A DNA stretch of 64,000 nt from Enterobacterales bacterium CwR94 (GTDB lineage Bacteria; Pseudomonadota; Gammaproteobacteria; Enterobacterales; Enterobacteriaceae). The position numbers were made by a program, and so were the translations under genes. This document shows positions 1 to 64,000 of the stretch, in pieces. The DNA lies in the NCBI GenBank assembly GCA_002837195.1, contig KZ478062.1:248001-312000 (forward strand), in the 5' to 3' direction. Numbering within the stretch: the stretch's first letter is position 1; each line of letters starts with the position of its first letter. A model generated the notes under the pieces. It was not told where the DNA came from, ran no database searches, and was given only the letters and a program-made list of their open reading frames with translations.

Positions 1-575
1 TGGGTATCCCCGATCCCGCTTCGCGGTTAGACGTCTATCCCCACCAGTTGTCGGGCGGAATGAGCCAGCGTGTGATGATCGCGATGGCGATTGCGTGTCG
101 TCCAAAACTGCTGATTGCGGATGAACCAACCACCGCGCTTGATGTGACCATTCAGGCACAGATCATTGAACTGCTGCTGGAATTACAGCGTCAGGAAAAC
201 ATGGCGCTGATCCTGATCACCCACGATTTGGCTCTGGTCGCGGAAGCGGCGGAACACATTATTGTGATGTATGCCGGGCAAGTCGTGGAAGTCGCGAAAG
301 CCACCGATATCTTTAAAGCACCGCGCCATCCTTATACGCAGGCGTTGCTGCGGGCGCTGCCAGAGTTTGCGGCAGACAAAGCCCGTCTGGCCTCTCTGCC
401 GGGTGTGGTTCCGGGCAAATATGACCGCCCGAACGGCTGTCTGCTCAATCCTCGCTGCCCGTATGCCACCGATCGTTGTCGCACTGAAGAGCCTGAACTG
501 AAAGAGATCGCGGGGCGTCAGTCCAAATGCCACTTCCCACTGGATGATGCCGGGAGACCGACTTATGAACACTAA
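1..575 (+). CDS. dppD: DppD, dipeptide ABC transporter ATPase (5' end outside the window)
   Basis: The last ~190 residues of an oligopeptide-type ABC ATPase; the reading frame is open from base 3, so the Walker A half lies upstream of the window. Visible in order: the LSGGMSQRV signature, Walker B ([12 protein letters not shown]), the switch histidine in [11 protein letters not shown], and the C-terminal peptide-transporter extension with four cysteines (C-x5-C-x6-C-x16-C). Such Cys clusters are typical of DppD/OppD proteins, and DppD is reported to hold an iron-sulfur cluster there. It pairs with DppF to energise dipeptide (and haem precursor) uptake at the inner membrane. Its stop overlaps the dppF start by 11 bp, as expected for the end of a dppABCDF operon. 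Confidence 0.95.
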
Positions 576-1563
576 TCCCACTACCGGGCAGCCGTACCTG
601 TTACAGGCGACTGACCTGAAAAAACACTATCCCGTGAAGAAGGGCTTTTTCTCGCCTGAGCGACTGGTCAAAGCGCTGGATGGCGTCTCTTTTAACCTGG
701 AGCGCGGCAAAACCCTGGCGGTGGTCGGTGAGTCCGGCTGTGGTAAATCCACACTGGGTCGCCTGCTCACCATGATTGAAACGCCGACGGAAGGTGAGCT
801 GTATTGGCAAGGGCAAGATTTGCTGAAGCCCGATCCTCAGTCGCAGAAGCTGCGCCGCCAGAAAATCCAGATTGTGTTCCAGAACCCGTACGGTTCGCTG
901 AACCCACGTAAAAAAGTGGGACAGATTCTGGAAGAGCCGCTGACCATTAACACCACGCTGACGAAAGCCGAGCGTCGTGAAAAAACGTTGGCGATGATGG
1001 CGAAGGTTGGCCTGAAAACCGAGCATTACGATCGCTATCCGCATATGTTCTCAGGCGGCCAGCGTCAGCGTATCGCCATTGCGCGTGGGCTGATGCTCGA
1101 TCCTGATGTGCTGATTGCGGATGAACCGGTGTCGGCGCTGGATGTGTCGGTGCGTGCACAGGTGTTAAACCTGATGATGGACTTGCAGCAGGAACTCGGG
1201 CTGTCGTACGTGTTTATCTCGCACGACCTGTCGGTGGTGGAACACATTGCAGATGAAGTGATGGTGATGTACCTCGGCCGCTGCGTGGAGAAGGGCACCA
1301 AAGAGGCCATCTTTAACAACCCGCAGCATCCGTATACGCAAGCCTTGTTATCTGCAACGCCGCGTCTGAACCCTGATGACCGTCGTGAGCGCATCAAGCT
1401 AACGGGTGAACTGCCCAGCCCGCTGAATCCGCCGCCGGGCTGTGCATTCAGTGCGCGTTGTCGCCGCCGTTTTGGTCCCTGTACTCAGTTGCAACCGCAA
1501 CTGAAGCAGTACGGTGACCAAATGGTCGCCTGCTTTGCCGTTGATGAAGACCAAAAAGCCTAA
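565..1563 (+). CDS. dppF: DppF, dipeptide ABC transporter ATPase
   Basis: A 332-residue ABC ATPase, nearly identical in layout to E. coli DppF (334 aa). Walker A is GESGCGKST (about residue 60), the signature is [14 protein letters not shown], Walker B is [12 protein letters not shown] and the H-loop is FISHDLSV. The C-terminal oligopeptide domain has [15 protein letters not shown] chose the ATG at 565 because it matches the family N terminus and has GGGAGA eight bases upstream; an in-frame ATG at 544 would add seven residues. It forms the second nucleotide-binding subunit with DppD. It is the last gene of the dpp operon; the next DNA is a GC-rich hairpin repeat that could end the transcript. 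Confidence 0.96.
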
Positions 1564-1570
1564 GTCAGTC

Positions 1571-1725
1571 TGTCCCCCATCCCAGCCTTCCCCCGCAAGC
1601 AGGGGAAGGGGCTTAATCCCCCTCCCGCAAGCAGGGGAAGGAACTTAGTCCCCCCTCCCGTAAGCAGGGGAAGGAACTTAGTCCCCCCCTCCCGTTTACG
1701 GGAGGGGGCAGGGGGAGGGACAGCG
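1571..1725. repeat. GC-rich extragenic hairpin repeat, array 1
   Basis: Directly after dppF. It starts TGTCCCCCATCCCAGCC and ends GGGGGAGGGACAGCG, so the outer ends are an inverted repeat (TGTCCC/GGGACA). Inside are about three tandem ~40-bp blocks, each with a CTTCCCC...GGGGAAG or CCCTCCCG...CGGGAGGG stem. The same family recurs at 13748, 32519 and 55031. The ORFs that run through it are by-products of low stop density and were not annotated. Confidence 0.9.
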
Positions 1726-2128
1726 CTCTCCATTCACAACCAGCCTAAAATGTAGATCCCCATCACAATTCCGCACTGTTACTCATAAGATTAATTGAAC
1801 AGTTAATCCATTGCGAACTATCATTCTGGATAGTGCCACTCCTTCTGTCTCGGCGATGACCGGGAATCAGGGCCAGCAAATAGCGGGCTTTGGGCTGAGA
1901 TTTTTCTTAACTGTTTCCGTGGCGTATTAAATAACATTTAATCGCGTATTTCGCGTTTATTAATTAATAACGGAATTAAAAATTAACCCGGAAAATAGTC
2001 ATAGAATTAGGTTAAGCAATAATTTGATTTAAGCAGAAAGTTTATTTTTATCGTCATGAAAATAAACTTTCGCTTTAAATATTCTGTGATATATTGCCGA
2101 AAAAATACCCACTCGCGCGCGTATTCCT
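1726..2128 (+). promoter_or_regulatory. AT-rich upstream region of the bcsO operon, with two palindromes
   Basis: About 400 bp without a gene, sharply more AT-rich than the flanks. It holds a 14-bp perfect palindrome at 1957-1970 (TTATTAA/TTAATAA) and a 13-bp perfect inverted repeat with a 10-base loop at 2036-2048 and 2059-2071 (GAAAGTTTATTTT / AAAATAAACTTTC). A weak -10-like TATATT lies at 2090-2095, with no good -35. This is the only long upstream region of the first cellulose operon, so the promoter should be here. The regulator is unknown. Confidence 0.55.
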
Positions 2129-2755
2129 ATGAAAAGCTATGATGACCTTCAGCGTTTTAAAGAAAAGACGCAACATAACCATATCGCATTCAAAGATATG
2201 TCCGAGCAATCGCGCGCTGATTCGGCGACCAATTGGGCAATCATCAAACAACTGATGCAGGCCCCTTCAGACAATGCGCTGGAGGGCTTACAGTCTGTTT
2301 CACAGAGTGTGCCGGAAGCCGTTGACCCCCATGCGTTTACTGCGCCGCCTGCAACCCCTGCGCCTGTGGCTATTCTGCCCGACGCGCCGGTGCGTGCTGC
2401 CGCGCCCAGTGCCGCGCCAGGCGGCGGCTTGTTAAATGCTCTGGCCGCCGCACTTCCTGACAAACCTGCTGCTGTGGCCCCGACGAGCCCGGCCGTGACC
2501 ACGGAATCGAAAGGGGCTGCTTCGCTGCTGGCGTCAATGCCGCCTCCGGCAGCTCCTGCGCCTGCGCCCGTCGCGACGGCACCCGTTAGCCCAGCGGCAT
2601 TCAGCGCTCCGCCCGCTAGCGCGCCTGCGCCAGCCAGCGAAGGCCGTTTCCGTCAATTATTTAGTGCGCAGGCGGCGTCTGTATCGTCCGCGCAAGCCGA
2701 ATCAAAACAGACGTTGCTGCAACCCCTGTTGGAGAAGATTGCCTCATGCCGTTAG
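2129..2755 (+). CDS. bcsO: BcsO, proline-rich accessory protein of a BcsD-type cellulose operon
   Basis: A 208-residue protein with a charged N-terminal segment (MKSYDDLQRFKEK..., residues 1-50), a long Pro/Ala-rich middle (about 70-170) and a short conserved-looking tail (EGRFRQLF..., then LLQPLLEKIASCR). This arrangement and its position just before bcsQ in an operon with bcsD fit the BcsO family. Proline-rich partners of this kind (BcsO, BcsP, BcsH) are known from BcsD-containing operons, where they act inside the cell as scaffold partners of BcsD. No signal peptide or membrane segment is seen. There is no clear Shine-Dalgarno before the ATG. Its stop overlaps the bcsQ start by 10 bp. The name rests on context and the N terminus; BcsP is the alternative. 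Confidence 0.72.
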   Translation: MKSYDDLQRFKEKTQHNHIAFKDMSEQSRADSATNWAIIKQLMQAPSDNALEGLQSVSQSVPEAVDPHAFTAPPATPAPVAILPDAPVRAAAPSAAPGGGLLNALAAALPDKPAAVAPTSPAVTTESKGAASLLASMPPPAAPAPAPVATAPVSPAAFSAPPASAPAPASEGRFRQLFSAQAASVSSAQAESKQTLLQPLLEKIASCR

Positions 2756-3543
2756 TTTGTGTCTGCTCGCCGAAGGGAGGCGTTGGCAAAACAACCCTCA
2801 CCGCTAATCTGGCCTATTCACTGGCGCGGGGCGGAAGTAAGGTGCTGGCAATTGATTTTGATGTGCAGAATGCCTTACGCCTGCACTTTGGTGTGCCCTT
2901 GAGTGATGCCCGTGGCTTTGTCGCCAAATCGGCGGAAAACCCGGACTGGAGCCAGTCTGTGCTCACCACGGGCGGCAATATCTTTGTATTGCCATATGGA
3001 GATGTCACCGAAGATCAGCGGGTGGCCTTTGAAGATAACCTGGCGCACGACCCGCAATTTTTGGCGCGAGGTTTAAATACCCTGCTGAATTATCCGGGTT
3101 TGGTGATCATTGCGGATTTCCCACCGGGGCCGGGCCCCGCGTTGAAAGCGATGGCGGCACTTGCCGATTTACATGTGGTGGTGATGTTGGCCGACACCGC
3201 GTCAGTATCACTGCTGCCGCAGATTGAAAACCACCGCATGATTGGCGGCGAATTAAATCACCGTGCTGGCCACTATTTTGTCTTAAATCAAAGCGATAGC
3301 CGTAGGAATATCAGTCGGGACGTCACCGCCTTTATGGAACAGCGATTGGGAGATAAGTTGCTGGGTGTCGTTCATCGTGATGAGAGCGTGGCAGAAGCCA
3401 ATGCCTCTCAGCAGAGTATTTTTGATTTCAGCCCGGTCTCGGCCGCGGCATTTGATATTGAATTAGTGGGGAAAAAAGTTTCCAGTTTATTAAATATTAA
3501 AGTGGGTACTGGCGAATTCCACGGCCAAATAAAGAACTGGTAA
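2746..3543 (+). CDS. bcsQ: BcsQ (operon 1), MinD/ParA-like ATPase with intact Walker A
   Basis: A 265-residue SIMIBI-class NTPase. The deviant Walker A motif PKGGVGKTT keeps both lysines (K10 and K15), followed by LAIDFDVQNALRLHFGVP and a Walker B-like VIIADFPPGPGPALKA. BcsQ proteins act at the cytoplasmic face of the cellulose synthase and help polar or patterned assembly. It is translationally coupled to bcsO (10-bp overlap) and precedes bcsA by 58 bp, the only real gap in this operon. It contrasts with the second BcsQ in this window, which has lost both lysines. The family call is safe; the exact role in a BcsD-type system is inferred. Confidence 0.92.
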   Translation: MPLVCVCSPKGGVGKTTLTANLAYSLARGGSKVLAIDFDVQNALRLHFGVPLSDARGFVAKSAENPDWSQSVLTTGGNIFVLPYGDVTEDQRVAFEDNLAHDPQFLARGLNTLLNYPGLVIIADFPPGPGPALKAMAALADLHVVVMLADTASVSLLPQIENHRMIGGELNHRAGHYFVLNQSDSRRNISRDVTAFMEQRLGDKLLGVVHRDESVAEANASQQSIFDFSPVSAAAFDIELVGKKVSSLLNIKVGTGEFHGQIKNW

Positions 3544-3601
3544 ATATGTGGGAGGCGCAATGCCTCCCTGAATAACACAAAATGATGTAGCAGGGTTCAA
3601 C

Positions 3602-5716
3602 ATGAACAAGTTCCTGTTTTACCTCTCACTGCTGGTGGTGTCTCCCATCGCAGCGGTGATAGTGATCACACCCATGGACAGCCAGAAGCAATATATTTTT
3701 GGCTTAATCAGCATTGCGATTTTGTTTTTACTTGGCGTCAGTAAGAGCCAGAAAATCTCAATGATCATGATTTTCCTGTCGGCACTGATGTCCACGCGTT
3801 ATATCTGGTGGCGCGGGACAGAAACCCTGCATTTCAATTCAGAAATCGAAGCGATCTTAGGTATTGGTCTGTTTGCGGCGGAAGTGTATGTCTGGATAAT
3901 CCTGCTGCTTGGCTATCTGCAAACCTCCTCACCGCTGAAACGCACCATTGAACCCTTGCCGGAAGACACTGCGCTGTGGCCGACGGTGGATATCTATGTG
4001 CCCAGCTATAACGAAAGCCTGGACGTGGTGCGCGATACGGTGTTAGCGGCGCAATGTATTGATTACCCGCGCGATAAAGTCAAAATCTATCTGCTCGATG
4101 ATGGTAAGCGTAGCGAGTTTGCGGTGTTCGCCGCCGATGTCGGCGTGGGCTACATCACGCGTGACGACAACCGCCATGCCAAAGCGGGCAACCTTAACCA
4201 CGCGATGAAAATCACCAAAGGTGAGCTGATCTGCGTGTTTGACTGTGACCACGTGGCAACCCGCGCCTTCTTGCAGGCCACCGTAGGGCCGTTCCTCACT
4301 GACCCGAAACTGGCTTTGCTACAGACGCCGCACTACTTCTACTCGCCCGATCCGTTTGAACGCAACTTGCCTGCCGCACGACACGTACCCAATGAAGGCG
4401 CGCTGTTTTACGGTCCGGTGCAACAGGGCAACGACAACTGGAACGCCACCTTCTTCTGCGGCTCTTGTGCGGTGATTCGTCGTTCCGCGCTGGAAGAGAT
4501 TGGCGGCTTTGCGGTGGAAACCGTGACCGAAGATGCGCACACCGCGCTGAAAATGCAGCGTCTGGGATGGAAATCTGCGTTCCTGGGGATCCCGCTGGCG
4601 GCAGGGTTGGCAACCGAACGTCTGGGATTACATATCATCCAACGTACGCGCTGGGCGCGAGGGATGACGCAGATTTTCCGCGTGGATAATCCGCTGTTTG
4701 GCCGTGGCCTGACCTGGCAACAGCGCCTGTGCTACCTGAATGCGATGTTGCACTTCCAGTTTGGTTTGCCGCGCGTGGTGTTTCTGACCGCACCGCTGGC
4801 GTACCTGCTGTTTAACCTGAACATCATCCATTCATCAGCCAGCCTGATTTTTGCTTACGTGCTGCCACACCTGGTGATGTCGTTATATATCAACTCGCGG
4901 ATGAATGGCCGTTTCCGCTACACCTTCTGGGGTGAAATTTACGAAACGGTAATGGCGTTCCACCTGGTCATCCCGACGCTGTTAACCATGATTTCGCCCA
5001 AACACGGCAAATTTAACGTGACCGATAAAGGCGGCCTGCTGGATACCGGCTTTTTTGACTTCAACATTGTGCGCCCGCACCTGATCTGCGCCTTGCTGCT
5101 GCTGGCGGGCATTATCTACGGCATCGTCCGCGCAGTGGGCCACACCTGGTTTGGCGTTGACCCCTGGGTTATCGCGCTGAACGTCGGCTGGGCGGTCTTC
5201 AGTTTGATTATCCTGATGGCGGCGATTGCCGTAGCGCGCGAAACCAAACAGATCCGCAAAACCATTCGTATTGATGTGGCACTGCCAGTGGTACTGCACT
5301 ACGCCAGCGGTATCTCGTCGCGCACCACGACCCGCAACCTGTCAATGGGCGGTGCAAGGGTGCTGGCACCGGATAACCGCCACGAAAACGATCCCATTGA
5401 AGCCATCGACCTGATGCTGCAATCCGGGGCAATCAGCATTCCTGTGCGCCTGATCGGTGCGGATGACGAAGTGATTCGTTTGCAGTTCGACGAAATCCCG
5501 CTGGCGCGCCGCCGCGAGTTAGTGCGTGTGGTGCTGGCGCGTGCGGATGCCTGGATTAAACCGCCGGCTGCGCAGGATCGTCCGTTGCTCTCTTTACTGA
5601 CCATTATTCGCACCATCTTTGAACTCTTTTGGCTCTCTGGCAAAGCCCGCCGCGCGCGTAAGCAAGCGCAAGCCGAAGCACGTAAACAGCGGTCAGGAGA
5701 GGACGCGGCAGTATGA
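3602..5716 (+). CDS. bcsA: BcsA (operon 1), cellulose synthase catalytic subunit with PilZ domain
   Basis: A 704-residue inner-membrane family 2 glycosyltransferase that polymerises glucose from UDP-glucose and threads the chain outward. Seen in order: N-terminal membrane segments (1-105), the first Asp in LLDDGK (about 166), the DxD motif FDCDH (about 213), the catalytic TEDAHT (about 309), QRTRW (QxxRW, about 346), more membrane segments, then a C-terminal PilZ domain with RKTIR (RxxxR, about 551) and NLSMGG (NxSxxG). Cyclic-di-GMP activation is therefore probably retained. It lacks the ~150-residue N-terminal extension of the second BcsA. It overlaps bcsB by 4 bp (ATGA). Confidence 0.96.
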   Translation: MNKFLFYLSLLVVSPIAAVIVITPMDSQKQYIFGLISIAILFLLGVSKSQKISMIMIFLSALMSTRYIWWRGTETLHFNSEIEAILGIGLFAAEVYVWIILLLGYLQTSSPLKRTIEPLPEDTALWPTVDIYVPSYNESLDVVRDTVLAAQCIDYPRDKVKIYLLDDGKRSEFAVFAADVGVGYITRDDNRHAKAGNLNHAMKITKGELICVFDCDHVATRAFLQATVGPFLTDPKLALLQTPHYFYSPDPFERNLPAARHVPNEGALFYGPVQQGNDNWNATFFCGSCAVIRRSALEEIGGFAVETVTEDAHTALKMQRLGWKSAFLGIPLAAGLATERLGLHIIQRTRWARGMTQIFRVDNPLFGRGLTWQQRLCYLNAMLHFQFGLPRVVFLTAPLAYLLFNLNIIHSSASLIFAYVLPHLVMSLYINSRMNGRFRYTFWGEIYETVMAFHLVIPTLLTMISPKHGKFNVTDKGGLLDTGFFDFNIVRPHLICALLLLAGIIYGIVRAVGHTWFGVDPWVIALNVGWAVFSLIILMAAIAVARETKQIRKTIRIDVALPVVLHYASGISSRTTTRNLSMGGARVLAPDNRHENDPIEAIDLMLQSGAISIPVRLIGADDEVIRLQFDEIPLARRRELVRVVLARADAWIKPPAAQDRPLLSLLTIIRTIFELFWLSGKARRARKQAQAEARKQRSGEDAAV

Positions 5717-8268
5717 AGAAAAGCGTTATTGCGTTAGGCCTGTTACTGGCTGTTTCGGCTCAGGCAGAAGAAGCTACCACACCTGCTGCACTGCTCTCGG
5801 CGCTGCCTCCGCCAACGGATATGATTTCGGCGGCTGAGAATGCCACTTCCGCCCCGCTGGCAACACCGGCAGAGCGTGCACCAGCGCTTGAAAACGATGC
5901 CCCGCCAGCCGCCAGTGAGCAACCGGTGACGGCGGCCCCAGACGTTGCGGCCCCCGAAGCCCCGGTAACGTCATCGCCGGTAACGTCATCGCCGGTAATG
6001 CCAGCGGCAGAAGCCAGCGCAGCGCCGGTGGATTTCCCGCCGGTTAACGTCCCGGCTCCTGAAAATGCCCCTGCAGCGGCGGCCTTTAGCACCAGCCAAC
6101 CGGTGAGCAGCAAGGTCACCGTGGCTCAGATGGGCCAGACACAAGGCATCACTTTGAGTGGCGGCCAGTTGCAATCTGGTATCGTGTTTACCCTGCCGGG
6201 CGATCAAGTGGTGACCAATGCACGTCTTGATCTGACATTGAAAATTTCGCCAGCGCTGGCCGCCCGCAATACTTCATTGCAACTGATGATGAACGGCCAG
6301 CCGTTGGGCACGCTGCCGCTTAGTGCATCCGATCGTGACACCGCGGATTACCAGTTGGATATTCCGTCGGCCATGGTGGTCTCGACCAATAACCTCAGCT
6401 TTAAAGTGAATGACGCTGAGCAGTTGGTGTGTGAACGCGACGGCGCGGACAACTACCAACTGACCATCATGCCAAACAGTGCGCTGTCGATGGAGGGCTT
6501 ACAGCTTAATCTGGGCAGCGCCCTGAATCTGTTCCCGCGTCCGTTTATCGATCCGCTGCGCATGAGTGACTCCACCGTGCCGATGGTGTTCAGTGCTGCG
6601 CCAACACCGGGTGAAGTGAGCGCTGCCAGTATTGTTTCTTCCTGGATGGGCATGCAAAGCGATTATCGCGGTGTTCATTTCCCGGTGACGCGTGACCTGT
6701 TACCGGAAGGCAGCGCCATCGTGTTTGGTCGTCCTGGCGAAACCGTGGGCGGCGTCACGCTGCCGCAATCCGCGCAGCCAATGCTGAAAATGATTGATCA
6801 CCCCGGTAATCCGGTGTGGAAACTGCTGTTAGTGGTGGGGAACAATGACGATCAACTGCGTCAGGCCGCCTGGCGGTTAACGTCGCAGCCGATGCCGGAC
6901 GCGGGGGACAGCCTGAGTGTGTCGCCGCAGTCGATGGCGATACGCCAGCCTTACGATGCACCGCGTTGGATTGATACCCACCGTCCGGTGCTGTTACAGG
7001 AATTGCTGCGTAAAGATCAGCGTCTGGTCAGTACTGGCGTGGCGCACGATGCGCTGAGCGTGAATTTCCGCGCCGCCCCGGACCTGTTTCTGTGGGATGG
7101 GGAAACCTTCCCGCTGAAGCTGCATTACCGCTTCCCGACCGAAAGCTGGCTGGATGAAGACCGCTCATATCTCAGCGTGTCGATGAACAACACCTTCCTG
7201 CGCAACCTGACGGTGAATAAGCAAGGCATTCTGGAGAACATCTGGCACCGACTGGGCGGCGATGCGCGCCAGGAGCAGGTGACCATGCAGCTTGATCCGT
7301 ATTTAATCTACGGTGATAACCAGTTGAAGCTCTATTTCAACATCAAGCCGAAAGAGAATGCGCCGTGCAGCGTATTGTCGAACGACAACATCAAAAGCCA
7401 GATCGAGCAGGATGCCGCGATTGACCTGAGTAACACGCGTCACTTCACGCAGTTACCGAACCTGTCCTACTTTGTCGGCGCGTCTTTCCCGTTCTCCCGC
7501 CAGGCGGATTACGCGCAAACGGTGATGTTGCTGCCTGAGAAACCCACGGATACCGAAATCAGCACCTTGCTGAGTCTGGCGGCCCGCTCGGGGAGTGCAA
7601 CCGGCGTGGCGCTTAACCACAACACCGTGACATTTGGTGTGCCGCAGGGCGGCGCACTGCGCGGCCGCTTGCAAAACAGCGATGTCTTAGCGGTGTCGAC
7701 GCTGGGACAAGTGGCGTTTAACCAGGCCATGTTGGCGGATACGCCGTACACCCTGAACGACAGTCACGCATTAAGCGTTAAAGCCCCGGATACGCTGGGT
7801 AAAGCCCGCGCCTGGCTAAATGGCGACTGGGGACGCCAGCCGCTGGAGGCCGATCGTTACCTCTCTTCCAATCAGGAGTGGCGTGGGTTCTTGAGCTATC
7901 GCTCACCGTGGAACGATGCGCGCGTGGTGGTGATGACCATTGCGACGGATGATCGCCAACTGTCGCAGTTGGGCAATGATTTAGCCAAAGCCAATATCAA
8001 CGCCGGGGTGCGGGGTGACACCTCAATCATCACGGATGAGAACGGGATTCGCAGCTTCCGTGTTGGTGCGCAGTTCCCAAGTGGGGAAATGCCCTGGTAC
8101 ATGATGCTGATTTGGTACGCCAGCCAACACACCGTGTTACTGGCACTGTTGGCACTCACGATGTCGACCTTAATCGGACTGGGCTGCTGGTCGCTGATGC
8201 GCCGCCACGCATGGCGTCGCCTCAACCCGCAACAGGATAAAACTTCAGCGTCGGGCAAAAAGAAATGA
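5713..8268 (+). CDS. bcsB: BcsB (operon 1), periplasmic cellulose synthase subunit
   Basis: An 851-residue protein with a signal peptide (MKKSVIALGLLLAVSAQAEE) and a single C-terminal membrane helix (about 795-822, followed by Arg-rich MRRHAWRR), the anchor that packs against BcsA. The body matches the BcsB fold with its carbohydrate-binding and flavodoxin-like domains and guides the glucan across the periplasm. Odd feature: a ~100-residue Pro/Ala/Val-rich linker right after the signal peptide (about 20-125), containing a small tandem repeat (VTSSPVTSSPV); the second BcsB lacks a linker of this length. It is coupled to bcsA and bcsC by 4-bp overlaps on both sides. Confidence 0.94.
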   Translation: MKKSVIALGLLLAVSAQAEEATTPAALLSALPPPTDMISAAENATSAPLATPAERAPALENDAPPAASEQPVTAAPDVAAPEAPVTSSPVTSSPVMPAAEASAAPVDFPPVNVPAPENAPAAAAFSTSQPVSSKVTVAQMGQTQGITLSGGQLQSGIVFTLPGDQVVTNARLDLTLKISPALAARNTSLQLMMNGQPLGTLPLSASDRDTADYQLDIPSAMVVSTNNLSFKVNDAEQLVCERDGADNYQLTIMPNSALSMEGLQLNLGSALNLFPRPFIDPLRMSDSTVPMVFSAAPTPGEVSAASIVSSWMGMQSDYRGVHFPVTRDLLPEGSAIVFGRPGETVGGVTLPQSAQPMLKMIDHPGNPVWKLLLVVGNNDDQLRQAAWRLTSQPMPDAGDSLSVSPQSMAIRQPYDAPRWIDTHRPVLLQELLRKDQRLVSTGVAHDALSVNFRAAPDLFLWDGETFPLKLHYRFPTESWLDEDRSYLSVSMNNTFLRNLTVNKQGILENIWHRLGGDARQEQVTMQLDPYLIYGDNQLKLYFNIKPKENAPCSVLSNDNIKSQIEQDAAIDLSNTRHFTQLPNLSYFVGASFPFSRQADYAQTVMLLPEKPTDTEISTLLSLAARSGSATGVALNHNTVTFGVPQGGALRGRLQNSDVLAVSTLGQVAFNQAMLADTPYTLNDSHALSVKAPDTLGKARAWLNGDWGRQPLEADRYLSSNQEWRGFLSYRSPWNDARVVVMTIATDDRQLSQLGNDLAKANINAGVRGDTSIITDENGIRSFRVGAQFPSGEMPWYMMLIWYASQHTVLLALLALTMSTLIGLGCWSLMRRHAWRRLNPQQDKTSASGKKK

Positions 8269-11200
8269 TGAAAAAACAGCCCCTTAATCGCCTGAACGCC
8301 CATGTGCGTCAGGCACTGGCTCTGGGCAGCGCGCTGTTCTTTGCACTGCCTGCCACCGCCGCCAGCACCAACCCTGCGGTGCAAGCGCTGCTGGACCAGG
8401 CCAATTACTGGCACCAGAAGGCGCACGACGATCTCGCCCGTCAGTCACTGGAAAAAGTGCTGATGGTGGAGAGCAACAACCCCGACGCGCTGTATTTAAT
8501 GTCGCTGTGGGCGCAGCAACGCGGCGATCAGGTGACGGCCAGCCAGTGGCGTAACCGACTGGCGCAGACCTCGCCGCAAGATGCACGCCTGAGTGATTTG
8601 GAAAACGCCCGTGCGCAGCAGGCGATTCCGGCAACCCAACTGGCTCTGGCGCGGCAACAGGCGCGCAGCGGCAACATCAGCGCGTCATTGCAGACCTGGC
8701 GTAATCTGTTCCCGAACGGACAGCCGCCCGAAAGCGTGGCGGCAGAATATTACCTGACCATGGCGGGTGATCGTACGTTACTGCCGCAGGCGGTGGATCA
8801 ACTGCGTCAGCTCTCTGCTTCACGCCCGCAAGACAACAGCGCCCGCTTAGCGCTGGGGAAAGCGTTGACCTATCAGGAAGCCACGCGCCGCGAAGGCTTG
8901 CAGGTGCTGTCTGAGATGGCGGATGGCAACAAAGAGGCCAACAGTGCGTTGCGCCAGGGCTTGTTGTGGCTGGGGCCAAAACCGGAAGATGCCGCGCTGT
9001 ACCAAAACTGGCAGCAACGTCATCCGCAAGATAATGAAGTGCTGGCGCATTACCGCAAAAACGTCGGCGGTGCCGAAAAAGGGGCTGGATTTACCGCCCT
9101 GAACAGCGGGGATACCGCCACGGCACAAACCCGTTTTGACGCCGTGTTACAAGCGAATCCACAGGATGCGGATGCGTTGGCGGGCCTTGGCTATGTCGCA
9201 CAGCGTAAAGGTGATTTTGCCACGGCAGCGGATTACCTTGATCGCGCGGCAAAACTGGGGGGAGACAACAGCACTCAGCGCCAGCAGCAGGCCGACGATG
9301 CGCGTTTCTATGGTCAGCTTGCGCAGGCGCAGGCCGCACAGAAAGCCGGAGATAATGCGCAGGCGCTAAGCCTCAGTGAATCACTGGCCAATGCCAGCGG
9401 CGAGAAAGGCGTCGCCGCCAAACTGTTCCGCGCCGATGTGCAGCGCCGCAGCCAGCAGTTAGAGGCGGCCGAGCAGAGCTATCGGGGCGTATTGCAAGCT
9501 GAGCCGGATAACCGCAGCGCGAAAGAGGGGCTGTTCTACGTCCTGCGTCAGCAAAACCGGGGCGCTGAGGCCAATACGCTGTTGGCTTCTCTGCCCGACA
9601 GCGTAAAAGCCGCAGTGGCACCGCGTGGCAGCAGCGTTGACCCGATTCGCCGTCAGGCAAAACAGGCACTGACGGCGGGCAACAGCGCTCAGGCCATCAG
9701 CCTGTTGCAATCCGGTATTCAGCGCTATCCCAACGAAGGTTGGCTGCGTTTGGACCTGGCACGCATCCTGTTACAGCAGGGCGATCGCCAGCAGGCTGCC
9801 ACCGTGATGCAACCCACGATGCGCAGCGGTGCAAGCCGCGATGAAGTGATGGCCGGTGCGTTATTCGCCAGCGAAGCGGGCGCCTGGCAACAGGCACAGA
9901 GCCTGCTCAGCCGTATTCACGCGGGCAGCCGCACTGCCGATCAGCGCGAGCTGGCTGCACGGGTGAATTTCAATTTGCAAATGGCCGTCGCCCAGCAATA
10001 TTTGTCGCAAGGCTCCACGGCGGCTGCGGCCAATACCTTAAAAGCGCTGGCGGTTAATCCCCCTTCCGCACCTGCGGATGTCGGCAATTTAGCCAAGGCG
10101 CTGGCGGCAGCAGGCGACACCAACACGGCGGTATCGCTGGTACGCGGCAGTATGCAGCAGGGCGTTAAAGGCAACGCGGGCGATTATGCGGCGCAGGTGG
10201 CCGTCTTGAATCAGGCTGGATTGGGCAGTGAAGCGCAGCAGTTCCTCAGCAGCCCTGAGTTGCAGGCGCGCAGTACGCCAACCCAACTGGCGGGCATTCG
10301 TAATGGCTATGTGGTGAATGAAGCTGATCGCCTGCGCGAGCAGGGCCAGTATGCGGCGGCCTACGACAAACTGATTCAGGCGATGCAAAGCGATCCCACC
10401 AATAGCGATTTAATGTTCGCGATGGCGCGTTTGTATCAGTCCGGCAAAATGAATAAAGAAGCGGGCGTGGTCTACGACTACCTGATTACGCGCGATACGC
10501 CGACGCAAGACGCACGTGCAGGCGCAGTGGATGTCGCGCTGGCACAGAATGATGTCGCCAAAGCGAAAACGCTGTCAGCGGGGTTCACCGGCGAACAAAC
10601 GCCAGACCGCCTGCTGTTACTGGCCCGCGTTGCGGAAGCGGACGGCGACCGCGATCAGGCGCTCAGCTATTTGCGCACCGCGCGTGGCAAGATGATTGGC
10701 CTGGAAGGCGTTGCACCGGGACAAGCGCCGATTGTGGGCGGCCTGGCGCTCAATGATAATCCGTTTATCAACCGCACCACGCTTTCGCAGCGCCGCACGC
10801 CGTCGACCTATGGCAACGTGATGCCGTGGCAGCAGGGCAAAGTGGGCAGCACCGCCGCCGATCTCTCTTATGCGGGTAACGTCGACCCCTCTGCGATGGC
10901 CGAGAACCGTACGCTGCGTCAGATCGACAGCATGATGGACAATCTGCAAGATGAAAGCGGCACCTGGGTGCAGGGAGAAATGTCGGTGCGCAGCCGCGAC
11001 GGTGAAGATGGCCTGAGCAAGCTGACGGAAGCCAAAGCGCCACTCACCTGGTCAAGTGCGCCATTTGGTGACACCCGCTTTAACTTCACGGTGACACCGA
11101 TCACTTTAAGTGCCGGTTCAGCGAATGCCGATGGTGCACGTCGTTTCGGCGCGGGCGAGTTGGCGCAGGGCGTTTCTTCACTGGTTTCTACGATCAACGG

Positions 11201-12248
11201 TGAGATTGACGACTTTAACGCCGATCCCGATAACACCACGACGTTGCCGCACATTGGCTTTGACGACCTCAGTCCGTTCAATGCGGATGGCTATAACGCG
11301 TTGATGGCGATTAACAGTTCCACCGCCGTGAAAGAGGCGCTGGCCGCCTCGACGCACAAACCCAATGCCAGTGAATCGCTGGTCTCTTCTCCAGGCTCCC
11401 AGCAGGCATCGGGCGCGGAGTTGAATCTGGCATTGACCGGCAACAACTTCAAAATTGACCTCGGCAGCACGCCGCTGGGCCAGGATCTGACAACCTTAGT
11501 GGGCGGCATTAGCTGGTCACCGAAACTGACCGACTATCTGACGCTGATCCTGACCGGCGAACGCCGTCCGGTGACCGACAGCCTGCTGTCTTATGTCGGC
11601 GCGCGTGAATCTTATTCCGGTATTAAATGGGGCCAGGTCACCAAGAACGGCGGTAGCGCACAGTTGAGCTATGACAACGGTGACGCCGGCTTCTACGTGG
11701 GCGGCGGGGCCTATGCGTATCGCGGTACCAACGTCGCGGACAACGAAAGTATCAATGCTAACGCGGGTATTTACGTTCGTCCGTTCCGCTATGACGACCG
11801 TCAGTTGCAGGTCGGCGTGGGAACCAGTTGGATGGATTTCTCGAAAAACCTGAGCTACTACACCTACGGCCATGGCGGTTACTTCAGCCCGCAGAACTAC
11901 GTCAGTGTGTCGGTGCCGGTGGAATATACGCAGAAATATGACGACCTGGCGGTGCGCCTCGGCGGTTCCGTTGGCTACCAATCCTATTCTCAGGATCGCA
12001 GCGCCTACTTCCCCACCGATCCGGAAGCGCAAGCCATGCTGGAAGAGTTTGTGAAATACGGCTTTGCCAAGAACGCCTACTATGAAGGCGGCAGCAAAAA
12101 CGGCATTGGCTACAATCTGCACGCGGGTGCGGATTACAAAGTGAATAAGAACGTGACGGTCGGCGGACAACTGGGCTATGACACCTTCGGCGATTACAAC
12201 GAAAGCACCGCGAAGCTCTACTTCCGCTACCTGCTCGGAGACAAGTAA
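8265..12248 (+). CDS. bcsC: BcsC (operon 1), TPR periplasmic scaffold and outer-membrane cellulose porin
   Basis: 1327 residues. A basic N terminus and hydrophobic signal (about 15-35, ending near TAAS) are followed by many TPR-type helical repeats (about 40-800). The C-terminal BcsC_C region (about 985-1327) is rich in alternating aromatic and glycine segments that form the 16-stranded outer-membrane barrel; it ends in LYFRYLLGDK, with strand periodicity to the end. It exports the glucan through the outer membrane. It is ~170 residues longer than E. coli BcsC (1157 aa), the excess being in the TPR part. It starts within the bcsB stop (ATGA) and ends at bcsD with a 1-bp TAATG overlap. Confidence 0.95.
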   Translation: MMKKQPLNRLNAHVRQALALGSALFFALPATAASTNPAVQALLDQANYWHQKAHDDLARQSLEKVLMVESNNPDALYLMSLWAQQRGDQVTASQWRNRLAQTSPQDARLSDLENARAQQAIPATQLALARQQARSGNISASLQTWRNLFPNGQPPESVAAEYYLTMAGDRTLLPQAVDQLRQLSASRPQDNSARLALGKALTYQEATRREGLQVLSEMADGNKEANSALRQGLLWLGPKPEDAALYQNWQQRHPQDNEVLAHYRKNVGGAEKGAGFTALNSGDTATAQTRFDAVLQANPQDADALAGLGYVAQRKGDFATAADYLDRAAKLGGDNSTQRQQQADDARFYGQLAQAQAAQKAGDNAQALSLSESLANASGEKGVAAKLFRADVQRRSQQLEAAEQSYRGVLQAEPDNRSAKEGLFYVLRQQNRGAEANTLLASLPDSVKAAVAPRGSSVDPIRRQAKQALTAGNSAQAISLLQSGIQRYPNEGWLRLDLARILLQQGDRQQAATVMQPTMRSGASRDEVMAGALFASEAGAWQQAQSLLSRIHAGSRTADQRELAARVNFNLQMAVAQQYLSQGSTAAAANTLKALAVNPPSAPADVGNLAKALAAAGDTNTAVSLVRGSMQQGVKGNAGDYAAQVAVLNQAGLGSEAQQFLSSPELQARSTPTQLAGIRNGYVVNEADRLREQGQYAAAYDKLIQAMQSDPTNSDLMFAMARLYQSGKMNKEAGVVYDYLITRDTPTQDARAGAVDVALAQNDVAKAKTLSAGFTGEQTPDRLLLLARVAEADGDRDQALSYLRTARGKMIGLEGVAPGQAPIVGGLALNDNPFINRTTLSQRRTPSTYGNVMPWQQGKVGSTAADLSYAGNVDPSAMAENRTLRQIDSMMDNLQDESGTWVQGEMSVRSRDGEDGLSKLTEAKAPLTWSSAPFGDTRFNFTVTPITLSAGSANADGARRFGAGELAQGVSSLVSTINGEIDDFNADPDNTTTLPHIGFDDLSPFNADGYNALMAINSSTAVKEALAASTHKPNASESLVSSPGSQQASGAELNLALTGNNFKIDLGSTPLGQDLTTLVGGISWSPKLTDYLTLILTGERRPVTDSLLSYVGARESYSGIKWGQVTKNGGSAQLSYDNGDAGFYVGGGAYAYRGTNVADNESINANAGIYVRPFRYDDRQLQVGVGTSWMDFSKNLSYYTYGHGGYFSPQNYVSVSVPVEYTQKYDDLAVRLGGSVGYQSYSQDRSAYFPTDPEAQAMLEEFVKYGFAKNAYYEGGSKNGIGYNLHAGADYKVNKNVTVGGQLGYDTFGDYNESTAKLYFRYLLGDK

Positions 12249-12721
12249 TGACAACGGATTTTGATCAACTGACACGCGATTACTACCGCCAGCAGCAGTA
12301 TCAAGCGGGCTGGTTTGATTTACTGAGCGTGATGATCGACGGGATGTTTAGCAACGCAGGTGATGCAGAAAGCCATGCTTTTTTGCAGCAAATGGGCGAA
12401 CAACTGGCGCAGCGCTACCCGATTGCCACCGCCAGTACGGTGGCTGAGCTGGAACTGGCCTGCAATCAGCATCTGGCGCGCTTCCAGTGGGGACAGGTGG
12501 ATATCCAGCCGTATGAAAATGCGCTGGTGTTAACCCATTACGCCCTCCCGCCGGGCGACGGTGTGATGAGCAGCGCACGCTGGCAAAATGCGCTGTCGGC
12601 CGTGCTGCAAGGCGTCTATGCCGGTTGGATCCGTTCGCAGGGTGGGGCCGCTGATGTGGCACTGTATGCGGAAGCCACCGGACGTGAAGACATGCTGCGT
12701 TTTCGCTATCAGAGGTCATGA
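12248..12721 (+). CDS. bcsD: BcsD, periplasmic/cytoskeletal crystallinity factor of the cellulose synthase
   Basis: A 157-residue soluble protein matching the BcsD/AcsD family in size, helical N-terminal half ([19 protein letters not shown]...) and mixed C-terminal half ending in EDMLRFRYQ. BcsD assembles into cylindrical octamers and filaments that help extrude ordered cellulose; it needs a proline-rich partner, which fits bcsO at the head of this operon. No signal peptide is visible, in line with intracellular scaffold models. Its presence marks this operon as the BcsD-dependent class, unlike the second locus. The stop overlaps bcsZ by 4 bp. Confidence 0.92.
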
Positions 12722-13725
12722 TGTTGAAGAATATGGTCAACGCAGGATGGCTGGTTGTTGCGATGATGGTGGGCATGGCGCAGGCGCAAGCCGCAGACGG
12801 TTGGAGCAGTTTCAAAAGCCGCTACCTGGCGTCTGATGGGCGTATTCAGGATACCGGCAATAAAAACATCAGCCACACCGAAGGGCAGGGCTACGCGATG
12901 CTCATGGCGGTCGCCAATAACGATCGTGACAGCTTTGAACGGATGTGGCACTGGACAGAGCAAACCCTGAAGAACCCAAACAACCAACTGTTTTACTGGC
13001 GCTACACCCCAGGCGCAACACCGGCGATCACCGATAAAAACAATGCTTCCGATGGGGATGTCCTGATTGCCTGGGCATTGCTCAAAGGCGGTGAAAAGTG
13101 GCGGGAATCACGTTGGTTAAAGGCGTCTGATGAGATTCAGCGGGCGATTTTGGCGCACAACGTGATCACGTTTGCCAATGTCACCGTGATGTTGCCTGGC
13201 GCGCAGGGCTTTAATAAAAACAGCTATGTGGTGCTGAATCCCTCCTACTTCCTGTTTCCGGCCTGGCGCGATTTTGCCCGGCGCAGTCATCTGCAAGTGT
13301 GGAATAAGCTGATTGATGATGGCATGGCGCTGCTGGGCGAAATGCGCTTTGGTGACAGTGGCTTACCGACGGATTGGGTGGCCCTGAATGCTGACGGTTC
13401 GATGGCACCGGCCACCAACTGGGCACCGCGCTTTAGCTACGATGCGATCCGCATTCCGCTGTATGTGGCCTGGTATGACAAACAGAGCCTGCAACTGGTG
13501 CCGTATCAGCATTTCTGGATGCAGTTCAACCGGATGCAAACGCCCGCCTGGATTGATGTGCTCAGCAACAACAAAGCGCCCTATTCGATGGCAGGTGGCT
13601 TGTTGGCGGTCAGAGATTTGACGCTGGATAACGTCAGCGGATTAACCGACAGGCTCGACCCGCAAGAGGATTACTATTCTGCCAGCCTCAAGCTGTTGGC
13701 GTGGATGGCGTACAACGGTTTATAA
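12718..13725 (+). CDS. bcsZ: BcsZ, periplasmic endo-beta-1,4-glucanase (GH8)
   Basis: 335 residues; signal peptide 1-26 (…[10 protein letters not shown]), then a GH8 (alpha/alpha)6 barrel. The catalytic acid is Glu55 in HTEGQGYAM and the base is Asp242 in [10 protein letters not shown], matching E. coli BcsZ (E55, D243). Substrate-binding aromatics are present (WRY, W220). It trims cellulose in the periplasm and modulates synthase output. This is the only bcsZ in the window: the E. coli-type operon downstream lacks the copy normally found between bcsB and bcsC, so this enzyme may serve both systems. It is the last gene of the operon; a T-run and hairpin repeats follow. Confidence 0.96.
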
Positions 13726-13747
13726 GTTTTTTTGATTTGGGGGCGCG

Positions 13748-14230
13748 CTGTCCCCCATCCCAGCCTTCCCCCGCAAGCAGGGGAAGGAGCCTGTATTCCC
13801 CCCTCCCGCAGGCGGGAGGGGGTTGGGGGGAGGGACAGCGCGCACCTCACGTATCACTTCCGAGCACGCTGTCCCCCATCCCAGCCTTCCCCCGCAAGCA
13901 GGGGAAGGGGCTGTATTCCCCCTCCCGCTGGCGGGAGGGGGCAGGGGGAGGGACAGCGCGCACCTCACGTATCACTTCCGAGCACGTAGTCCCCCATCCC
14001 GGCCTTCCCCCGCAGGCAGGTGAAGGAGCTTTATCCCCCCTCCCGCTGGCGGGAGGGGGGTTAGGGGGAGGGACAGCGCGCACATCACGTATCACTTCCG
14101 GGCACGCTGTCCCCCATCCCGGCCTTCCCCCGCAAGCGGGGGAAGGGGCTAAATTCCCCGCGGCAGTGGCAGCAGCCTGTATTCCCCCTCCCGCTAGCGG
14201 GAGGGGGTAGGGGGAGGGGCTGCGCGCACC
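13748..14230. repeat. Four tandem ~120-bp GC-rich repeat units between bcsZ and bcsG
   Basis: GTCCCCCATCCC begins four times, at about 13750, 13871, 13989 and 14109 (spacing 118-121 bp). Each unit has a left hairpin (CTTCCCC...GGGGAAG), a right hairpin (CCCTCCCG...CGGGAGGG) and outer ends GCTGTCCC/GGGACAGC in inverted orientation, joined by an identical linker (GCGCACCTCACGTATCACTT or close). The fourth unit has a short extra segment (GCGGCAGTGGCAGCAGCC). It fills the whole gap between two convergent transcripts, so the hairpins could act as terminators for both. No gene is supported here. Confidence 0.93.
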
Positions 14231-14251
14231 ATGTACCACACACCACACGGG

Positions 14252-15892
14252 CTACTGCGGATAGGCGACCCAGTCACCGCCGTTCAAGCGGATCCACGGT
14301 TTCCCCTGATACATCACCACCACCGCATTATCATTCTCAGACACCACCGGCGTTTGCGGCAGGTTGTCGGTTAGCGCCGAGAGATTCACACTTGCCGCCG
14401 AAAATACTTTGCCATCCACCACGCGCGAGACGATTTCTGATATCGCCAGCAGGCTGGTGGGCGTATTCACGGTCACAGGCTGTCCCTGGTGCGGTGCTTT
14501 CATGCCGACTAACTTGATACCCACCGGAACATGCGTGATGTCCGGGCTGGGAATATCCCGCAGGCCTGACATCTGCATTTTATCGCCCAGCAGTGCTGCA
14601 CCGTGCTCAGGCACCACCATCACCAGCGTGGGACGCCCGGATTTTTCCAGATTGGTCAGGAAAGTATCGAGTTGGTCAAACAGCATTTGCGCGCGCGGTT
14701 TGTAGTCGGCGGTTTTGATACTGCCAAGATTACGCGTACCGTCATGCAGCGGGATCATGTTGAAAAACGTGGCGGTGCGCGCATCACTGCTGTGCAGGCG
14801 GCCGTCGAGCCAGCGCTGCATGATTTGCGCATCGTTAAACACCGACGAACCATCAAACGACGTCAGCTCTGGTGCAATACCGGCCTGCGACATGAGCGGC
14901 GCCTGTAAACCCCCTTCCTGGCGCAGCTCCTGCAAGTAGCCACCAAATTCGCCGGTGTGATCCATCATCAACTGCTCTTTGAATCCGAGCTTCGCCAGGT
15001 TGTCGAACAGGTAGCATTGCTGATCCGCCGGTTGATAGAGATTCGTGTGCGAAGTCTGCCCACAACTGGCCCGTAATAAACGAATGCCTGCCGGACCGCT
15101 GTAACCCGTGGCGGCATTGTAGTTGTTGAGCACAATATCAAAGTGCTGCCATAAGGGATGTCCGCGCAGGCCCGTGGCATCAATATCCGACCAGGCCAAA
15201 GAGCAGATATTAATGATCAGCACATCAAAGGGCTGTGCATCGGCGGGCAAGGCGGCAGGGAATTGCGTCACCCGCTGTTTTTCCTGCTCGTAAAAACGGT
15301 TTAACCAGGCGGTTAAATTGGCGTTGGTTGGCGGTGCCGAATCATCCAACCCACCGGCGGCAGGGTTTTCAGCCTGCGGTGCAGACGTTGAGACCGTCGC
15401 TGACACGGTTTCACGCGTGGGGAGCAGGGCAAACGACGGGCCTGCCAGATTGATCACGTTGAGCCACAACATGGCGGCGCAAACCAGCACGGTGACGCGT
15501 ACCCACTGCGCGATAAACAGATACAGCACCAGTAACACAAACAGTGCGCCCACCATCTGCCAGTTGATAAAGCGGTTGAGCAAATCCACCAGATAAGCAG
15601 ATGAAAACGCGGCCAATTGCCCGCCCTGGCTTAGCAGCGTTTGTGGGCCCGGCAGCCAGGTATCGTGCCAAAGCAGCGCCAGCCCCAGCGGTATCGACAG
15701 CCAGTGGCGCAGGCGGTGCAGCCGAATGGAGGGCATTGGCAACAGCAGCCAGGCAAGAAACACCAGGTTGGTGAGGGGATGAAAATTAAGATAGCCAAAC
15801 CACAGCAGGCCAAATTTCAGCAAAAAGTAAAAATTCCAACCGCCGAGGCCGCGCCAGGCGCTGGCGAACGGAGATGCGTGTGGGTCGTTCAT
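14252..15892 (-). CDS. bcsG: BcsG, cellulose phosphoethanolamine transferase
   Basis: 546 residues (E. coli BcsG 559). An N-terminal membrane domain with about four helices (residues 25-160) is followed by a periplasmic alkaline-phosphatase-fold domain. Expected zinc and catalytic residues are visible: the Cys in IINICSLAWSD, the nucleophile Ser in LRASCGQTSH, and the Glu-His pair in VVPEHGAALLGDK. It transfers phosphoethanolamine from lipid to nascent cellulose. It is the third gene of the leftward bcsEFG operon and overlaps bcsF by 4 bp. Its presence means that at least the second synthase probably makes pEtN-cellulose. The C terminus reads straight to repeat array 2. Confidence 0.95.
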   Translation of the reverse strand: MNDPHASPFASAWRGLGGWNFYFLLKFGLLWFGYLNFHPLTNLVFLAWLLLPMPSIRLHRLRHWLSIPLGLALLWHDTWLPGPQTLLSQGGQLAAFSSAYLVDLLNRFINWQMVGALFVLLVLYLFIAQWVRVTVLVCAAMLWLNVINLAGPSFALLPTRETVSATVSTSAPQAENPAAGGLDDSAPPTNANLTAWLNRFYEQEKQRVTQFPAALPADAQPFDVLIINICSLAWSDIDATGLRGHPLWQHFDIVLNNYNAATGYSGPAGIRLLRASCGQTSHTNLYQPADQQCYLFDNLAKLGFKEQLMMDHTGEFGGYLQELRQEGGLQAPLMSQAGIAPELTSFDGSSVFNDAQIMQRWLDGRLHSSDARTATFFNMIPLHDGTRNLGSIKTADYKPRAQMLFDQLDTFLTNLEKSGRPTLVMVVPEHGAALLGDKMQMSGLRDIPSPDITHVPVGIKLVGMKAPHQGQPVTVNTPTSLLAISEIVSRVVDGKVFSAASVNLSALTDNLPQTPVVSENDNAVVVMYQGKPWIRLNGGDWVAYPQ

Positions 15893-16077
15893 GGCTTATC
15901 AGTATCCGAATCAGTATTACGTTGCCAGGTGCCTTCATATTTCAACGAGCGTGCAGGCAGCACGCGTTGCAGCATGCCGTGCCATTGACGCGGCAGCCAG
16001 CGCGACCAGACGGGTTTTAAAATCAACAGTATGACCAGCAGCAGAATCAGTATCTGCACGCCTTCCATCAACGTCAT
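15889..16077 (-). CDS. bcsF: BcsF, small membrane protein of the cellulose machinery
   Basis: 62 residues: one hydrophobic helix (ILILLLVILLILKPVW, about 8-24) followed by a basic cytoplasmic tail (SRWLPRQWHGMLQR...). It matches E. coli BcsF (63 aa) in size, topology and position between bcsE and bcsG. BcsF is known to recruit BcsE to the membrane and thereby link cyclic-di-GMP sensing to BcsG. It is coupled by 4-bp overlaps at both ends. An internal Met4 is an alternative start. Confidence 0.92.
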   Translation of the reverse strand: MTLMEGVQILILLLVILLILKPVWSRWLPRQWHGMLQRVLPARSLKYEGTWQRNTDSDTDKP

Positions 16078-17621
16078 CGTGACGATCCTTTTGCAGGGGT
16101 GTCGGCCAGATTAATCGCCTGCGGTACCTGAGCAACATGGGCTGGCGCAGCGGGAGCCGGTGTTTCGGGCAGCGTCATGGCGGCGACGTCACGCCAGGCG
16201 CTGGGCAGGCGCGTTTTCATGTGACGCACTTCCGAGAGAATTTGCTGATCCTCGTACCACACCAGACGATTGGAGAAGATCTCATCGTGCGGCAGACTGA
16301 AAATAAACTTCAGTGCGGTATCCAAATCGTTATAACGGCAGGCGGACAGAAACAGATAAAGCCTGTCGTCCAGCACCGTCACCAAATCGCCAAAGCGGCG
16401 GGGTTTGCACAAGGTTAATACCTGTTGCGGTTTGAGTTCCGGCACCGGACGCAGGGCGACCAGTAGCCCTTTGCTGTTTTCTGGCATCAAGGCGTTATTG
16501 ATCAGCAATCCCACGTAATTACAGAAGCGATCCAGCGGCTGGTAGCCCTTTTCCTGCAACGGCTGCGAACCTTTTAGCAGGGTCTCCAACTCTGCCGGTA
16601 CGTGGCGGCTGTGAATTTGCCCTTGCACGCCCTCCAGCAGGGTGAGGAAGCGCGAAAGGGGCGCGCCAAAAGGCACAATCGCATTCACGCCGCACAACAT
16701 TAACAGACGTTCATCGCTGGCGCGCAGGCTGGTTTGCATCTCACGCACCACGATTTTCAAACGCGCGCCGCGCGCACGACGCAGGCTGTGGATGGCGGCG
16801 GCTAAGGCCGTAATCTCGTCGTTGCGGTGCAGGCTAAAAATCACTGTCGCCGCGCTGGCCTGTTGAGCACGAGACAGCAAATCGCCATTCTCTGCGTACA
16901 ACTGCCACTGATCTGAGAGTGGCGGCGCGCCTTCCAGCACCTCCTGCATCGCCAGGAACAGCGTGTCATCATTGGAGGTCAGTGACGTGTTCTGCGGTTC
17001 AGCATTTAAATGTGTTAGCCGGTCACGGTGATATTCCAGGCGCAATTCGCGGTCGGCAAACATGCCATGCACATTCATCCACCAATTAATACGGTAATTA
17101 AAACTGTCTTGTTGCCATTCAAGATGTGATAACCCTTCCAAATGGCGATAAAAAGTTTGCAGATGGTTGCGAAGATTATTAATCCCCGATCCGGCGGTGA
17201 TAATTAACAGGGTGGATTGTTGTGCTGCTAACCATTTATTTACGTGAGTAAGCCAGTTGATTAAGGCGCGAGAAGGCAACTTTTCCCATTGTTCTACGGC
17301 GGTATAAAATAAAAGCATCCGTGGCTTGGGGGATAACACACGCGTTAAATCCTGGGTAAAGTCTGCCAGCGCGCGAGGGTGGCCCGGAAAAGAGAACATC
17401 GGTATTTTCTCTGGCCCTGTTTTCAGGTGCGGTGCTAGCAATGTTTGCGGCGAATCTACTGAGCTTATCAGCACCAACTGCCGTTGTGCCGCGATGCATT
17501 GTCGGGCCACTTTTCGTGCGTCTTCCTGCCGATGTGTCGTTATCCAGTAGCAGCCTGGCGACGTCATCTGCATTAATTCATCACGAACGTTATCCAGTCC
17601 TAAGGTCAATGAAAGCGTCAT
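16074..17621 (-). CDS. bcsE: BcsE, cyclic-di-GMP-binding (GIL domain) enhancer of cellulose synthesis
   Basis: 515 residues from the ATG at 17621. This start is chosen because MTLSLTLG aligns without offset to the E. coli BcsE start; a TTG at 17654 would add 11 residues, but its AGGA is too close, and neither start has an ideal ribosome binding site. The C-terminal GIL domain keeps the I-site-like RxxD as R-Y-N-D (about 429-432). The conserved LEGAPPLS and LVALRPVP stretches are also present. BcsE binds cyclic-di-GMP and boosts synthase output with BcsF and BcsRQ. It is the first gene of the bcsEFG operon, divergent from bcsR. Confidence 0.94.
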   Translation of the reverse strand: MTLSLTLGLDNVRDELMQMTSPGCYWITTHRQEDARKVARQCIAAQRQLVLISSVDSPQTLLAPHLKTGPEKIPMFSFPGHPRALADFTQDLTRVLSPKPRMLLFYTAVEQWEKLPSRALINWLTHVNKWLAAQQSTLLIITAGSGINNLRNHLQTFYRHLEGLSHLEWQQDSFNYRINWWMNVHGMFADRELRLEYHRDRLTHLNAEPQNTSLTSNDDTLFLAMQEVLEGAPPLSDQWQLYAENGDLLSRAQQASAATVIFSLHRNDEITALAAAIHSLRRARGARLKIVVREMQTSLRASDERLLMLCGVNAIVPFGAPLSRFLTLLEGVQGQIHSRHVPAELETLLKGSQPLQEKGYQPLDRFCNYVGLLINNALMPENSKGLLVALRPVPELKPQQVLTLCKPRRFGDLVTVLDDRLYLFLSACRYNDLDTALKFIFSLPHDEIFSNRLVWYEDQQILSEVRHMKTRLPSAWRDVAAMTLPETPAPAAPAHVAQVPQAINLADTPAKGSSR

Positions 17622-17800
17622 AAGAATTTTCACAAAAGGGAAAATACGCAGCAATCCTGGAGGATAAATATATCCCTTTCGCTACGAATACTGCAAAGAT
17701 AGCCGGATTATTTAAAATACAGAAGTTTTCTCTCAACATTCTGCAACAATTGTGGCTAAATTATTTTTATCACCTCTCTGGGTTACAGTAACGGGTAATC
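17622..17800. promoter_or_regulatory. Divergent promoter region bcsE / bcsR
   Basis: A 179-bp AT-rich gap between the leftward bcsEFG operon and the rightward bcsRQABC operon, as in E. coli. Both promoters must lie here. I see no clear consensus boxes and only a weak ribosome binding site (GGG) before bcsR. Confidence 0.5.
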
Positions 17801-17995
17801 ATGGAAAGTAAAAACGCACGGGTTATGGCGCTCGCCACCGGTCAGCATGATGATATTCGCGCGCTGGAAGATGCCTTTTCATTAAACGCTTTTCAATATG
17901 TTGATGTTTCACGTCAGGAACGACTGGCGGCAATCGTCACGCGCTGGCCATTAATTGCCGAATTGCTCGCCGGGCAGGGTGCACCATGCCCGTAA
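17801..17995 (+). CDS. bcsR: BcsR, small regulator of the cellulose synthase
   Basis: 64 residues with the BcsR core: ALEDAFSLNAFQYVDVSRQERLAA followed by RWPLIAELLA (E. coli: DIDYADISQREQLAA...RWPLLAEFA). BcsR binds BcsQ to form an R2Q2 complex needed for synthase stability. It overlaps bcsQ by 10 bp, so the pair is translationally coupled. The first cellulose operon has bcsO in this position instead. Confidence 0.93.
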   Translation: MESKNARVMALATGQHDDIRALEDAFSLNAFQYVDVSRQERLAAIVTRWPLIAELLAGQGAPCP

Positions 17996-18693
17996 TTGCC
18001 CTGCAGGGGCTGCGCGGTGGCGCAGGCACGACCTCCTTAACGGCCGCGCTGAGTTGGGCCCTGAACGCGCTCGGCGAACGCGTGCTGGCGATTGATTTTA
18101 ATGCCAGCAACCATTTGGGGCTGCAATTCAATCTGCCGCTGACGGAAGCCCGTGGCTGGATGCGGGCGCAGCAAGAGGATCAGGACTGGCAGCAGAGTGC
18201 GATGCGCTATCTGCCCGGCCTGGATTTTCTGCCTTATGGCCAGCAGAGGCACGCCGCTCCGCCGCAATCCGCTGTGATCAATATCGGTGAATGGGCTGGC
18301 AGACTGGACCGGTTAAAAAAACAGTATGCGTGGATATTGCTGGACCTGACGGCCGACGATACGCAGATGGCGGCGTTGGCCAGTCGCACGCTGCGCGTCA
18401 TGACGGCTGATGCCAATAGCCATTTGCGTCTGCATCAACAACGTTTTCGTGAAAACACGCTCTTCCTGCTCAATCAATACAGCGCGACCAGCAAATTGCA
18501 GCAAGACATTCATCAACTCTGGCTCAGCCAACTGACGTCGCTGATTCCGTTGATGGTGCACCGCGATGAAGCGGTGGCCGAGGCCATGATGATGAAGCAG
18601 CCGTTGGGTGAGGTAATGCCCCATTCGCTGGCGGCGGATGAAGTGATGACGCTGGCAAACTGGTTGCTGCTCAATGTGCAGGAGGCCGCGTGA
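17986..18693 (+). CDS. bcsQ: BcsQ (operon 2), MinD-like protein with altered Walker A
   Basis: 235 residues. The P-loop reads GLRGGAGTTS, so the signature lysine (position 10) is Arg and the catalytic lysine (position 15) is Thr. E. coli BcsQ shows the same kind of change (RGGVGTTT) and still binds ATP as a sandwich dimer with BcsR, so this is a family trait and not decay. Other matches: VLAIDFNASNHLGLQF, LLDLTADD (Walker B region) and MVHRDEAVAEAM near the C terminus. It is coupled to bcsR upstream and overlaps bcsA by 4 bp. Confidence 0.93.
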   Translation: MPVIALQGLRGGAGTTSLTAALSWALNALGERVLAIDFNASNHLGLQFNLPLTEARGWMRAQQEDQDWQQSAMRYLPGLDFLPYGQQRHAAPPQSAVINIGEWAGRLDRLKKQYAWILLDLTADDTQMAALASRTLRVMTADANSHLRLHQQRFRENTLFLLNQYSATSKLQQDIHQLWLSQLTSLIPLMVHRDEAVAEAMMMKQPLGEVMPHSLAADEVMTLANWLLLNVQEAA

Positions 18694-21305
18694 ATCCGCT
18701 GCGTTGGTTGCTGATGCCCGCCGTTTGGCAGGCGTTGCGCCAGCGTTATTGCGGTTATCGCCGCCATCAGGCCAGCGTGTTCACCGCCACGTTACACTGC
18801 ATTTTTGTGGCCATGTGTTGGGCCGTGTTGCGGCTGGAAACCCCGCAGTGGCAGGCACTGCGAACACAGCGGCGAACGCTGTTTCCGCATATTTCTCCGG
18901 AGCGCCCGCGCCCGGCGGATGCGTTGCGCTATCTGACGCAAAGTGTCTGGCTGCTGTTGGTTATGCCGCTTACCGCCAGCACGGACAATGCGGCGCGGCA
19001 TCGCAACGCATTAAGCGGCCTGGGTGCGCTGCGCCAACGCCTTTACGCAGGATTAGCGGCGTTGCCCCAGCGCCCGCAGGCGGCAAGTCTTGCTCGTCGC
19101 AGCAGTCGCTGGTTGGATAATCTGACGCCACGCGTGCGCCAACTGCTGTTTATCGCGCTGTCTGTGTTTGCCAGCGGCATGGCGCTGCTGTGCATCACGC
19201 AACCCTTCGATATTTTTACGCAATTTATCTTTGTGCTGCTGATTTGGGGCCTGGCGATGGTGGTCCGTCGCATTCCTGGTCGCATGGCAACGCTGATGCT
19301 GATCGTCTTGTCACTGACCGTATCCTGCCGCTATCTCTGGTGGCGCTATACACAAACGCTAAACTGGGACGATCCGCTAAGCCTGACCTTTGGTTTGCTG
19401 CTGATTGCCGCAGAAACCTACGCGTGGATTGTGCTGATCCTCGGCTATTTTCAAACGCTGTGGCCGTTGAATCGCCAGCCGGTTTCCATGCCGCAAGATA
19501 TTCGCAGTTGGCCCACCATTGATCTGCTGATCCCAACCTATAACGAATCCCTCAGCGTGGTGAAACCCACGGTGTATGCGGCATTGGGCATCGACTGGCC
19601 ACGCGACAAACTCAATATCTGGATTCTGGATGACGGCAATCGCCATGAATTTCGTGACTTTGCCGCCAGTGTCGACGTGGGCTATGTCGCGCGTCCGACC
19701 CATGAGCATGCCAAAGCGGGCAACATTAATTATGCCCTGGCGCACCACTGTCGGGCGGAGTATGTGGCGATCTTTGACTGCGACCACGTGCCGACACGCT
19801 CGTTTTTACAAGTGGCGCTGGGCTGGTTTATTAAAGATCCGCGACTGGCGGTGCTGCAAACCCCGCACCACTTTTTCTCTCCTGACCCGTTCGAACGTAA
19901 CCTGGGCCGTTTTCGTAAAACGCCGAACGAAGGCACGCTGTTTTACGGCCTGGTGCAGGACGGTAATGACCTGTGGGATGCCGCGTTTTTCTGCGGCTCC
20001 TGCGCCGTAATACGTCGCAGCGCGCTGGATGAAATTGGCGGTATCGCGGTGGAAACGGTGACCGAAGATGCGCACACCTCTCTGCGCCTGCATCGCGCGG
20101 GCTATACCTCGGCCTATTTGCGTATTCCACAGGCGGCAGGACTGGCGACAGAGAGTTTATCGGCGCATATCGGCCAGCGCATTCGCTGGGCGCGCGGCAT
20201 GGTGCAAATTTTCCGTCTGGATAACCCGCTGTTCGGCAAAGGGCTGAAACTGGTGCAGCGTTTGTGTTACGCCAATGCCATGTTGCACTTTCTGGCCGGA
20301 ATTCCGCGCCTGATTTTCCTGCTGGCCCCGCTCGCCTTCCTGCTGTGCCACGCCTACATCATTTTTGCTCCTGCGCTTGCGATTGCCATTTATGTGCTGC
20401 CGCACATGCTGCATACCAGCCTGACCAACTCGCGCATTCAGGGGCGCTGGCGTCACTCCTTCTGGAGTGAAGTGTATGAAACGGTGCTGGCCTGGTATAT
20501 CGCGCGTCCGACCACCGTGGCGCTGTTTAACCCGCACAAAGGCAAATTTAATGTCACTGCCAAAGGCGGGCTGGTAGAAGAACGTCATCTCGATTGGGTG
20601 ATCACCCGTCCTTACATGATGTTGGTGATGCTGAACGTGGCGGGCGTGATTGCTGCGGGTTTTCGCATTGCCTGGGGGCCGCCAACAGAAATCATGACCG
20701 TGCTGGTGAGCCTGATCTGGGTGCTTTACAACTTGATCATTTTGGGTGGCGCGGTGGCGGTGTCGGTGGAAGCACGCCAGATTCGTGAAGCCCATCGCGT
20801 GGAAATTGCCATGCCTGCCGCGCTGATGAAAGCCGACGGTCATATGCTGCCCTGCACATTGCGCGATTATTCCGACGGCGGCGTGGGTGCGGAGCTGCGC
20901 GTGGAGCATGAGTTTGAGGAAAACGAAGAGGTCTGGCTGTTGCTGCGGCGCGGCCAACAAGAGTTCAGCTTTCCCTGCCGCGTGCAGCGCACCTTTGGGC
21001 GGCGCGTGGGGATCCGCTTGCATGAATTAACCAAAGCGCAGCACATCGAATTTATCCAGTGCACCTTTGCCCGCGCCGACACTTGGGCACTCTGGCAGGA
21101 CAGCTTCCCGGAAGATAAACCGGTGCAAAGCCTGATGGATATCGTGGTGCTGGGTTTCAAAGGCTATGTGCGGTTGGCGGAGTATGGGCCGCCACAATTT
21201 CGGCAGTTGTTTGCCGCCTTCACGCGGTTAGTGGGCTGGCTGGCGTCTTTCTTACCACAAAGGTTGGGGCGGCCATCGGCCCGCCTGGCAGGTGTAAAAC
21301 AATGA
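18690..21305 (+). CDS. bcsA: BcsA (operon 2), cellulose synthase catalytic subunit, E. coli type
   Basis: 871 residues, equal to E. coli BcsA (872), with the ~150-residue N-terminal extension missing from the first BcsA. Motifs in order: the first Asp in ILDDGNR (about 312), FDCDH (about 361), TEDAHT (about 457), QRIRW (about 495). In the PilZ domain are REAHR (RxxxR, about 698) and DYSDGG (DxSxGG). All catalytic and cyclic-di-GMP-binding residues are therefore present. It overlaps bcsQ and bcsB by 4 bp each. It is probably the synthase served by BcsE, BcsF and BcsG. Confidence 0.96.
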   Translation: MNPLRWLLMPAVWQALRQRYCGYRRHQASVFTATLHCIFVAMCWAVLRLETPQWQALRTQRRTLFPHISPERPRPADALRYLTQSVWLLLVMPLTASTDNAARHRNALSGLGALRQRLYAGLAALPQRPQAASLARRSSRWLDNLTPRVRQLLFIALSVFASGMALLCITQPFDIFTQFIFVLLIWGLAMVVRRIPGRMATLMLIVLSLTVSCRYLWWRYTQTLNWDDPLSLTFGLLLIAAETYAWIVLILGYFQTLWPLNRQPVSMPQDIRSWPTIDLLIPTYNESLSVVKPTVYAALGIDWPRDKLNIWILDDGNRHEFRDFAASVDVGYVARPTHEHAKAGNINYALAHHCRAEYVAIFDCDHVPTRSFLQVALGWFIKDPRLAVLQTPHHFFSPDPFERNLGRFRKTPNEGTLFYGLVQDGNDLWDAAFFCGSCAVIRRSALDEIGGIAVETVTEDAHTSLRLHRAGYTSAYLRIPQAAGLATESLSAHIGQRIRWARGMVQIFRLDNPLFGKGLKLVQRLCYANAMLHFLAGIPRLIFLLAPLAFLLCHAYIIFAPALAIAIYVLPHMLHTSLTNSRIQGRWRHSFWSEVYETVLAWYIARPTTVALFNPHKGKFNVTAKGGLVEERHLDWVITRPYMMLVMLNVAGVIAAGFRIAWGPPTEIMTVLVSLIWVLYNLIILGGAVAVSVEARQIREAHRVEIAMPAALMKADGHMLPCTLRDYSDGGVGAELRVEHEFEENEEVWLLLRRGQQEFSFPCRVQRTFGRRVGIRLHELTKAQHIEFIQCTFARADTWALWQDSFPEDKPVQSLMDIVVLGFKGYVRLAEYGPPQFRQLFAAFTRLVGWLASFLPQRLGRPSARLAGVKQ

Positions 21306-23614
21306 ACAATATGATGAAGCGGATAACGCAAATCAGTGGCGCGACGGCACTGGCGCTGGCGCTGATAACGCCCGGCGTGGCAGCCCCGAATGCGCCTGTT
21401 GCCAGCAACCCGATGCCAGAGCGTTCGGCACCGGTACCACAGTCGGTGCCAGTCTACCCTGACGCGCCGCTGCGTCAGGTGGATCTGCCTTTTGCGCGTA
21501 TCGCCCCGGCACCGGGCACCTTTAATTTAAAAGGCAGTAGCCCCATCGGGCAGATTGAATTTGGTGTACGTAGCGACGAGGTGGTCACCCGCGCGGTGTT
21601 AAATCTGCACTATCGCCCGTCTCCCGCGCTGCTGCCGACGCTGTCGCACTTCAAGGTCTACCTGAACGATGAAATGGTCGGTTTGGTCACCTTGACGCCG
21701 GAGCAGCTTGGCAAAGAGGTTCAAACCCAACTTGACCTCGATCCGCGCTTTATCGGCGATTTTAACCGTATTCGCTTTGAGCTGGTCGGTCATTACACCA
21801 ATGTCTGTGAGAATCCGGCCTACAGCAGTATTTGGCTGGATATGGGGAAAGAGAGCACGCTGGATTTAACGCTGCAAAAGCTGCCGCTGCAGGATGATCT
21901 CTCCTATTTCCCGGAGCCGTTCTTTGACAGCCGCGATAATCGTGCGCTTAACCTGCCGATGGTGTTTGCCGGTGCGCCCGACGTGGCGACCCAGCGCGCC
22001 GCCGCGATTTTGGCCTCGTGGTTTGGCGTCAAAGCCGCGTGGCGTGGACAAACCTTTCCCGTGCTGTATAACGCCTTGCCGCAGCAAAGTCCGGCGATTG
22101 TGTTTGCAACCAATGACCAGCGCCCGGATTTTCTGCAAGCCTATCCTGCAGTCAGTAAACCCACCGTGAAAATCCTGAATCAGCCCAATAACCGTTATCA
22201 AAAGATGTTACTGATTCTGGGGCGTGACCAGAATGACCTGGTAACGGCGGTGCAGGGCATTGCCCAGGGAGACATCTTGCTGCGCGGGCAATCGGCCAGC
22301 GTGGAAGCCGTTACCTCGCTGACGCCACGTCAGGCTTACGATGCGCCCAATTGGGTGCGCACCGACCGCGCCACACGCTTTAGTGAACTCACGACGTTTG
22401 AGGGGCAATTGCAGGCCGATGGTATGCAGCCGTGGCCGATTGCACTCTCGCTGAACTTGCCACCGGATTTGTTCCTCGTGCGGGCGCGCGGCATCGATAT
22501 GAATATCAAATACCGCTACACCTCGCCGCTGCAAAAGGACAACGGTTCGCGGTTAGCCATTCATCTGAACAACCAGTTTGTGCAGGATTATCCGCTACAG
22601 CCCAAAGGCGAACGCGGCACGCAACTGCTGCGTATTCCGCTGATTCAAGGCTTGCTGGACAGCGGGACGCAACTGACGATCCCTGCGCTGCAACTGGGCG
22701 TGGTTAATGAGCTGCGTTTTAACTTTGACTATGCCACGACCTTTATCGGTGGCACGGCAGATGGACGCTGCGAAACGGTGACGCCGGTCAGCAACCATGT
22801 GGTGGTTGACGGTGATTCCACAGTCGATTTCTCCGGCTATCGCCATTACATCGAAATGCCGTCACTGCGTGCCTTTGCTAACGCGGGGTTCCCGTTCAGT
22901 CGCTATGCGGACTTGTCGCAAACGCTGGCACTGGTCAACGACAAACCGCCCGCCGCGCAGGTGACCACCTTGCTGAATACGCTGGGGATTGTCGGAGCGC
23001 AAACCGGTTATCCGGCACTGCATGTGCAGATGACCAGCGACTGGGCACAGGCGAAAGGGAAAGATCTGGATTTACTGATGATCGGCACGATCCCTGCCGA
23101 TCTGCGTGAAGATTCGCGCATCGCGGCGCTGGTCGATGCGGCGCAGAGTTGGGTGAAAAAACCGTTGCGCCAGCCTGCGCTGGATAACGTGCGCACGCCC
23201 AGCCATGACCGCGTGGCGGAAACGCAAACCACCATTCACTCTGCGGGGCCGATGGCCGCGATAGTCGGTTTTCAGTCGCCGTTTGGCGAGCAACGCAGCG
23301 TGGTCGCCCTGTTAGCCGACAGCCCGCGAGCGTATGAACTGCTTAATACGGCACTGGTGGATACCGGCAAACGGGCGGCAATCTTTGGCTCCGCCGCCAT
23401 TATCCGCGAATCAGGCGTACACAGCGTGCGGGTGGGCGAAATCTATCATGTGGGCCACTTGCCCTGGTGGGAGCGTTTGTGGAATCTGTTAGCCAGTCAC
23501 CCGGTCTGGCTGGCGATTGTCGCCGTGGCCGTGGTCATGCTGTTTGCCATTATGTTGTGGCGCTTAATGCGCGGTATACGTCGTCGTCGCCTGCGTGATT
23601 TGGACGATCTGTGA
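21302..23614 (+). CDS. bcsB: BcsB (operon 2), periplasmic cellulose synthase subunit
   Basis: 770 residues (E. coli 779). A signal peptide (hydrophobic about 13-27) is followed by a short Pro-rich stretch (about 28-60) and the BcsB body (LPFARIAPAPGTFNLKG..., FPFSRYADLSQTLALV...). A C-terminal membrane anchor (about 735-760: VWLAIVAVAVVMLFAIMLW) precedes a basic tail (RRRRLRDLDDL). It partners BcsA in the inner membrane. The stop TGA shares one base with the bcsC ATG, so bcsZ, which sits here in E. coli, has been lost or never inserted. Confidence 0.95.
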   Translation: MNNMMKRITQISGATALALALITPGVAAPNAPVASNPMPERSAPVPQSVPVYPDAPLRQVDLPFARIAPAPGTFNLKGSSPIGQIEFGVRSDEVVTRAVLNLHYRPSPALLPTLSHFKVYLNDEMVGLVTLTPEQLGKEVQTQLDLDPRFIGDFNRIRFELVGHYTNVCENPAYSSIWLDMGKESTLDLTLQKLPLQDDLSYFPEPFFDSRDNRALNLPMVFAGAPDVATQRAAAILASWFGVKAAWRGQTFPVLYNALPQQSPAIVFATNDQRPDFLQAYPAVSKPTVKILNQPNNRYQKMLLILGRDQNDLVTAVQGIAQGDILLRGQSASVEAVTSLTPRQAYDAPNWVRTDRATRFSELTTFEGQLQADGMQPWPIALSLNLPPDLFLVRARGIDMNIKYRYTSPLQKDNGSRLAIHLNNQFVQDYPLQPKGERGTQLLRIPLIQGLLDSGTQLTIPALQLGVVNELRFNFDYATTFIGGTADGRCETVTPVSNHVVVDGDSTVDFSGYRHYIEMPSLRAFANAGFPFSRYADLSQTLALVNDKPPAAQVTTLLNTLGIVGAQTGYPALHVQMTSDWAQAKGKDLDLLMIGTIPADLREDSRIAALVDAAQSWVKKPLRQPALDNVRTPSHDRVAETQTTIHSAGPMAAIVGFQSPFGEQRSVVALLADSPRAYELLNTALVDTGKRAAIFGSAAIIRESGVHSVRVGEIYHVGHLPWWERLWNLLASHPVWLAIVAVAVVMLFAIMLWRLMRGIRRRRLRDLDDL

Positions 23615-26600
23615 TGGCCTTACGCAAACGCAGCCTGCTGGCATTGAGCGTGGCCAGTGCGCTCACTTTTAGCTACTGCCTGCTGGCGGCGCCAGAGGTA
23701 GCACCGGTGGACTGGCTGCTGCGTCAAATTCGTGCGGGGGAGGCCACCAACAAATATGAGCTGGTGGCTCAGGCACTGTATCGGTTAGAGAAAATCGACC
23801 CGGATAATCCGCAAGTGCTGGCAGCGAAAGTGCGTCTGGCGCTGCATCAGGGCGATCAGGCAAAAGCGCAGCAGTGGTTATCGGCGCTGCAAAAAGCAGC
23901 CCCGGATGCGCTGTATACCCGCGAAGCGGCGGCGGATGTGATGCTGATGACCGCCGAAGGACGACAAAAACTGCAACAGGCACGTTTGCTGGCGACCGCT
24001 GGACGCCTGCAAGACGCGCGTGAGCAGTATCAGCGGCTGTTTAACGGCCATTTTCCCACGGTCGAAACCGCCCTTGAATATTGGCGGCTGGTCGCGCGTT
24101 TGCCCGATGGGGAGCGCGAAGCACAACTGGCGCTGCAAAAGCTGGATGAGCGCTATCCCGGCAGCATTGGTGTCCGTATGGCATTAGCGCAGTTGGCACT
24201 CACTAACAATCAGCAGACACAGGCTGTGACCCAGTGGCAGCGGGTGGCTGCCGATCCGGCGGGGCGTCAGCAGGCGGCAGAAAGCTGGCTGGCAAGCATC
24301 ACCTCGCGCCCCGTTTCACCGCAAACCCTGGCCGAGTTAAAACAGTATCTGCAGACGTTTAACAGCGGCGATGCGCAAAGCAATGGGCAAAAGGCGTTGC
24401 AGCGTCAGCAAACCTTGCTGGCCGATCCCGCCTACCAACAGCGCCTACGTGGGCTGCAACTGATTGAGCGTGGCGCAGGCGCCCAGGCGATCCCGTCGTT
24501 ACAGGCGGCACTGCAAGCGGCCCCCGAGGATGGCGAGCTGCTGGGGGCTATGGGACAAGCGTTGTCGCGCAGCAACCAACGTGCAGCGGCAATTGGCTAC
24601 TATCAACGGGCGTTAAAAGCGGATGCCGAGAGCTATCGGCTCGACAAATGGCGCAGCTTACTGAGCAGCGATCGCTACTGGCTGGCGATTGAACAGGGTG
24701 ATAAAGCCCTGGCCAGTAAACAGGTGGCCCGTGCACAGCAGTATTATCAGCAGGCGCGCCGCCTGGATAGCCGCGATGCCTGGGCGCTGATTGGCCTGGG
24801 CGATGTCGCGTTGGCGCAAGGCGATAAGCCCGGCGCGGAGCGCTTCTGGCAGCAGGCGCTGCGTTTAGATGCTAATAACGGTACGGCAGCGGGACGACTG
24901 GTGAATTTGTATCAGCAGCAATCGCCACAAAAGGCCATGGCCTTTATCCAAACGCGTTCTCCGGCGCAGCAGCGGGCGATGGGCGAGACCTTTAAACGCC
25001 TGCGCAGCGACGTGTTGCGCAGTGAGGCAGAGGCAGTGGCAACAAAAGGCCAGTGGGCGCAGGCTGCCGTGCTGTATCAGCAAGCACAGCAGGATGCCCC
25101 CGAGGATATCTGGCTCAATGTGCGTCTGGCAGAGGCCCTGCGTGCGTCAGGACAGGTTGCACAAGCCGATCGCACAATGACGGCAATGCAGCAGCGGCAT
25201 CCGCAGGATCCGGCGCAAGTTTATGCTTACGGACTGTGGTTATCGGGCACAGATCGTACTGAACAGGCCATCACAGCCATTAATCGGTTACCGCAGGCGC
25301 AATGGGATAGCAGCCTGCGTGACCTCTCTGCACGTCTGCAAACGGAGGTGTTGATTAGCCGCGCAAATCAACGCCGTGAAGAGGGTGATGAGCCTGCGGC
25401 AGAAGCGTTACTACGTCAGCAACCACTCACTAACAAAACTCAATTACTGCTGGCTGACTGGGCGTTAGCGCGCGGGGATGCCGGGCAGGCGCTGGAGGGA
25501 TACCGCGCTGTCAAACAGCAGCCCGCAGAGAGTGGCGATGCGCAACTGGGTGAAATCGAGGCGTTGATCGCCCTGAAACGCGACGCCGAAGCCCGCCAGT
25601 TGCTGGTTGCCTTGCCGGAGGCCGTGAGCCGCGCCAGCCTGAACGCGGGGCGTCGCGTGGCGAATGCCTGGCAGAGCGTGGGAGAAACGCAGCGGGCACA
25701 GAGGCGCTTTGCCGAATTAAAAACGCAGGCCAGGCCGCCGGAAACCGCGCAAAACCGGGCGTTGGTCTGGCGTGATGCGGCGCGATTGGCCCGCGAACAG
25801 CAGCAACCGCAACAGGCACTCGCGGATTATCGGCAGGCGATGGCCGCCAGTGGCATCAGCCAGCAGGTTCCTCAGCAGGATGCTGCTTTTTCCCGCCTGA
25901 CCCGCAATAAGGCCAGTGATGACTGGCTGAAGCGCGGTATCCGCAGTGAGGCCGCCGATCTCTATCGTCAGCAGGACACCAGGATTACGCTGGAGCAAGA
26001 CGCCTCGCGTAACAAAGGCACGGGCGGCTATTCAGATGTCACCGGCCATACCACGATGCTGCAAATAGACACACCGGTGGCGGCGGGCAACGGTTTCTTA
26101 CGTGCCGATCAGGTTTACCTCGATGCCGGGCGGTTCACACCGGATGCCGAGGGCCGCTATAGCGCCAATTATGGCACTTGCGCTTTGGTGAGTTGCGCGT
26201 CGGATTATCAGCAGAAAAGCACGGGCGTGAGTCTGGGCGCGGGGTGGAGCAACGCGCGTTGGTCAGCCGATGTGGGCACCACGCCGCTGGGTTTTGATGT
26301 GGTGGATTGGGTTGGCGGGCTGACCTGGAACACTGATATTCAGGATGTCGGCCTGTCGTTGACCGCCTCCCGTCGGCCGATTTCCAGTTCTCGGCTGGCG
26401 TTTGCCGGGGCTACCGATCCCAATACCGGTATCACCTGGGGCGGTGTGCGGGCGACCGGCGGCGCGCTGGGCCTGAGCTATGATACCGGCGGCGCTCATG
26501 GTGTATGGGCTGATGTGAGTGCCCACCAACTTACGGGGAAAAATGTTGCCGATAATAGCCGCGAGCGACTGATGGCGGGCTATTACTACAAAGTGATTAA

Positions 26601-27156
26601 CGAAGACAATCGCCGTGCCACCGTGGGTTTAAACAGCATGGTGTGGCATTACGCGAAAGATCTCAGTGACTATTACCTGAGCCAGGGCGGTTACTACAGC
26701 CCACAGCGCTATTTTTCATTGGCGGTACCCGTGAGCTATCGCCAGCGTCTGGATAACTGGTCGTTTGAGGTCGGCGGCTCGGTGTCGTGGTCGCGCTCAC
26801 ACACCGATGGCGGTCGTGATTATCCGCGCAGTGACTGGGTGCCGGGAAATGTGTTGGCGCAGCTGCAACAACGGGGAGTGGATAATGACTTCGCCAATCG
26901 TGGTGAAGTGGTGAATTTTATCGATGGCCTGACGCACACCGGCGGCACCAGCAGTGGTTTTGGTTATACCGTCCGCGCGATGGTCGAGCGCCGCGTGACC
27001 GCCCACTGGACGCTGGGGCTGGGACTGGATATTCAGCAAGCCAAGGATTACACGCCAAGCCACGGTTTAGTGTATGTCCGCTATGCGATCGCCGGGTGGG
27101 ACGGTGACCTGGATCTGCCTCCACAACCGCTAACGCCTTATGCAGACTTCAAATAA
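23614..27156 (+). CDS. bcsC: BcsC (operon 2), TPR scaffold and outer-membrane cellulose porin
   Basis: 1180 residues from the ATG at 23614 (a GTG three bases upstream is also possible), close to E. coli BcsC (1157). A signal peptide (LLALSVASALTFSYCLLAAPE) precedes TPR repeats (about 30-800). The BcsC_C barrel follows (about 840-1180), with the conserved TPLGFDVVDWVGGLTW and RRPISSSRLAFAG stretches, close relatives of the first BcsC. It forms the exit channel for the second synthase. It is the last gene of bcsRQABC; pdeK begins 108 bp downstream in the same direction. Confidence 0.95.
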   Translation: MALRKRSLLALSVASALTFSYCLLAAPEVAPVDWLLRQIRAGEATNKYELVAQALYRLEKIDPDNPQVLAAKVRLALHQGDQAKAQQWLSALQKAAPDALYTREAAADVMLMTAEGRQKLQQARLLATAGRLQDAREQYQRLFNGHFPTVETALEYWRLVARLPDGEREAQLALQKLDERYPGSIGVRMALAQLALTNNQQTQAVTQWQRVAADPAGRQQAAESWLASITSRPVSPQTLAELKQYLQTFNSGDAQSNGQKALQRQQTLLADPAYQQRLRGLQLIERGAGAQAIPSLQAALQAAPEDGELLGAMGQALSRSNQRAAAIGYYQRALKADAESYRLDKWRSLLSSDRYWLAIEQGDKALASKQVARAQQYYQQARRLDSRDAWALIGLGDVALAQGDKPGAERFWQQALRLDANNGTAAGRLVNLYQQQSPQKAMAFIQTRSPAQQRAMGETFKRLRSDVLRSEAEAVATKGQWAQAAVLYQQAQQDAPEDIWLNVRLAEALRASGQVAQADRTMTAMQQRHPQDPAQVYAYGLWLSGTDRTEQAITAINRLPQAQWDSSLRDLSARLQTEVLISRANQRREEGDEPAAEALLRQQPLTNKTQLLLADWALARGDAGQALEGYRAVKQQPAESGDAQLGEIEALIALKRDAEARQLLVALPEAVSRASLNAGRRVANAWQSVGETQRAQRRFAELKTQARPPETAQNRALVWRDAARLAREQQQPQQALADYRQAMAASGISQQVPQQDAAFSRLTRNKASDDWLKRGIRSEAADLYRQQDTRITLEQDASRNKGTGGYSDVTGHTTMLQIDTPVAAGNGFLRADQVYLDAGRFTPDAEGRYSANYGTCALVSCASDYQQKSTGVSLGAGWSNARWSADVGTTPLGFDVVDWVGGLTWNTDIQDVGLSLTASRRPISSSRLAFAGATDPNTGITWGGVRATGGALGLSYDTGGAHGVWADVSAHQLTGKNVADNSRERLMAGYYYKVINEDNRRATVGLNSMVWHYAKDLSDYYLSQGGYYSPQRYFSLAVPVSYRQRLDNWSFEVGGSVSWSRSHTDGGRDYPRSDWVPGNVLAQLQQRGVDNDFANRGEVVNFIDGLTHTGGTSSGFGYTVRAMVERRVTAHWTLGLGLDIQQAKDYTPSHGLVYVRYAIAGWDGDLDLPPQPLTPYADFK

Positions 27157-27264
27157 TTCACTCAGGTTCAATCTGAAAGCCGGAACCTTCACGTGATTTG
27201 GCGCTAACTTCATATATACTCGGAAAGATTTTATGCCGCCCGTTGGCGGTTCCGGGAGAAAGCG

Positions 27265-29286
27265 TTGCGCGTCAGCCGTTCATTAACGATTAAACAGATG
27301 GCGACGGTCTCTGGACTGTCGGTGATTGTCATTTCCATCTTTATCGTCATCCAGTTATTCCACTTTGTGCAGCAGCGCAGGCTCGACTACGCCACGCAAA
27401 TGGAAAACATCGCGCATACCGTTCGTAAACCCCTGTCTGAAGCGGTGTTAAAGGCCGATATTCCACAGGCCGAGCGCATATTAGATTCGCTCAAACCGGC
27501 AGGCGTACTCTCGCGGGCTGATGTGGTACTGCCGAATGCCTTCCAGGCGCTGCGCAGTGATTTCGAGCCGGAAAAAGAGGTGCCGCGCTTTGTTGCCCGG
27601 CTGTTCGAGCTGCCGGTCCAAATTACCGTGCCACTCTACTCAGTCGAACCACCGAATCCCAAACCGCTGGCCTATCTGGTCTTACAGGCTGATTCCTGGC
27701 GCGTTTATCAATTTATCCTCAGTGCATTAGCGACCATGGTGACCACCTATTTACTGTTGGCGCTGATTTTGTCGGTCTCCATTGGCTGGTGTCTGAACCG
27801 CATGATGGTGCACCCCATTCGTAACATTGCCCGTGATTTACAAGAGCAAACGCCACACACGGTGGCGGGCCACCAGTTAACGCTGCCCAAGCTGCATCGT
27901 GACGATGAGTTAGGCATGTTGGTGCGCAGTTATAACCGTAACCAACTGGGACTGGCACGGCTGCATGAGGATTACTCGCGGCTGGCAACGCACTATCCTG
28001 CCAGCGATCTGCCGAATAAAACGTTGTTTTTAGCCCTGCTGGAACAGCACCTCAGCAGCAGTCTGGCGCTCGCGCCTTTTTCGGTGATGGTGGTGCGTGT
28101 GGAGGCCTGGGACAGCGAACACCCTGCAGTCACCGAGGCGCAGCGTGAAACGGCCTTGTTGATGATGGTTGAGCGGTTGCGTGCGGTGTTAGATGTGAGT
28201 TGCCTGGTGGCACAAATCAGCGACACCGATTTTGCGCTGCTGGCCCGCCGCGCAGGCACCCCGTTCCGTGCGATGCAACTGGCGCGCACGCTGGCGCATA
28301 CCTTATCGCAACCGCTGCACTTATCGGGCGTGCGGTTGCGCCCGCGCGTTAACGTTGGTATTGCTCAGCGCGACGGCACGCAGAATACGGCAGAGGCCCT
28401 GCTGCGTCGCGCCAGTTCGGCCATGATGAGCGCCCGGCATCAGGGCGCGAACCAGATTCTGTTTTTTGACCCGCAATTGACCGATCGCGCCCGCAATCGC
28501 CTGACCATTGAGCACGATATTGTACAGGCGCTGGAGCAGGAAAAATTTGTGCTGTTTCTGCAACCGCAAGTTGATATGCGCACTGAGCAGTTGGTGGGGG
28601 CGGAGGCGCTGCTGCGCATGCAACTGCCTGATGGCAGCTACGGCTTGCCAGAAGACTTGATCGCCAATGCGGAAGAGACCGGCATGATTGGCGAGCTGGG
28701 CCGCTGGGTGTTAGAGGAGTCATGCCGTTTGCTGGCAGGATGGCAGTGGCAGGGCATTGATTTGCCCCTCAGCGTCAATCTCTCGGCCTTGCAGTTACGT
28801 GATACCGGCATGGTCAGTCACCTGCAAGATTTGCTGCAGCGGCACCGTATTCAGCCCGGACGGCTGATTTTGGAATTAACAGAAACGGCCCAGGTGGGCG
28901 AACCTGAACAGGCGCTGACGTTATTGCAGCAAGTACGCGAGGCCGGTGTGGCTATTTCATTGGATGACTTTGGCATGGGGTATGCCAATCTGCACTGCCT
29001 GAGTCAGTTCAAATCACTGCCGATTGAAAAGCTCAAGATGGATCGCAGCTTTGTCGCCGCGTTGCCGGATGATGATTCGATGATCCGTATCGTGGCGGCG
29101 ATTGGGCAAATCACCGGATTGCGGGTGATTGCGGAAGGTGTGGAAACCGCTGAGCAACGCGACTGGTTGTTATCGCGGGGGATTACGCTGGCACAAGGTT
29201 TCTTCTATGCTGAACCGCTGAACTGGTCGCAGTTCAACCAGCGCTATTTTCCCGATGTCTGGCGCGACCAGACCACCGATTCGTGA
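27265..29286 (+). CDS. pdeK: PdeK, membrane-anchored cyclic-di-GMP phosphodiesterase (degenerate GGDEF + EAL)
   Basis: 673 residues matching E. coli YhjK/PdeK. The start is a TTG with GGAG six bases upstream; it gives MRVSRSLTIKQMA, identical in pattern to E. coli. Layout: TM1 (about 17-37), periplasmic sensor part, TM2 (about 153-178) and a HAMP-like linker. The GGDEF domain has SDTDF at the signature position (about 318), so it is not a cyclase. The intact EAL domain has EALLR (about 447), ELTETA, DDFGMGYANL (about 566) and AEGVET. It degrades cyclic-di-GMP and thus opposes cellulose synthesis encoded next door. It has its own 108-bp upstream region. Confidence 0.94.
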   Translation: MRVSRSLTIKQMATVSGLSVIVISIFIVIQLFHFVQQRRLDYATQMENIAHTVRKPLSEAVLKADIPQAERILDSLKPAGVLSRADVVLPNAFQALRSDFEPEKEVPRFVARLFELPVQITVPLYSVEPPNPKPLAYLVLQADSWRVYQFILSALATMVTTYLLLALILSVSIGWCLNRMMVHPIRNIARDLQEQTPHTVAGHQLTLPKLHRDDELGMLVRSYNRNQLGLARLHEDYSRLATHYPASDLPNKTLFLALLEQHLSSSLALAPFSVMVVRVEAWDSEHPAVTEAQRETALLMMVERLRAVLDVSCLVAQISDTDFALLARRAGTPFRAMQLARTLAHTLSQPLHLSGVRLRPRVNVGIAQRDGTQNTAEALLRRASSAMMSARHQGANQILFFDPQLTDRARNRLTIEHDIVQALEQEKFVLFLQPQVDMRTEQLVGAEALLRMQLPDGSYGLPEDLIANAEETGMIGELGRWVLEESCRLLAGWQWQGIDLPLSVNLSALQLRDTGMVSHLQDLLQRHRIQPGRLILELTETAQVGEPEQALTLLQQVREAGVAISLDDFGMGYANLHCLSQFKSLPIEKLKMDRSFVAALPDDDSMIRIVAAIGQITGLRVIAEGVETAEQRDWLLSRGITLAQGFFYAEPLNWSQFNQRYFPDVWRDQTTDS

Positions 29287-29471
29287 CTATCACGGCGGTT
29301 ATCATAGATTAAGCTGAAGCGTTTCAGTTCATGAATTTTGGTTATAGTTCCGGCGTTTTGTTTCAGAATGTAGGAATCCTATTAACCCGATGTTATTTTT
29401 CTGCCCTGATACCGACTATAACTAAAGTGGCCCTGAGCCACCCTCTCTTGTCGTACTATGGGCACCTGTCT
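29287..29471 (+). promoter_or_regulatory. Upstream region of dctA
   Basis: A 185-bp gap before dctA. An 8-bp inverted repeat (GTTATAGT at 29341, ACTATAAC at 29415) is separated by 66 bp. I see no convincing CRP or response-regulator site. An in-frame ATG at 29331 exists but would add 47 residues unlike the family. Confidence 0.35.
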
Positions 29472-30758
29472 ATGAAAACCTCACTGTTCAAAAGTCTCTA
29501 TTTTCAAGTCATTGTTGCAATCGTGATCGGCGTATTGCTGGGCCATTACTATCCCGATATCGGCGCACAGATGAAGCCGTTGGGTGATGGCTTCGTGAAG
29601 CTGATTAAAATGATCATCGCGCCGGTTATTTTCTGTACTGTGGTGACGGGCATCGCCGGTATGGAAAGCATGAAAGCGGTTGGGCGTACCGGCGCGGTCG
29701 CGCTGCTGTATTTTGAAGTGGTCAGTACGCTCGCGCTGATCATTGGTTTGCTGGTGGTCAACATCGCACAACCGGGTGCTGGCATGAACGTTGATCCCAG
29801 TACGCTGGATGCCAAAGCGGTGGCGGTTTACGCCCAGCAGGCTGAGCAGCAAGGGGTGATCGCCTTCTTGCTGGATATTATCCCGGGCAGTGTGATTGGT
29901 GCGTTTGCCAGCGGCAATATTCTGCAAGTCTTGCTGTTTGCGGTGTTGTTTGGCTTTGCACTGCATCGCCTCGGCGACAAAGGCACGGTGATTTTCAACG
30001 TCATTGACAGCTTTTCGAAAGTTATCTTTGGCATTATCAACATGATCATGCGTCTGGCACCCATTGGGGCATTCGGTGCCATGGCCTTCACCATCGGTAA
30101 ATACGGTGTGGGCTCGCTGGTGCAGTTGGGACAACTGATTATCTGTTTCTACATTACCTGCGTGCTGTTTGTGGTGGTGGTGCTGGGACTGATTGCCCGT
30201 TTCGCCGGGTTCAATATCTTCAAATTCATCAACTACATCAAAGAAGAGTTGCTGATTGTACTGGGCACCTCCTCTTCTGAGTCTGCGCTGCCGCGTATGC
30301 TGGATAAGATGGAGCGGCTGGGCTGTAAGAAGTCCGTCGTGGGTCTGGTTATCCCCACCGGGTATTCCTTTAACCTCGATGGCACCTCGATTTACCTTAC
30401 GATGGCGGCGGTGTTTATTGCGCAGGCAACCAATGCGCACATGGACATCATGCACCAAATCACCTTGTTGATCGTGCTGCTGCTCTCCTCAAAAGGGGCG
30501 GCAGGGGTGACGGGCAGTGGCTTTATCGTGCTGGCGGCAACGCTGTCTGCGGTAGGGCATTTACCGGTTGCCGGACTGGCACTGATTCTGGGTATCGACC
30601 GCTTTATGTCAGAAGCGCGTGCATTGACCAACCTGGTCGGCAACGGTGTGGCCACGGTGGTGGTAGCGCGTTGGGTCGGCGAGTTGGATGAAAAACAGAT
30701 GAAAGAGACGCTAGCCAACCCCTCGAAAGCAAAAAATTTGGTCGAAGAGAGTCATTAA
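29472..30758 (+). CDS. dctA: DctA, C4-dicarboxylate:cation symporter
   Basis: 428 residues, the same length as E. coli DctA. It is a dicarboxylate/amino acid:cation symporter (DAACS) with about eight membrane helices and re-entrant loops. Hallmark stretches are [12 protein letters not shown] (serine-rich hairpin, about 268-280), [15 protein letters not shown] (about 296-310) and [18 protein letters not shown] near the C terminus. It imports succinate, fumarate and malate aerobically. The ATG at 29472 is chosen by family length ([13 protein letters not shown]). A strong hairpin follows. The order pdeK-dctA-yhjJ is as in E. coli. Confidence 0.96.
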
Positions 30759-30787
30759 TCTCTTTTCTGCCAGAAATCTCTGCATAA

Positions 30788-30820
30788 ATGCCCGTCGCGA
30801 CTTGCCCTCGCGACGGGCAT
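30788..30820 (+). terminator. Hairpin terminator after dctA
   Basis: A perfect 13-bp stem (ATGCCCGTCGCGA / TCGCGACGGGCAT) with a 7-base loop, 30 bp after the dctA stop, followed by TTTGCATAATAA. The T-tract is short. Confidence 0.75.
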
Positions 30821-30999
30821 TTGCATAATAAGCCCCTCTTAGGGCGCTGATCCCGAACATTTTTAGTATTGTGGTGTGACATCCGCCAGGAACTGTGGTC
30901 TAAATCCTGATTAGGGATACCGCCGCGGCGCATGACCGCTGCGCGGTGCACATTGCACTGACTTTTTTTATTTTGCTTTTGTGATGATTAGGGGTTCAC

Positions 31000-32496
31000 A
31001 TGCAGGGCACCAGAATGCGTCTGTTAGTGGGTGGGTGGTTACTGGCGACGGTCAGTGGCGCTGTGCAAGCGGAAACACTGCAACCGGATCCTGCCTGGCA
31101 GCAGGGGAAACTCGGTAACGGTTTTGGCTGGCAGGTGCTAAGCACGCCCCAAAGACCCAGCGATCGTATCGAATTACGTCTGTTAGTGAATACCGGTTCA
31201 CTGGCAGAAAGTGGCCAACAGATAGGCTACAGTCATCTTCTTCCGCGTTTGGCCCTTGTTCACAACGCCAAACTCGATCCCGCGCAGCAGCGTTCGCTTT
31301 GGCAACAGGGGATCGATCCCAACCGCCCGCTTCCGCCTGCGGTCACCTCGTATGATTTCACCATGTTTAACCTTAGCCTGCCGAACAATCGCCCGGAGCT
31401 GATTAAAGAGGCTTTGAACTGGCTGGCGGCGACTGCCGGTGAAATGGACATCAATGAAGAAACGATCAACAGCGCCGTGACGGCGGATGATCCGGTGGCG
31501 ACCTGGCCAGCGAATCCGCAAGACGTCTGGTGGCGCTATCGTTTGAAAGGCTCCACGCTGTTGGCGCACGACCCGATTGAACCGCTGCGTGTGCCGGTCG
31601 ATGCCGCCGCGCTGAAAGCGTTTTATCAGCAGTGGTACACACCGGATAACATGACGCTGTTCGTGGTGGGTAACGTGGATAGCCGTGGGCTCAGTGAGCA
31701 AATCAATAAAGCGTTTTCCGGTTTGCAGGGCAAGCGCGAAACGCCGGCTATTTTGCCAACGCTCTCTCCGCTGCCGCACCAACCTGTGAATTTGGTGAAC
31801 AGTGCCTTGTCGCAAGACCGGCTTTCGCTGATTTGGGACACGCCGTGGCAGCCGATTCGCGAGTCACAAAACCTGCAGCGCTACTGGCAAGGGGATTTGG
31901 CGCGGGAAGCACTGTTTTGGCATGTTCAACGCGTGCTCAGCGACAATAAAACGCAAAACGTGCAGGTGGGCTTTGACTGCCGCGTGTTGTATCAGCGTGC
32001 GCAGTGCGCCATCAATCTGGATACGGCCAACAGCGGCTTGGTCAGCAATTTAACGGCGGTAGCCCGCGAGCTGGCCAATATTCGTGATAACGGCCTGCCG
32101 CAGGAAGAGTTTGATGCGCTGATGGCGCAAAAAACCACTGAGTTGAGCAAGCTGTTTGCCACCTATGCCCGCACGGATACCGATGTCTTGATGAGCCAGC
32201 GTTTGCGTTCGCAGCAAAACGCGGTGGTGGATATCGCGCCAGAGCAGTATCAGCAATTGCGTCAGGAGTTTTTGAGCAGCCTGACGTTGCCCATGTTAAA
32301 TCAGGAGTTGCGTCAGCAGTTGTCGCAGGAATTAACCATGGTGTTGATGCAGCCGCAGGGTGAGCCAGAAACCAACGTGCGCGTCTTGCAGGAAGCCTGG
32401 CAAAAGGTGATGACGCCGCCAGAAACGGCTGCGCCAGCAGTGAGTGACGATCCGCGTCCTGAAGTCTCGGATATTCCAGCGCCACCACAGTCTTAA
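31000..32496 (+). CDS. yhjJ: YhjJ, periplasmic M16-like (insulinase family) protein, probably non-catalytic
   Basis: 498 residues with a signal peptide (about 1-25, ending VQAETL), as in E. coli YhjJ (498 aa). It has the M16 fold: LSNG/LGNGFGWQVL, LLVNTGSLAES, and WYTPDNMTLFVVGNVD. At the place of the zinc motif HxxEH the sequence is SHLLPRLALVHN, so the second His and the Glu are absent and peptidase activity is unlikely. The function in the family is not settled. AGGGG lies before the ATG. It is followed by a GC-rich repeat array. Confidence 0.9.
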   Translation: MQGTRMRLLVGGWLLATVSGAVQAETLQPDPAWQQGKLGNGFGWQVLSTPQRPSDRIELRLLVNTGSLAESGQQIGYSHLLPRLALVHNAKLDPAQQRSLWQQGIDPNRPLPPAVTSYDFTMFNLSLPNNRPELIKEALNWLAATAGEMDINEETINSAVTADDPVATWPANPQDVWWRYRLKGSTLLAHDPIEPLRVPVDAAALKAFYQQWYTPDNMTLFVVGNVDSRGLSEQINKAFSGLQGKRETPAILPTLSPLPHQPVNLVNSALSQDRLSLIWDTPWQPIRESQNLQRYWQGDLAREALFWHVQRVLSDNKTQNVQVGFDCRVLYQRAQCAINLDTANSGLVSNLTAVARELANIRDNGLPQEEFDALMAQKTTELSKLFATYARTDTDVLMSQRLRSQQNAVVDIAPEQYQQLRQEFLSSLTLPMLNQELRQQLSQELTMVLMQPQGEPETNVRVLQEAWQKVMTPPETAAPAVSDDPRPEVSDIPAPPQS

Positions 32497-32518
32497 TTCG
32501 TTTTAAGTTTTGAGTGGT

Positions 32519-32946
32519 CTGCCCCTCCCCCTAACCCCCTCCCGTAAACGGGAGGGGGGATAGAGTGCTGCGTGTAAGGTTTAGCCCCTTCCCCTGTTTA
32601 CGGGGGAAGGCTGGGATGGGGGACAGGCAGCTCAATCTTAACAATGCCGCGTATCCCAATACGCGCCACCTGATTCATTTTGTGCCGGGTGTAAGGCAGG
32701 GCGGGAATGTAGCCCCTTCCCCTGTTTACGGGGGAAGGCTGGGATGGGGGACAGACAGCTCAATCTTAACAATGCCGTGTATCCCAATACGCGCCACCTG
32801 ATTCATTTTGTGCCAGGTGTAAGGCAGGGCGAGAATTTAGCCCCTTCCCCTGTTTACGGGGGAAGGCTGGGATGGGGGACAGACAGCTCAATCTTAACAA
32901 TGCCGTGTATCCCAATATGCGCCACCTGATTCATTTTGTGCCAGGT
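32519..32946. repeat. GC-rich repeat array 3, with copies of a neighbouring gene end
   Basis: It begins with a full element in reverse orientation (CCCCTCCCCCTAACCCC... to GGGATGGGGGACAG, about 32519-32625). Tandem units of 129 and 128 bp then start at 32581, 32710 and 32838. Each unit carries one hairpin (CCCCTTCCCCTGTTTACGGG...) plus ~80 bp (CTCAATCTTAACAATGCC... to ...TTTTGTGCC). That 80-bp part equals the last ~17 codons and stop of the leftward small gene at 32894-33064. The array sits between the convergent ends of yhjJ and that gene. Confidence 0.92.
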
Positions 32947-33064
32947 GGCATTCCCGCTCGCTCTCCTGCAAGTTCGCCAATAACTCCGCGCGTTGACACT
33001 CTTCATCTACCGTATCTGCCGGCACCTGGTCCGGGGGATCGTTGCAGGGAAACAGCTTGCCCAT
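32894..33064 (-). CDS. Small 56-residue protein of unknown function
   Basis: An ORF too short for usual gene callers: MGKLFPCNDPPDQVPADTVD... ending ...YWDTRHC. The ATG at 33064 has a strong ribosome binding site (GGAGACG, GGAG 8 bases upstream) and a plausible promoter 30-60 bp above it. The protein is acidic, soluble-looking and has four cysteines. I do not recognise it. Its last ~17 codons also occur twice in the downstream repeat units; the two differences I see there are third-base changes. It lies between convergent yhjJ and a co-directional esterase gene. It is probably real, but only a comparison with relatives would settle it. Confidence 0.6.
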   Translation of the reverse strand: MGKLFPCNDPPDQVPADTVDEECQRAELLANLQESERECHLAQNESGGAYWDTRHC

Positions 33065-33095
33065 AGGTTACGTCTCCAGAGGGGAATGAAGCGCC

Positions 33096-33125
33096 AGCAT
33101 ACCCACGGCCAGCGCGCAGATTCAA
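33096..33125 (-). promoter_or_regulatory. Putative sigma-70 promoter of the small gene
   Basis: Reading leftward: -35 TTGAAT (33125-33120), 18-bp spacer, -10 TATGCT (33101-33096), about 30 bp above the start at 33064. Confidence 0.45.
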
Positions 33126-33153
33126 ACACTCAGACTCAATTATGAGTAGGCAC

Positions 33154-34038
33154 TCACTTTTTCGCCAGTGTTCGTGGCCGCAACCACTCATTCACCAGCA
33201 TTGGCCAACTGGCTAGCGCACTGTCAGCCAGCGAACGCAAGCCGAAACCGTGCCCGCCCTGTTGGTAAAAATGCGCTTCCACCGGAATGTTTTTGCTGCG
33301 CAAGGCGCTAAAGAACTGCATGCTGTTTTCCACCGACACGCTGGTGTCATCCACCGCATGGATCAGCAACGTGGCAGGCGTATCGTGGCGCACGCGTGTT
33401 TCCAGTGAGTAGCGATCAATCATCTCACCGGTGGGGAACTCACCAATCAGGCGTTGGCGCGCCCCCTTGTGCGCCAGATTGTCGCGCATGCTGATAACCG
33501 GATAAATCAACACCAGAGCATCCGGGCGTGCGGTGTGTTGTTCAATACTGTCGCGCAGCGGACTGATTTTCTCCGCAAAGCGCGTGGCGGCGCTGGCAGC
33601 CACATGCCCTCCTGCAGAGAAACCGAGCATCACAATTTGCCGACCATTCAGCCCTTGCCTGGCACGCTCTCGCAGAACGCGGATTGCGCGTTGCACATCG
33701 GCCAGTGGCGCATCGGCACCTTCGTGGTGTCCCTCATGCGGCAAGCGGTAAGTCATTACAGCCAGCGTGTAACCCATGGCGGTGAAAAAGGTGGAAAGTG
33801 AGCTGCCTTCACGGTCAATCATGACGCGCTCAAAGCCACCGCCGGGTGCCACCAACAGCGTGATGCCATTGTCATCTTCTGGATACCAGAGGGCGATCTC
33901 CGGGCAGCGCACACCGTAGGCTGCCCGGTCGTAGGGTTCGTAAGGTTTGGCCTGGTCAATGATGCGCGGCTGCGCATGTGCATCGCTGGCACCGGGCGCT
34001 TCGCTGCCAGGCCAGACATTAATAATTTCTGTTTTCAT
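33154..34038 (-). CDS. Alpha/beta hydrolase, carbohydrate-esterase-like
   Basis: 294 residues, no signal peptide, so cytoplasmic. It has the hydrolase fold with the oxyanion-hole motif APGGGF (about 64-69), nucleophile Ser141 in GFSAGG, acid Asp230/231 in HAVDDTSV and His263 in GGHGFGL. These proteins resemble xylan/acetyl esterases of the BD-FAE/Axe type that remove acetyl groups from sugars; the substrate cannot be read from sequence. Its own promoter region (34039-34233) holds a 12-bp palindrome. The neighbour kdgK (ketodeoxygluconate kinase) suggests a plant-polysaccharide link, but this is inference. Confidence 0.8.
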   Translation of the reverse strand: MKTEIINVWPGSEAPGASDAHAQPRIIDQAKPYEPYDRAAYGVRCPEIALWYPEDDNGITLLVAPGGGFERVMIDREGSSLSTFFTAMGYTLAVMTYRLPHEGHHEGADAPLADVQRAIRVLRERARQGLNGRQIVMLGFSAGGHVAASAATRFAEKISPLRDSIEQHTARPDALVLIYPVISMRDNLAHKGARQRLIGEFPTGEMIDRYSLETRVRHDTPATLLIHAVDDTSVSVENSMQFFSALRSKNIPVEAHFYQQGGHGFGLRSLADSALASWPMLVNEWLRPRTLAKK

Positions 34039-34175
34039 GGTGTTTCCTGCCGCAACTTGTGGTTGTTATTTTCAGTGAGCAACAGGGTAATCATGGGCGC
34101 GAAAGCGCCTGAACGTCCAGCAAAGTGCGCGCGTTTTGCACAGTTTCAGACCAGGACTATACGGGCCAGCGCTAA

Positions 34176-34187
34176 GTCAAATTTGAC
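34176..34187. promoter_or_regulatory. 12-bp palindrome upstream of the esterase gene
   Basis: GTCAAATTTGAC, perfect, about 140 bp upstream of the esterase ATG at 34038. A possible operator for an unidentified regulator. Confidence 0.3.
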
Positions 34188-34233
34188 GCTATCAGGTCTG
34201 GTGAGCGGTGGTATCAGGCGTTGACGTGCTGCT

Positions 34234-34258
34234 AAAAACGAGGGCCAATGCGGCCCTC
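34234..34258 (-). terminator. Rho-independent terminator of the kdgK-GST operon
   Basis: Read leftward: GAGGGCC, loop GCATT, GGCCCTC, then GTTTTTAG. It begins 14 bp after the GST stop. Confidence 0.88.
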
Positions 34259-34271
34259 CGGGAAGTGAGGT

Positions 34272-34919
34272 TCAGGATGGCGAATATTTCAGTTCGTCAT
34301 AGGAGACCATCACGTGCTGGCGATAAGCCTCGCGCTGGCCCAGACGCTGATAATAACGCTGCAAACCTGGCAGGTCGGCGCGCGGCATGTCCAGGCTGTA
34401 GTAACGGTACAGTAAGTTACCCAGTTGGATATCGGCCATCGTGAGATGATTGCCCACCAGGTAGTCATGCTGTTGCAGGCGGTTATCCGCAATCATCAGC
34501 ACTTTGGTCAGGTTGTCGATGGCGAGATTCAGTGCGCTAAGGTCGCGTTCGGCCTCGGGGACGCGAACCAGCGGCCAGAAAACGGGCTTGGTAAAGCTAA
34601 GTGAAACCGTGAGTTTGGCCCACTCGGCCCACATATCGACCTGGGTGCGGGCGTCTAAATCTTGCGGCCAGAAATCATCATTGCCGTAGCGATTAGCCAG
34701 ATAACGCACAATCGCACCCGCCTCAAACAGCGGGGGTTTATCGCCGTCTTTAAGCACCGGTACCAGGCCATTTGGATTCATCGCCAGAAACTCAGGCGTG
34801 TTGTTACCACCGTATTTGTGGCCTACATCGTAACGCTCAACCGGTTGCTGCAACTCAGCCAGACACCACATCACCGCTTGTACATTGGATGACGATTTAC
34901 GTCCCCACACCTGAATCAT
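34272..34919 (-). CDS. Glutathione S-transferase family protein
   Basis: 215 residues. The N-terminal thioredoxin-like domain has VWGRKSSSNVQAVMW (the Ser near residue 9-11 is the likely glutathione-activating residue), the cis-proline motif NGLVPVL (about 50-56) and the glutathione-binding FEAGAIVRYL (about 65-74). The all-helical C-terminal domain has the N-capping signature DYLVGNHLTMADIQLG (about 150-165). It lies 10 bp downstream of kdgK on the same strand, so the two are probably co-transcribed and end at the terminator at 34234. The conjugation substrate is unknown. Confidence 0.88.
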   Translation of the reverse strand: MIQVWGRKSSSNVQAVMWCLAELQQPVERYDVGHKYGGNNTPEFLAMNPNGLVPVLKDGDKPPLFEAGAIVRYLANRYGNDDFWPQDLDARTQVDMWAEWAKLTVSLSFTKPVFWPLVRVPEAERDLSALNLAIDNLTKVLMIADNRLQQHDYLVGNHLTMADIQLGNLLYRYYSLDMPRADLPGLQRYYQRLGQREAYRQHVMVSYDELKYSPS

Positions 34920-34929
34920 TTCGTGCCCC

Positions 34930-35853
34930 TTATGGCATCGCTTCTGGCGGAATAATGGCGCCGCGATGCTGAATCACATGACTGGCAATCAGGTGGCCCT
35001 GTTCAGCAGAAGCCTTTGGCGAGCCGCCCAGCAGGCGTTTTGCCAGATACCCTGCGCTAAAGGCATCGCCCGCGGCTGTGGTATCAACCACTTGCTCGGC
35101 ACGCAGACGCTGCGCGGGAACCTCAACCTGCTGGTTGTTGGCTGACACCAGACAACTGTCAGCGCCACGCTTTATCACCACCTCGGCAACGCCCGCCGCA
35201 TGCGTACGAGCGATTACCGTTTCCACCGAGGCTTCTCCCCACAACAGCGTTTCATCGTCCAGCGTGAGGAAAGCGATATCGGTGCAACTCAGCATAGCGC
35301 GGTAGGCGTCTTGCGTCTGCGCTTTATCGTGCCACAGGCGTGGACGGTAATTGTTATCGAACAGGACTTTGCCGCCGTTCGCGCGGACGCGTTGCAGCAG
35401 GGCCATCAGTTTCTCGCGACTGGCGGGCGGTAAAATGGCCAAACTGATGCCGGACAAATAGACATAATCAAACCTTGCCAGCGCTTCGCACACGGCTTCT
35501 GCACTCTCGCGCTCCAGCCAGTAACGTGCCGCGGCATCGTTGCGCCAGTAGGCAAAAGTGCGCTCACCTTGTGCATCCGTTTCAATCACGTATAAGCCCG
35601 GTAATTTGTCGCTAAAGCGTTGAATCAGGTAGGTATCAACGCCTTCCTGCGCCCACTGGTCGATCATCTGCTGGCTGTAGGCGTCGTCTCCCATGGCTGT
35701 CACGTAGGAAACGGCGAGCGGCGTGCTGGCGGTTTGGCGTGCGAGATACACGGCCGTGTTAAGCGTATCGCCACCAAAACCGCGGCGAAGTTGGTCTTGT
35801 TGCCCGGAAAGCTCAATCATACATTCGCCGATAATGGCTATGTTCTGCTGCAT
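34930..35853 (-). CDS. kdgK: KdgK, 2-keto-3-deoxygluconate kinase
   Basis: 307 residues (E. coli 309) of the PfkB/ribokinase family. It phosphorylates KDG to KDPG in the Entner-Doudoroff branch of uronate and pectin catabolism. Signatures: the N-terminal GGDTLNTAVYLARQ, NNYRPRLW (about 170), the catalytic loop DTTAAGDAFSAGYL (about 260) and the C-terminal HRGAIIPPEAMP, shared with E. coli. The ATG at 35853 is chosen over the longer ORF because it gives the family start (MQQNIAIIGECMIEL) with AGGGAT eight bases upstream. A KdgR-type operator lies 62 bp upstream. Confidence 0.95.
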   Translation of the reverse strand: MQQNIAIIGECMIELSGQQDQLRRGFGGDTLNTAVYLARQTASTPLAVSYVTAMGDDAYSQQMIDQWAQEGVDTYLIQRFSDKLPGLYVIETDAQGERTFAYWRNDAAARYWLERESAEAVCEALARFDYVYLSGISLAILPPASREKLMALLQRVRANGGKVLFDNNYRPRLWHDKAQTQDAYRAMLSCTDIAFLTLDDETLLWGEASVETVIARTHAAGVAEVVIKRGADSCLVSANNQQVEVPAQRLRAEQVVDTTAAGDAFSAGYLAKRLLGGSPKASAEQGHLIASHVIQHRGAIIPPEAMP

Positions 35854-35904
35854 CGTAACGATCCCTGATGAGGTTTTTTCCAGTTTCGTCTGTCGCGCTG
35901 GCAG

Positions 35905-35933
35905 CGTCAATATTTTTAAAACACCGTTTTATT
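35905..35933 (-). promoter_or_regulatory. KdgR operator and -35 element of kdgK
   Basis: 35915-35933, read leftward, is AATAAAACGGTGTTTTAAA. It fits every fixed position of the KdgR consensus as I recall it (wwTrAAAYnnYrTTTYAww). TTGACG follows at 35910-35905 as a likely -35. This predicts repression by KdgR and induction by KDG, as known for kdgK in enterobacteria. Confidence 0.75.
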
Positions 35934-36046
35934 ATTTTGCGAGGCACTATCCAAATTTGCAATGGCAGAGAAAAACGCCTGATCTTTACGCTGTTACACC
36001 GATTGTTAGCCGGCATGACGGGTAGCATTGGCTCTCCTGGAGCCCA

Positions 36047-36073
36047 TAAAGTTATGCCTGGTGATGCCGATAA
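36047..36073 (+). promoter_or_regulatory. Flagellar sigma-28 (FliA) promoter of pdeH
   Basis: TAAA at 36047-36050, exactly 15 bases, then GCCGATAA at 36066-36073: a perfect match to the FliA consensus (TAAA-N15-GCCGATAA). It lies 52 bp upstream of the pdeH start. E. coli yhjH/pdeH is a known class 3 flagellar gene. Confidence 0.93.
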
Positions 36074-36124
36074 TCGCATGACGGGAGGCCGACGGCAGTC
36101 TCATCATTTAAGGATGCAATCATC

Positions 36125-36904
36125 ATGATGCTGAAGTACATCAGTCATCCCTTGCCTTCCGCAGCGAGCTTGCAGGCGCAGCAGGAAGAGCGGATGTACT
36201 GGAGGCAGTGTCAGCGTATTTACACGTTCCAGCCTATCTATTTGACCAGTGGCGCGCTGATGGCAATCGAACTGCTTACCGCGGTGTGGCATCCCTCCGC
36301 GCCGGAAAAGCGACTGTCACCGGAACTCTATTTTGCACGCATCGATATTGCGCAGCGGTTAGTGGTGGTGCGTGAACAGCTTGCGCTGCTGCTGGAGTGG
36401 AACGGGTATTTTTGCAATCACGGGCTGCTGGCCTCGGTGAATGTAGATGGCCCCACGCTGATGGCGCTGAATAAGTGTGCATTGATTCGCGGCTTGATTG
36501 CGCGTTTGCCCTGGGTGCGCTTCGAACTGGTGGAGCATCAGATACTGCCGCAGGATGAAATCTTTGCCCAGATGCCGCAGCTCGGCCCATTGTGGCTGGA
36601 TGATTTTGGGTCGGGGATGGCCAATTTCTCGGCTTTGCGTGAACAGCGCTACGACCATATCAAACTGTCGCGTGAGCTGTTTATGATGCTTCGGCGTTCA
36701 GAAGAGGGCCGTTCGCTGTTTTCAATGTTGCTGGCCCTGATCAACCGCTACTGCAAAGGGGTGATCGTGGAAGGCGTTGAAACGCGTGAAGAGTGGGAAC
36801 ACGTGCAAAATTCACCGGCTTTTGCCGCGCAAGGCTACTACTTCGCCCGCCCGCAGCCGTTTGATCAACTGGAAACCTTGCCGCTGAACCTGACTGAGGT
36901 ATAA
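36125..36904 (+). CDS. pdeH: PdeH, cyclic-di-GMP phosphodiesterase of the flagellar regulon
   Basis: 259 residues, a stand-alone EAL domain like E. coli YhjH (255 aa). Catalytic signatures are IELLTA (the EAL position is E-L-L, as in E. coli), VNVDGPT, FELVEH, LWLDDFGSGMANF and VEGVETREEW. AAGGA lies 12 bases before the first ATG; a second ATG follows directly. It lowers cyclic-di-GMP so that YcgR does not brake flagella, and so works against the cellulose operons nearby. It is transcribed from the sigma-28 promoter at 36047. Confidence 0.95.
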   Translation: MMLKYISHPLPSAASLQAQQEERMYWRQCQRIYTFQPIYLTSGALMAIELLTAVWHPSAPEKRLSPELYFARIDIAQRLVVVREQLALLLEWNGYFCNHGLLASVNVDGPTLMALNKCALIRGLIARLPWVRFELVEHQILPQDEIFAQMPQLGPLWLDDFGSGMANFSALREQRYDHIKLSRELFMMLRRSEEGRSLFSMLLALINRYCKGVIVEGVETREEWEHVQNSPAFAAQGYYFARPQPFDQLETLPLNLTEV

Positions 36905-36956
36905 ACCTGCTCCGTATCGACTATCTTTAATAAAGCGTCGAATCACGGAGGTAGGT

Positions 36957-39011
36957 ATGTCACGCACGGGAAAAGTGTTTAGTTGGACAGGCGGGATTTT
37001 ATTGTTGTTGGTTGTGGCGGTGGTGATTTTCATTGCCACTTTTGACTGGAATCGCCTGAAACCAACCATCAACCAGAAAGTCTCGACGGAGTTAAATCGT
37101 CCGTTTGCCATTCGTGGTGATTTGGGCGTGAAATGGGAACGGCATCGCGACGAACCCGGTTGGCGCAGTTGGGTTCCCTGGCCGCATGTGCATGCGGATG
37201 ACATTGTGCTGGGCAATCCGCCCACCATTCCAGACGTCACCATGGTGCAGCTCCAGCGCGTTGAAGCCACGCTGGCCCCGCTGGCGCTGTTAGGTAAGCA
37301 GGTGTATATCCCGTGGATCAAACTCACGCAGCCCGATGCCCGCCTGATTCAAACCGCAGATAAGCATAATAACTGGACTTTTAACCTCGCCAACAGCGAT
37401 GAATCCGCGAAGGATCAGCCGCCGTCGGCCTGGTCTTTCCGTCTGGATAACGTGGTGTTTGATCAGGGGAACATTCGCTACCGTGATGCCATCAACAGGG
37501 CTGACGTGCGCGTCACCGTGGACCCGTTGGGTAAACCCGTGCCTTATGCCCAGCTTGCCGGGGGCAAAGGGGATGAAAAGGGGGCTGCCGACTTTGTATT
37601 CGGTTGGCAGGCCAGCGGAACCTACAACAATGAGCGGCTGAGCGGCGACGGTAAAATCGGTGGCATGCTGGCGCTGCGCAGTGATGCGCATCCTTTCCCG
37701 GTGGCGGCCGACGTGCGCAATGGCACCACGCGTGTGCGTGTCGAGGGGACGGTCAGCGATCCTCTTAATCTCGGCGGGCTCGACCTGCGTTTGCGTTTCT
37801 CCGGCGATACGCTGGCCAACTTATATGGTCTGACCGGTGTGTTGCTACCTGATACACCGCCCTATGAAACCGACGGCCACCTTACCGCGCGCTTTCGTGA
37901 TGCGGGCGGCATGCGTTTTCGCTATGAGAAATTCAACGGCCACATCGGCGACAGCGATATTCACGGCACCTTAACCTATACCCAAAGCAAACCGCGCCCG
38001 CGCCTGGAAGGGGAACTCACCTCCCGCCAACTGCGGATGGCCGATTTAGGGCCGCTGATTGGCGTCAATTCGGGCAAAGGCAGCGAGAAAACGGAAAAAG
38101 CCAAAGCCGCGCGCGGTGATAAGTCTACGCAACCTGCCGACCGTGTCTTGCCGCACGACAAGTTTGATACCAAAAGCTGGGATGCGATGGATGCGGATGT
38201 GAAATTCCGTGGGGCGCGCATTGAACACAGTGACAAGCTGCCGATCAGCGATCTGTATACGCATCTGATCTTGAAGCAGGGCGATCTGCGCCTCGATCCG
38301 TTGCGCTTTGCCATTGCGGGCGGCAGCCTGAATGCCAGCATTCGTTTGGAAGGCAATCGCTCGCCAATGCAAGGGCGTGCCGATATCCACGCGCGCAATC
38401 TGCGGCTGAAACAATTGTTTGCTGATGTCACTGCCATGCAGAGCAGCCTGGGGCAGATCAACGGCGATGCAAAGCTCACCGGCAGCGGTAATTCCGTGGC
38501 CGATTTGCTGGCTACCAGCAATGGCGATCTCAAAGTGTTGATGAACGATGGCTTGATCAGCCGCAGCCTGATGGAAATCGTCGGCCTTAATGTGGGCAAC
38601 TACGTGGTGGGCAAGCTGTTTGGTGATGATGAAGTGGCGATTAACTGCGCCGCTGCCGATTTAGATATCCGCAACGGTCTCGCCCGTTCACGTTTGCTGG
38701 TGTTTGATACCGAAAATGCGGTGATCAATGTGACGGGTACCACCAACTTTGCCAATGAACGTTTGGATTTGTCGATCGATCCGGCGAGTAAAGGCATCCG
38801 CATTATTACGCTGCGTTCCCCGTTGTATGTGCGTGGCACCTTTAAAAATCCCGACGCGGGCGTAAAGGCGGGGCCGTTGATTGCGCGCGGCGCCGCTGCG
38901 GTGGCATTGGGTGCGGTGGTAGCACCGGCGGCTGCGCTGTTAGCGCTGATTTCGCCCAGCGAAGGCGACAGCAACCAATGTACCAACGTGTTACAACCGA
39001 AGAAAAAATAG
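36957..39011 (+). CDS. yhjG: YhjG, AsmA-family inner-membrane protein
   Basis: 684 residues (E. coli 686). An N-terminal membrane anchor (about 10-30: ILLLLVVAVVIFIATFDW) is followed by a large periplasmic beta-rich region typical of AsmA proteins, with LKPTINQKVSTELNRPFAIRGDLG near the start. The AsmA C-terminal core has LMNDGLISRSLMEIVGLNVGNY and ends with IIT-LRSPLYVRGTFKNP. AsmA-like proteins are now seen as bridge-type phospholipid transporters or envelope homeostasis factors; the specific role of YhjG is not settled. GGAGG lies six bases before the ATG. A strong bidirectional hairpin follows. Confidence 0.93.
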   Translation: MSRTGKVFSWTGGILLLLVVAVVIFIATFDWNRLKPTINQKVSTELNRPFAIRGDLGVKWERHRDEPGWRSWVPWPHVHADDIVLGNPPTIPDVTMVQLQRVEATLAPLALLGKQVYIPWIKLTQPDARLIQTADKHNNWTFNLANSDESAKDQPPSAWSFRLDNVVFDQGNIRYRDAINRADVRVTVDPLGKPVPYAQLAGGKGDEKGAADFVFGWQASGTYNNERLSGDGKIGGMLALRSDAHPFPVAADVRNGTTRVRVEGTVSDPLNLGGLDLRLRFSGDTLANLYGLTGVLLPDTPPYETDGHLTARFRDAGGMRFRYEKFNGHIGDSDIHGTLTYTQSKPRPRLEGELTSRQLRMADLGPLIGVNSGKGSEKTEKAKAARGDKSTQPADRVLPHDKFDTKSWDAMDADVKFRGARIEHSDKLPISDLYTHLILKQGDLRLDPLRFAIAGGSLNASIRLEGNRSPMQGRADIHARNLRLKQLFADVTAMQSSLGQINGDAKLTGSGNSVADLLATSNGDLKVLMNDGLISRSLMEIVGLNVGNYVVGKLFGDDEVAINCAAADLDIRNGLARSRLLVFDTENAVINVTGTTNFANERLDLSIDPASKGIRIITLRSPLYVRGTFKNPDAGVKAGPLIARGAAAVALGAVVAPAAALLALISPSEGDSNQCTNVLQPKKK

Positions 39012-39017
39012 GGCAGG

Positions 39018-39049
39018 CGACGCCCTCTCAGCGTGGTGAGAGGGCGTCG
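39018..39049. terminator. Bidirectional hairpin between yhjG and yhjE
   Basis: A perfect 13-bp stem (CGACGCCCTCTCA / TGAGAGGGCGTCG) with a 6-base loop, placed between two convergent stop codons. No long T-run on either side. Confidence 0.7.
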
Positions 39050-39057
39050 TATTGCGA

Positions 39058-40383
39058 TCAGTACAAGGTTTTGTGCTGAGTCTCTTTACACAGAATCAAG
39101 GCAATCAGCGTGAGCGTCGCCATGGAGGCCAGATAAACGCCCACCGCCCACAGGCCGTAGGTGCTGTTCAACCAGGTCGCAATGTAAGGGGCAACGGAGG
39201 CACCCAGAATGGACGACAGGTTGTACGAGAAAGAGGCCCCGGTGTAACGTACTTCCGTTGGGAACAGTTCAGGCAACAGCGCACCCATCGGGCCAAAGGT
39301 CAGGCCCATGATGCTCAGGCCGAGCAACAGGAACAGCATGACCACTGTCTGGCTGCCGGAACCCAGCAGCGTCGGGAACAGTAAACCAAACGCGATGATC
39401 AACAACGTAATGGTGATCATCGTTTTCCGCCGTCCAAAACGATCCGCCAGGACACCCGCAATCGGCACCATCACGCCAAAACCAATCACGGCCACCATCA
39501 GCATCCACAGGAAACTGTTGCGTGAAAAACCCAGCCCAGCCGGTGCAGGTGCCGTGCCGTAGCTCATGGAATACACGGTCATGATGTAAAACAGCGTGTA
39601 GGTTGCCAACATGATAAAGGTGCCGAGAATGGTCGGTTTCATGTGGTGTTTAAGCAGGGCGCCCATCGGCACACGAACCTGCTTATTCTCTTTCTGCACC
39701 TTGGCGAATACCGGTGTTTCATGCAGAGAGACGCGCACATACAGACCGACAATCACCAGTGCCGCAGACAGGATAAAAGGCACGCGCCAGCCCCAGCTCA
39801 TAAACTGGTCGTCAGTCAGCAGCCAGGAGAGCAACAGGAAGGTTCCGTTGGCAAAGAAGAAGCCAATCGGCGCACCCAGTTGCGGGAAGGAACCGTAAAA
39901 CGCCCGTTTTTTGGCGGGCGCATTCTCGGTCGCCAGCAGGGCGGCACCGCCCCATTCGCCCCCTAAGCCCAGACCCTGCCCAAAGCGGGCCAGCGCCAGC
40001 AGTAACGGTGCCCAAACGCCAATGGTGGCGTAGCCTGGCAGCAGGCCGATCACCACGGTGGAAATCCCCATGGTCAGCAGCGAGGCAACCAGCGTGACTT
40101 TACGCCCAACGCGATCGCCAAAGTGACCAAATACCGCAGAACCAATCGGACGTGCCACAAAGGCGATAGCAAAGGTCGCCAGTGATTGCAGCGTGGCAAC
40201 GGTGGGATCGCCCTGTGGAAAGAAGATGTGTGGAAAAATAATCACGGCGGCAGTGGCGTAAATATAGAAATCGAAAAACTCGATGGCTGTGCCGACCAGG
40301 GAAGCAACAAGCACTTTACCGCGTGAGTTGACGGGAGCAGCATCCTGCTCGTTTTCTAATGGGGGTGCGATGGTGGCTTGCAT
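39058..40383 (-). CDS. yhjE: YhjE, major facilitator superfamily metabolite:H+ symporter
   Basis: 441 residues with 12 predicted membrane helices; closely matches E. coli YhjE (440 aa). MFS signatures: GHFGDRVGRK (loop 2-3), LARFGQGLGLGGEWGGAALLATENAP, and LADRFGRRK (loop 8-9). It belongs to the metabolite:H+ symporter branch with ShiA and ProP. The substrate of YhjE is unknown. It is convergent to yhjG; its promoter lies in the 305-bp gap to yhjD. Confidence 0.93.
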   Translation of the reverse strand: MQATIAPPLENEQDAAPVNSRGKVLVASLVGTAIEFFDFYIYATAAVIIFPHIFFPQGDPTVATLQSLATFAIAFVARPIGSAVFGHFGDRVGRKVTLVASLLTMGISTVVIGLLPGYATIGVWAPLLLALARFGQGLGLGGEWGGAALLATENAPAKKRAFYGSFPQLGAPIGFFFANGTFLLLSWLLTDDQFMSWGWRVPFILSAALVIVGLYVRVSLHETPVFAKVQKENKQVRVPMGALLKHHMKPTILGTFIMLATYTLFYIMTVYSMSYGTAPAPAGLGFSRNSFLWMLMVAVIGFGVMVPIAGVLADRFGRRKTMITITLLIIAFGLLFPTLLGSGSQTVVMLFLLLGLSIMGLTFGPMGALLPELFPTEVRYTGASFSYNLSSILGASVAPYIATWLNSTYGLWAVGVYLASMATLTLIALILCKETQHKTLY

Positions 40384-40688
40384 AACTCATTCTTATATGT
40401 AAATAACAGTAAATAGGCATATTACGCAGTGAAAATGCGCGATTCAATGGTGAAAAATGGCGCTTATCGCAGCAAATCACGGCGAAAAGTCGATAATTTT
40501 CATAAATCTGAGGTTTGTGGGGGATGGCAGGGTAAAAGCAGGGTTTAGTGGCGTGATTCACTACAAAAGAGGGAAATAAAAGTACGAGGTTGAGCGTTTA
40601 TCCTGTTTTCTGGATAAATAATCGCCAAACAACAGATTTTTCTGCGGTTTTGAACGGAAAGCAGGCCACCTCGCGGTAGCCTGAAGTC
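40384..40688 (-). promoter_or_regulatory. Gap between yhjD and yhjE
   Basis: 305 bp without a gene; the 63- and 81-codon ORFs across it have no coding features. It should hold the yhjE promoter near its left end and the yhjD terminator at its right end. A 7-bp inverted repeat (TTTATCC / GGATAAA, 40597-40618) is the only other structure seen. Confidence 0.45.
40662..40683 (-). terminator. Putative terminator after yhjD
   Basis: Read leftward: CAGGCTACC, loop GCGA, GGTGGCCTG (one G-T pair), then CTTTCC. It starts six bp after the yhjD stop. Confidence 0.55.
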
Positions 40689-41687
40689 TCACGGTTTTTC
40701 GCCAGGCGCATGCACTTGCGGATCGTCTTTGTATTTCGCCGTGGCGATCCACGCCGCGCAGAACAGCGTCAGACGGGCAAAGAAGTAGAAAAAGGCCATC
40801 AGTCCCAGCACGGAACCAAAGGCGGCACCGGAAGGAGAACTGGCGAGCTTAGGCAACGTCAGTGTCATCACAAACTTAATCACTTCAAAACCGATTGCTG
40901 CCAGCAAGGTGCCCCGCAACAGCGCTTTTTTACGCGGTTTGTGGCGTGGCAGAATCCAGAAGATCCACAAAAACAGCAGATAGTTGGCAATAATCGAAAT
41001 GGTCAGCGCAATCAGCGTCATCGCAGGGCGAAGCCATTCAATATCTTGTAATCCCAGCGCATTCACGATAGCGGCTTGGGCGGCCCCGGCAACGGAGGTC
41101 AGGCTGAGTGTCACCACCAGCGCCAGCATCAGTCCGATCAGCGAGACCACATCACGCAGATACTTTTTCCAAAAAACTTCTTCATCTTCGGGCGCACGTT
41201 CCCACACATCGCGAGATTGCGCGCGAATCGCCTCGCGCAGATTGCCCATCCAGTTAATACCGGAATAGAGCGCAATCGCCAGGCCGGTCAAACCCACGGT
41301 GGTACGCTGCTGTACGGCGGTATTCACGGTGCTTTTTAGCGTATTGGCGAGGCCCGGATCGCTGATGCTGCCGACGATCTTATCGATCAGCTCGGTTAAC
41401 AAGGTTTCGTTTGAGGCCAGCACAAAGCCGACGGCGGCAAACGACACCATTAAAATAGGGATCAGTGATAAAAAGGAGAAGTAGGTGATCGCGGCACCAA
41501 ACTGGCTACCCAGACGATCGTTAAAGCGGTTGAGGGCGCGAATAAAATGGGCGACCGCGTGGATCTCTTTAAACCAACTGACAAAGCGAGAGATCAACGT
41601 GATCGAGTGATCGACCCGTTTGACACCCGTTTTGATATTGATAAGCGGCTGCTCCGCCTGGTCTTTCTCCTGATGATTGTCCGTCAT
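40689..41687 (-). CDS. yhjD: YhjD, YihY/BrkB-family inner-membrane protein
   Basis: 332 residues with six membrane helices. It matches E. coli YhjD, including FNDRLGSQFGAAITYFSFLSLIPILMV, LYSGINWMGNLREAIRAQSRDVWER and GAAFGSVLGLMAFFYFFARLTLFCAAW. E. coli YhjD mutants (an R-to-C change) suppress Kdo2-lipid A loss, so a role in lipid A precursor export has been proposed. The ATG at 41687 is chosen by homology; the longer ORF to 41771 would overlap yhjC. It lies 47 bp downstream of yhjC on the same strand. Confidence 0.92.
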   Translation of the reverse strand: MTDNHQEKDQAEQPLINIKTGVKRVDHSITLISRFVSWFKEIHAVAHFIRALNRFNDRLGSQFGAAITYFSFLSLIPILMVSFAAVGFVLASNETLLTELIDKIVGSISDPGLANTLKSTVNTAVQQRTTVGLTGLAIALYSGINWMGNLREAIRAQSRDVWERAPEDEEVFWKKYLRDVVSLIGLMLALVVTLSLTSVAGAAQAAIVNALGLQDIEWLRPAMTLIALTISIIANYLLFLWIFWILPRHKPRKKALLRGTLLAAIGFEVIKFVMTLTLPKLASSPSGAAFGSVLGLMAFFYFFARLTLFCAAWIATAKYKDDPQVHAPGEKP

Positions 41688-41734
41688 GAACTGATAGCGT
41701 CCTGTTAAGTCGTCAAAATAAAAGTATAGCCTGC

Positions 41735-42634
41735 TCAGCGTAGGTAGTGTTTTAACACCTGGCTCAGCCACTCCATAAACACATGCACGCGGCGCGCCAA
41801 ATTGCGGCGGTGTGGGTACAGCAGAGAGACCGGCATGGGCTTGGCACGAAAACCCGGTAATACCTCAATCAACGTGCCTTGTTGCAGTGCCTGGGCAACG
41901 CCGATGCGTGGCACCTGAATAATCCCTAATCCTGCCAGACAGGCTGCGCGGTAAGTCTCTGTGCTGTTTACCGTCACGACGCCTCCGCTGGTCAGAAAAT
42001 GGCTCTGTTTGCCATCGAAGTATTCAAAGCCTTCCGTGGCCACGCCCAGATGCTGGCTGTAATGCACCAGCGCGTGCTGGGATAAGTCTTCCGGGGTTTC
42101 CGGATACCCAAAGCGCGCCAGATAATCAGGGCTGGCGCAGTTCAGCATCTGCAATTCCCCCAGTGAGCGCAATATCAGCCCGGAATCTTTGGGGGTGCCA
42201 ACGCGCACCACACAGTCGAACCCTTCGCGGATCACATCGACCAGACGGTCGCTGCTGCTCAGCTCCAGCTCAATGCCGGGATACTGCTGCAAAAACTGTG
42301 GCAACTGCGGGATCACATGTTCGGTGGCCACGCTGACCGGCATATCCACGCGCAATCGGCCGCTCAGGGTCTTGGGATCCTGACGAAACAGCGAATTCAT
42401 TTCATCCAGCGTCGACAGGAGATCGCGACAGCGCTCGTAATAGACCAGCCCATCCTGAGTAAGTTGCACACGGCGGGTGGTGCGATGCAGCAAGCGCGCA
42501 CCTATGTCGTTTTCCAGCGCCACAATTTGCCGCGAGACACTGCCTTTCGGGACGCCGAGGCTGTCTGCCGCGCGGGAGAAACTTTCCATTTCTGCCACGC
42601 GCACAAACATCTGCATTGCATGAATTTTATCCAT
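41735..42634 (-). CDS. yhjC: YhjC, LysR-family transcriptional regulator
   Basis: 299 residues. The N-terminal winged helix-turn-helix (MDKIHAMQMFVRVAEMESFSRAADSLGVPKGS...) is followed by a linker helix and the effector domain. It aligns along its length with E. coli YhjC (PGIELELSS, GFDCVVRVG, CASPDYLARFGYP, GLGIIQVPRI). It lies upstream of yhjD as in E. coli and divergent from an SDR gene, which is its likely target here. A GATTG-N11-CAATC site is in the shared gap. The effector is unknown. Confidence 0.9.
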   Translation of the reverse strand: MDKIHAMQMFVRVAEMESFSRAADSLGVPKGSVSRQIVALENDIGARLLHRTTRRVQLTQDGLVYYERCRDLLSTLDEMNSLFRQDPKTLSGRLRVDMPVSVATEHVIPQLPQFLQQYPGIELELSSSDRLVDVIREGFDCVVRVGTPKDSGLILRSLGELQMLNCASPDYLARFGYPETPEDLSQHALVHYSQHLGVATEGFEYFDGKQSHFLTSGGVVTVNSTETYRAACLAGLGIIQVPRIGVAQALQQGTLIEVLPGFRAKPMPVSLLYPHRRNLARRVHVFMEWLSQVLKHYLR

Positions 42635-42701
42635 CGAAAAGGCCCATTGTTGTTGCTGATGAAACAGTGAAGCGCATTTCAGCTTATTTATCGCCTAATT
42701 T

Positions 42702-42722
42702 GATTGCAATATGCTGTCAATC
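42702..42722. promoter_or_regulatory. Candidate LysR-type operator between yhjC and the SDR gene
   Basis: GATTG (42702-42706), 11 bases, CAATC (42718-42722). Inverted arms with this spacing are typical of LysR regulators, and it lies in a divergent lysR/target gap. Confidence 0.45.
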
Positions 42723-42750
42723 GCACGTTATTCACTCAATGGAGATCACC

Positions 42751-43509
42751 ATGACACGTAAAATTGCTTTGATCACCGGCGGCAGCCGCGGTTTAGGTAA
42801 GAGCGCAGCGCTAAAACTGGCTGCAAAGGGCACGGATATCATTTTGACGTGGCAATCGCGTCAACAAGATGCGTTGGCCGTGGTTAGCGAAATTGAAGCC
42901 TTAGGTGGCCGTGCCGTCGCGCTGCAACTGGATGTCGGCGACAGCAGCAGCTTTGCCGCCTTTCAGGTGGCGGTGCAAGCAGCACTGCGCAGCGTATGGA
43001 ATCGGGAACGTTTTGATTATTTATTGAACAATGCGGGCATCGGTATCAATGTCCCGTTTGCCGAAACCAGTGAAGAACAGTTTGATACCCTGATGAATAT
43101 CCATTTAAAAGGGCCCTTTTTCCTGACGCAGAGCTTGTTGCCGCTGCTGAATGACGGCGGACGCATCCTGAATGTCTCAACCGGTTTAGCGCGTTTCACC
43201 CTGCCAGGCTACGGCGCTTATGCTGCGATGAAAGGGGCGATGGAGGTGCTGACGCGCTACCAGGCGAAAGAGCTGGGCAGCCGTGGTATTGCCGTCAATA
43301 TCCTGGCCCCTGGCGCGGTTGAGACCGATTTCCGGGGCGGACACGTCCGCGATACGCCTGAGATGAATAAGCTGATTGCATCACAAACTGCGCTGGGTCG
43401 CGTTGGCCTGCCGGATGACATTGGTGATGCCGTGGCGCTGCTCCTCAGTGATGAAGCTGGTTGGATCAATGCGCAGCGCGTGGAAGCCTCTGGCGGCATG
43501 TTCCTGTAA
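42751..43509 (+). CDS. Short-chain dehydrogenase/reductase
   Basis: 252 residues, classical SDR: cofactor motif TGGSRGLG (about 9-16), NNAG (about 92-95), catalytic Ser in NVSTG and YAAMK (YxxxK). The loop LTWQSRQ after beta-2 favours NADP(H). Start: the ATG at 42751 with GGAG six bases upstream; the long ORF from 42616 runs back over yhjC and is not used. Divergent from the LysR gene yhjC, a common regulator/oxidoreductase pairing. The substrate is unknown. Confidence 0.9.
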   Translation: MTRKIALITGGSRGLGKSAALKLAAKGTDIILTWQSRQQDALAVVSEIEALGGRAVALQLDVGDSSSFAAFQVAVQAALRSVWNRERFDYLLNNAGIGINVPFAETSEEQFDTLMNIHLKGPFFLTQSLLPLLNDGGRILNVSTGLARFTLPGYGAYAAMKGAMEVLTRYQAKELGSRGIAVNILAPGAVETDFRGGHVRDTPEMNKLIASQTALGRVGLPDDIGDAVALLLSDEAGWINAQRVEASGGMFL

Positions 43510-43605
43510 AGGAAACTGAAGGCGTGTAAAAAAGGGTCAATCCGGGTGTGGCGATGTTTCAATGTGCTAGGTTTTCAGGGGCTTAATTTAACAAGGAACC
43601 TGCAC

Positions 43606-44604
43606 ATGAAACGCCACGTCCTATTGTTACTGACCGCACTTCTTCCGCCTGCCTTCGCGCAGGCGGCACCCCCTTCGTACAATGCAATGCTGGAGGGATT
43701 CACCTATCCCTGGCCGGTGAACGAATTCACGTTCGAATCGCAAGGCAAAACCCTCAGCATGGCGTATATGGACCTCAAGCCGCAGCAGCCTAACGGGCAA
43801 ACGCTGGTGCTGATGCACGGTAAAAATTTCTGTGCAGCCACTTGGGAAAACACCGCACGGGAGCTGGTTGCACAGGGATACCGTGTGATCCTGCCGGACC
43901 AAATTGGTTTTTGTAAATCCAGTAAGCCAGAAGGTTATCAGTTCAGTTTTCAGCAGTTGGCGCTAAATACCCACGATCTCCTGACCCAGCTTGGCGTTGC
44001 GCAGGCCACGGTCATGGGCCACTCGATGGGCGGCATGTTGGCAACGCGCTATGCGCTGATGTATCCCCAGCAAACGCAGCGCCTGGTGTTGGTGAATCCC
44101 ATTGGTCTTGAGGACTGGAAAGCCCTTGGCGTGCCGTGGCAGAGCATCGACAAATCTTTCCAGGGCGAGCTGAAAACCACGTTTGATTCGATCAAAAAGT
44201 ACCAGCAATCAACCTATTATGCTGGCGAATGGAAGCCGGAATACGATCACTGGGTGAATATGCAGGCGGGCATGTACAACGGCCCGGATAAAGAAGTGGT
44301 GGCGTGGCAACAGGCACAAACCACCGACATGGTTTATAACCAACCGGTGGTGTATGAATTCCCACATTTGAAAATGCCTACGCTGTTACTGATTGGCGAT
44401 AAAGACAATACCGCGATCAATAAAGCCCTGGCACCTGATGCATTAAAGCCTTCACTGGGGAATTATCCTGAACTGGGTAAACGCGCGGCGGAAGCCATAC
44501 CGCATGCCACGCTGGTGAATTTCCCGCATTTGGGGCATTCGCCGCAAATTCAGGATCCACAGGCGTTTAATCGGGCGCTGCTGGGCTGGCTCAAGCAGGG
44601 CTAA
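43606..44604 (+). CDS. Secreted alpha/beta hydrolase
   Basis: 332 residues with a signal peptide (MKRHVLLLLTALLPPAFAQA, cut near 21), so periplasmic or exported. Fold motifs are HGKNF (about 71, oxyanion region), nucleophile Ser140 in GHSMGG, an acid in LIGDKDNTA (about 266) and His in FPHLGHSPQ (about 313). Start: the ATG at 43606 with AAGGA upstream. It lies 96 bp after the SDR gene; it may share transcription but has room for its own promoter. The substrate (ester, epoxide or other) cannot be told. Confidence 0.86.
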   Translation: MKRHVLLLLTALLPPAFAQAAPPSYNAMLEGFTYPWPVNEFTFESQGKTLSMAYMDLKPQQPNGQTLVLMHGKNFCAATWENTARELVAQGYRVILPDQIGFCKSSKPEGYQFSFQQLALNTHDLLTQLGVAQATVMGHSMGGMLATRYALMYPQQTQRLVLVNPIGLEDWKALGVPWQSIDKSFQGELKTTFDSIKKYQQSTYYAGEWKPEYDHWVNMQAGMYNGPDKEVVAWQQAQTTDMVYNQPVVYEFPHLKMPTLLLIGDKDNTAINKALAPDALKPSLGNYPELGKRAAEAIPHATLVNFPHLGHSPQIQDPQAFNRALLGWLKQG

Positions 44605-44611
44605 ACGCAAA

Positions 44612-44631
44612 GGGTGGGGCGTGCCCCACCC
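44612..44631. terminator. Hairpin between convergent hydrolase and PhzF genes
   Basis: GGGTGGGGC, 2-base turn, GCCCCACCC; a 9-bp inverted repeat between two convergent stops, with a TTTGCGTTT tail on the minus strand. Confidence 0.6.
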
Positions 44632-44633
44632 GC

Positions 44634-45476
44634 TTAGGCGCTCAGGGTGCCGTTAATGACCGTCACCGTGTTGCCGCCAATCCAGATGCCATCATCACGG
44701 TAGCTCACCTGCACGCGACCATTGCGCTGTAAGACGGTGCCCTGACGTACGCTGTAATCCCGTTGTTGGCCCTGAGCGGCAAACCAGCGTGCCAGACACG
44801 CATTGGCGCTTCCCGTCACCGGATCTTCCACCAGCACGCCCGCTTCAACAAACAGGGCGCGGAATTCATAATCGATCTCACCGCTGTCATGGGCACCAAA
44901 CAGGGCCACGCCGTTGACCTGCGCATGTTTTTGCAGACGGGCCAGGTCGTTGGCATCTGCGCGCGCTGCCAGCACGGCGGCTGCGCTTTCCATCGGGACC
45001 ACCAGCCAACGAATGCCCATATCGACAATACAGGCTTCACCGCGGATGGCATCACTGTTCATGGCCGTGGCAAGCAGGGCGTCGTTAAACGGCTGCAAAC
45101 TGGCGTCCGGTGCGGCAAACGCCAACTGCGAATCTGCGCTAATGCGCACGGTGACCAGGCCCAGCGCGCACTCCTGCACCAGTTTTCCCGCTGTTTTTGG
45201 CTGCAATCCCGCTTCCAGCAATGCGTGTGCGGTGCCCAGCGTAGGATGGCCTGCAAACGGCAGTTCACCACCGGGGGTAAAAATGCGCACGCGGTAATCG
45301 GCGTCGGCATGGGTGGCGGGCAGCACAAAAGTGGTCTCTGACAGATTGGTCCAACGCGCAATCGCGGCCATCTGCGCATCGCTCATCTGGCTGGCATCCA
45401 TGATCACCGCCAACGGATTGCCCTGAAAGGCGTGGGAAGTAAACACATCAACTTGCTTAAACGGCAGGGGATTCAT
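44634..45476 (-). CDS. PhzF-family isomerase-like protein
   Basis: 280 residues of the PhzF/YddE fold (two-lobed, diaminopimelate-epimerase-like). Motifs: QVDVFTSHAFQGNPLAV at the N terminus, catalytic Glu47 in LSETTFV, GHPTLGTAHAL (about 75-85) and the C-lobe DPVTGSANACLARW (about 225-238). Start: the ATG at 45476, which has GGAG at five bases; two further start codons lie just upstream. It is coupled to the MocR regulator gene above it (its stop is at 45479). The metabolic role of most enterobacterial PhzF homologues is unknown. Confidence 0.88.
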   Translation of the reverse strand: MNPLPFKQVDVFTSHAFQGNPLAVIMDASQMSDAQMAAIARWTNLSETTFVLPATHADADYRVRIFTPGGELPFAGHPTLGTAHALLEAGLQPKTAGKLVQECALGLVTVRISADSQLAFAAPDASLQPFNDALLATAMNSDAIRGEACIVDMGIRWLVVPMESAAAVLAARADANDLARLQKHAQVNGVALFGAHDSGEIDYEFRALFVEAGVLVEDPVTGSANACLARWFAAQGQQRDYSVRQGTVLQRNGRVQVSYRDDGIWIGGNTVTVINGTLSA

Positions 45477-45478
45477 CA

Positions 45479-46954
45479 TCACTCCAGGGTGTGGGTTGTG
45501 GATTCAGTGCTGGCAGGGTATCCGCCGAGTTCGCAGGCCAGTTGCCCGGTACGGCGAATTGCCCAGACATAGCGCTCATCAAACGGATAGCAGCAGGAAA
45601 GGCGCAGCGCGTGATTACCGCGCTCACTGAGCGTGTAAAGCGGGCCGGGCGTGACGCAGATTTGCTCCTGCAACAAACGATGGAACAGCGTGACGGTATC
45701 GACACTCTCCGGCAGTTCGACCCAAAAGACAAAGCCGCCGGCGGGGAGCGTCGCCCGCGTGCCCGGTGGAAAATAGCGCGCAATCAGGCCGCGGGCTTCA
45801 TCCAACTGGCGCGCATAGCGCAAACGCATGCGACGCAGGTGGTTATCGTAGCCACCGCTTTCCAAAAATTCCGCCAGCGCTTCTGAGAGCAATACCGATT
45901 CGCTCATCGAGGACACGCTTTTCAGTTGTGCCAGCGCAGGGGCAAAACGGCCCGCCGCCATCCAGCCAATGCGGTAATCCGGTGCCAGGGTTTTGGTGTA
46001 ACTGGCGCAATAGATGACCCAGCCCGCGTCATCAAAATGCTTCACCGCAGGAGAGAGGGGCGTCGTGAACTGTAATTCACCGTACAGCCCATCTTCTATC
46101 AAGGGGATCTGGTGTTGATTCACCAGCTTGGCCAGCCTGCGCTTATGCTCTACCGGCATGGTAAATCCCAGCGGATTCTGCACGGTAGGCATCACCAACA
46201 GCGCCTGAATGCGTTTTTCCTGCAATAACAATTCGACGGCATCCAGTGCAATCCCCTGCTCGGGATGCGTAGGGATTTCAACGGTTTTCAGGTCCAAACT
46301 GGAGAGCAGTGGAAACAGAAAAAAATACGTAGGGCTCTCGACTCCCACGCAGTCACCGGGCTGCGTCACGGCACGCAGCGCCAGTTGCAACGCCTCCATG
46401 CAACCGTGGGTCAGGGTGATGTCATCCCCTTGCAGCGACATGCCCAGGGTTTGGGCACGGCGCGCTATCTCGGTGCGCAGTCGCTGACTACCGGGTGGCA
46501 GGGCATATTTGCCGATCAGATCGGGCTTGCGGCGCAGCAGTGAGGCCGTGATACGTGCTAATTTCTGCACCGGATAAAAATCACTGTTTTGCGGGCAAGC
46601 CAGCGAGATATTGGTGTAGTCCGGGTGGTTCTGGGCGGCAAAAACCGTCTCGATCAGCTCGCGGCGCTCATTGCCAGGCGTGGCAACGCGGGCTTTTTTC
46701 TGACGCGGAGCGGTCAACGCGGGCAGCACACCGCGCACGTAATACCCCGATTGCGGACGGGCTTCAATCAGTGCCCTGTCTTCCAGATGGCGGTAGGCCG
46801 CCAATACCGTATTGACGCTGACATCATGGCTGGCGGCGCAGCGGCGCACGGCAGGCAGGCGACTGCCGGGTAATAAGGCGCCTTCATGGATCGCTTGTGC
46901 CAGCGTTTCCGCCAATTGCAAATAGCGCGTTGCGGTGTTCTCAAGGACGGTCAC
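45479..46954 (-). CDS. MocR-type (GntR + aminotransferase) PLP-dependent regulator
   Basis: 491 residues. The N-terminal GntR-like winged helix (about 10-75: LAQAIHEGALLPGSRLPAVRR, VSVNTVLAAYRHLEDRALIEARPQSGYYV) is joined by a linker to a fold-type I aminotransferase domain. The PLP lysine lies in YCASYTKTLAPDYRIGW (about 325), and LIEDGLYGEL carries the conserved Asp. The start is GTG at 46954. It is divergent from a LysE-type exporter and directly upstream of the PhzF gene, so it probably controls both. The effector would be PLP or an amino acid. Confidence 0.9.
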   Translation of the reverse strand: MTVLENTATRYLQLAETLAQAIHEGALLPGSRLPAVRRCAASHDVSVNTVLAAYRHLEDRALIEARPQSGYYVRGVLPALTAPRQKKARVATPGNERRELIETVFAAQNHPDYTNISLACPQNSDFYPVQKLARITASLLRRKPDLIGKYALPPGSQRLRTEIARRAQTLGMSLQGDDITLTHGCMEALQLALRAVTQPGDCVGVESPTYFFLFPLLSSLDLKTVEIPTHPEQGIALDAVELLLQEKRIQALLVMPTVQNPLGFTMPVEHKRRLAKLVNQHQIPLIEDGLYGELQFTTPLSPAVKHFDDAGWVIYCASYTKTLAPDYRIGWMAAGRFAPALAQLKSVSSMSESVLLSEALAEFLESGGYDNHLRRMRLRYARQLDEARGLIARYFPPGTRATLPAGGFVFWVELPESVDTVTLFHRLLQEQICVTPGPLYTLSERGNHALRLSCCYPFDERYVWAIRRTGQLACELGGYPASTESTTHTLE

Positions 46955-46973
46955 ACTTCACCCCCGATTCAAT

Positions 46974-47007
46974 GGGTACAGTTTAGGTAACAACTGAATT
47001 GTATCCC
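46974..47007. promoter_or_regulatory. Imperfect inverted repeat in the MocR / LysE gap
   Basis: GGGTACAGTT (46974-46983) and AATTGTATCCC (46997-47007) are inverted copies with one base inserted. A candidate MocR operator. Confidence 0.35.
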
Positions 47008-47091
47008 TGACAATATCGTTTTTTTGTCACTGTTACCATTAGAGGTTGCAAGATAGTCTGAGTGCATGATTTCAAGACTCTGGACGCACCC

Positions 47092-47670
47092 ATGTTGGAT
47101 CCCACGTTTTACAGTTACGTCACCGTGATGTCGATCACGCCTGGCCCGAATAACCTCCTGCTGGCCAGTTCTGGCGTGAATTTTGGCCTAAAGCGTACCT
47201 TGCCGATGATGCTGGGCATCATTTGTGGGTGTGCGCTACAAACCTTGCTGGTGTGGAGTGTGCTGGACGTGCTGCTGGCCTGGATGGATAGCCTGCGTTT
47301 ACCACTGACGCTGGTAGGCGGGGCGTATCTGTTGTGGCTGTCATGGAAACTGTTTCGCGCTGGCGCGCCCAAGGTGTCTGGCGAAGCAAAACCCATGAGT
47401 TTGGCGGGGGCCGTGTTGTTCCAGATGCTCAATCCCAAAGCCTGGGTCATGTGCAGTAACGTGGCCTTATTGTATTCCGCCAGCGGGATTGTGACCGTGA
47501 TGACAGGTTTCTCGTTACTGAATTTCCCCTGCATTTTTCTGTGGGCGCTGATGGGCGATCGCATGGGAAAACACTTACAAACCGAATGGAAACGGCGGGT
47601 ATTTAATGGCGTGATGGCACTGTCGCTGGTGCTGACTACGCTGTGGATGATGATCGGTGCACTGCCTTAA
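47092..47670 (+). CDS. LysE/RhtB-family amino-acid exporter
   Basis: 192 residues, about six membrane helices. The family signature SITPGPNNLLLASSGVNFG is near the N terminus, and LNPKAWVMC (about 125) is the second conserved element. I prefer the ATG at 47092 (MLDPTFYSYVTVMSITPGPNN) to the GTG at 47062 by family length. Proteins of this family export amino acids or derivatives. It is divergent from the MocR regulator; such pairs are common, with the regulator sensing the exported compound. Confidence 0.88.
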   Translation: MLDPTFYSYVTVMSITPGPNNLLLASSGVNFGLKRTLPMMLGIICGCALQTLLVWSVLDVLLAWMDSLRLPLTLVGGAYLLWLSWKLFRAGAPKVSGEAKPMSLAGAVLFQMLNPKAWVMCSNVALLYSASGIVTVMTGFSLLNFPCIFLWALMGDRMGKHLQTEWKRRVFNGVMALSLVLTTLWMMIGALP

Positions 47671-47765
47671 TTTTGTGACGCATCGCACACTTTAGTCAGC
47701 TCTCTCTGTCGTCGTGCGCGCGCAGGTCAAATACTGTTCCGCTCTTTTGTCCACAGGGAAGCAAC

Positions 47766-49058
47766 ATGAACGTTGAGTTGTGGCTGACAACGGCGGTGGT
47801 GGCGATCACCATCCTGTTATGGGCGACATCACTGTTGCCGGAATTTATCACCGCACTGCTGTTTTTCGCTGCCGCCATGGTGTTTAAGGTTGCCCCTGCT
47901 GACACCATCTTTAGCGGTTTTGCTTCCTCGGCGTTTTGGTTAGTGTTCAGTGGGTTTGTACTGGGCGTTGCCATCAAGAAAGTGGGGCTGGCAGACCGGT
48001 TAGCGCAAAAACTCTCACGACATCTCACACAGAGTTGGCCTACGATGGTCGGCGGCGTCATGCTGCTGAGCTACGCGCTGGCGTTTGTTATGCCTTCTAA
48101 TATGGGGCGTATCGCCCTGTTGGTGCCGGTTATCGGGGCAATGGCAAAGCAGGCTGGCATCGCGGAAGGCAGCAAAGGCTGGATAGGTCTGATGCTGGCG
48201 GTGGGATTTGGCACCTTTGCGTTGTCAGCCAGTATTTTGCCCGCCAACGTGCCCAATTTGGTGCTGGCTGGGGCGGCAGAGAATGCCTGGCATCAGCACC
48301 TGACATTTATGCCCTGGTTGCTACTGCATACGCCTGTTACGGGCTGGCTGAAAGGCGGGCTGATTACGCTGTGCATTATCTGGCTGTTCCCCGCCAGACC
48401 GCAGCCAGTCCATGTTGCTGCAGTGGCTGCTCCGCTGCGTCGTGATGAGCGGCGTTTGCTGGTGGTGTTACTGCTCACACTGCTGTTGTGGGCCACAGAC
48501 AGTTGGCACGGGATCTCTCCTGCGTGGATTGGGCTGGTGGCCGCCTGCTTCTGCCTGCTCCCGCGGGTAGGATTTGTGAATGGTGAAGCCTTCGCGAATG
48601 GCGTTAACTTTCGCACCTGCTTGTATGTCGGCGGTATTCTTGGTCTGGCGGCGCTGGTGGTGCAATCCGGGTTGGGCCAGCGTGTCGGTGATGCCGTTCA
48701 GCATTTTGCCCCGCTCAGCCCGCAGCATCCCTGGCTGAGTTTTCTGTCGTTAACCGGCATTACGTCGGTCTTAAACTTTGTGCTGACCGCTAATGGTGTG
48801 CCAGCGATGTATACGCCGATGGCAGAGAGCCTGTCGCAAGCATCCGGTTTTTCACTGATGACCGTCATGATGATTCAGGTCTTTGCCTATGCGACACCGC
48901 TGTTGCCTTATCAGGCATCACCAATAGTGGTCGCGATGGGGCTGGGGAAAGTGCCTGCCAAAGAGGGCATTCGCTTCTGTTTGATTGTGTCCGGCTTATC
49001 GATGTTGCTGCTGTTACCGTTGAACTATCTGTGGTTTTCCCTGCTCGGTTACGTATAA
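47766..49058 (+). CDS. SLC13/DASS-type anion transporter
   Basis: 430 residues with about 11 hydrophobic helices. Features of the divalent anion:Na+ symporter/ArsB-NhaD superfamily: ITALLFFAAAMVFKVAP, FWLVFSGFVLGVAI, the substrate-loop motif MPSNMGRIALLVPV (about 107-120, like SNT/PSN), and a second repeat with LNFVLTANGVPAMYTP (about 336-351). AGGGA lies six bases before the ATG. It likely imports a di- or tricarboxylate or a similar anion; the substrate is not readable. It is convergent to the deaminase gene. Confidence 0.8.
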   Translation: MNVELWLTTAVVAITILLWATSLLPEFITALLFFAAAMVFKVAPADTIFSGFASSAFWLVFSGFVLGVAIKKVGLADRLAQKLSRHLTQSWPTMVGGVMLLSYALAFVMPSNMGRIALLVPVIGAMAKQAGIAEGSKGWIGLMLAVGFGTFALSASILPANVPNLVLAGAAENAWHQHLTFMPWLLLHTPVTGWLKGGLITLCIIWLFPARPQPVHVAAVAAPLRRDERRLLVVLLLTLLLWATDSWHGISPAWIGLVAACFCLLPRVGFVNGEAFANGVNFRTCLYVGGILGLAALVVQSGLGQRVGDAVQHFAPLSPQHPWLSFLSLTGITSVLNFVLTANGVPAMYTPMAESLSQASGFSLMTVMMIQVFAYATPLLPYQASPIVVAMGLGKVPAKEGIRFCLIVSGLSMLLLLPLNYLWFSLLGYV

Positions 49059-49063
49059 AAATT

Positions 49064-49084
49064 CAGGCCGGTGTCACCGGCCTG
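49064..49084 (-). terminator. Terminator of the RidA-ABC-deaminase operon
   Basis: A perfect 9-bp stem (CAGGCCGGT / ACCGGCCTG) with a 3-base loop. Read leftward it is followed by AATTTTTATACG. It may also stop the rightward transporter transcript. Confidence 0.85.
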
Positions 49085-49089
49085 AGAGA

Positions 49090-50364
49090 TTAAAACGCCG
49101 TATAGGCTGCATCAGTGACCCGATAGTGGTCGTCGACCAGAGGCAAATAACGCCATTTATCAAACGCGGTGCAGGGATGGGAAATACCACAGCCTACCCA
49201 GTCACCGGGGGCGAGCGGATCGCTCTCCGGCACCCGCAGATACGCATGCTGATCGTTGACATCGCTGATGTGCATCCCATCGGCTTTGCGCGGTGCGCTG
49301 CCGTCTTCATTGCGAATTGCATGCGGTATCGGCATATCTTGGTCGAACGGTACATCGCGGCGACCAAAATCAAGCAGTGCCAGCCCAGGTTCTGGACGTG
49401 ACAGCACGCGGCCCCAAATCTCCAGCGCGGAATGCAGCTGATAAGGCGAATTGGGCTGAGCGAACGGCGCAATACGTGCATACAGCCCGTCATCGTGCGC
49501 CATATACGCTCCGGCACGAATCAAGATAACCGGTGGCTGCGGCAAGTTGGCTGCCTTGAAGCTGCTAACCACCACATCAAAATAGGCACCACCACCGGCG
49601 CTAAGAATCGGGGTATCGGTGGCGAACAAGGCGTTGTCCGCCAGCATCGTCGAAATGTCGCAAAGTTTCTGGCAATAGGTACGCACAGTGGTCAGGGCGG
49701 CTTCATCACGTCCGGCAGCAATGGCCCCTTCGTAACCTGCGACGCCCACCAACGAGAGGTGCGCGCTGGACTGAACGGCTTGGGCAATCGCCAGCGCTTC
49801 GTCCGCGGTACGACAGCCTGTACGTCCACCGGGTTGCGACACTTCAACCAGTACCGAAAGCGTCACGCCAGAGGCCGCCAAATGGCGATCCAGCAGCGCC
49901 ACTCCTTTCAGTGAATCGACGTAGCACAGAAACTGATGCTCGGGATGTTGACGCTGCCATTCGCCGATCCACCGGATCCCCGCGGCATCCACCAGTTCGT
50001 TTGCCAGAAACACATTACGTACGCCAAAGCTGCGTAATGCGCGTACCTGAGCGGGCGTCGCGGCGCTTAATCCCCACGCGCCAGCGGCAACGGCCTGACG
50101 CAAAACAGCCGCCGACATTGAGGTTTTACCGTGCGCCGCCAGCAACACGCCTTGTTCGCGGCACCATGCGGCCAGCGCCTGCTGGTTGTGTTGGATTGCC
50201 GACTGTTTGATCAGCATCAGCGGCGAAAAGACCTGCTCACTGCTGAAGATCTCGCAGCCGGTGTCCAGCGGGCGGTTGCCGTCTCCCGCGACCGATTTAA
50301 ATTGGGGCTGCGCGGTGGGTGTATCCAGCCCACCCGTGGCCTGCAGAGGAAAGAGTACCGACAT
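49090..50364 (-). CDS. PLP-dependent D-amino-acid deaminase/aldolase (alanine-racemase fold III)
   Basis: 424 residues. The barrel has the PLP lysine K80 in LLAAHGKTSMS, followed by WGLSAATPAQVRAL, and a C-terminal domain with CGISHPCTAFDKW, whose His and Cys match the metal-binding pair of D-serine dehydratase/D-threonine aldolase enzymes. These act on D-3-hydroxy amino acids (D-serine, D-threonine, 3-hydroxyaspartate). It is the last gene of the operon, 9 bp after the ABC ATPase, with AAGGAG before the ATG. Together with RidA, which clears enamines released by such dehydratases, a deaminase role is favoured. The substrate is unproven. Confidence 0.82.
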   Translation of the reverse strand: MSVLFPLQATGGLDTPTAQPQFKSVAGDGNRPLDTGCEIFSSEQVFSPLMLIKQSAIQHNQQALAAWCREQGVLLAAHGKTSMSAAVLRQAVAAGAWGLSAATPAQVRALRSFGVRNVFLANELVDAAGIRWIGEWQRQHPEHQFLCYVDSLKGVALLDRHLAASGVTLSVLVEVSQPGGRTGCRTADEALAIAQAVQSSAHLSLVGVAGYEGAIAAGRDEAALTTVRTYCQKLCDISTMLADNALFATDTPILSAGGGAYFDVVVSSFKAANLPQPPVILIRAGAYMAHDDGLYARIAPFAQPNSPYQLHSALEIWGRVLSRPEPGLALLDFGRRDVPFDQDMPIPHAIRNEDGSAPRKADGMHISDVNDQHAYLRVPESDPLAPGDWVGCGISHPCTAFDKWRYLPLVDDHYRVTDAAYTAF

Positions 50365-50373
50365 CGTGGCTCC

Positions 50374-51111
50374 TTAATGCTCCAGTACGCGTGATAAAAA
50401 TTGGCGTGTGCGCGGGTTCTGCGGCTGCACAAACAGCTCATTGGGGCTGCCTTGCTCTGCCACCACGCCTTGATCCATAAACACCACGCGGTCGGCGGTT
50501 TTACGGGCAAAGCCCATTTCGTGCGTCACCACCACCATGGTCATGCCTTCGCGCGCCAGACTGCGCATCACTTCCATCACTTCACCCACCAGTTCAGGGT
50601 CGAGTGCGGAGGTGGCTTCATCAAAAAACATAATTTTGGGTTCCACCGCCAGCGCACGGGCAATCGCCACGCGCTGCTGCTGCCCGCCGGAAAGCTGTGA
50701 AGGATAGTGGTGTGCGCGATCGGCCAGGCCGACTTTTTCCAGCGCAGCCATGCCACGACGATTGGCCTCTTCCGTTGACAGCTTGTGCGCTTTGACCAGC
50801 GCCAGCGTCACGTTGCCCAGGGCACTTTTATGTGGGAACAGGTTGAACTGTTGGAACACCATGCCAACGTGACCGCATATTTCGCGAGCGCGTTTGCGGT
50901 CATGCAGTGGCACGTCATTAACCCAGATTTCACCGTTATCGGCGGTTTCCAGCCCGCTCATAATGCGCAGTACGGTACTTTTGCCGGAACCGGATGCGCC
51001 GATTAACACCAGGACTTCACCGGGGTTCACTTCCAAATCAATGGTTTTCAACACCTGCGTGGCGCCGAACGATTTTGTAACGCCGCTGAGGCGGATGGCG
51101 GGTTGGCTCAT
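50374..51111 (-). CDS. Polar amino-acid ABC transporter, ATPase subunit
   Basis: 245 residues, GlnQ/HisP type: Walker [10 protein letters not shown] (about 38-46), Q-loop [11 protein letters not shown], signature [15 protein letters not shown] (about 136-150), Walker [14 protein letters not shown] and switch His VVTHEMGFA. The ATG at 51111 overlaps the permease stop by 4 bp; the longer ORF to 51165 is not used. It powers the two permeases directly upstream. Confidence 0.93.
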
Positions 51112-51752
51112 AGCAGTGCACTCCGGGTTGAATGGTGTTGAACCCAACGGGATAACGGATAACAAATGGCAAAGTAGAGCAGGGCGACCAGGCCATAGAT
51201 CACCACCGGTTCACCGATGCGATCGACAATCGCCTGACCCTGATGCATCAGCTCCGACATGCCAATCATGCTGACAATCGAGGTATCTTTGATCAGTGAT
51301 AACCACTGCCCGACAAGGGGCGGCAGCACGATCTTGCGCGTTTGCGGCAGGATCACCGAGAAGAACGTTTGGCTTTTGCTGAGGCCCAAAATCCAGGACA
51401 CCTCACGCTGTCCCTTGGGGACGGCTTCGATCCCGGCGCGAAATACTTCGGCGATATAGGCACCCTGATAAATGCTCAGGCCAATGACGCCAGCGGCAAA
51501 CAGGTTGATGTCATAGCCGAAATACGCCACGCCAAAATAGATAAACATCAGCGTGATCAGCACGGGTGAACCGCGGAACAGTTCGATGTACAAGCGCGCA
51601 ATCTGCGAGCCGACAGGGATCTTACTGGTACGCAGTACCGCCGCCAGCAGGCCAATCAGCGTACTGCCGATAATGGCTGCTACGGACAGGCCGAGCGTGA
51701 CCACCAGACCTTTCAGTAACAGCGGCAGACTATTGATAATCAGTTCGTTCAT
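51108..51752 (-). CDS. Polar amino-acid ABC transporter, permease 2
   Basis: 214 residues with about five membrane helices. The EAA loop is [28 protein letters not shown], preceded by [17 protein letters not shown], typical of HisMQ/GlnP permeases. It overlaps the other permease and the ATPase by 4 bp each, so the three are made as a unit. Confidence 0.93.
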
Positions 51753-52483
51753 AAGGCCCCCCGACGTTTTGCGGGATTAAAGAGATTCATCGCGCGGAAC
51801 ATGACGGGCTTTTTTACGATGACCACCTGCGACGGCGTAAACAGCCGACGTCCCATCCAGTTGCCCAACCAGGAGAGCAGATTGCTCAGGAACAGGTAGG
51901 CCAGCAGCGTCACGCTGAATGTTTGAATGTAGAGCAGGGTGCGCGAGTTAATGACGGTGGCGGTCCCGGTCAATTCAGGCAATGCAATCGCTGACAGCAG
52001 CGAGGTGCCCAGCAGCAGTTGAATCAGGTTGTTGATAATGGCGGGCCACACGGCTTGTGCCGCCTGCGGTAACACCACGGTACTGAAAATATGCCAGCGG
52101 CTCATGCCGAGGATCCACGCCGCTTCTAATTGACCTTTGGGCACGGATTGCATCCCCGCGCGAAAGGTTTCGGCTAGATAGGCGCCTACGTTGATGCCCA
52201 GTGCCAGCACGCCCGCGGTGGTAGCATCCATTCGAATGCCCAGCGAGGGTAAGCCGAAGAACACGATAAAGATCTGCAGCAGCACCGGCGTGTTACGAAT
52301 AAATTCGATATAACAGCCGCTTATCAGGCGCAGCGTGCGGAACGGGCTTTGACGACACAGCGCGGCGACCAATCCCAGCACCACCGCCAGTGCAAACGCG
52401 ACCAGCGTGATTTGCAGCGTGAGCCAGGCCGCAGTGACAAAATCACCGGCGTAGTTCCACAAGGTTAGCCATTGGTAGCTCAT
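51749..52483 (-). CDS. Polar amino-acid ABC transporter, permease 1
   Basis: 244 residues with about five membrane helices; EYIRNTP-type motif as CYIEFIRNTPVLLQIFIVFFGLP, and the EAA loop AYLAETFRAGMQSVPKGQLEAAWILGMS. It forms a heterodimer with permease 2. AGGAG lies before its ATG, just after a strong intercistronic terminator (52498-52522) that separates it from the binding-protein gene. Confidence 0.93.
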   Translation of the reverse strand: MSYQWLTLWNYAGDFVTAAWLTLQITLVAFALAVVLGLVAALCRQSPFRTLRLISGCYIEFIRNTPVLLQIFIVFFGLPSLGIRMDATTAGVLALGINVGAYLAETFRAGMQSVPKGQLEAAWILGMSRWHIFSTVVLPQAAQAVWPAIINNLIQLLLGTSLLSAIALPELTGTATVINSRTLLYIQTFSVTLLAYLFLSNLLSWLGNWMGRRLFTPSQVVIVKKPVMFRAMNLFNPAKRRGAL

Positions 52484-52497
52484 GGTAAGCTCCTGTT

Positions 52498-52522
52498 AAA
52501 AAGGGGCAGGCGAACCTGCCCC
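52498..52522 (-). terminator. Intercistronic terminator after the binding-protein gene
   Basis: Read leftward: GGGGCAGG, TTCG tetraloop, CCTGCCCC, TTTTT. A complete intrinsic terminator inside the operon, which should make the binding protein more abundant than the permeases. Confidence 0.9.
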
Positions 52523-52528
52523 GGCCAA

Positions 52529-53365
52529 TCAGTACTGCGGATTCAGCGGGTAGCGAGGTTTGCTGCCGAACCACTTCTCATACAGCTCCGCGTTTTTGCC
52601 GGAGGTGCTCATTTCAAACAGGAATTCATTCAGGTAGTTGGTCCACACCTGGTCACCCAATTTCACGCCGAACGCGTTGTACTCAAGGGGCACCAGCGCT
52701 TCATTGGTGACGGCCAGTGACGGGTCGAGCTTGGCCTGATAGGCGAGGAAGTTATTGTCCTCAATCATGGCATCGGCCTGACCTTGTTTAACAGCCAGAA
52801 TGGCGGCTTGTGAAGAGTCATACTCTTGCAGTTTGACGTCGATATTCATGGCGCGAACGGCATCACCGTTGGTAGAACCTTTGACGGTGGCGATGGTTTT
52901 ACCCGCCATGTCTTTCGCCGATTGAATTCCACTCTCTTTACGAACCAGCATGGCCTGGCTGGCCACCACATACGGGGCGGTGAAACCAATTTCTTTCGCA
53001 CGCTCCAGATTACGGGTGAAATTACAGAACACCACATCGACTTTATTGGTTTGCAGGTTAGGAATACGGTTGGCGCTGGTGGTATTCACCATTTCCAGTT
53101 TGACGCCCATCCGCGTGGCTAATTCTTTTGCCAGGTCAACGTCGTAACCGTCGGGATTGCCTTGTTTGTCGTAAAAACCAAAGGGAGCAAAGCTCAGGCA
53201 GTCACCCACGCGCAGCGTGCCGCGTTGCAACACATTTTGCAGCGCAGACGGCGCCGCCGCCGTTTGCCCGTCTTTGGATTCGGTGGGGGTGCAGGCGGTT
53301 AATCCTGTCAGGCTGAGTGCCGCTAACAGGCAGGCTGCCTGCATTTTATTTTTCAGCAGTTTCAT
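52529..53365 (-). CDS. Amino-acid ABC transporter substrate-binding lipoprotein
   Basis: 278 residues of the SBP family 3. The signal ends in a lipobox (SLTGLTAC, Cys about 25), so it is a membrane-anchored periplasmic lipoprotein. The mature part begins LRVGDCLSFAPFGFYDKQGNPDGYDVDLAKELATRMG; the ligand-binding Arg/Asp region includes NRIPNLQTNKVDVVFCNFTRN. It delivers a polar amino acid to the two permeases. The ligand is unknown; the D-amino-acid deaminase at the operon end suggests a D-amino acid. Confidence 0.92.
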   Translation of the reverse strand: MKLLKNKMQAACLLAALSLTGLTACTPTESKDGQTAAAPSALQNVLQRGTLRVGDCLSFAPFGFYDKQGNPDGYDVDLAKELATRMGVKLEMVNTTSANRIPNLQTNKVDVVFCNFTRNLERAKEIGFTAPYVVASQAMLVRKESGIQSAKDMAGKTIATVKGSTNGDAVRAMNIDVKLQEYDSSQAAILAVKQGQADAMIEDNNFLAYQAKLDPSLAVTNEALVPLEYNAFGVKLGDQVWTNYLNEFLFEMSTSGKNAELYEKWFGSKPRYPLNPQY

Positions 53366-53394
53366 TTTTATTCTCTCTGGTTCGCGTTATTTAA

Positions 53395-53419
53395 CAGGAC
53401 ACCGTTAATTAATGTCCTG
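53395..53419 (-). other. Intercistronic hairpin between ridA and the binding-protein gene
   Basis: CAGGACA / TGTCCTG, 7-bp inverted repeat with an 11-base AT-rich loop. It could stabilise or weakly terminate the ridA transcript; there is no T-run. Confidence 0.4.
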
Positions 53420-53464
53420 ATGCAGCTAGGTAATAAAAGCGAGTGACTTACCTTAGATTATTAT

Positions 53465-53863
53465 TTATTTCAGTTTCCGATCGGCGCGGAAACATTTCAT
53501 ATCGACTTCTACTTTGCAGTCGACCACTAAATCCTGCACGCTACAAATGCGCGCGGGAGGGTTATCTAAAAAGATTTCGGCAAACACTTTATTGAACGAA
53601 CTAAAGTAACGCGCGTCAGTTAATACCGCCGTCACGTGAACCACGTCACTTATTTCATACCCGGCTTCCCGCATGATGGTCAGGCAATTCTCGAATGCCA
53701 GACGCGTCTGCTCTATGATACCGCCCTCAACGACTTCGCCATCGGTCATTGGCGTTTGGCCAGAGATGTACAGCCAACCGTCGGCTTCTACCGCGCGGGA
53801 GAATGGCAGACGCTGACCACCGGTGCCGGTGCCGCCTTCGCTACCGTAGCGTTTAATCGTCAT
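53465..53863 (-). CDS. RidA/YjgF-family enamine/imine deaminase
   Basis: 132 residues from the ATG at 53863, which has GAGGAA eight bases upstream; the longer ORF to 53989 runs over the operator. Family signatures are PFSRAVEADGWLYISGQTP near the N terminus and the C-terminal NPPARICSVQDLVVDCKVEVDMKCF, with the catalytic-type Arg in PPARICS. RidA proteins hydrolyse reactive 2-aminoacrylate and related enamines produced by PLP dehydratases. It heads the operon that ends with such an enzyme, a coherent pathway. Confidence 0.9.
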   Translation of the reverse strand: MTIKRYGSEGGTGTGGQRLPFSRAVEADGWLYISGQTPMTDGEVVEGGIIEQTRLAFENCLTIMREAGYEISDVVHVTAVLTDARYFSSFNKVFAEIFLDNPPARICSVQDLVVDCKVEVDMKCFRADRKLK

Positions 53864-54271
53864 AAATCGGTTCCTCTGGGGGCCTGTGGTGTGAATTTTG
53901 TTGTCCGATATATCGGACGGTTGTCTGTGATACTGGATGTTTTTCAGATTTGCATAAGTTATTTTTTTTTGCAAGATGGCGAATCGCAAATAATCTTCAA
54001 AGCGTGTGCCGGGCGAAAATATTGCGATGTTGTCTCAGGGTTTTTAAATAAAACTGTGAGAAAGGTCGCTGTTTTATTTTTACCAATAATGATTTATTGC
54101 CTTATTTTGGGGCGCAATAATAGTGCGAATAATGTGTAAATAATGTCATGTTTATTGCGTGATATTTCGCTCGCAGGTGGGGGATCTCTCTGTGTATCAT
54201 GCCGCTATGGCGTCGCACGGAGCGTGCACGATTTGCCCTGTGAATTCTGTTTTATATAAAAGGAAGAAAGC
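53864..54271. promoter_or_regulatory. Divergent control region ridA / iclR
   Basis: 408 bp without a gene, AT-rich from 53925 to 54180. It holds a perfect 16-bp palindrome GTCCGATATATCGGAC at 53903-53918, 40 bp above the ridA start, a natural operator for the adjacent IclR regulator. A smaller inverted repeat (GCACG-GAG-CGTGC, 54215-54227) lies nearer iclR. Clear -35/-10 pairs were not found. Confidence 0.65.
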
Positions 54272-55030
54272 GTGACCAAGCCTGATGAAAAGCCGTCGCG
54301 GGCCCGGGGAGTTGACCGCGTAGTGGACATTTTCCGCCAGTTACATCTTGCGCGCCAACCCATGTCGATGCGCGATTTGATCACCACCACGGGCGCCCCG
54401 CGTTCGTCGGTCTATGAGTTAGTCAGCCTGTTGTCTGAGGCTGGGCTGCTCACCCTGACGCCAGAAGGCAATGTGCATTTTGGGCGTGAGATGCACTACT
54501 ACGGTGCGGATTATATGGCGCACAACGATCTGATTCGCCGCGCGCACCAAATGATGGTTGAGCTGGTGGCGCGTCACGGTGAGACCGTGCAACTCTGTAT
54601 GTTAGAAGGCAATAAGTACACGGTGGTGCTGTCTGAAAGCAACGCGCATCCCTTTAAAATCAGCTCGGATATCGGGGTGCGGGTGCCTATCCCGTGGACG
54701 GCGACCGGCCGTTTATTGCTCAGCGATATGCAAGATGATGAAATTCTGGCCTTAATCCCGGAAGAGGATTATCAACTGGCCAACGGGAACCTGGTCGATA
54801 AAGCCCTATTTATGAGTGATATTCGGAAAGCGGGTCACCAGGGCTATTGCATGACGGAAGGGTTGTCGGAGAGTTTTACCTGTTGTATGGCTGCGCCGAT
54901 TCGTTCGCGGGCGGGGCAAGCCGTGGCGGCATTTTGTTTTATGGTGAGCCGCGATACGCCGATGGCACGTCGACAAATGCTGTTGCAAGAACTGATTCAC
55001 TGCGGACAAAAGCTGTCTGATTTTTCATGA
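54272..55030 (+). CDS. IclR-family transcriptional regulator
   Basis: 252 residues. The start is GTG with AAGGAAG six bases upstream. The N-terminal winged helix (about 14-75: GVDRVVDIFRQLHLARQPMSMRDLITTTGAPRSSVYELVSLL) is followed by the IclR effector domain (YMAHNDLIRRAHQMMVELVARHGETVQLCMLEG..., then PIPWTATGRLLLSDM). It is divergent from the RidA-ABC-deaminase operon and is its probable regulator. Its last ~28 bases (GCGGACAAAAGCTGTCTGAT...) are copied four more times in the downstream repeat array. Confidence 0.9.
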   Translation: MTKPDEKPSRARGVDRVVDIFRQLHLARQPMSMRDLITTTGAPRSSVYELVSLLSEAGLLTLTPEGNVHFGREMHYYGADYMAHNDLIRRAHQMMVELVARHGETVQLCMLEGNKYTVVLSESNAHPFKISSDIGVRVPIPWTATGRLLLSDMQDDEILALIPEEDYQLANGNLVDKALFMSDIRKAGHQGYCMTEGLSESFTCCMAAPIRSRAGQAVAAFCFMVSRDTPMARRQMLLQELIHCGQKLSDFS

Positions 55031-56332
55031 AAGGTGTTGATGTTGGCCTTGGCGCTGTCTGTCCCCCATCCCAGCCTTCCCCCGCTGGCGGGGGAAGGAG
55101 CAAAACCGCTCCCATCCTGTTGATATGAGAGGTTGGGGAAGGTATAAATTTCCCCCTCCTGTTCACGGGAGGGGGTTAGGGGGAAGGACAGACGGCACCC
55201 ATCCTGTTCATATGAGAGGTTGGGGGAAGGAGCAAAACCGCTCCCATCCTGTTCACATGAAAGGTTGGGGAAGGGGTAAATTTCCCCCCCCCGTTCACGG
55301 GAGGGGGTTAGGGGGAGGGGCAGACGGTACCCATCCTGGCGGACAAAAGCTGTCTGATTTTTCTTGAAAGGTGTTGATGTTGGCCTTGGCGCTGTCTGTC
55401 CCCCATCCCAGCCTTCCCCCGCTGGCGGGGGAAGGGGCGAAACAACCCCATTCTGTTCATATGAGAGGTTGGGGAAGGAAGTAAATTTCCCCTCCTGCTT
55501 ACGGGAGGGGGTTAGGGGGAGGGACAGACGGTACCCAACCTGGCGGACAAAAGCTGTCTGATTTTTCTTGAAAGATGTTGATGTTGGCCTTGGCGCTGTC
55601 TGTCCCCCATCCCAGCCTTCCCCCGCAGGCGGGGGAAGGAGCAAAACCGCTCCCATCCCGTTCATATGAGAGGTTGGGGAAGGGGTAAATTCCCCCCTCC
55701 CGTTCACGGGAGGGGGTTAGGGGGAGGGGCAGACGGCATCCATCCTGGCGGACAAAAGCTGTCTGATTTTTCTTGAAAGGTGTTGATGTTGGCCTTGGCG
55801 CTTTCTGTCCCCCATCCCAGCCTTCCCCCGCTGGCGGGGGAAGGGGCGAAACAGCACCCATCCTGTTCATATGAGAGGTTGGGGAAGGGGTAAATTTCCC
55901 CCTCCCGTTCACGGGAGGGGGGTTAGGGGGAGGGGCAGACGGCACCCATCCTGTTCATATGAGAGGTTGGGGAAGGGGTAAATTCCCCCCTCCCGTTCAC
56001 GGGAGGGGGTTAGGGGGAGGGGCAGACGGCATCCATCCTGGCGGACAAAAGCTGTCTGATTTTTCTTGAAAGGTGTTGATGTTGGCCTTGGCGCTTTCTG
56101 TCCCCCATCCCAGCCTTCCCCCGCTGGCGGGGGAAGGGGCGAAACAGCACCCATCCTGTTCATATGAGAGGTTGGGGAAGGGGTAAATTTCCCCCTCCCG
56201 TTCACGGGAGGGGGGTTAGGGGGAGGGGCAGACGGCACCCATCCTGTTCACATGAGAGGTTGGGGAAGGGGTAAATTTCCCCCTCCTGTTTACGGGAGGG
56301 GGTTAGGGGGAGGGGCAGACGGCACCCAGCCT
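55031..56332. repeat. 1.3-kb GC-rich repeat array 4, with copies of the iclR 3' end
   Basis: Five tandem units begin with GCGGACAAAAGCTGTCTGAT: the original inside iclR at 55002 and copies at 55339, 55543, 55748 and 56041 (spacings 337, 204, 205, 293 bp). Each unit then has TTGATGTTGGCCTTGGCGCT, the TGTCCCCCATCCCAGCC hairpin block, one or two 'CATCCTGTTCATATGAGAGG' linkers and the GGGAGGGGGTTAGGGGGAGG block. The units at 55748 and 56041 look almost identical, suggesting a recent duplication. Long ORFs across it are artefacts. It lies between the convergent iclR and mqo genes. Confidence 0.93.
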
Positions 56333-56338
56333 ATTCTT

Positions 56339-57946
56339 TTACTGCGCGATACTTTGTTGCGCTGTGGCTTCGTCGTTAGCTGCTTCGGCTGGCTGGTAAT
56401 CCAGTTGCAGCACACGGCTGGTTTCTGACAGTTCGCGCTCGGTTGCCGCCACGTTACCGTTCAGTTTGCTGCCATAGGAAGGAATAATGTCTTTCAGCTT
56501 GGTCTGCCATTCCGGCGTAGTGACTTTGTCTTTAAACACTTTTTCCATCAGGTGCAGCATGATCGGCGCGGCCGTAGAGGCACCCGGAGAAGCGCCGAGC
56601 AGGGCAGACATGCTGCCATCTTCTGACGTGACCACTTCCGTACCCAGCTTCAACACGCCGCCTTTCTCTTCATCTTTTTCAATGATTTGCACGCGTTGAC
56701 CCGCATGTACCAGGCGCCAGTCTTCTTTCTTCGCTTCCGGGAAGTACTCTTTCAGCGCGGCGTAGCGGTCATCATCTGACAGCATTACCTGGCTAATCAG
56801 GTATTTCACCAGATCAAAGTTATCCAGGCCCACATGCATCATCGGAAGCACATTGGCGGTGGTGATGGAGCCGAACATATCCCACAGAGAACCGTTTTTC
56901 AGGTACTTGGTGGAGAAGGTGGCAAACGGGCCAAACAGCAGCACTTGCTTGCCATCCAACATACGGGTGTCGAGGTGAGGAACGGACATCGGTGGTGCGC
57001 CAACAGAGGCTTTACCGTACACCTTTGCCAGATGGCGTTTGACCACCTCTGGGTTCTCCGTGACCAGGAATTCACCGCCAACCGGGAAGCCTGCGTACTT
57101 CTTCGACTCAGGAATGCCGGATTTTTGCAGCAGAGGCAGTGCCGCACCGCCTGCGCCGATAAACACATATTTCGCGGTGATCACGTGGTCGGCGTCGTTT
57201 TTCAGATCGCGCACCGTTACGTTCCAGCTACCGTCGGCATTGCGCGCTAAATCACGCACTTCATGGCCCGTTTGCAGGCTGAATTTATTGCTCTTCTGCA
57301 ATGAGGCAACCAACTGGCGCGTGATTTCACCGTAGTTCACATCCGTACCGATGTTGATATGGGTTGCGGCCACTTTCTGGTTGGGATCACGTCCTTCCAT
57401 CACCAGCGGCACCCACTTTTTGATCTGCTCTGGATCCTGGCTGTACTCCATGCCGCGGAACAAGGTGCTGGCTTTCAGCGCTTCGACGCGCTTTTTCAGG
57501 AACTCAACATTCTCATCGCCCCACACAAAACTCATGTGTGGCACGCTGTTGATAAAGCTGCGTGGGTTGCTCAGTACGTTACGCTGCACCTGATGCGCCC
57601 AAAACTGGCGTGAAACCTGGAATGCTTCGTTGATCTCAACGGCTTTTTTAATTTCTACCGACCCGTCGGCTTTCTCCGGCGTGTAGTTCAGCTCCATCAG
57701 GGCTGAGTGACCGGTACCGGCATTGTTCCAGCCGTTTGAACTCTCTTCTGCGACCGCATCAAGACGTTCAACCATATTAATCTGCCATTCAGGTTCCAAT
57801 TCTTGCAGATAGGTTCCTAAAGTGGCACTCATGATGCCGCCGCCAATAAGGAGGACGTCGACATTTTTTTCCTGTTCAGCGATGGCTTGCTTGCTGACGC
57901 CGATGGCGTTCATACACAGAGCCAGAAGTACTGCGATCTTGCGCAT
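56339..57946 (-). CDS. mqo: Mqo, malate:quinone oxidoreductase
   Basis: 535 residues from the ATG at 57946, which has GGAG nine bases upstream; the in-frame TTG at 57961 overlaps that site. It matches E. coli Mqo (548 aa): an N-terminal hydrophobic stretch, the FAD-binding [20 protein letters not shown] (about 31-50), [35 protein letters not shown], and [16 protein letters not shown] near the C terminus. It oxidises malate to oxaloacetate and feeds the quinone pool at the inner membrane. The C-terminal ~25 residues are low-complexity, Ala/Gln-rich. The stop lies next to repeat array 4. Confidence 0.95.
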
Positions 57947-58051
57947 GGGGGAATTCTCCAACGTTTACATGCAACACGGTTTTGCAGGTGTAACAGTCTC
58001 ACCTCTGACGGGCATTTCACTGTTTACGGCGATTCAAACGGGTACTCACAA

Positions 58052-58076
58052 GAAAAACCCACGCCAGGCGTGGGTT
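58052..58076 (-). terminator. Intrinsic terminator downstream of the AhpD-like gene
   Basis: Read leftward: AACCCACG, CCTGG loop, CGTGGGTT, TTTTC. It lies 120 bp after the AhpD-like stop, and isolates that transcript from mqo. Confidence 0.8.
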
Positions 58077-58195
58077 AACTGCTCGTTATACAAGCGGAGG
58101 GAAATATAACATTTCAGTAATGAAAATAAAAAAATTGTTGAATTTTTATAACCTTATTTTAAATGTGGAATTTTCTGGTGGTCCTGTTTGCGCAC

Positions 58196-58648
58196 TTAAC
58201 GCGGCGCGCTGTCAGGCAATTTTTGCAGGCTGATCGCCATGCGGTTGTAGGCATTCATCAGGCCAATCGCAATGTTAAGATCGACAATCTCTTTTTCGCT
58301 AAACTGCTGCTGCATTTCAGAAAACTGGGCGTCAGTAATGTGCTGGTTGGCAATCAGCGTCAGGGATTCAGACCAGGCAAGGGCTGCACGTTCGCGCGCA
58401 TCAAACCAGTTTCCGGCTTCGCGCCAGGCCAGCGTGAGCGTAATCTTTTCCTGCGGGACGCCGGATTTCAGCAGATCGCGTGTGTGCATGTCCAGGCAGT
58501 ACGCGCAGCCGTTGATTTGTGAAACGCGCAGGAACACCAGCTCAATCAGTGTCGGGCACAGACCACTTTGCGACACATAGCTGTAGACGCCGCCCAGCGC
58601 TTTCATGCCATTGGGTGATGCTTTTGTATAATCGATACGTTCGCTCAT
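58196..58648 (-). CDS. AhpD-like carboxymuconolactone decarboxylase family protein
   Basis: 150 residues, all-helical CMD/AhpD fold with the redox motif C48-A-Y-C51-L-D-M-H55 (CxxCxxxH) in VSQINGCAYCLDMHTRDLL, as in alkylhydroperoxidase-type proteins. Start: the ATG at 58648 with GAGG seven bases upstream; the longer ORF runs through the divergent regulator and is not used. It is divergent from a MocR regulator; a TGGACCAGT box lies in the gap. It probably deals with peroxides or reactive organics, together with the azoreductase beyond the regulator. Its substrate is unknown. Confidence 0.87.
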   Translation of the reverse strand: MSERIDYTKASPNGMKALGGVYSYVSQSGLCPTLIELVFLRVSQINGCAYCLDMHTRDLLKSGVPQEKITLTLAWREAGNWFDARERAALAWSESLTLIANQHITDAQFSEMQQQFSEKEIVDLNIAIGLMNAYNRMAISLQKLPDSAPR

Positions 58649-58673
58649 GCTGTACCTCATCGTCATCATTATG

Positions 58674-58696
58674 TGGACCAGTGAGAACTTCACTGG
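58674..58696. promoter_or_regulatory. Candidate MocR operator 1 (TGGACCAGT with inverted half)
   Basis: TGGACCAGT at 58674-58682; CCAGTG and CACTGG form an inverted repeat spaced by 7 bases (58678-58696). An inverted exact copy of the 9-mer lies at 58757-58765 just inside the MocR gene, and a third copy at 60173. Confidence 0.55.
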
Positions 58697-58735
58697 CGAT
58701 AGCGTCATTCTCGCCGCGCTTATGGGATAGCAACA

Positions 58736-60169
58736 GTGCCAAAAAACGACAATCTTACTGGTCCATTCGATCTCCGAGCCTTGCCGCTTGACCGTCAGCA
58801 ACCGCGTCAGCTCAGCGAACAAATTCGTCTGGGCATCACCGCGGCAATTACCGAAGGGCGTTTGCTGCCCGGCAGTCGCGTGCCCTCGTGCCGTGATCTG
58901 GCGGTGCAACTGGGCGTGGCGCGAGGGACTGTGCGCCTGGCGTATGACATGTTGGCGGAAAGCCAGCTTCTGGTTGCCAGAGGCGCAGCGGGCACCTATG
59001 TGGCGCGGCGTCCTCACACAGCACCGGTGCCTGCAACTCGGCTCAATATCGCAACGCCGCTCAGCGATGTGGTGTATGACTTCGATGCGCCGCCGTTAAC
59101 GTTTCAGATGGGCGTGCCTGCCAATGATGTGTTCCCGGCCAAAGTGTGGGCGCGCATCCTGAGCCGCGAGGCGCGTGCCATGGTCAGTGCCCCCGTGAGC
59201 TATCCCGATCCGCGCGGCAGCGTGATTTTGCGGGAGGCACTGGTCGGTTATTTAGCGATGACGCGTGGACTGCACTGCGATGTGTCGCAGGTGTTTATCA
59301 CTAACGGCTATGCGGGTGCACTGGGTATTACGCTGATGTCGCTGGGGCTGTATGGCACGCAGGGGTGGATGGAAGATCCCGGCTATCTCATTGCGGAAAA
59401 AGCCTTGCGCCTGGCGAAGGTGGATATTGTTGCGGTGCCGGTTGATGAGCAGGGCTTGCAGGTTGAAGCGGGCATTGCGCTGGCGGAAAACGCGGCGTTT
59501 GCACTGGTGACAGCCGGGCAGCAGGCTCCCCTGGGCACGACGCTGTCATTGGCACGCCGTCACGCCTTGCTCGAATGGGCCAATCGCGGACAGCGCTGGA
59601 TTATCGAAGATGACTATCTTGGCGAGCTGCAATTGCAGGGCCGCGCTGCGCCTGCGCTGGCGTCGCTGGATACCGAGGGCCGGGTGATTCATATCGGCAC
59701 CTTTAGCAAAACCCTCAGTCCGACATTGCGGCTGGGCTATATGGTGGTGCCGCCTGCGCTGGCGGCGTCGTTTGGCGATAACATTGCGGCACTGGCTCCC
59801 GCTTCAGCGTTTGTTTTACATAACGCGGTCGCCGCTTTTATGAAGGAAGGCCACTTTCTGCGTCATTTGCGCCGCATGAAACGGGTTTATGCCGAACGTT
59901 TAGCCATGATGTTGCAGAGTTTATCAGTGCACTTTGCACAGGTGCAGCAATCGGGGCTGGCGGTCATCGTTCGGTTACCTGACGACAGTGATGATCGTGC
60001 CATTGCCCGCGAAGCCTTAGCCTGGGGAATGGCACCGTCACCGCTCTCGCTTTGGTATAAACAGGCGTCAGGGCAAAAAGGGTTGCTGCTTGGCGTCACC
60101 AATATGCCGCCAAACGGATTCGACCGCTGTGCCGATCAGCTCAAGGCGCTGTGCGATCGCTACGCCTGA
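58736..60169 (+). CDS. MocR-type (GntR + aminotransferase) regulator
   Basis: 477 residues, GTG start at 58736 with only a weak ribosome binding site. The winged-helix part (about 20-90: QLSEQIRLGITAAITEGRLLPGSRVPSCRDLAVQLGVARGTVRLAYDMLAE) is joined to an aminotransferase-like domain. The PLP lysine lies in HIGTFSKTLSPTLRLGYMV (about 325), and WIIEDDYLGELQ carries the conserved Asp. Targets are probably the divergent AhpD-like gene and the downstream azoreductase gene, because the same 9-bp box flanks all three. Confidence 0.9.
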   Translation: MPKNDNLTGPFDLRALPLDRQQPRQLSEQIRLGITAAITEGRLLPGSRVPSCRDLAVQLGVARGTVRLAYDMLAESQLLVARGAAGTYVARRPHTAPVPATRLNIATPLSDVVYDFDAPPLTFQMGVPANDVFPAKVWARILSREARAMVSAPVSYPDPRGSVILREALVGYLAMTRGLHCDVSQVFITNGYAGALGITLMSLGLYGTQGWMEDPGYLIAEKALRLAKVDIVAVPVDEQGLQVEAGIALAENAAFALVTAGQQAPLGTTLSLARRHALLEWANRGQRWIIEDDYLGELQLQGRAAPALASLDTEGRVIHIGTFSKTLSPTLRLGYMVVPPALAASFGDNIAALAPASAFVLHNAVAAFMKEGHFLRHLRRMKRVYAERLAMMLQSLSVHFAQVQQSGLAVIVRLPDDSDDRAIAREALAWGMAPSPLSLWYKQASGQKGLLLGVTNMPPNGFDRCADQLKALCDRYA

Positions 60170-60172
60170 TCT

Positions 60173-60206
60173 TGGACCAGTAAAAACGTGCATTCTTGTC
60201 ACTGGT
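60173..60206. promoter_or_regulatory. Candidate MocR operator 2, upstream of the azoreductase gene
   Basis: TGGACCAGT at 60173-60181 and an inverted ACTGGT at 60201-60206, in the 93-bp gap between the regulator and the azoreductase gene. Confidence 0.5.
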
Positions 60207-60262
60207 GACGATGACATTGCCTCAGTAAAGTGGCCGCCAAACCACTACTGGAGCGCAATCTG

Positions 60263-60892
60263 ATGAAACTGTTACACGTTGATGCCAGCCCAAAAGGTGA
60301 AAAATCCAACTCCCGCATGCTGTCTCGTTATTTTGTCAGCCAGTTGCAGCAGCACATTCCTGCTGTCGACATCACCTACCTCGATCTGGCTGAAACGCCG
60401 ATTGACCATGTGACCGGGGAGTTCGTTAAGGCGACCTACACGCCAGAAGAAGATCGTACGCCAGCCATGCGGGCGGTGTTGGCACCCTCAGACGCACTCT
60501 GTGAACAACTGCTGAATGCCGATGCCCTGTTGTTTGCCATGCCAATGTATAACTGGAGTATGCCTTCAGTATTTAAGGCCTACATTGATACCATTATCCG
60601 TACCAATCTGACCTATACGTTTGGCGCAGAGGGCAACATTATTGGGAAACTGACGCGTCAGAAAACCCTGTTCCTGACCACGCGCGGCACGGACTCAAGT
60701 CCAGGTTCGCCCTTTGCCGGGATGGATGCCTTAACGCCAGCCTTGCGGGCCGCGTTTAAATTTATCGGTGTCGAACATCCTGATTTTGTGAACGCAGAGC
60801 CGATGGAGTTTGTGAATCAGGCCGCCCGTGCGCGCGGAATTGCACGCGCTAAAGCAGAATTAGAAATACTGGCCCTGCAGTGGTCTGTGTAA
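60263..60892 (+). CDS. FMN-dependent NADH-azoreductase (AzoR-like)
   Basis: 209 residues (E. coli AzoR 201) with a flavodoxin-like fold: MKLLHVDASPKGEKSNSRMLSRYF at the FMN phosphate site, MPMYNWSMPSVFKAYIDTIIR (about 94-114) and TTRGTDSSPGSPFAGMD (about 142-158). Start: the ATG at 60263 with GGAG nine bases upstream. Family members reduce quinones, azo dyes and nitro-compounds with NADH, giving thiol/quinone-stress resistance. It lies downstream of a MocR regulator and shares its box. It could also be a paralogue specialised for another electrophile. Confidence 0.9.
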   Translation: MKLLHVDASPKGEKSNSRMLSRYFVSQLQQHIPAVDITYLDLAETPIDHVTGEFVKATYTPEEDRTPAMRAVLAPSDALCEQLLNADALLFAMPMYNWSMPSVFKAYIDTIIRTNLTYTFGAEGNIIGKLTRQKTLFLTTRGTDSSPGSPFAGMDALTPALRAAFKFIGVEHPDFVNAEPMEFVNQAARARGIARAKAELEILALQWSV

Positions 60893-60966
60893 GAGAATTC
60901 TCGTTAAGACCCGGTTTAGGTTGATGTGGTTATAATTTGGCCCGTCATATTTACAGGAGAACCCCC

Positions 60967-60999
60967 TTGGACAGTCATCGGTTATCACAACCCGTCTAA
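60967..60999 (+). CDS. Upstream leader ORF 1 (10 residues)
   Basis: TTG start seven bases after GGAG; encodes MDSHRLSQPV. The stop codon abuts the left arm of the first alternative hairpin (61000-61006), so ribosome position could decide folding. A predicted leader peptide; no homologue is recognised. Confidence 0.4.
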   Translation: MDSHRLSQPV

Positions 61000-61106
61000 G
61001 GCAGGCCACATTTTGTTGCCTGCCCAATTTCTGGCAGGCAATGCATTAATTCCTTTCTTAATTAGCGCATAGCTTTTGCTTTATATCCGTCTTCAGGAGA
61101 GCGGTT

Positions 61107-61166
61107 ATGCGTATTCTCATGAGTTATCAAGGTTTGTTCCCTCCCGGCGAGTCGATGTCTGCGTAA
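61107..61166 (+). CDS. Upstream leader ORF 2 (19 residues, Pro-Pro-Gly)
   Basis: ATG seven bases after AGGAG; encodes MRILMSYQGLFPPGESMSA. Pro-Pro-Gly is a known slow, EF-P-dependent motif, and proline-codon leader peptides control mgtA and mgtC in Salmonella. The ribosome binding site is stronger than that of many genes in this window. I do not recognise the peptide. Confidence 0.5.
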   Translation: MRILMSYQGLFPPGESMSA

Positions 61167-61245
61167 TGCACTGACTTCGCGGCGTGCTGTGTCACGTCGA
61201 TCTTCTTGCTAAGGCGCGCGATCGCGCCACAACGGAGAGCCTCCC

Positions 61246-61953
61246 ATGGCATGGACTCCTTTTATCATTCATCTGGCGCTGGCAGTGTTGCTGGGCGCTG
61301 TTATCGGTGCTGAGCGTCAATGGCGTCAGCGTATGGCAGGTGTGCGCACCAATGCATTGGTCGCGACGGGCGCCGCCATTTTTATTCTCAGTTCTGTAAC
61401 GACCTCGCCGGACAGCCCTGGCCGCATCGCGGCACAGATTGTTTCCGGTATCGGTTTTCTGGGCGCTGGCGTGATTATGCGCCAGGGCATGAGCATCAGC
61501 GGATTGAATACGGCAGCCACGCTGTGGTGTTCGGCTGGTGTCGGGGTGTTATGCGGGCTAGGGCAGTTTGCCAACGCCGTCGTCGCGACGCTGGTACTGC
61601 TGTGTGCGAATGTCCTGCTGCGTGAAGCGGCATCGCGTATTAACCTGCACCCCAAAACGGTAGATAACGAAGTTGAGCAGCGCTATCGCCTGAGCATCGT
61701 GTGCGGCGGCAATGATGAAATCATGGTGCGCACGCTGATTCTGCAAGCGTTGAATGGCGCGCCGCTGCGCCTGCAGGCACTCACCAGTGCGGACACCAGT
61801 GATGGTGAGCGCATGGAAGTCAGCGCCGATATCCTCGCTTATCCCGCTGCACAGCGTGATATCGAAAACATTGTTTGCCGTATTAGCCTGGAAAAAAGCG
61901 TCAGTGCAGTGAACTGGCGTGTGGCCCAACCACAACCCGTAACCTGTGAATAG
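61246..61953 (+). CDS. MgtC/SapB-family inner-membrane protein
   Basis: 235 residues. The N-terminal membrane domain has four to five helices and the family signature: LAVLLGAVIGAERQWRQRMAGVRTNALVATGAA (about 11-43), GIGFLGAGVIMRQG and GLNTAATLWCSAGVGVLCG. The C-terminal soluble ACT-like domain (about 140-235) is present, as in virulence-type MgtC. MgtC proteins act in low-Mg2+ and acid stress by limiting the F-ATPase and altering phosphate and potassium balance. GGAG lies eight bases before the ATG. The long leader and a following 30-residue membrane peptide gene suggest a Salmonella-like control scheme. Confidence 0.92.
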   Translation: MAWTPFIIHLALAVLLGAVIGAERQWRQRMAGVRTNALVATGAAIFILSSVTTSPDSPGRIAAQIVSGIGFLGAGVIMRQGMSISGLNTAATLWCSAGVGVLCGLGQFANAVVATLVLLCANVLLREAASRINLHPKTVDNEVEQRYRLSIVCGGNDEIMVRTLILQALNGAPLRLQALTSADTSDGERMEVSADILAYPAAQRDIENIVCRISLEKSVSAVNWRVAQPQPVTCE

Positions 61954-61963
61954 GGAGACGAAA

Positions 61964-62056
61964 ATGAAAAAGCTCGATATCTACAGTGTTGTGATCATGT
62001 TCTTTATTGGCGTGGTGATCCTGAGCAACGGATTGCTGATGATCATGGCGGCCTGA
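61964..62056 (+). CDS. 30-residue single-helix membrane peptide downstream of MgtC
   Basis: MKKLDIYSVVIMFFIGVVIL followed by SNGLLMIMAA: a basic N terminus and one hydrophobic helix. The ATG has GGGAGACG just upstream and lies 10 bp after the MgtC stop; a strong intrinsic terminator follows. In Salmonella the 30-residue membrane peptide MgtR is encoded in the mgtCBR operon and promotes MgtC degradation. Size, topology and position match, but the sequence is not obviously MgtR. Too short for common gene callers. Confidence 0.68.
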   Translation: MKKLDIYSVVIMFFIGVVILSNGLLMIMAA

Positions 62057-62073
62057 GCGGTCGCCACACAGTA

Positions 62074-62100
62074 AGAGGCCGGATAATCCGGCCTCTGTTG
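62074..62100 (+). terminator. Intrinsic terminator of the MgtC operon
   Basis: AGAGGCCGG, ATAAT loop, CCGGCCTCT, then GTTGTTTT; 17 bp after the small peptide gene. Confidence 0.85.
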
Positions 62101-62102
62101 TT

Positions 62103-62342
62103 TTAGCGGTTGGCGCGACGCCAGAGAAAACGAATCACCCAATACTCCACCGCACCCAGCAGTAAAAACCACAGGCAAAACACCAGCGTGTACATCTGAT
62201 TCAAATCGCTAAAGTGGAACATCGCCATCAGCGATTTACTCAATGCGATACCAAACTGCGGCGCGGGTAATAGCAGCGCGGAAAGAAAACCCAGCATCAG
62301 TGTCCACATCGGGAACAGCAGGGTATCAAAATGGCTTTTCAT
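62103..62342 (-). CDS. Small membrane protein of unknown function
   Basis: 79 residues with two or three hydrophobic helices (about 8-28, 31-43 and 50-70) and a basic end (RFLWRRANR). The ATG at 62342 has GAGGA nine bases upstream. It is convergent to the MgtC operon and sits 45 bp after the LysR gene on the same strand, so it may be in its transcript. I do not recognise the family. Confidence 0.7.
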   Translation of the reverse strand: MKSHFDTLLFPMWTLMLGFLSALLLPAPQFGIALSKSLMAMFHFSDLNQMYTLVFCLWFLLLGAVEYWVIRFLWRRANR

Positions 62343-62387
62343 TAGGCTTATCCTCTACAGAGCGGGCATTGTCAGGCAAAGCCGGGT

Positions 62388-63281
62388 TCAGGGCAAGGCC
62401 AGACGCGCAGGCATCTGCTGTTGCAAAAAGGCAATAAAACTGCGGCGCTTGGGCGAAGGATGCGTATCTTGCTGCCACAGGATGTGAATAGGGCGCGGCG
62501 GCGGCAGTGCATCGTCGAGTACGCGGACCAATCGACCGGCAGCAATGTCCTCTGCCAGCAAAACCAGCGGCTGTAGGATCATGCCTGCCCCTGCTAAGGC
62601 CGCCTGACGCAGCGCCTGTCCATCATTGGTGTTGTAGGTGGTTTCACTGGGCCACAGCGGGATTTCCCCCAATCGCCAGGCATTCTGCTTATTCCACAAC
62701 ATATTGCCGAGGCAACGGTGCTGGGACAGTTCAGACGGCGTCTGTGGCGTGCCATATTGCGTGAGGTAAGCGGGTGCCGCGCAAATCACCATCTGATACT
62801 CGCCTAAACAGCGGGCAACCAGCGGGCTGTCTTCCGGCAGGGCACCCACGCGCACCGCCACATCAAACCCTTCATCAATCAGTGAGACATAGTGATCGCT
62901 GAGTGCCAGTTCAATGCGCACATCTGGCCATTGTTGTTGATAGCGTGCGGCGAGCCCGGCAATCAGCGTGCTGCCTAGCGTCGTGGGGGCCGTAATGCGC
63001 AGGCTGCCAGAAGGAAAGCGCTTAAGGTTATCGATGCGGCTACGCGCCCACTGCAGTTGCGCTAAAATTTGGCGTGCTTCCTGATACCAAATTTCTCCCG
63101 CCTCGGTGAGATGCTGGCGTCGCGTATTACGCTCCAACAAACGCACGCCCAATTCCTGCTCCAGTTGGCGTACGTACTTTCCGACCATCACCGCGGTGAT
63201 ATCCAGTTTTTTTGCTGCTTCACTGAAACTGCCCGCGTCAACGGCGGCAATAAAAGCGCTGAGTGCGCGTAAATTTTCCAT
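62388..63281 (-). CDS. LysR-family transcriptional regulator
   Basis: 297 residues. The N-terminal helix-turn-helix (MENLRALSAFIAAVDAGSFSEAAKKLDI...) is followed by the effector domain (FPSGSLRITAPTTLGSTLIA, GFDVAVRVGALPEDSPLVAR, CAAPAYLTQYGTP). This is the subgroup that usually controls a divergent oxidoreductase. It faces an atypical SDR gene across a 102-bp gap with a perfect LysR-type palindrome six bp above its own start, pointing to autoregulation and control of the SDR. Confidence 0.9.
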   Translation of the reverse strand: MENLRALSAFIAAVDAGSFSEAAKKLDITAVMVGKYVRQLEQELGVRLLERNTRRQHLTEAGEIWYQEARQILAQLQWARSRIDNLKRFPSGSLRITAPTTLGSTLIAGLAARYQQQWPDVRIELALSDHYVSLIDEGFDVAVRVGALPEDSPLVARCLGEYQMVICAAPAYLTQYGTPQTPSELSQHRCLGNMLWNKQNAWRLGEIPLWPSETTYNTNDGQALRQAALAGAGMILQPLVLLAEDIAAGRLVRVLDDALPPPRPIHILWQQDTHPSPKRRSFIAFLQQQMPARLALP

Positions 63282-63286
63282 TATTG

Positions 63287-63301
63287 CTAACTTTTAGTTA
63301 G
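63287..63301. promoter_or_regulatory. LysR operator between lysR and SDR genes
   Basis: CTAACT-TTT-AGTTAG, a perfect inverted repeat containing T-N11-A, six bp above the regulator start. Confidence 0.65.
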
Positions 63302-63383
63302 AAGTGAGCGAAATTATTGCGCATTTATCTGCGGATTGCTTTTGTTAATGATAGTAATCCTGAACACTTATCCGGAGATCCCG

Positions 63384-63983
63384 ATGAAAATCTTACTTGT
63401 TGGCGCGTCAGGTACTGTGGGCCAGGGCATTGCGACTGAGCTTGAGAAAGACAATGAAATTATCCGCGTGGGAAAAACCTCGGGGGATTATCAGGTCGAT
63501 TTAACCCGCGAAGAGAGTGTACGTAATCTGTTTAATCAGGTGGGAAAAGTGGATGCCATCGTGTCTGCCACCGGCGGCGTGCATTTTGGGCCGCTCACCT
63601 CAATGACCACCGAACAGTTTAATTTGGGTCTGCAGGACAAATTTTTAGGCCAGGTGCGGTTAGTGCTGATTGGGCAAGATTTCCTCAGTCCTGGAGGCTC
63701 GTTTACGTTGACCACCGGCATTCTGGCGCAACAGCCCATCGCGCAGGGCGTGAGTGCAACCGCCGTCAATGGGGGGTTGGAAGCCTTCGTCCAGGCTGCT
63801 GCCAATGAACTGCGTCAGGGGCAGCGTATTAATGCGGTGAGCCCGACGGTGTTAACCGAAGCGCTGGAGAGCTACGGCCCGTTCTTCCCAGGTTTTGAAA
63901 GCGTGCCCGCCAGCCGGGTGGCTTTGGCTTATCGCCGGAGTATTCAAGGCGTTGAGAGTGGGCGTGTCTATCGCGTCTGGTAA
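63384..63983 (+). CDS. Atypical short-chain dehydrogenase lacking YxxxK
   Basis: 199 residues: an N-terminal Rossmann motif (MKILLVGASGTVGQG), then VDAIVSATGGVHFGPLTSM, LTTGILAQQPI with a Ser/Thr at the usual Ser position, and AVNGGLEAFVQAAANEL where YxxxK is expected. The catalytic Tyr and Lys are absent, as in the known atypical (Lin1944-like) SDR subgroup. Start: the ATG at 63384 with GGAG seven bases upstream. It is divergent from a LysR regulator. It may bind NAD(P) as a sensor, or use another mechanism. Confidence 0.85.
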   Translation: MKILLVGASGTVGQGIATELEKDNEIIRVGKTSGDYQVDLTREESVRNLFNQVGKVDAIVSATGGVHFGPLTSMTTEQFNLGLQDKFLGQVRLVLIGQDFLSPGGSFTLTTGILAQQPIAQGVSATAVNGGLEAFVQAAANELRQGQRINAVSPTVLTEALESYGPFFPGFESVPASRVALAYRRSIQGVESGRVYRVW

Positions 63984-64000
63984 ATAACGCATTGTAGAAA

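Follow-up and report, generated by a model that had tools for sequence, protein, structure and literature searches.

A Salmonella-type mgtC leader, probably orthologous to that of mgtCBR, in Enterobacterales bacterium CwR94

Introduction

The leader of the Salmonella mgtCBR operon contains two short upstream open reading frames (uORFs), mgtM and mgtP, the first of which starts with UUG (PMC6908480). Expression of mgtC is altered by start- and stop-codon mutations in mgtM and mgtP and by changes in the proline codons and the stems (PMC3641672, PMC6908480). It is derepressed when the mgtM start is lost (PMC6908480), repressed when mgtP lacks its start codon or carries an early stop, and induced by stalling at proline (PMC3641672). 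Lee and Groisman (2012) aligned mgtP of Serratia, Yersinia, Proteus, Dickeya, and others, and called the mgtM peptide not conserved (PMC3641672). UUG has also been published as the start codon of corL (PMC11552253), and CC[C/U]-[C/U] has been discussed for Mg2+ control as a motif sensitive to tRNA m1G37 (PMC6335274). Here, we compare with these systems an mgtC leader in a 64,000-nt stretch of Enterobacterales bacterium CwR94 (GCA_002837195.1, contig KZ478062.1, positions 248,001-312,000 of the forward strand), referred to below as the window.

Results

Organization of the leader

The elements of the leader and of the genes that follow it are given below in window coordinates, together with their counterparts in the congener (L002), the single other genome of the genus available for comparison.

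60903..60918, + strand: PhoP-box-like direct repeat GTTAAG-ACCCG-GTTTA, 11-bp period (sequence match only)
60931..60936, + strand: -10 element TATAAT, read directly
60955-60959, + strand: Shine-Dalgarno (SD) sequence AGGAG of uORF1, read directly
60967..60999, + strand: uORF1, mgtM-type, fM-DSHRLSQPV, 10 codons, TTG at 60967, TAA at 60997-60999, read directly
61000..61006, + strand: arm 1, GGCAGGC, immediately 3' of the uORF1 stop, pairing with arm 2
61015..61024, + strand: arm 2, GTTGCCTGCC, common to two mutually exclusive helices (conservation and covariation)
61033..61042, + strand: arm 3, GGCAGGCAAT, pairing with arm 2 over 10 bp
61095-61099, + strand: SD sequence AGGAG of uORF2, read directly
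61107..61166, + strand: uORF2, mgtP-type, MRILMSYQGLFPPGESMSA, 19 codons, ATG at 61107, TAA at 61164-61166, read directly
61140..61144, + strand: CCUCC in the Pro-Pro codons, predicted by folding to be a partner of the mgtC SD
61180..61199, + strand: hairpin CGGCGTG-CTGTGT-CACGTCG between uORF2 and mgtC (congener, same place: GGCGTGC-CTGT-GCACGCC)
61213..61228, + strand: GC hairpin GGCGCG-CGAT-CGCGCC before the mgtC SD (congener, same place: GGCGC-TGCG-GCGCC)
61246..61953, + strand: mgtC, ATG at 61246, SD GGAG at 61234-61237; PF02308, PF21770, and NF011912/PRK15385 above cut-off
61964-62056: hydrophobic 30-codon ORF MKKLDIYSVVIMFFIGVVILSNGLLMIMAA right after mgtC, kept in the congener

An earlier note on this DNA had proposed a two-uORF leader with alternative stems before mgtC, analogous to Salmonella mgtM/mgtP, and each element that it named was found in its place: the consensus TATAAT, the 10-codon TTG ORF with its SD and a stop codon adjoining an arm, the 7-bp arm and its partner GCCTGCC, which can pair instead with the arm at 61033, the 19-codon ORF with Phe-Pro-Pro-Gly (preceded by Leu), and the GC hairpin after uORF2. 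The consecutive proline codons lie ahead of the mgtC ribosome-binding site (RBS), with FPPG at 61137-61148. The downstream gene was confirmed as mgtC by PF02308 and by NF011912, and the score of the latter (313.9 bits; cut-off, 255) indicates a Salmonella-type MgtC. The small stem supposed to hide the mgtC RBS held up in part: GGAG and CTCC are present in the window, but this is the one element that conservation does not support, as the congener lacks the CTCC partner. An intrinsic terminator was considered and rejected, the one weak match (the CGGCGTG hairpin with the tail ATCTTCTTGC) standing against 0.5 expected by chance. The fold of the 313-nt leader had a z-score of -2.9, and 1 of 100 shuffles was equally good. 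The 30-codon ORF after mgtC recalls MgtR in size and place; a Pfam search with it gave no match.

The PhoP-box-like repeat agrees with 10 of 12 consensus positions, the preceding base being counted, and 2% of shuffles were as good. It lies 12 bp upstream of the -10 element, and the congener has the same spacing with 11 of 12 positions. A sigma-70 scan of the window promoter found no -35 partner for TATAAT, as is expected of a PhoP-activated promoter. By these sequence matches, the leader may have a PhoP-dependent promoter. In other genera, similar repeats are often ∼34 bp from the -10 element, compared with 12 bp in this genus, which suggests two promoter layouts.

Homology with the mgtCBR leader

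A scan of the window leader against Rfam at the gathering cut-off gave no match. When the search was made permissive, RF02887 (mgtC_leader; consensus GUUGGACAGUCAC...GGCAAGC...GCUGCUUGC...GGGCAGC) was the best family and aligned to the window over its full length of 114 positions, with a score of 22.8 bits, below the cut-off of 48. RF02887 also matched an Enterobacter leader above the cut-off (54.9 bits), as well as Serratia and Yersinia leaders. Because RF02887 exceeded its cut-off in only 5 of the 296 genomes of the order, we built our own covariance models. Model R1 had matches in 123 of 392 genomes of the family (E ≤ 0.05), so the RF02887 threshold is evidently narrow, and this family misses most of its real members. 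Model R2 was constructed from 22 leaders of other genera, the window's genus being left out to avoid circularity. It located the window leader at full length (60947-61054; 42.2 bits, E = 1.4e-9) and also found the leader of the congener (E = 3.6e-7). The match of the genus-left-out model argues that the window leader is homologous to the mgtCBR leader of Salmonella and to the series in Serratia, Yersinia, Providencia, and others; it is through homology to this series, not through the Rfam cut-off, that we assign the leader to RF02887.

The mgtC loci of other genera show the same upstream order: an SD, TTGGACAGT..., a stop at or near GGCAAGC, GCTTGCC, GGCGGGCAGC, a short (S/A)LFPPG ORF, and mgtC. 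We collected 93 leaders with uORF1, 80 of which also have uORF2 as an L[F/L]PP ORF. The downstream gene is mgtC or an Mg2+ ATPase gene in 89 of the 93; the set includes two corA leaders and two others that do not precede mgtC or the ATPase. In L083-L086, L130, and L144, mgtM and mgtP precede an Mg2+ ATPase gene and mgtC is missing. In L131 (G432:C73:31453-31565), a leader module without the proline ORF lies upstream of a 73-codon ORF and an ABC permease-like membrane protein.

The earlier note had described the peptides and stems as different from those of Salmonella and the control as possibly an undescribed version. Neither statement can be maintained: RF02887 aligns over its whole length, mgtM of Salmonella likewise starts with UUG (PMC6908480), and mgtP had already been aligned across genera (PMC3641672), so that what was proposed as new appears to be an orthologous leader with modest differences. 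Judged by homology, the window contains a relative of the known two-mini-gene mgtC RNA switch of Salmonella, not an undescribed system. The best explanation overall, which we consider very probable, is an mgtC leader orthologous to that of Salmonella mgtCBR (mgtM and mgtP), with control of the Salmonella type. Direct support exists for its parts and their homology, for both helices, which are conserved and covary, and for uORF2 as a conserved coding sequence.

The signals, the polarity, and the involvement of Rho would be those of Salmonella by analogy. At low Mg2+, PhoP would initiate the transcript, as the box suggests. A ribosome finishing uORF1 would stop beside arm 1 and cover it, and arm2:arm3 would then form; we take this to be the OFF form because abolishing mgtM translation raises mgtC in Salmonella. 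If uORF1 were not started, were aborted, or were translated by a ribosome lagging behind RNA polymerase, arm1:arm2 would form and transcription would continue. A ribosome stalled at Phe-Pro-Pro-Gly of uORF2, because charged tRNA-Pro is scarce, EF-P is not active enough, or tRNA-Pro is poorly methylated, would keep the stems downstream of it off the mgtC RBS and so turn mgtC ON.

uORF1 and its opening

In the window, uORF1 opens with TTG-GAC-AGT. Residue 2 is acidic in all 93 leaders (87 D and 6 E, the two corA leaders included), and residue 3 is Ser or Thr in 89. Of 65 non-redundant relatives, 61 use TTG as the start codon and 4 use ATG, and residue 2 is encoded by GAC, GAT, or GAA. The stop codon sits before arm 1 in the window and the congener and within or after it in most relatives; a ribosome terminating at uORF1 would nonetheless be expected to cover arm 1. 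In Salmonella, the ATP response is mediated by a run of adenines in mgtM. There is no AAA in uORF1 of the window (CACAACCCGUCUAA), and AAAAA is present in the congener. Because the adenine run is weak, the ATP part of the control is the least certain for the window.

Beyond Enterobacterales, a short ORF with exactly (T/G)TGGACAGT was found ≤ 450 nt upstream of mgtC in 25 of 62 mgtC loci, which are related and do not represent 25 independent events. The controls gave 0 on the reverse strand, 0 farther upstream, and 0.1 in shuffles. The carriers belong to Pseudomonas, Burkholderia, Paraburkholderia, and Collimonas:

Pseudomonas: L021, L023-L028, L032, L036, L042, L072 (GGACAA in L026)
Burkholderia group: L052, L057, L059, L061, L062, L065, L066, L071, L074, L075, L079-L081
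Collimonas: L033, L034

Less exact versions of this ORF were seen in P. aeruginosa PA7, Undibacterium, Pantoea, and others, and several non-Enterobacterales loci also have helices like those of arms 1, 2, and 3. No proline uORF2 was noticed in these Pseudomonas, Burkholderia-group, and Collimonas loci. The mgtM-type ORFs outside Enterobacterales lie directly 3' of a strong promoter-like sequence.

Two further leaders of this kind were found in the window's genome, one before a P-type ATPase gene and one before corA:

G000:C5:342834-342923, - strand: second mgtM-type leader (L125), before an MgtA/MgtB-type P-type ATPase gene
G000:C13:42130-42146, - strand: corL ORF LDTPSRYWLMFLQLCRHNL with a UUG start, before corA (L205)

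The first contains three tandem uORFs (LDSHRT; MKISHALFPPGINR; MDEPPCTQRLRVAAIAC). This layout, in which mgtC is missing between ORFs 2 and 3, also occurs in L126, L127, L129, L133, L134, and L141 from other genera. The third ORF is similar to mgtQ, which lies between mgtC and mgtB (PMC8092293). We considered the three-uORF leader as a new fusion and rejected this, as its last ORF seems to be an mgtQ that stayed behind where mgtC is absent. The corA leaders L205, L196, L197, L201, and L202 open with UUG GAC AC(A/G), as mgtM does. R1 matched the corA leader in two other genomes (31 and 24 bits), and the genome's own corA leader scored 11.9 bits with R2; this resemblance of mgtM and corL is a weak sequence similarity and only suggestive. 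Taken together, the comparisons indicate an mgtM-type mini-gene that is far more widespread than described, with the rule start-acidic-usually Ser/Thr, common with corA. The fMet-acidic opening is apparently undescribed in the papers that could be searched.

The opening bears on whether the first attenuator of this mgtM/mgtP descendant senses Mg2+ and not ATP, with the acidic residue 2 destabilizing the ribosome, a mechanism put forward for MgtL and MgtQ and perhaps valid for CorL. Such a mechanism would agree with the acidic residue in every leader, with the Asp of the Pseudomonas, Burkholderia, and Collimonas ORFs, with the UUG GAC ACA of corL in the same genome, and with the weak adenine run of the window; Asp2 and Glu5 of MgtQ do work through ribosome destabilization (PMC8092293). 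However, one acidic residue may not suffice, and the Salmonella data favor an ATP response that requires adenines. We regard Mg2+ sensing by uORF1 as a real possibility, although on balance a doubtful one.

uORF2 and the mgtC ribosome-binding site

Synonymous variation in uORF2 is extensive (six codons for Leu, two for Phe, four for the second Pro, and four for Gly), indicating selection on the peptide. At the first Pro, 60 of 61 non-redundant leaders use CCT and none uses CCC, against a background of 125 CCT among 678 Pro codons (18%) in the downstream genes. This bias would be explained if uORF2 acted mainly by translational unmasking, the CCUCC of the Pro codons being an anti-SD that sequesters the mgtC SD as long as no stalled ribosome covers these codons. 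Pairing of CCUCC with the mgtC RBS is predicted in this genus, with an expected 2.75 of 5 bases paired in the window and 4.87 in the congener, and the RBS is its predicted main partner in others; moreover, the effect of a synonymous change to a Pro codon of mgtQ works via RNA pairing (PMC8092293). However, cognate CCUCC/SD pairs were no better than pairs swapped across genera (permutation fraction, 0.23), the pairing was predicted in only 13 of 30 mgtC-first leaders, and CCU is also m1G37-sensitive (PMC6335274), which could yield a bias without pairing. Because the covariation was not significant, we keep anti-SD pairing as a rival and not as a claim, and consider it unlikely to be the main role of uORF2. 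Two other candidates were rejected: m1G37 as the cause of CCU would also lead one to expect CCC at the first Pro, where it never occurs, and a correlation seen by eye between the third base of the Phe codon and the base that follows GGAGG in the SD was unconvincing.

Alternative arms

The pairing of the two exclusive helices was counted in an alignment of 25 leaders (A1). Arm1:arm2 was paired in 97.1% of the cells, with two-sided change in 3 of 7 pairs, and arm2:arm3 was paired in 97.2% over 10 bp, with two-sided change in 3 pairs. When the arms were slid by 1-3 columns, pairing dropped to 12-65%. Triplets such as GGC/GCC/GGC are replaced by, for example, GGT/ACC/GGT, which keeps both helices simultaneously and fits a real switch. 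The energy of the 49-nt arm region alone was not unusual (z = -1.4), and the region is nearly bistable, arm1:arm2 being the minimum free energy structure and arm2:arm3 the centroid; for the reality of the arms, we consider conservation decisive, and energy not. Both the arms and the ORFs are kept across Enterobacterales, contrary to the lack of conservation that the earlier note had named as speaking against its proposal. That they are a chance resemblance, with mgtC controlled by the promoter alone, would suit the unexceptional energy but is refuted, as far as sequence can do so, by the covariation, the coding conservation, and the genus-independent homology, and we find it hardly credible.

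Discussion

We consider the window an ordinary but clean case, in which tandem mgtM/mgtP control, supported by covariation, reaches this genus. What goes beyond the searchable literature is the fMet-[Asp/Glu] opening, the near-invariance of CCU at the first Pro, and the two extra leaders in the same genome. Of these, the rule for the opening (fMet-acidic-Ser/Thr) and the invariance of CCU are the more interesting leads, and both give cheap, sharp predictions on Mg2+ and proline sensing. Speculatively, mgtM and corL could be one family of UUG-started fMet-acidic-Ser/Thr ORFs that sense Mg2+ by early ribosome destabilization and stand before mgtC, Mg2+ ATPase genes, or corA, with those upstream of mgtC being widespread in Enterobacterales, Pseudomonas, Burkholderia, and Collimonas; in addition, the Pro codons of mgtP would double as an anti-SD for the gene under their control. 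We think this whole scheme rather unlikely.

Compared with known systems, the window leader resembles the mgtA leader with mgtL and the mgtC-mgtB intergenic region with mgtQ in having a short ORF with an acidic residue 2, alternative stems, and an Mg2+ gene. In contrast, mgtL and mgtQ have an AUG start, encode peptides rich in Pro and acidic residues, and lack a three-arm module of the window's sequence. The corA leader with corL (Salmonella and E. coli) shares a short UUG ORF with fM-D-T, alternative structures, and an Mg2+ gene, but it precedes another gene, no proline ORF was seen in it, and its promoter is constitutive (PMC11552253). Relative to the mgtCBR leader of Salmonella, uORF1 of the window has 10 codons, a stop before arm 1, and no clear AAA run; uORF2 has L-F-P-P-G, whereas that of Salmonella has three prolines; and mgtC is followed in the window by the 30-codon ORF and not by mgtB. 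Nevertheless, the two leaders have in common a promoter of the PhoP type (putative in the window), a UUG uORF1 with a GGACAGUCA start, three arms forming two exclusive helices, a proline uORF2 near the mgtC RBS, and mgtC downstream.
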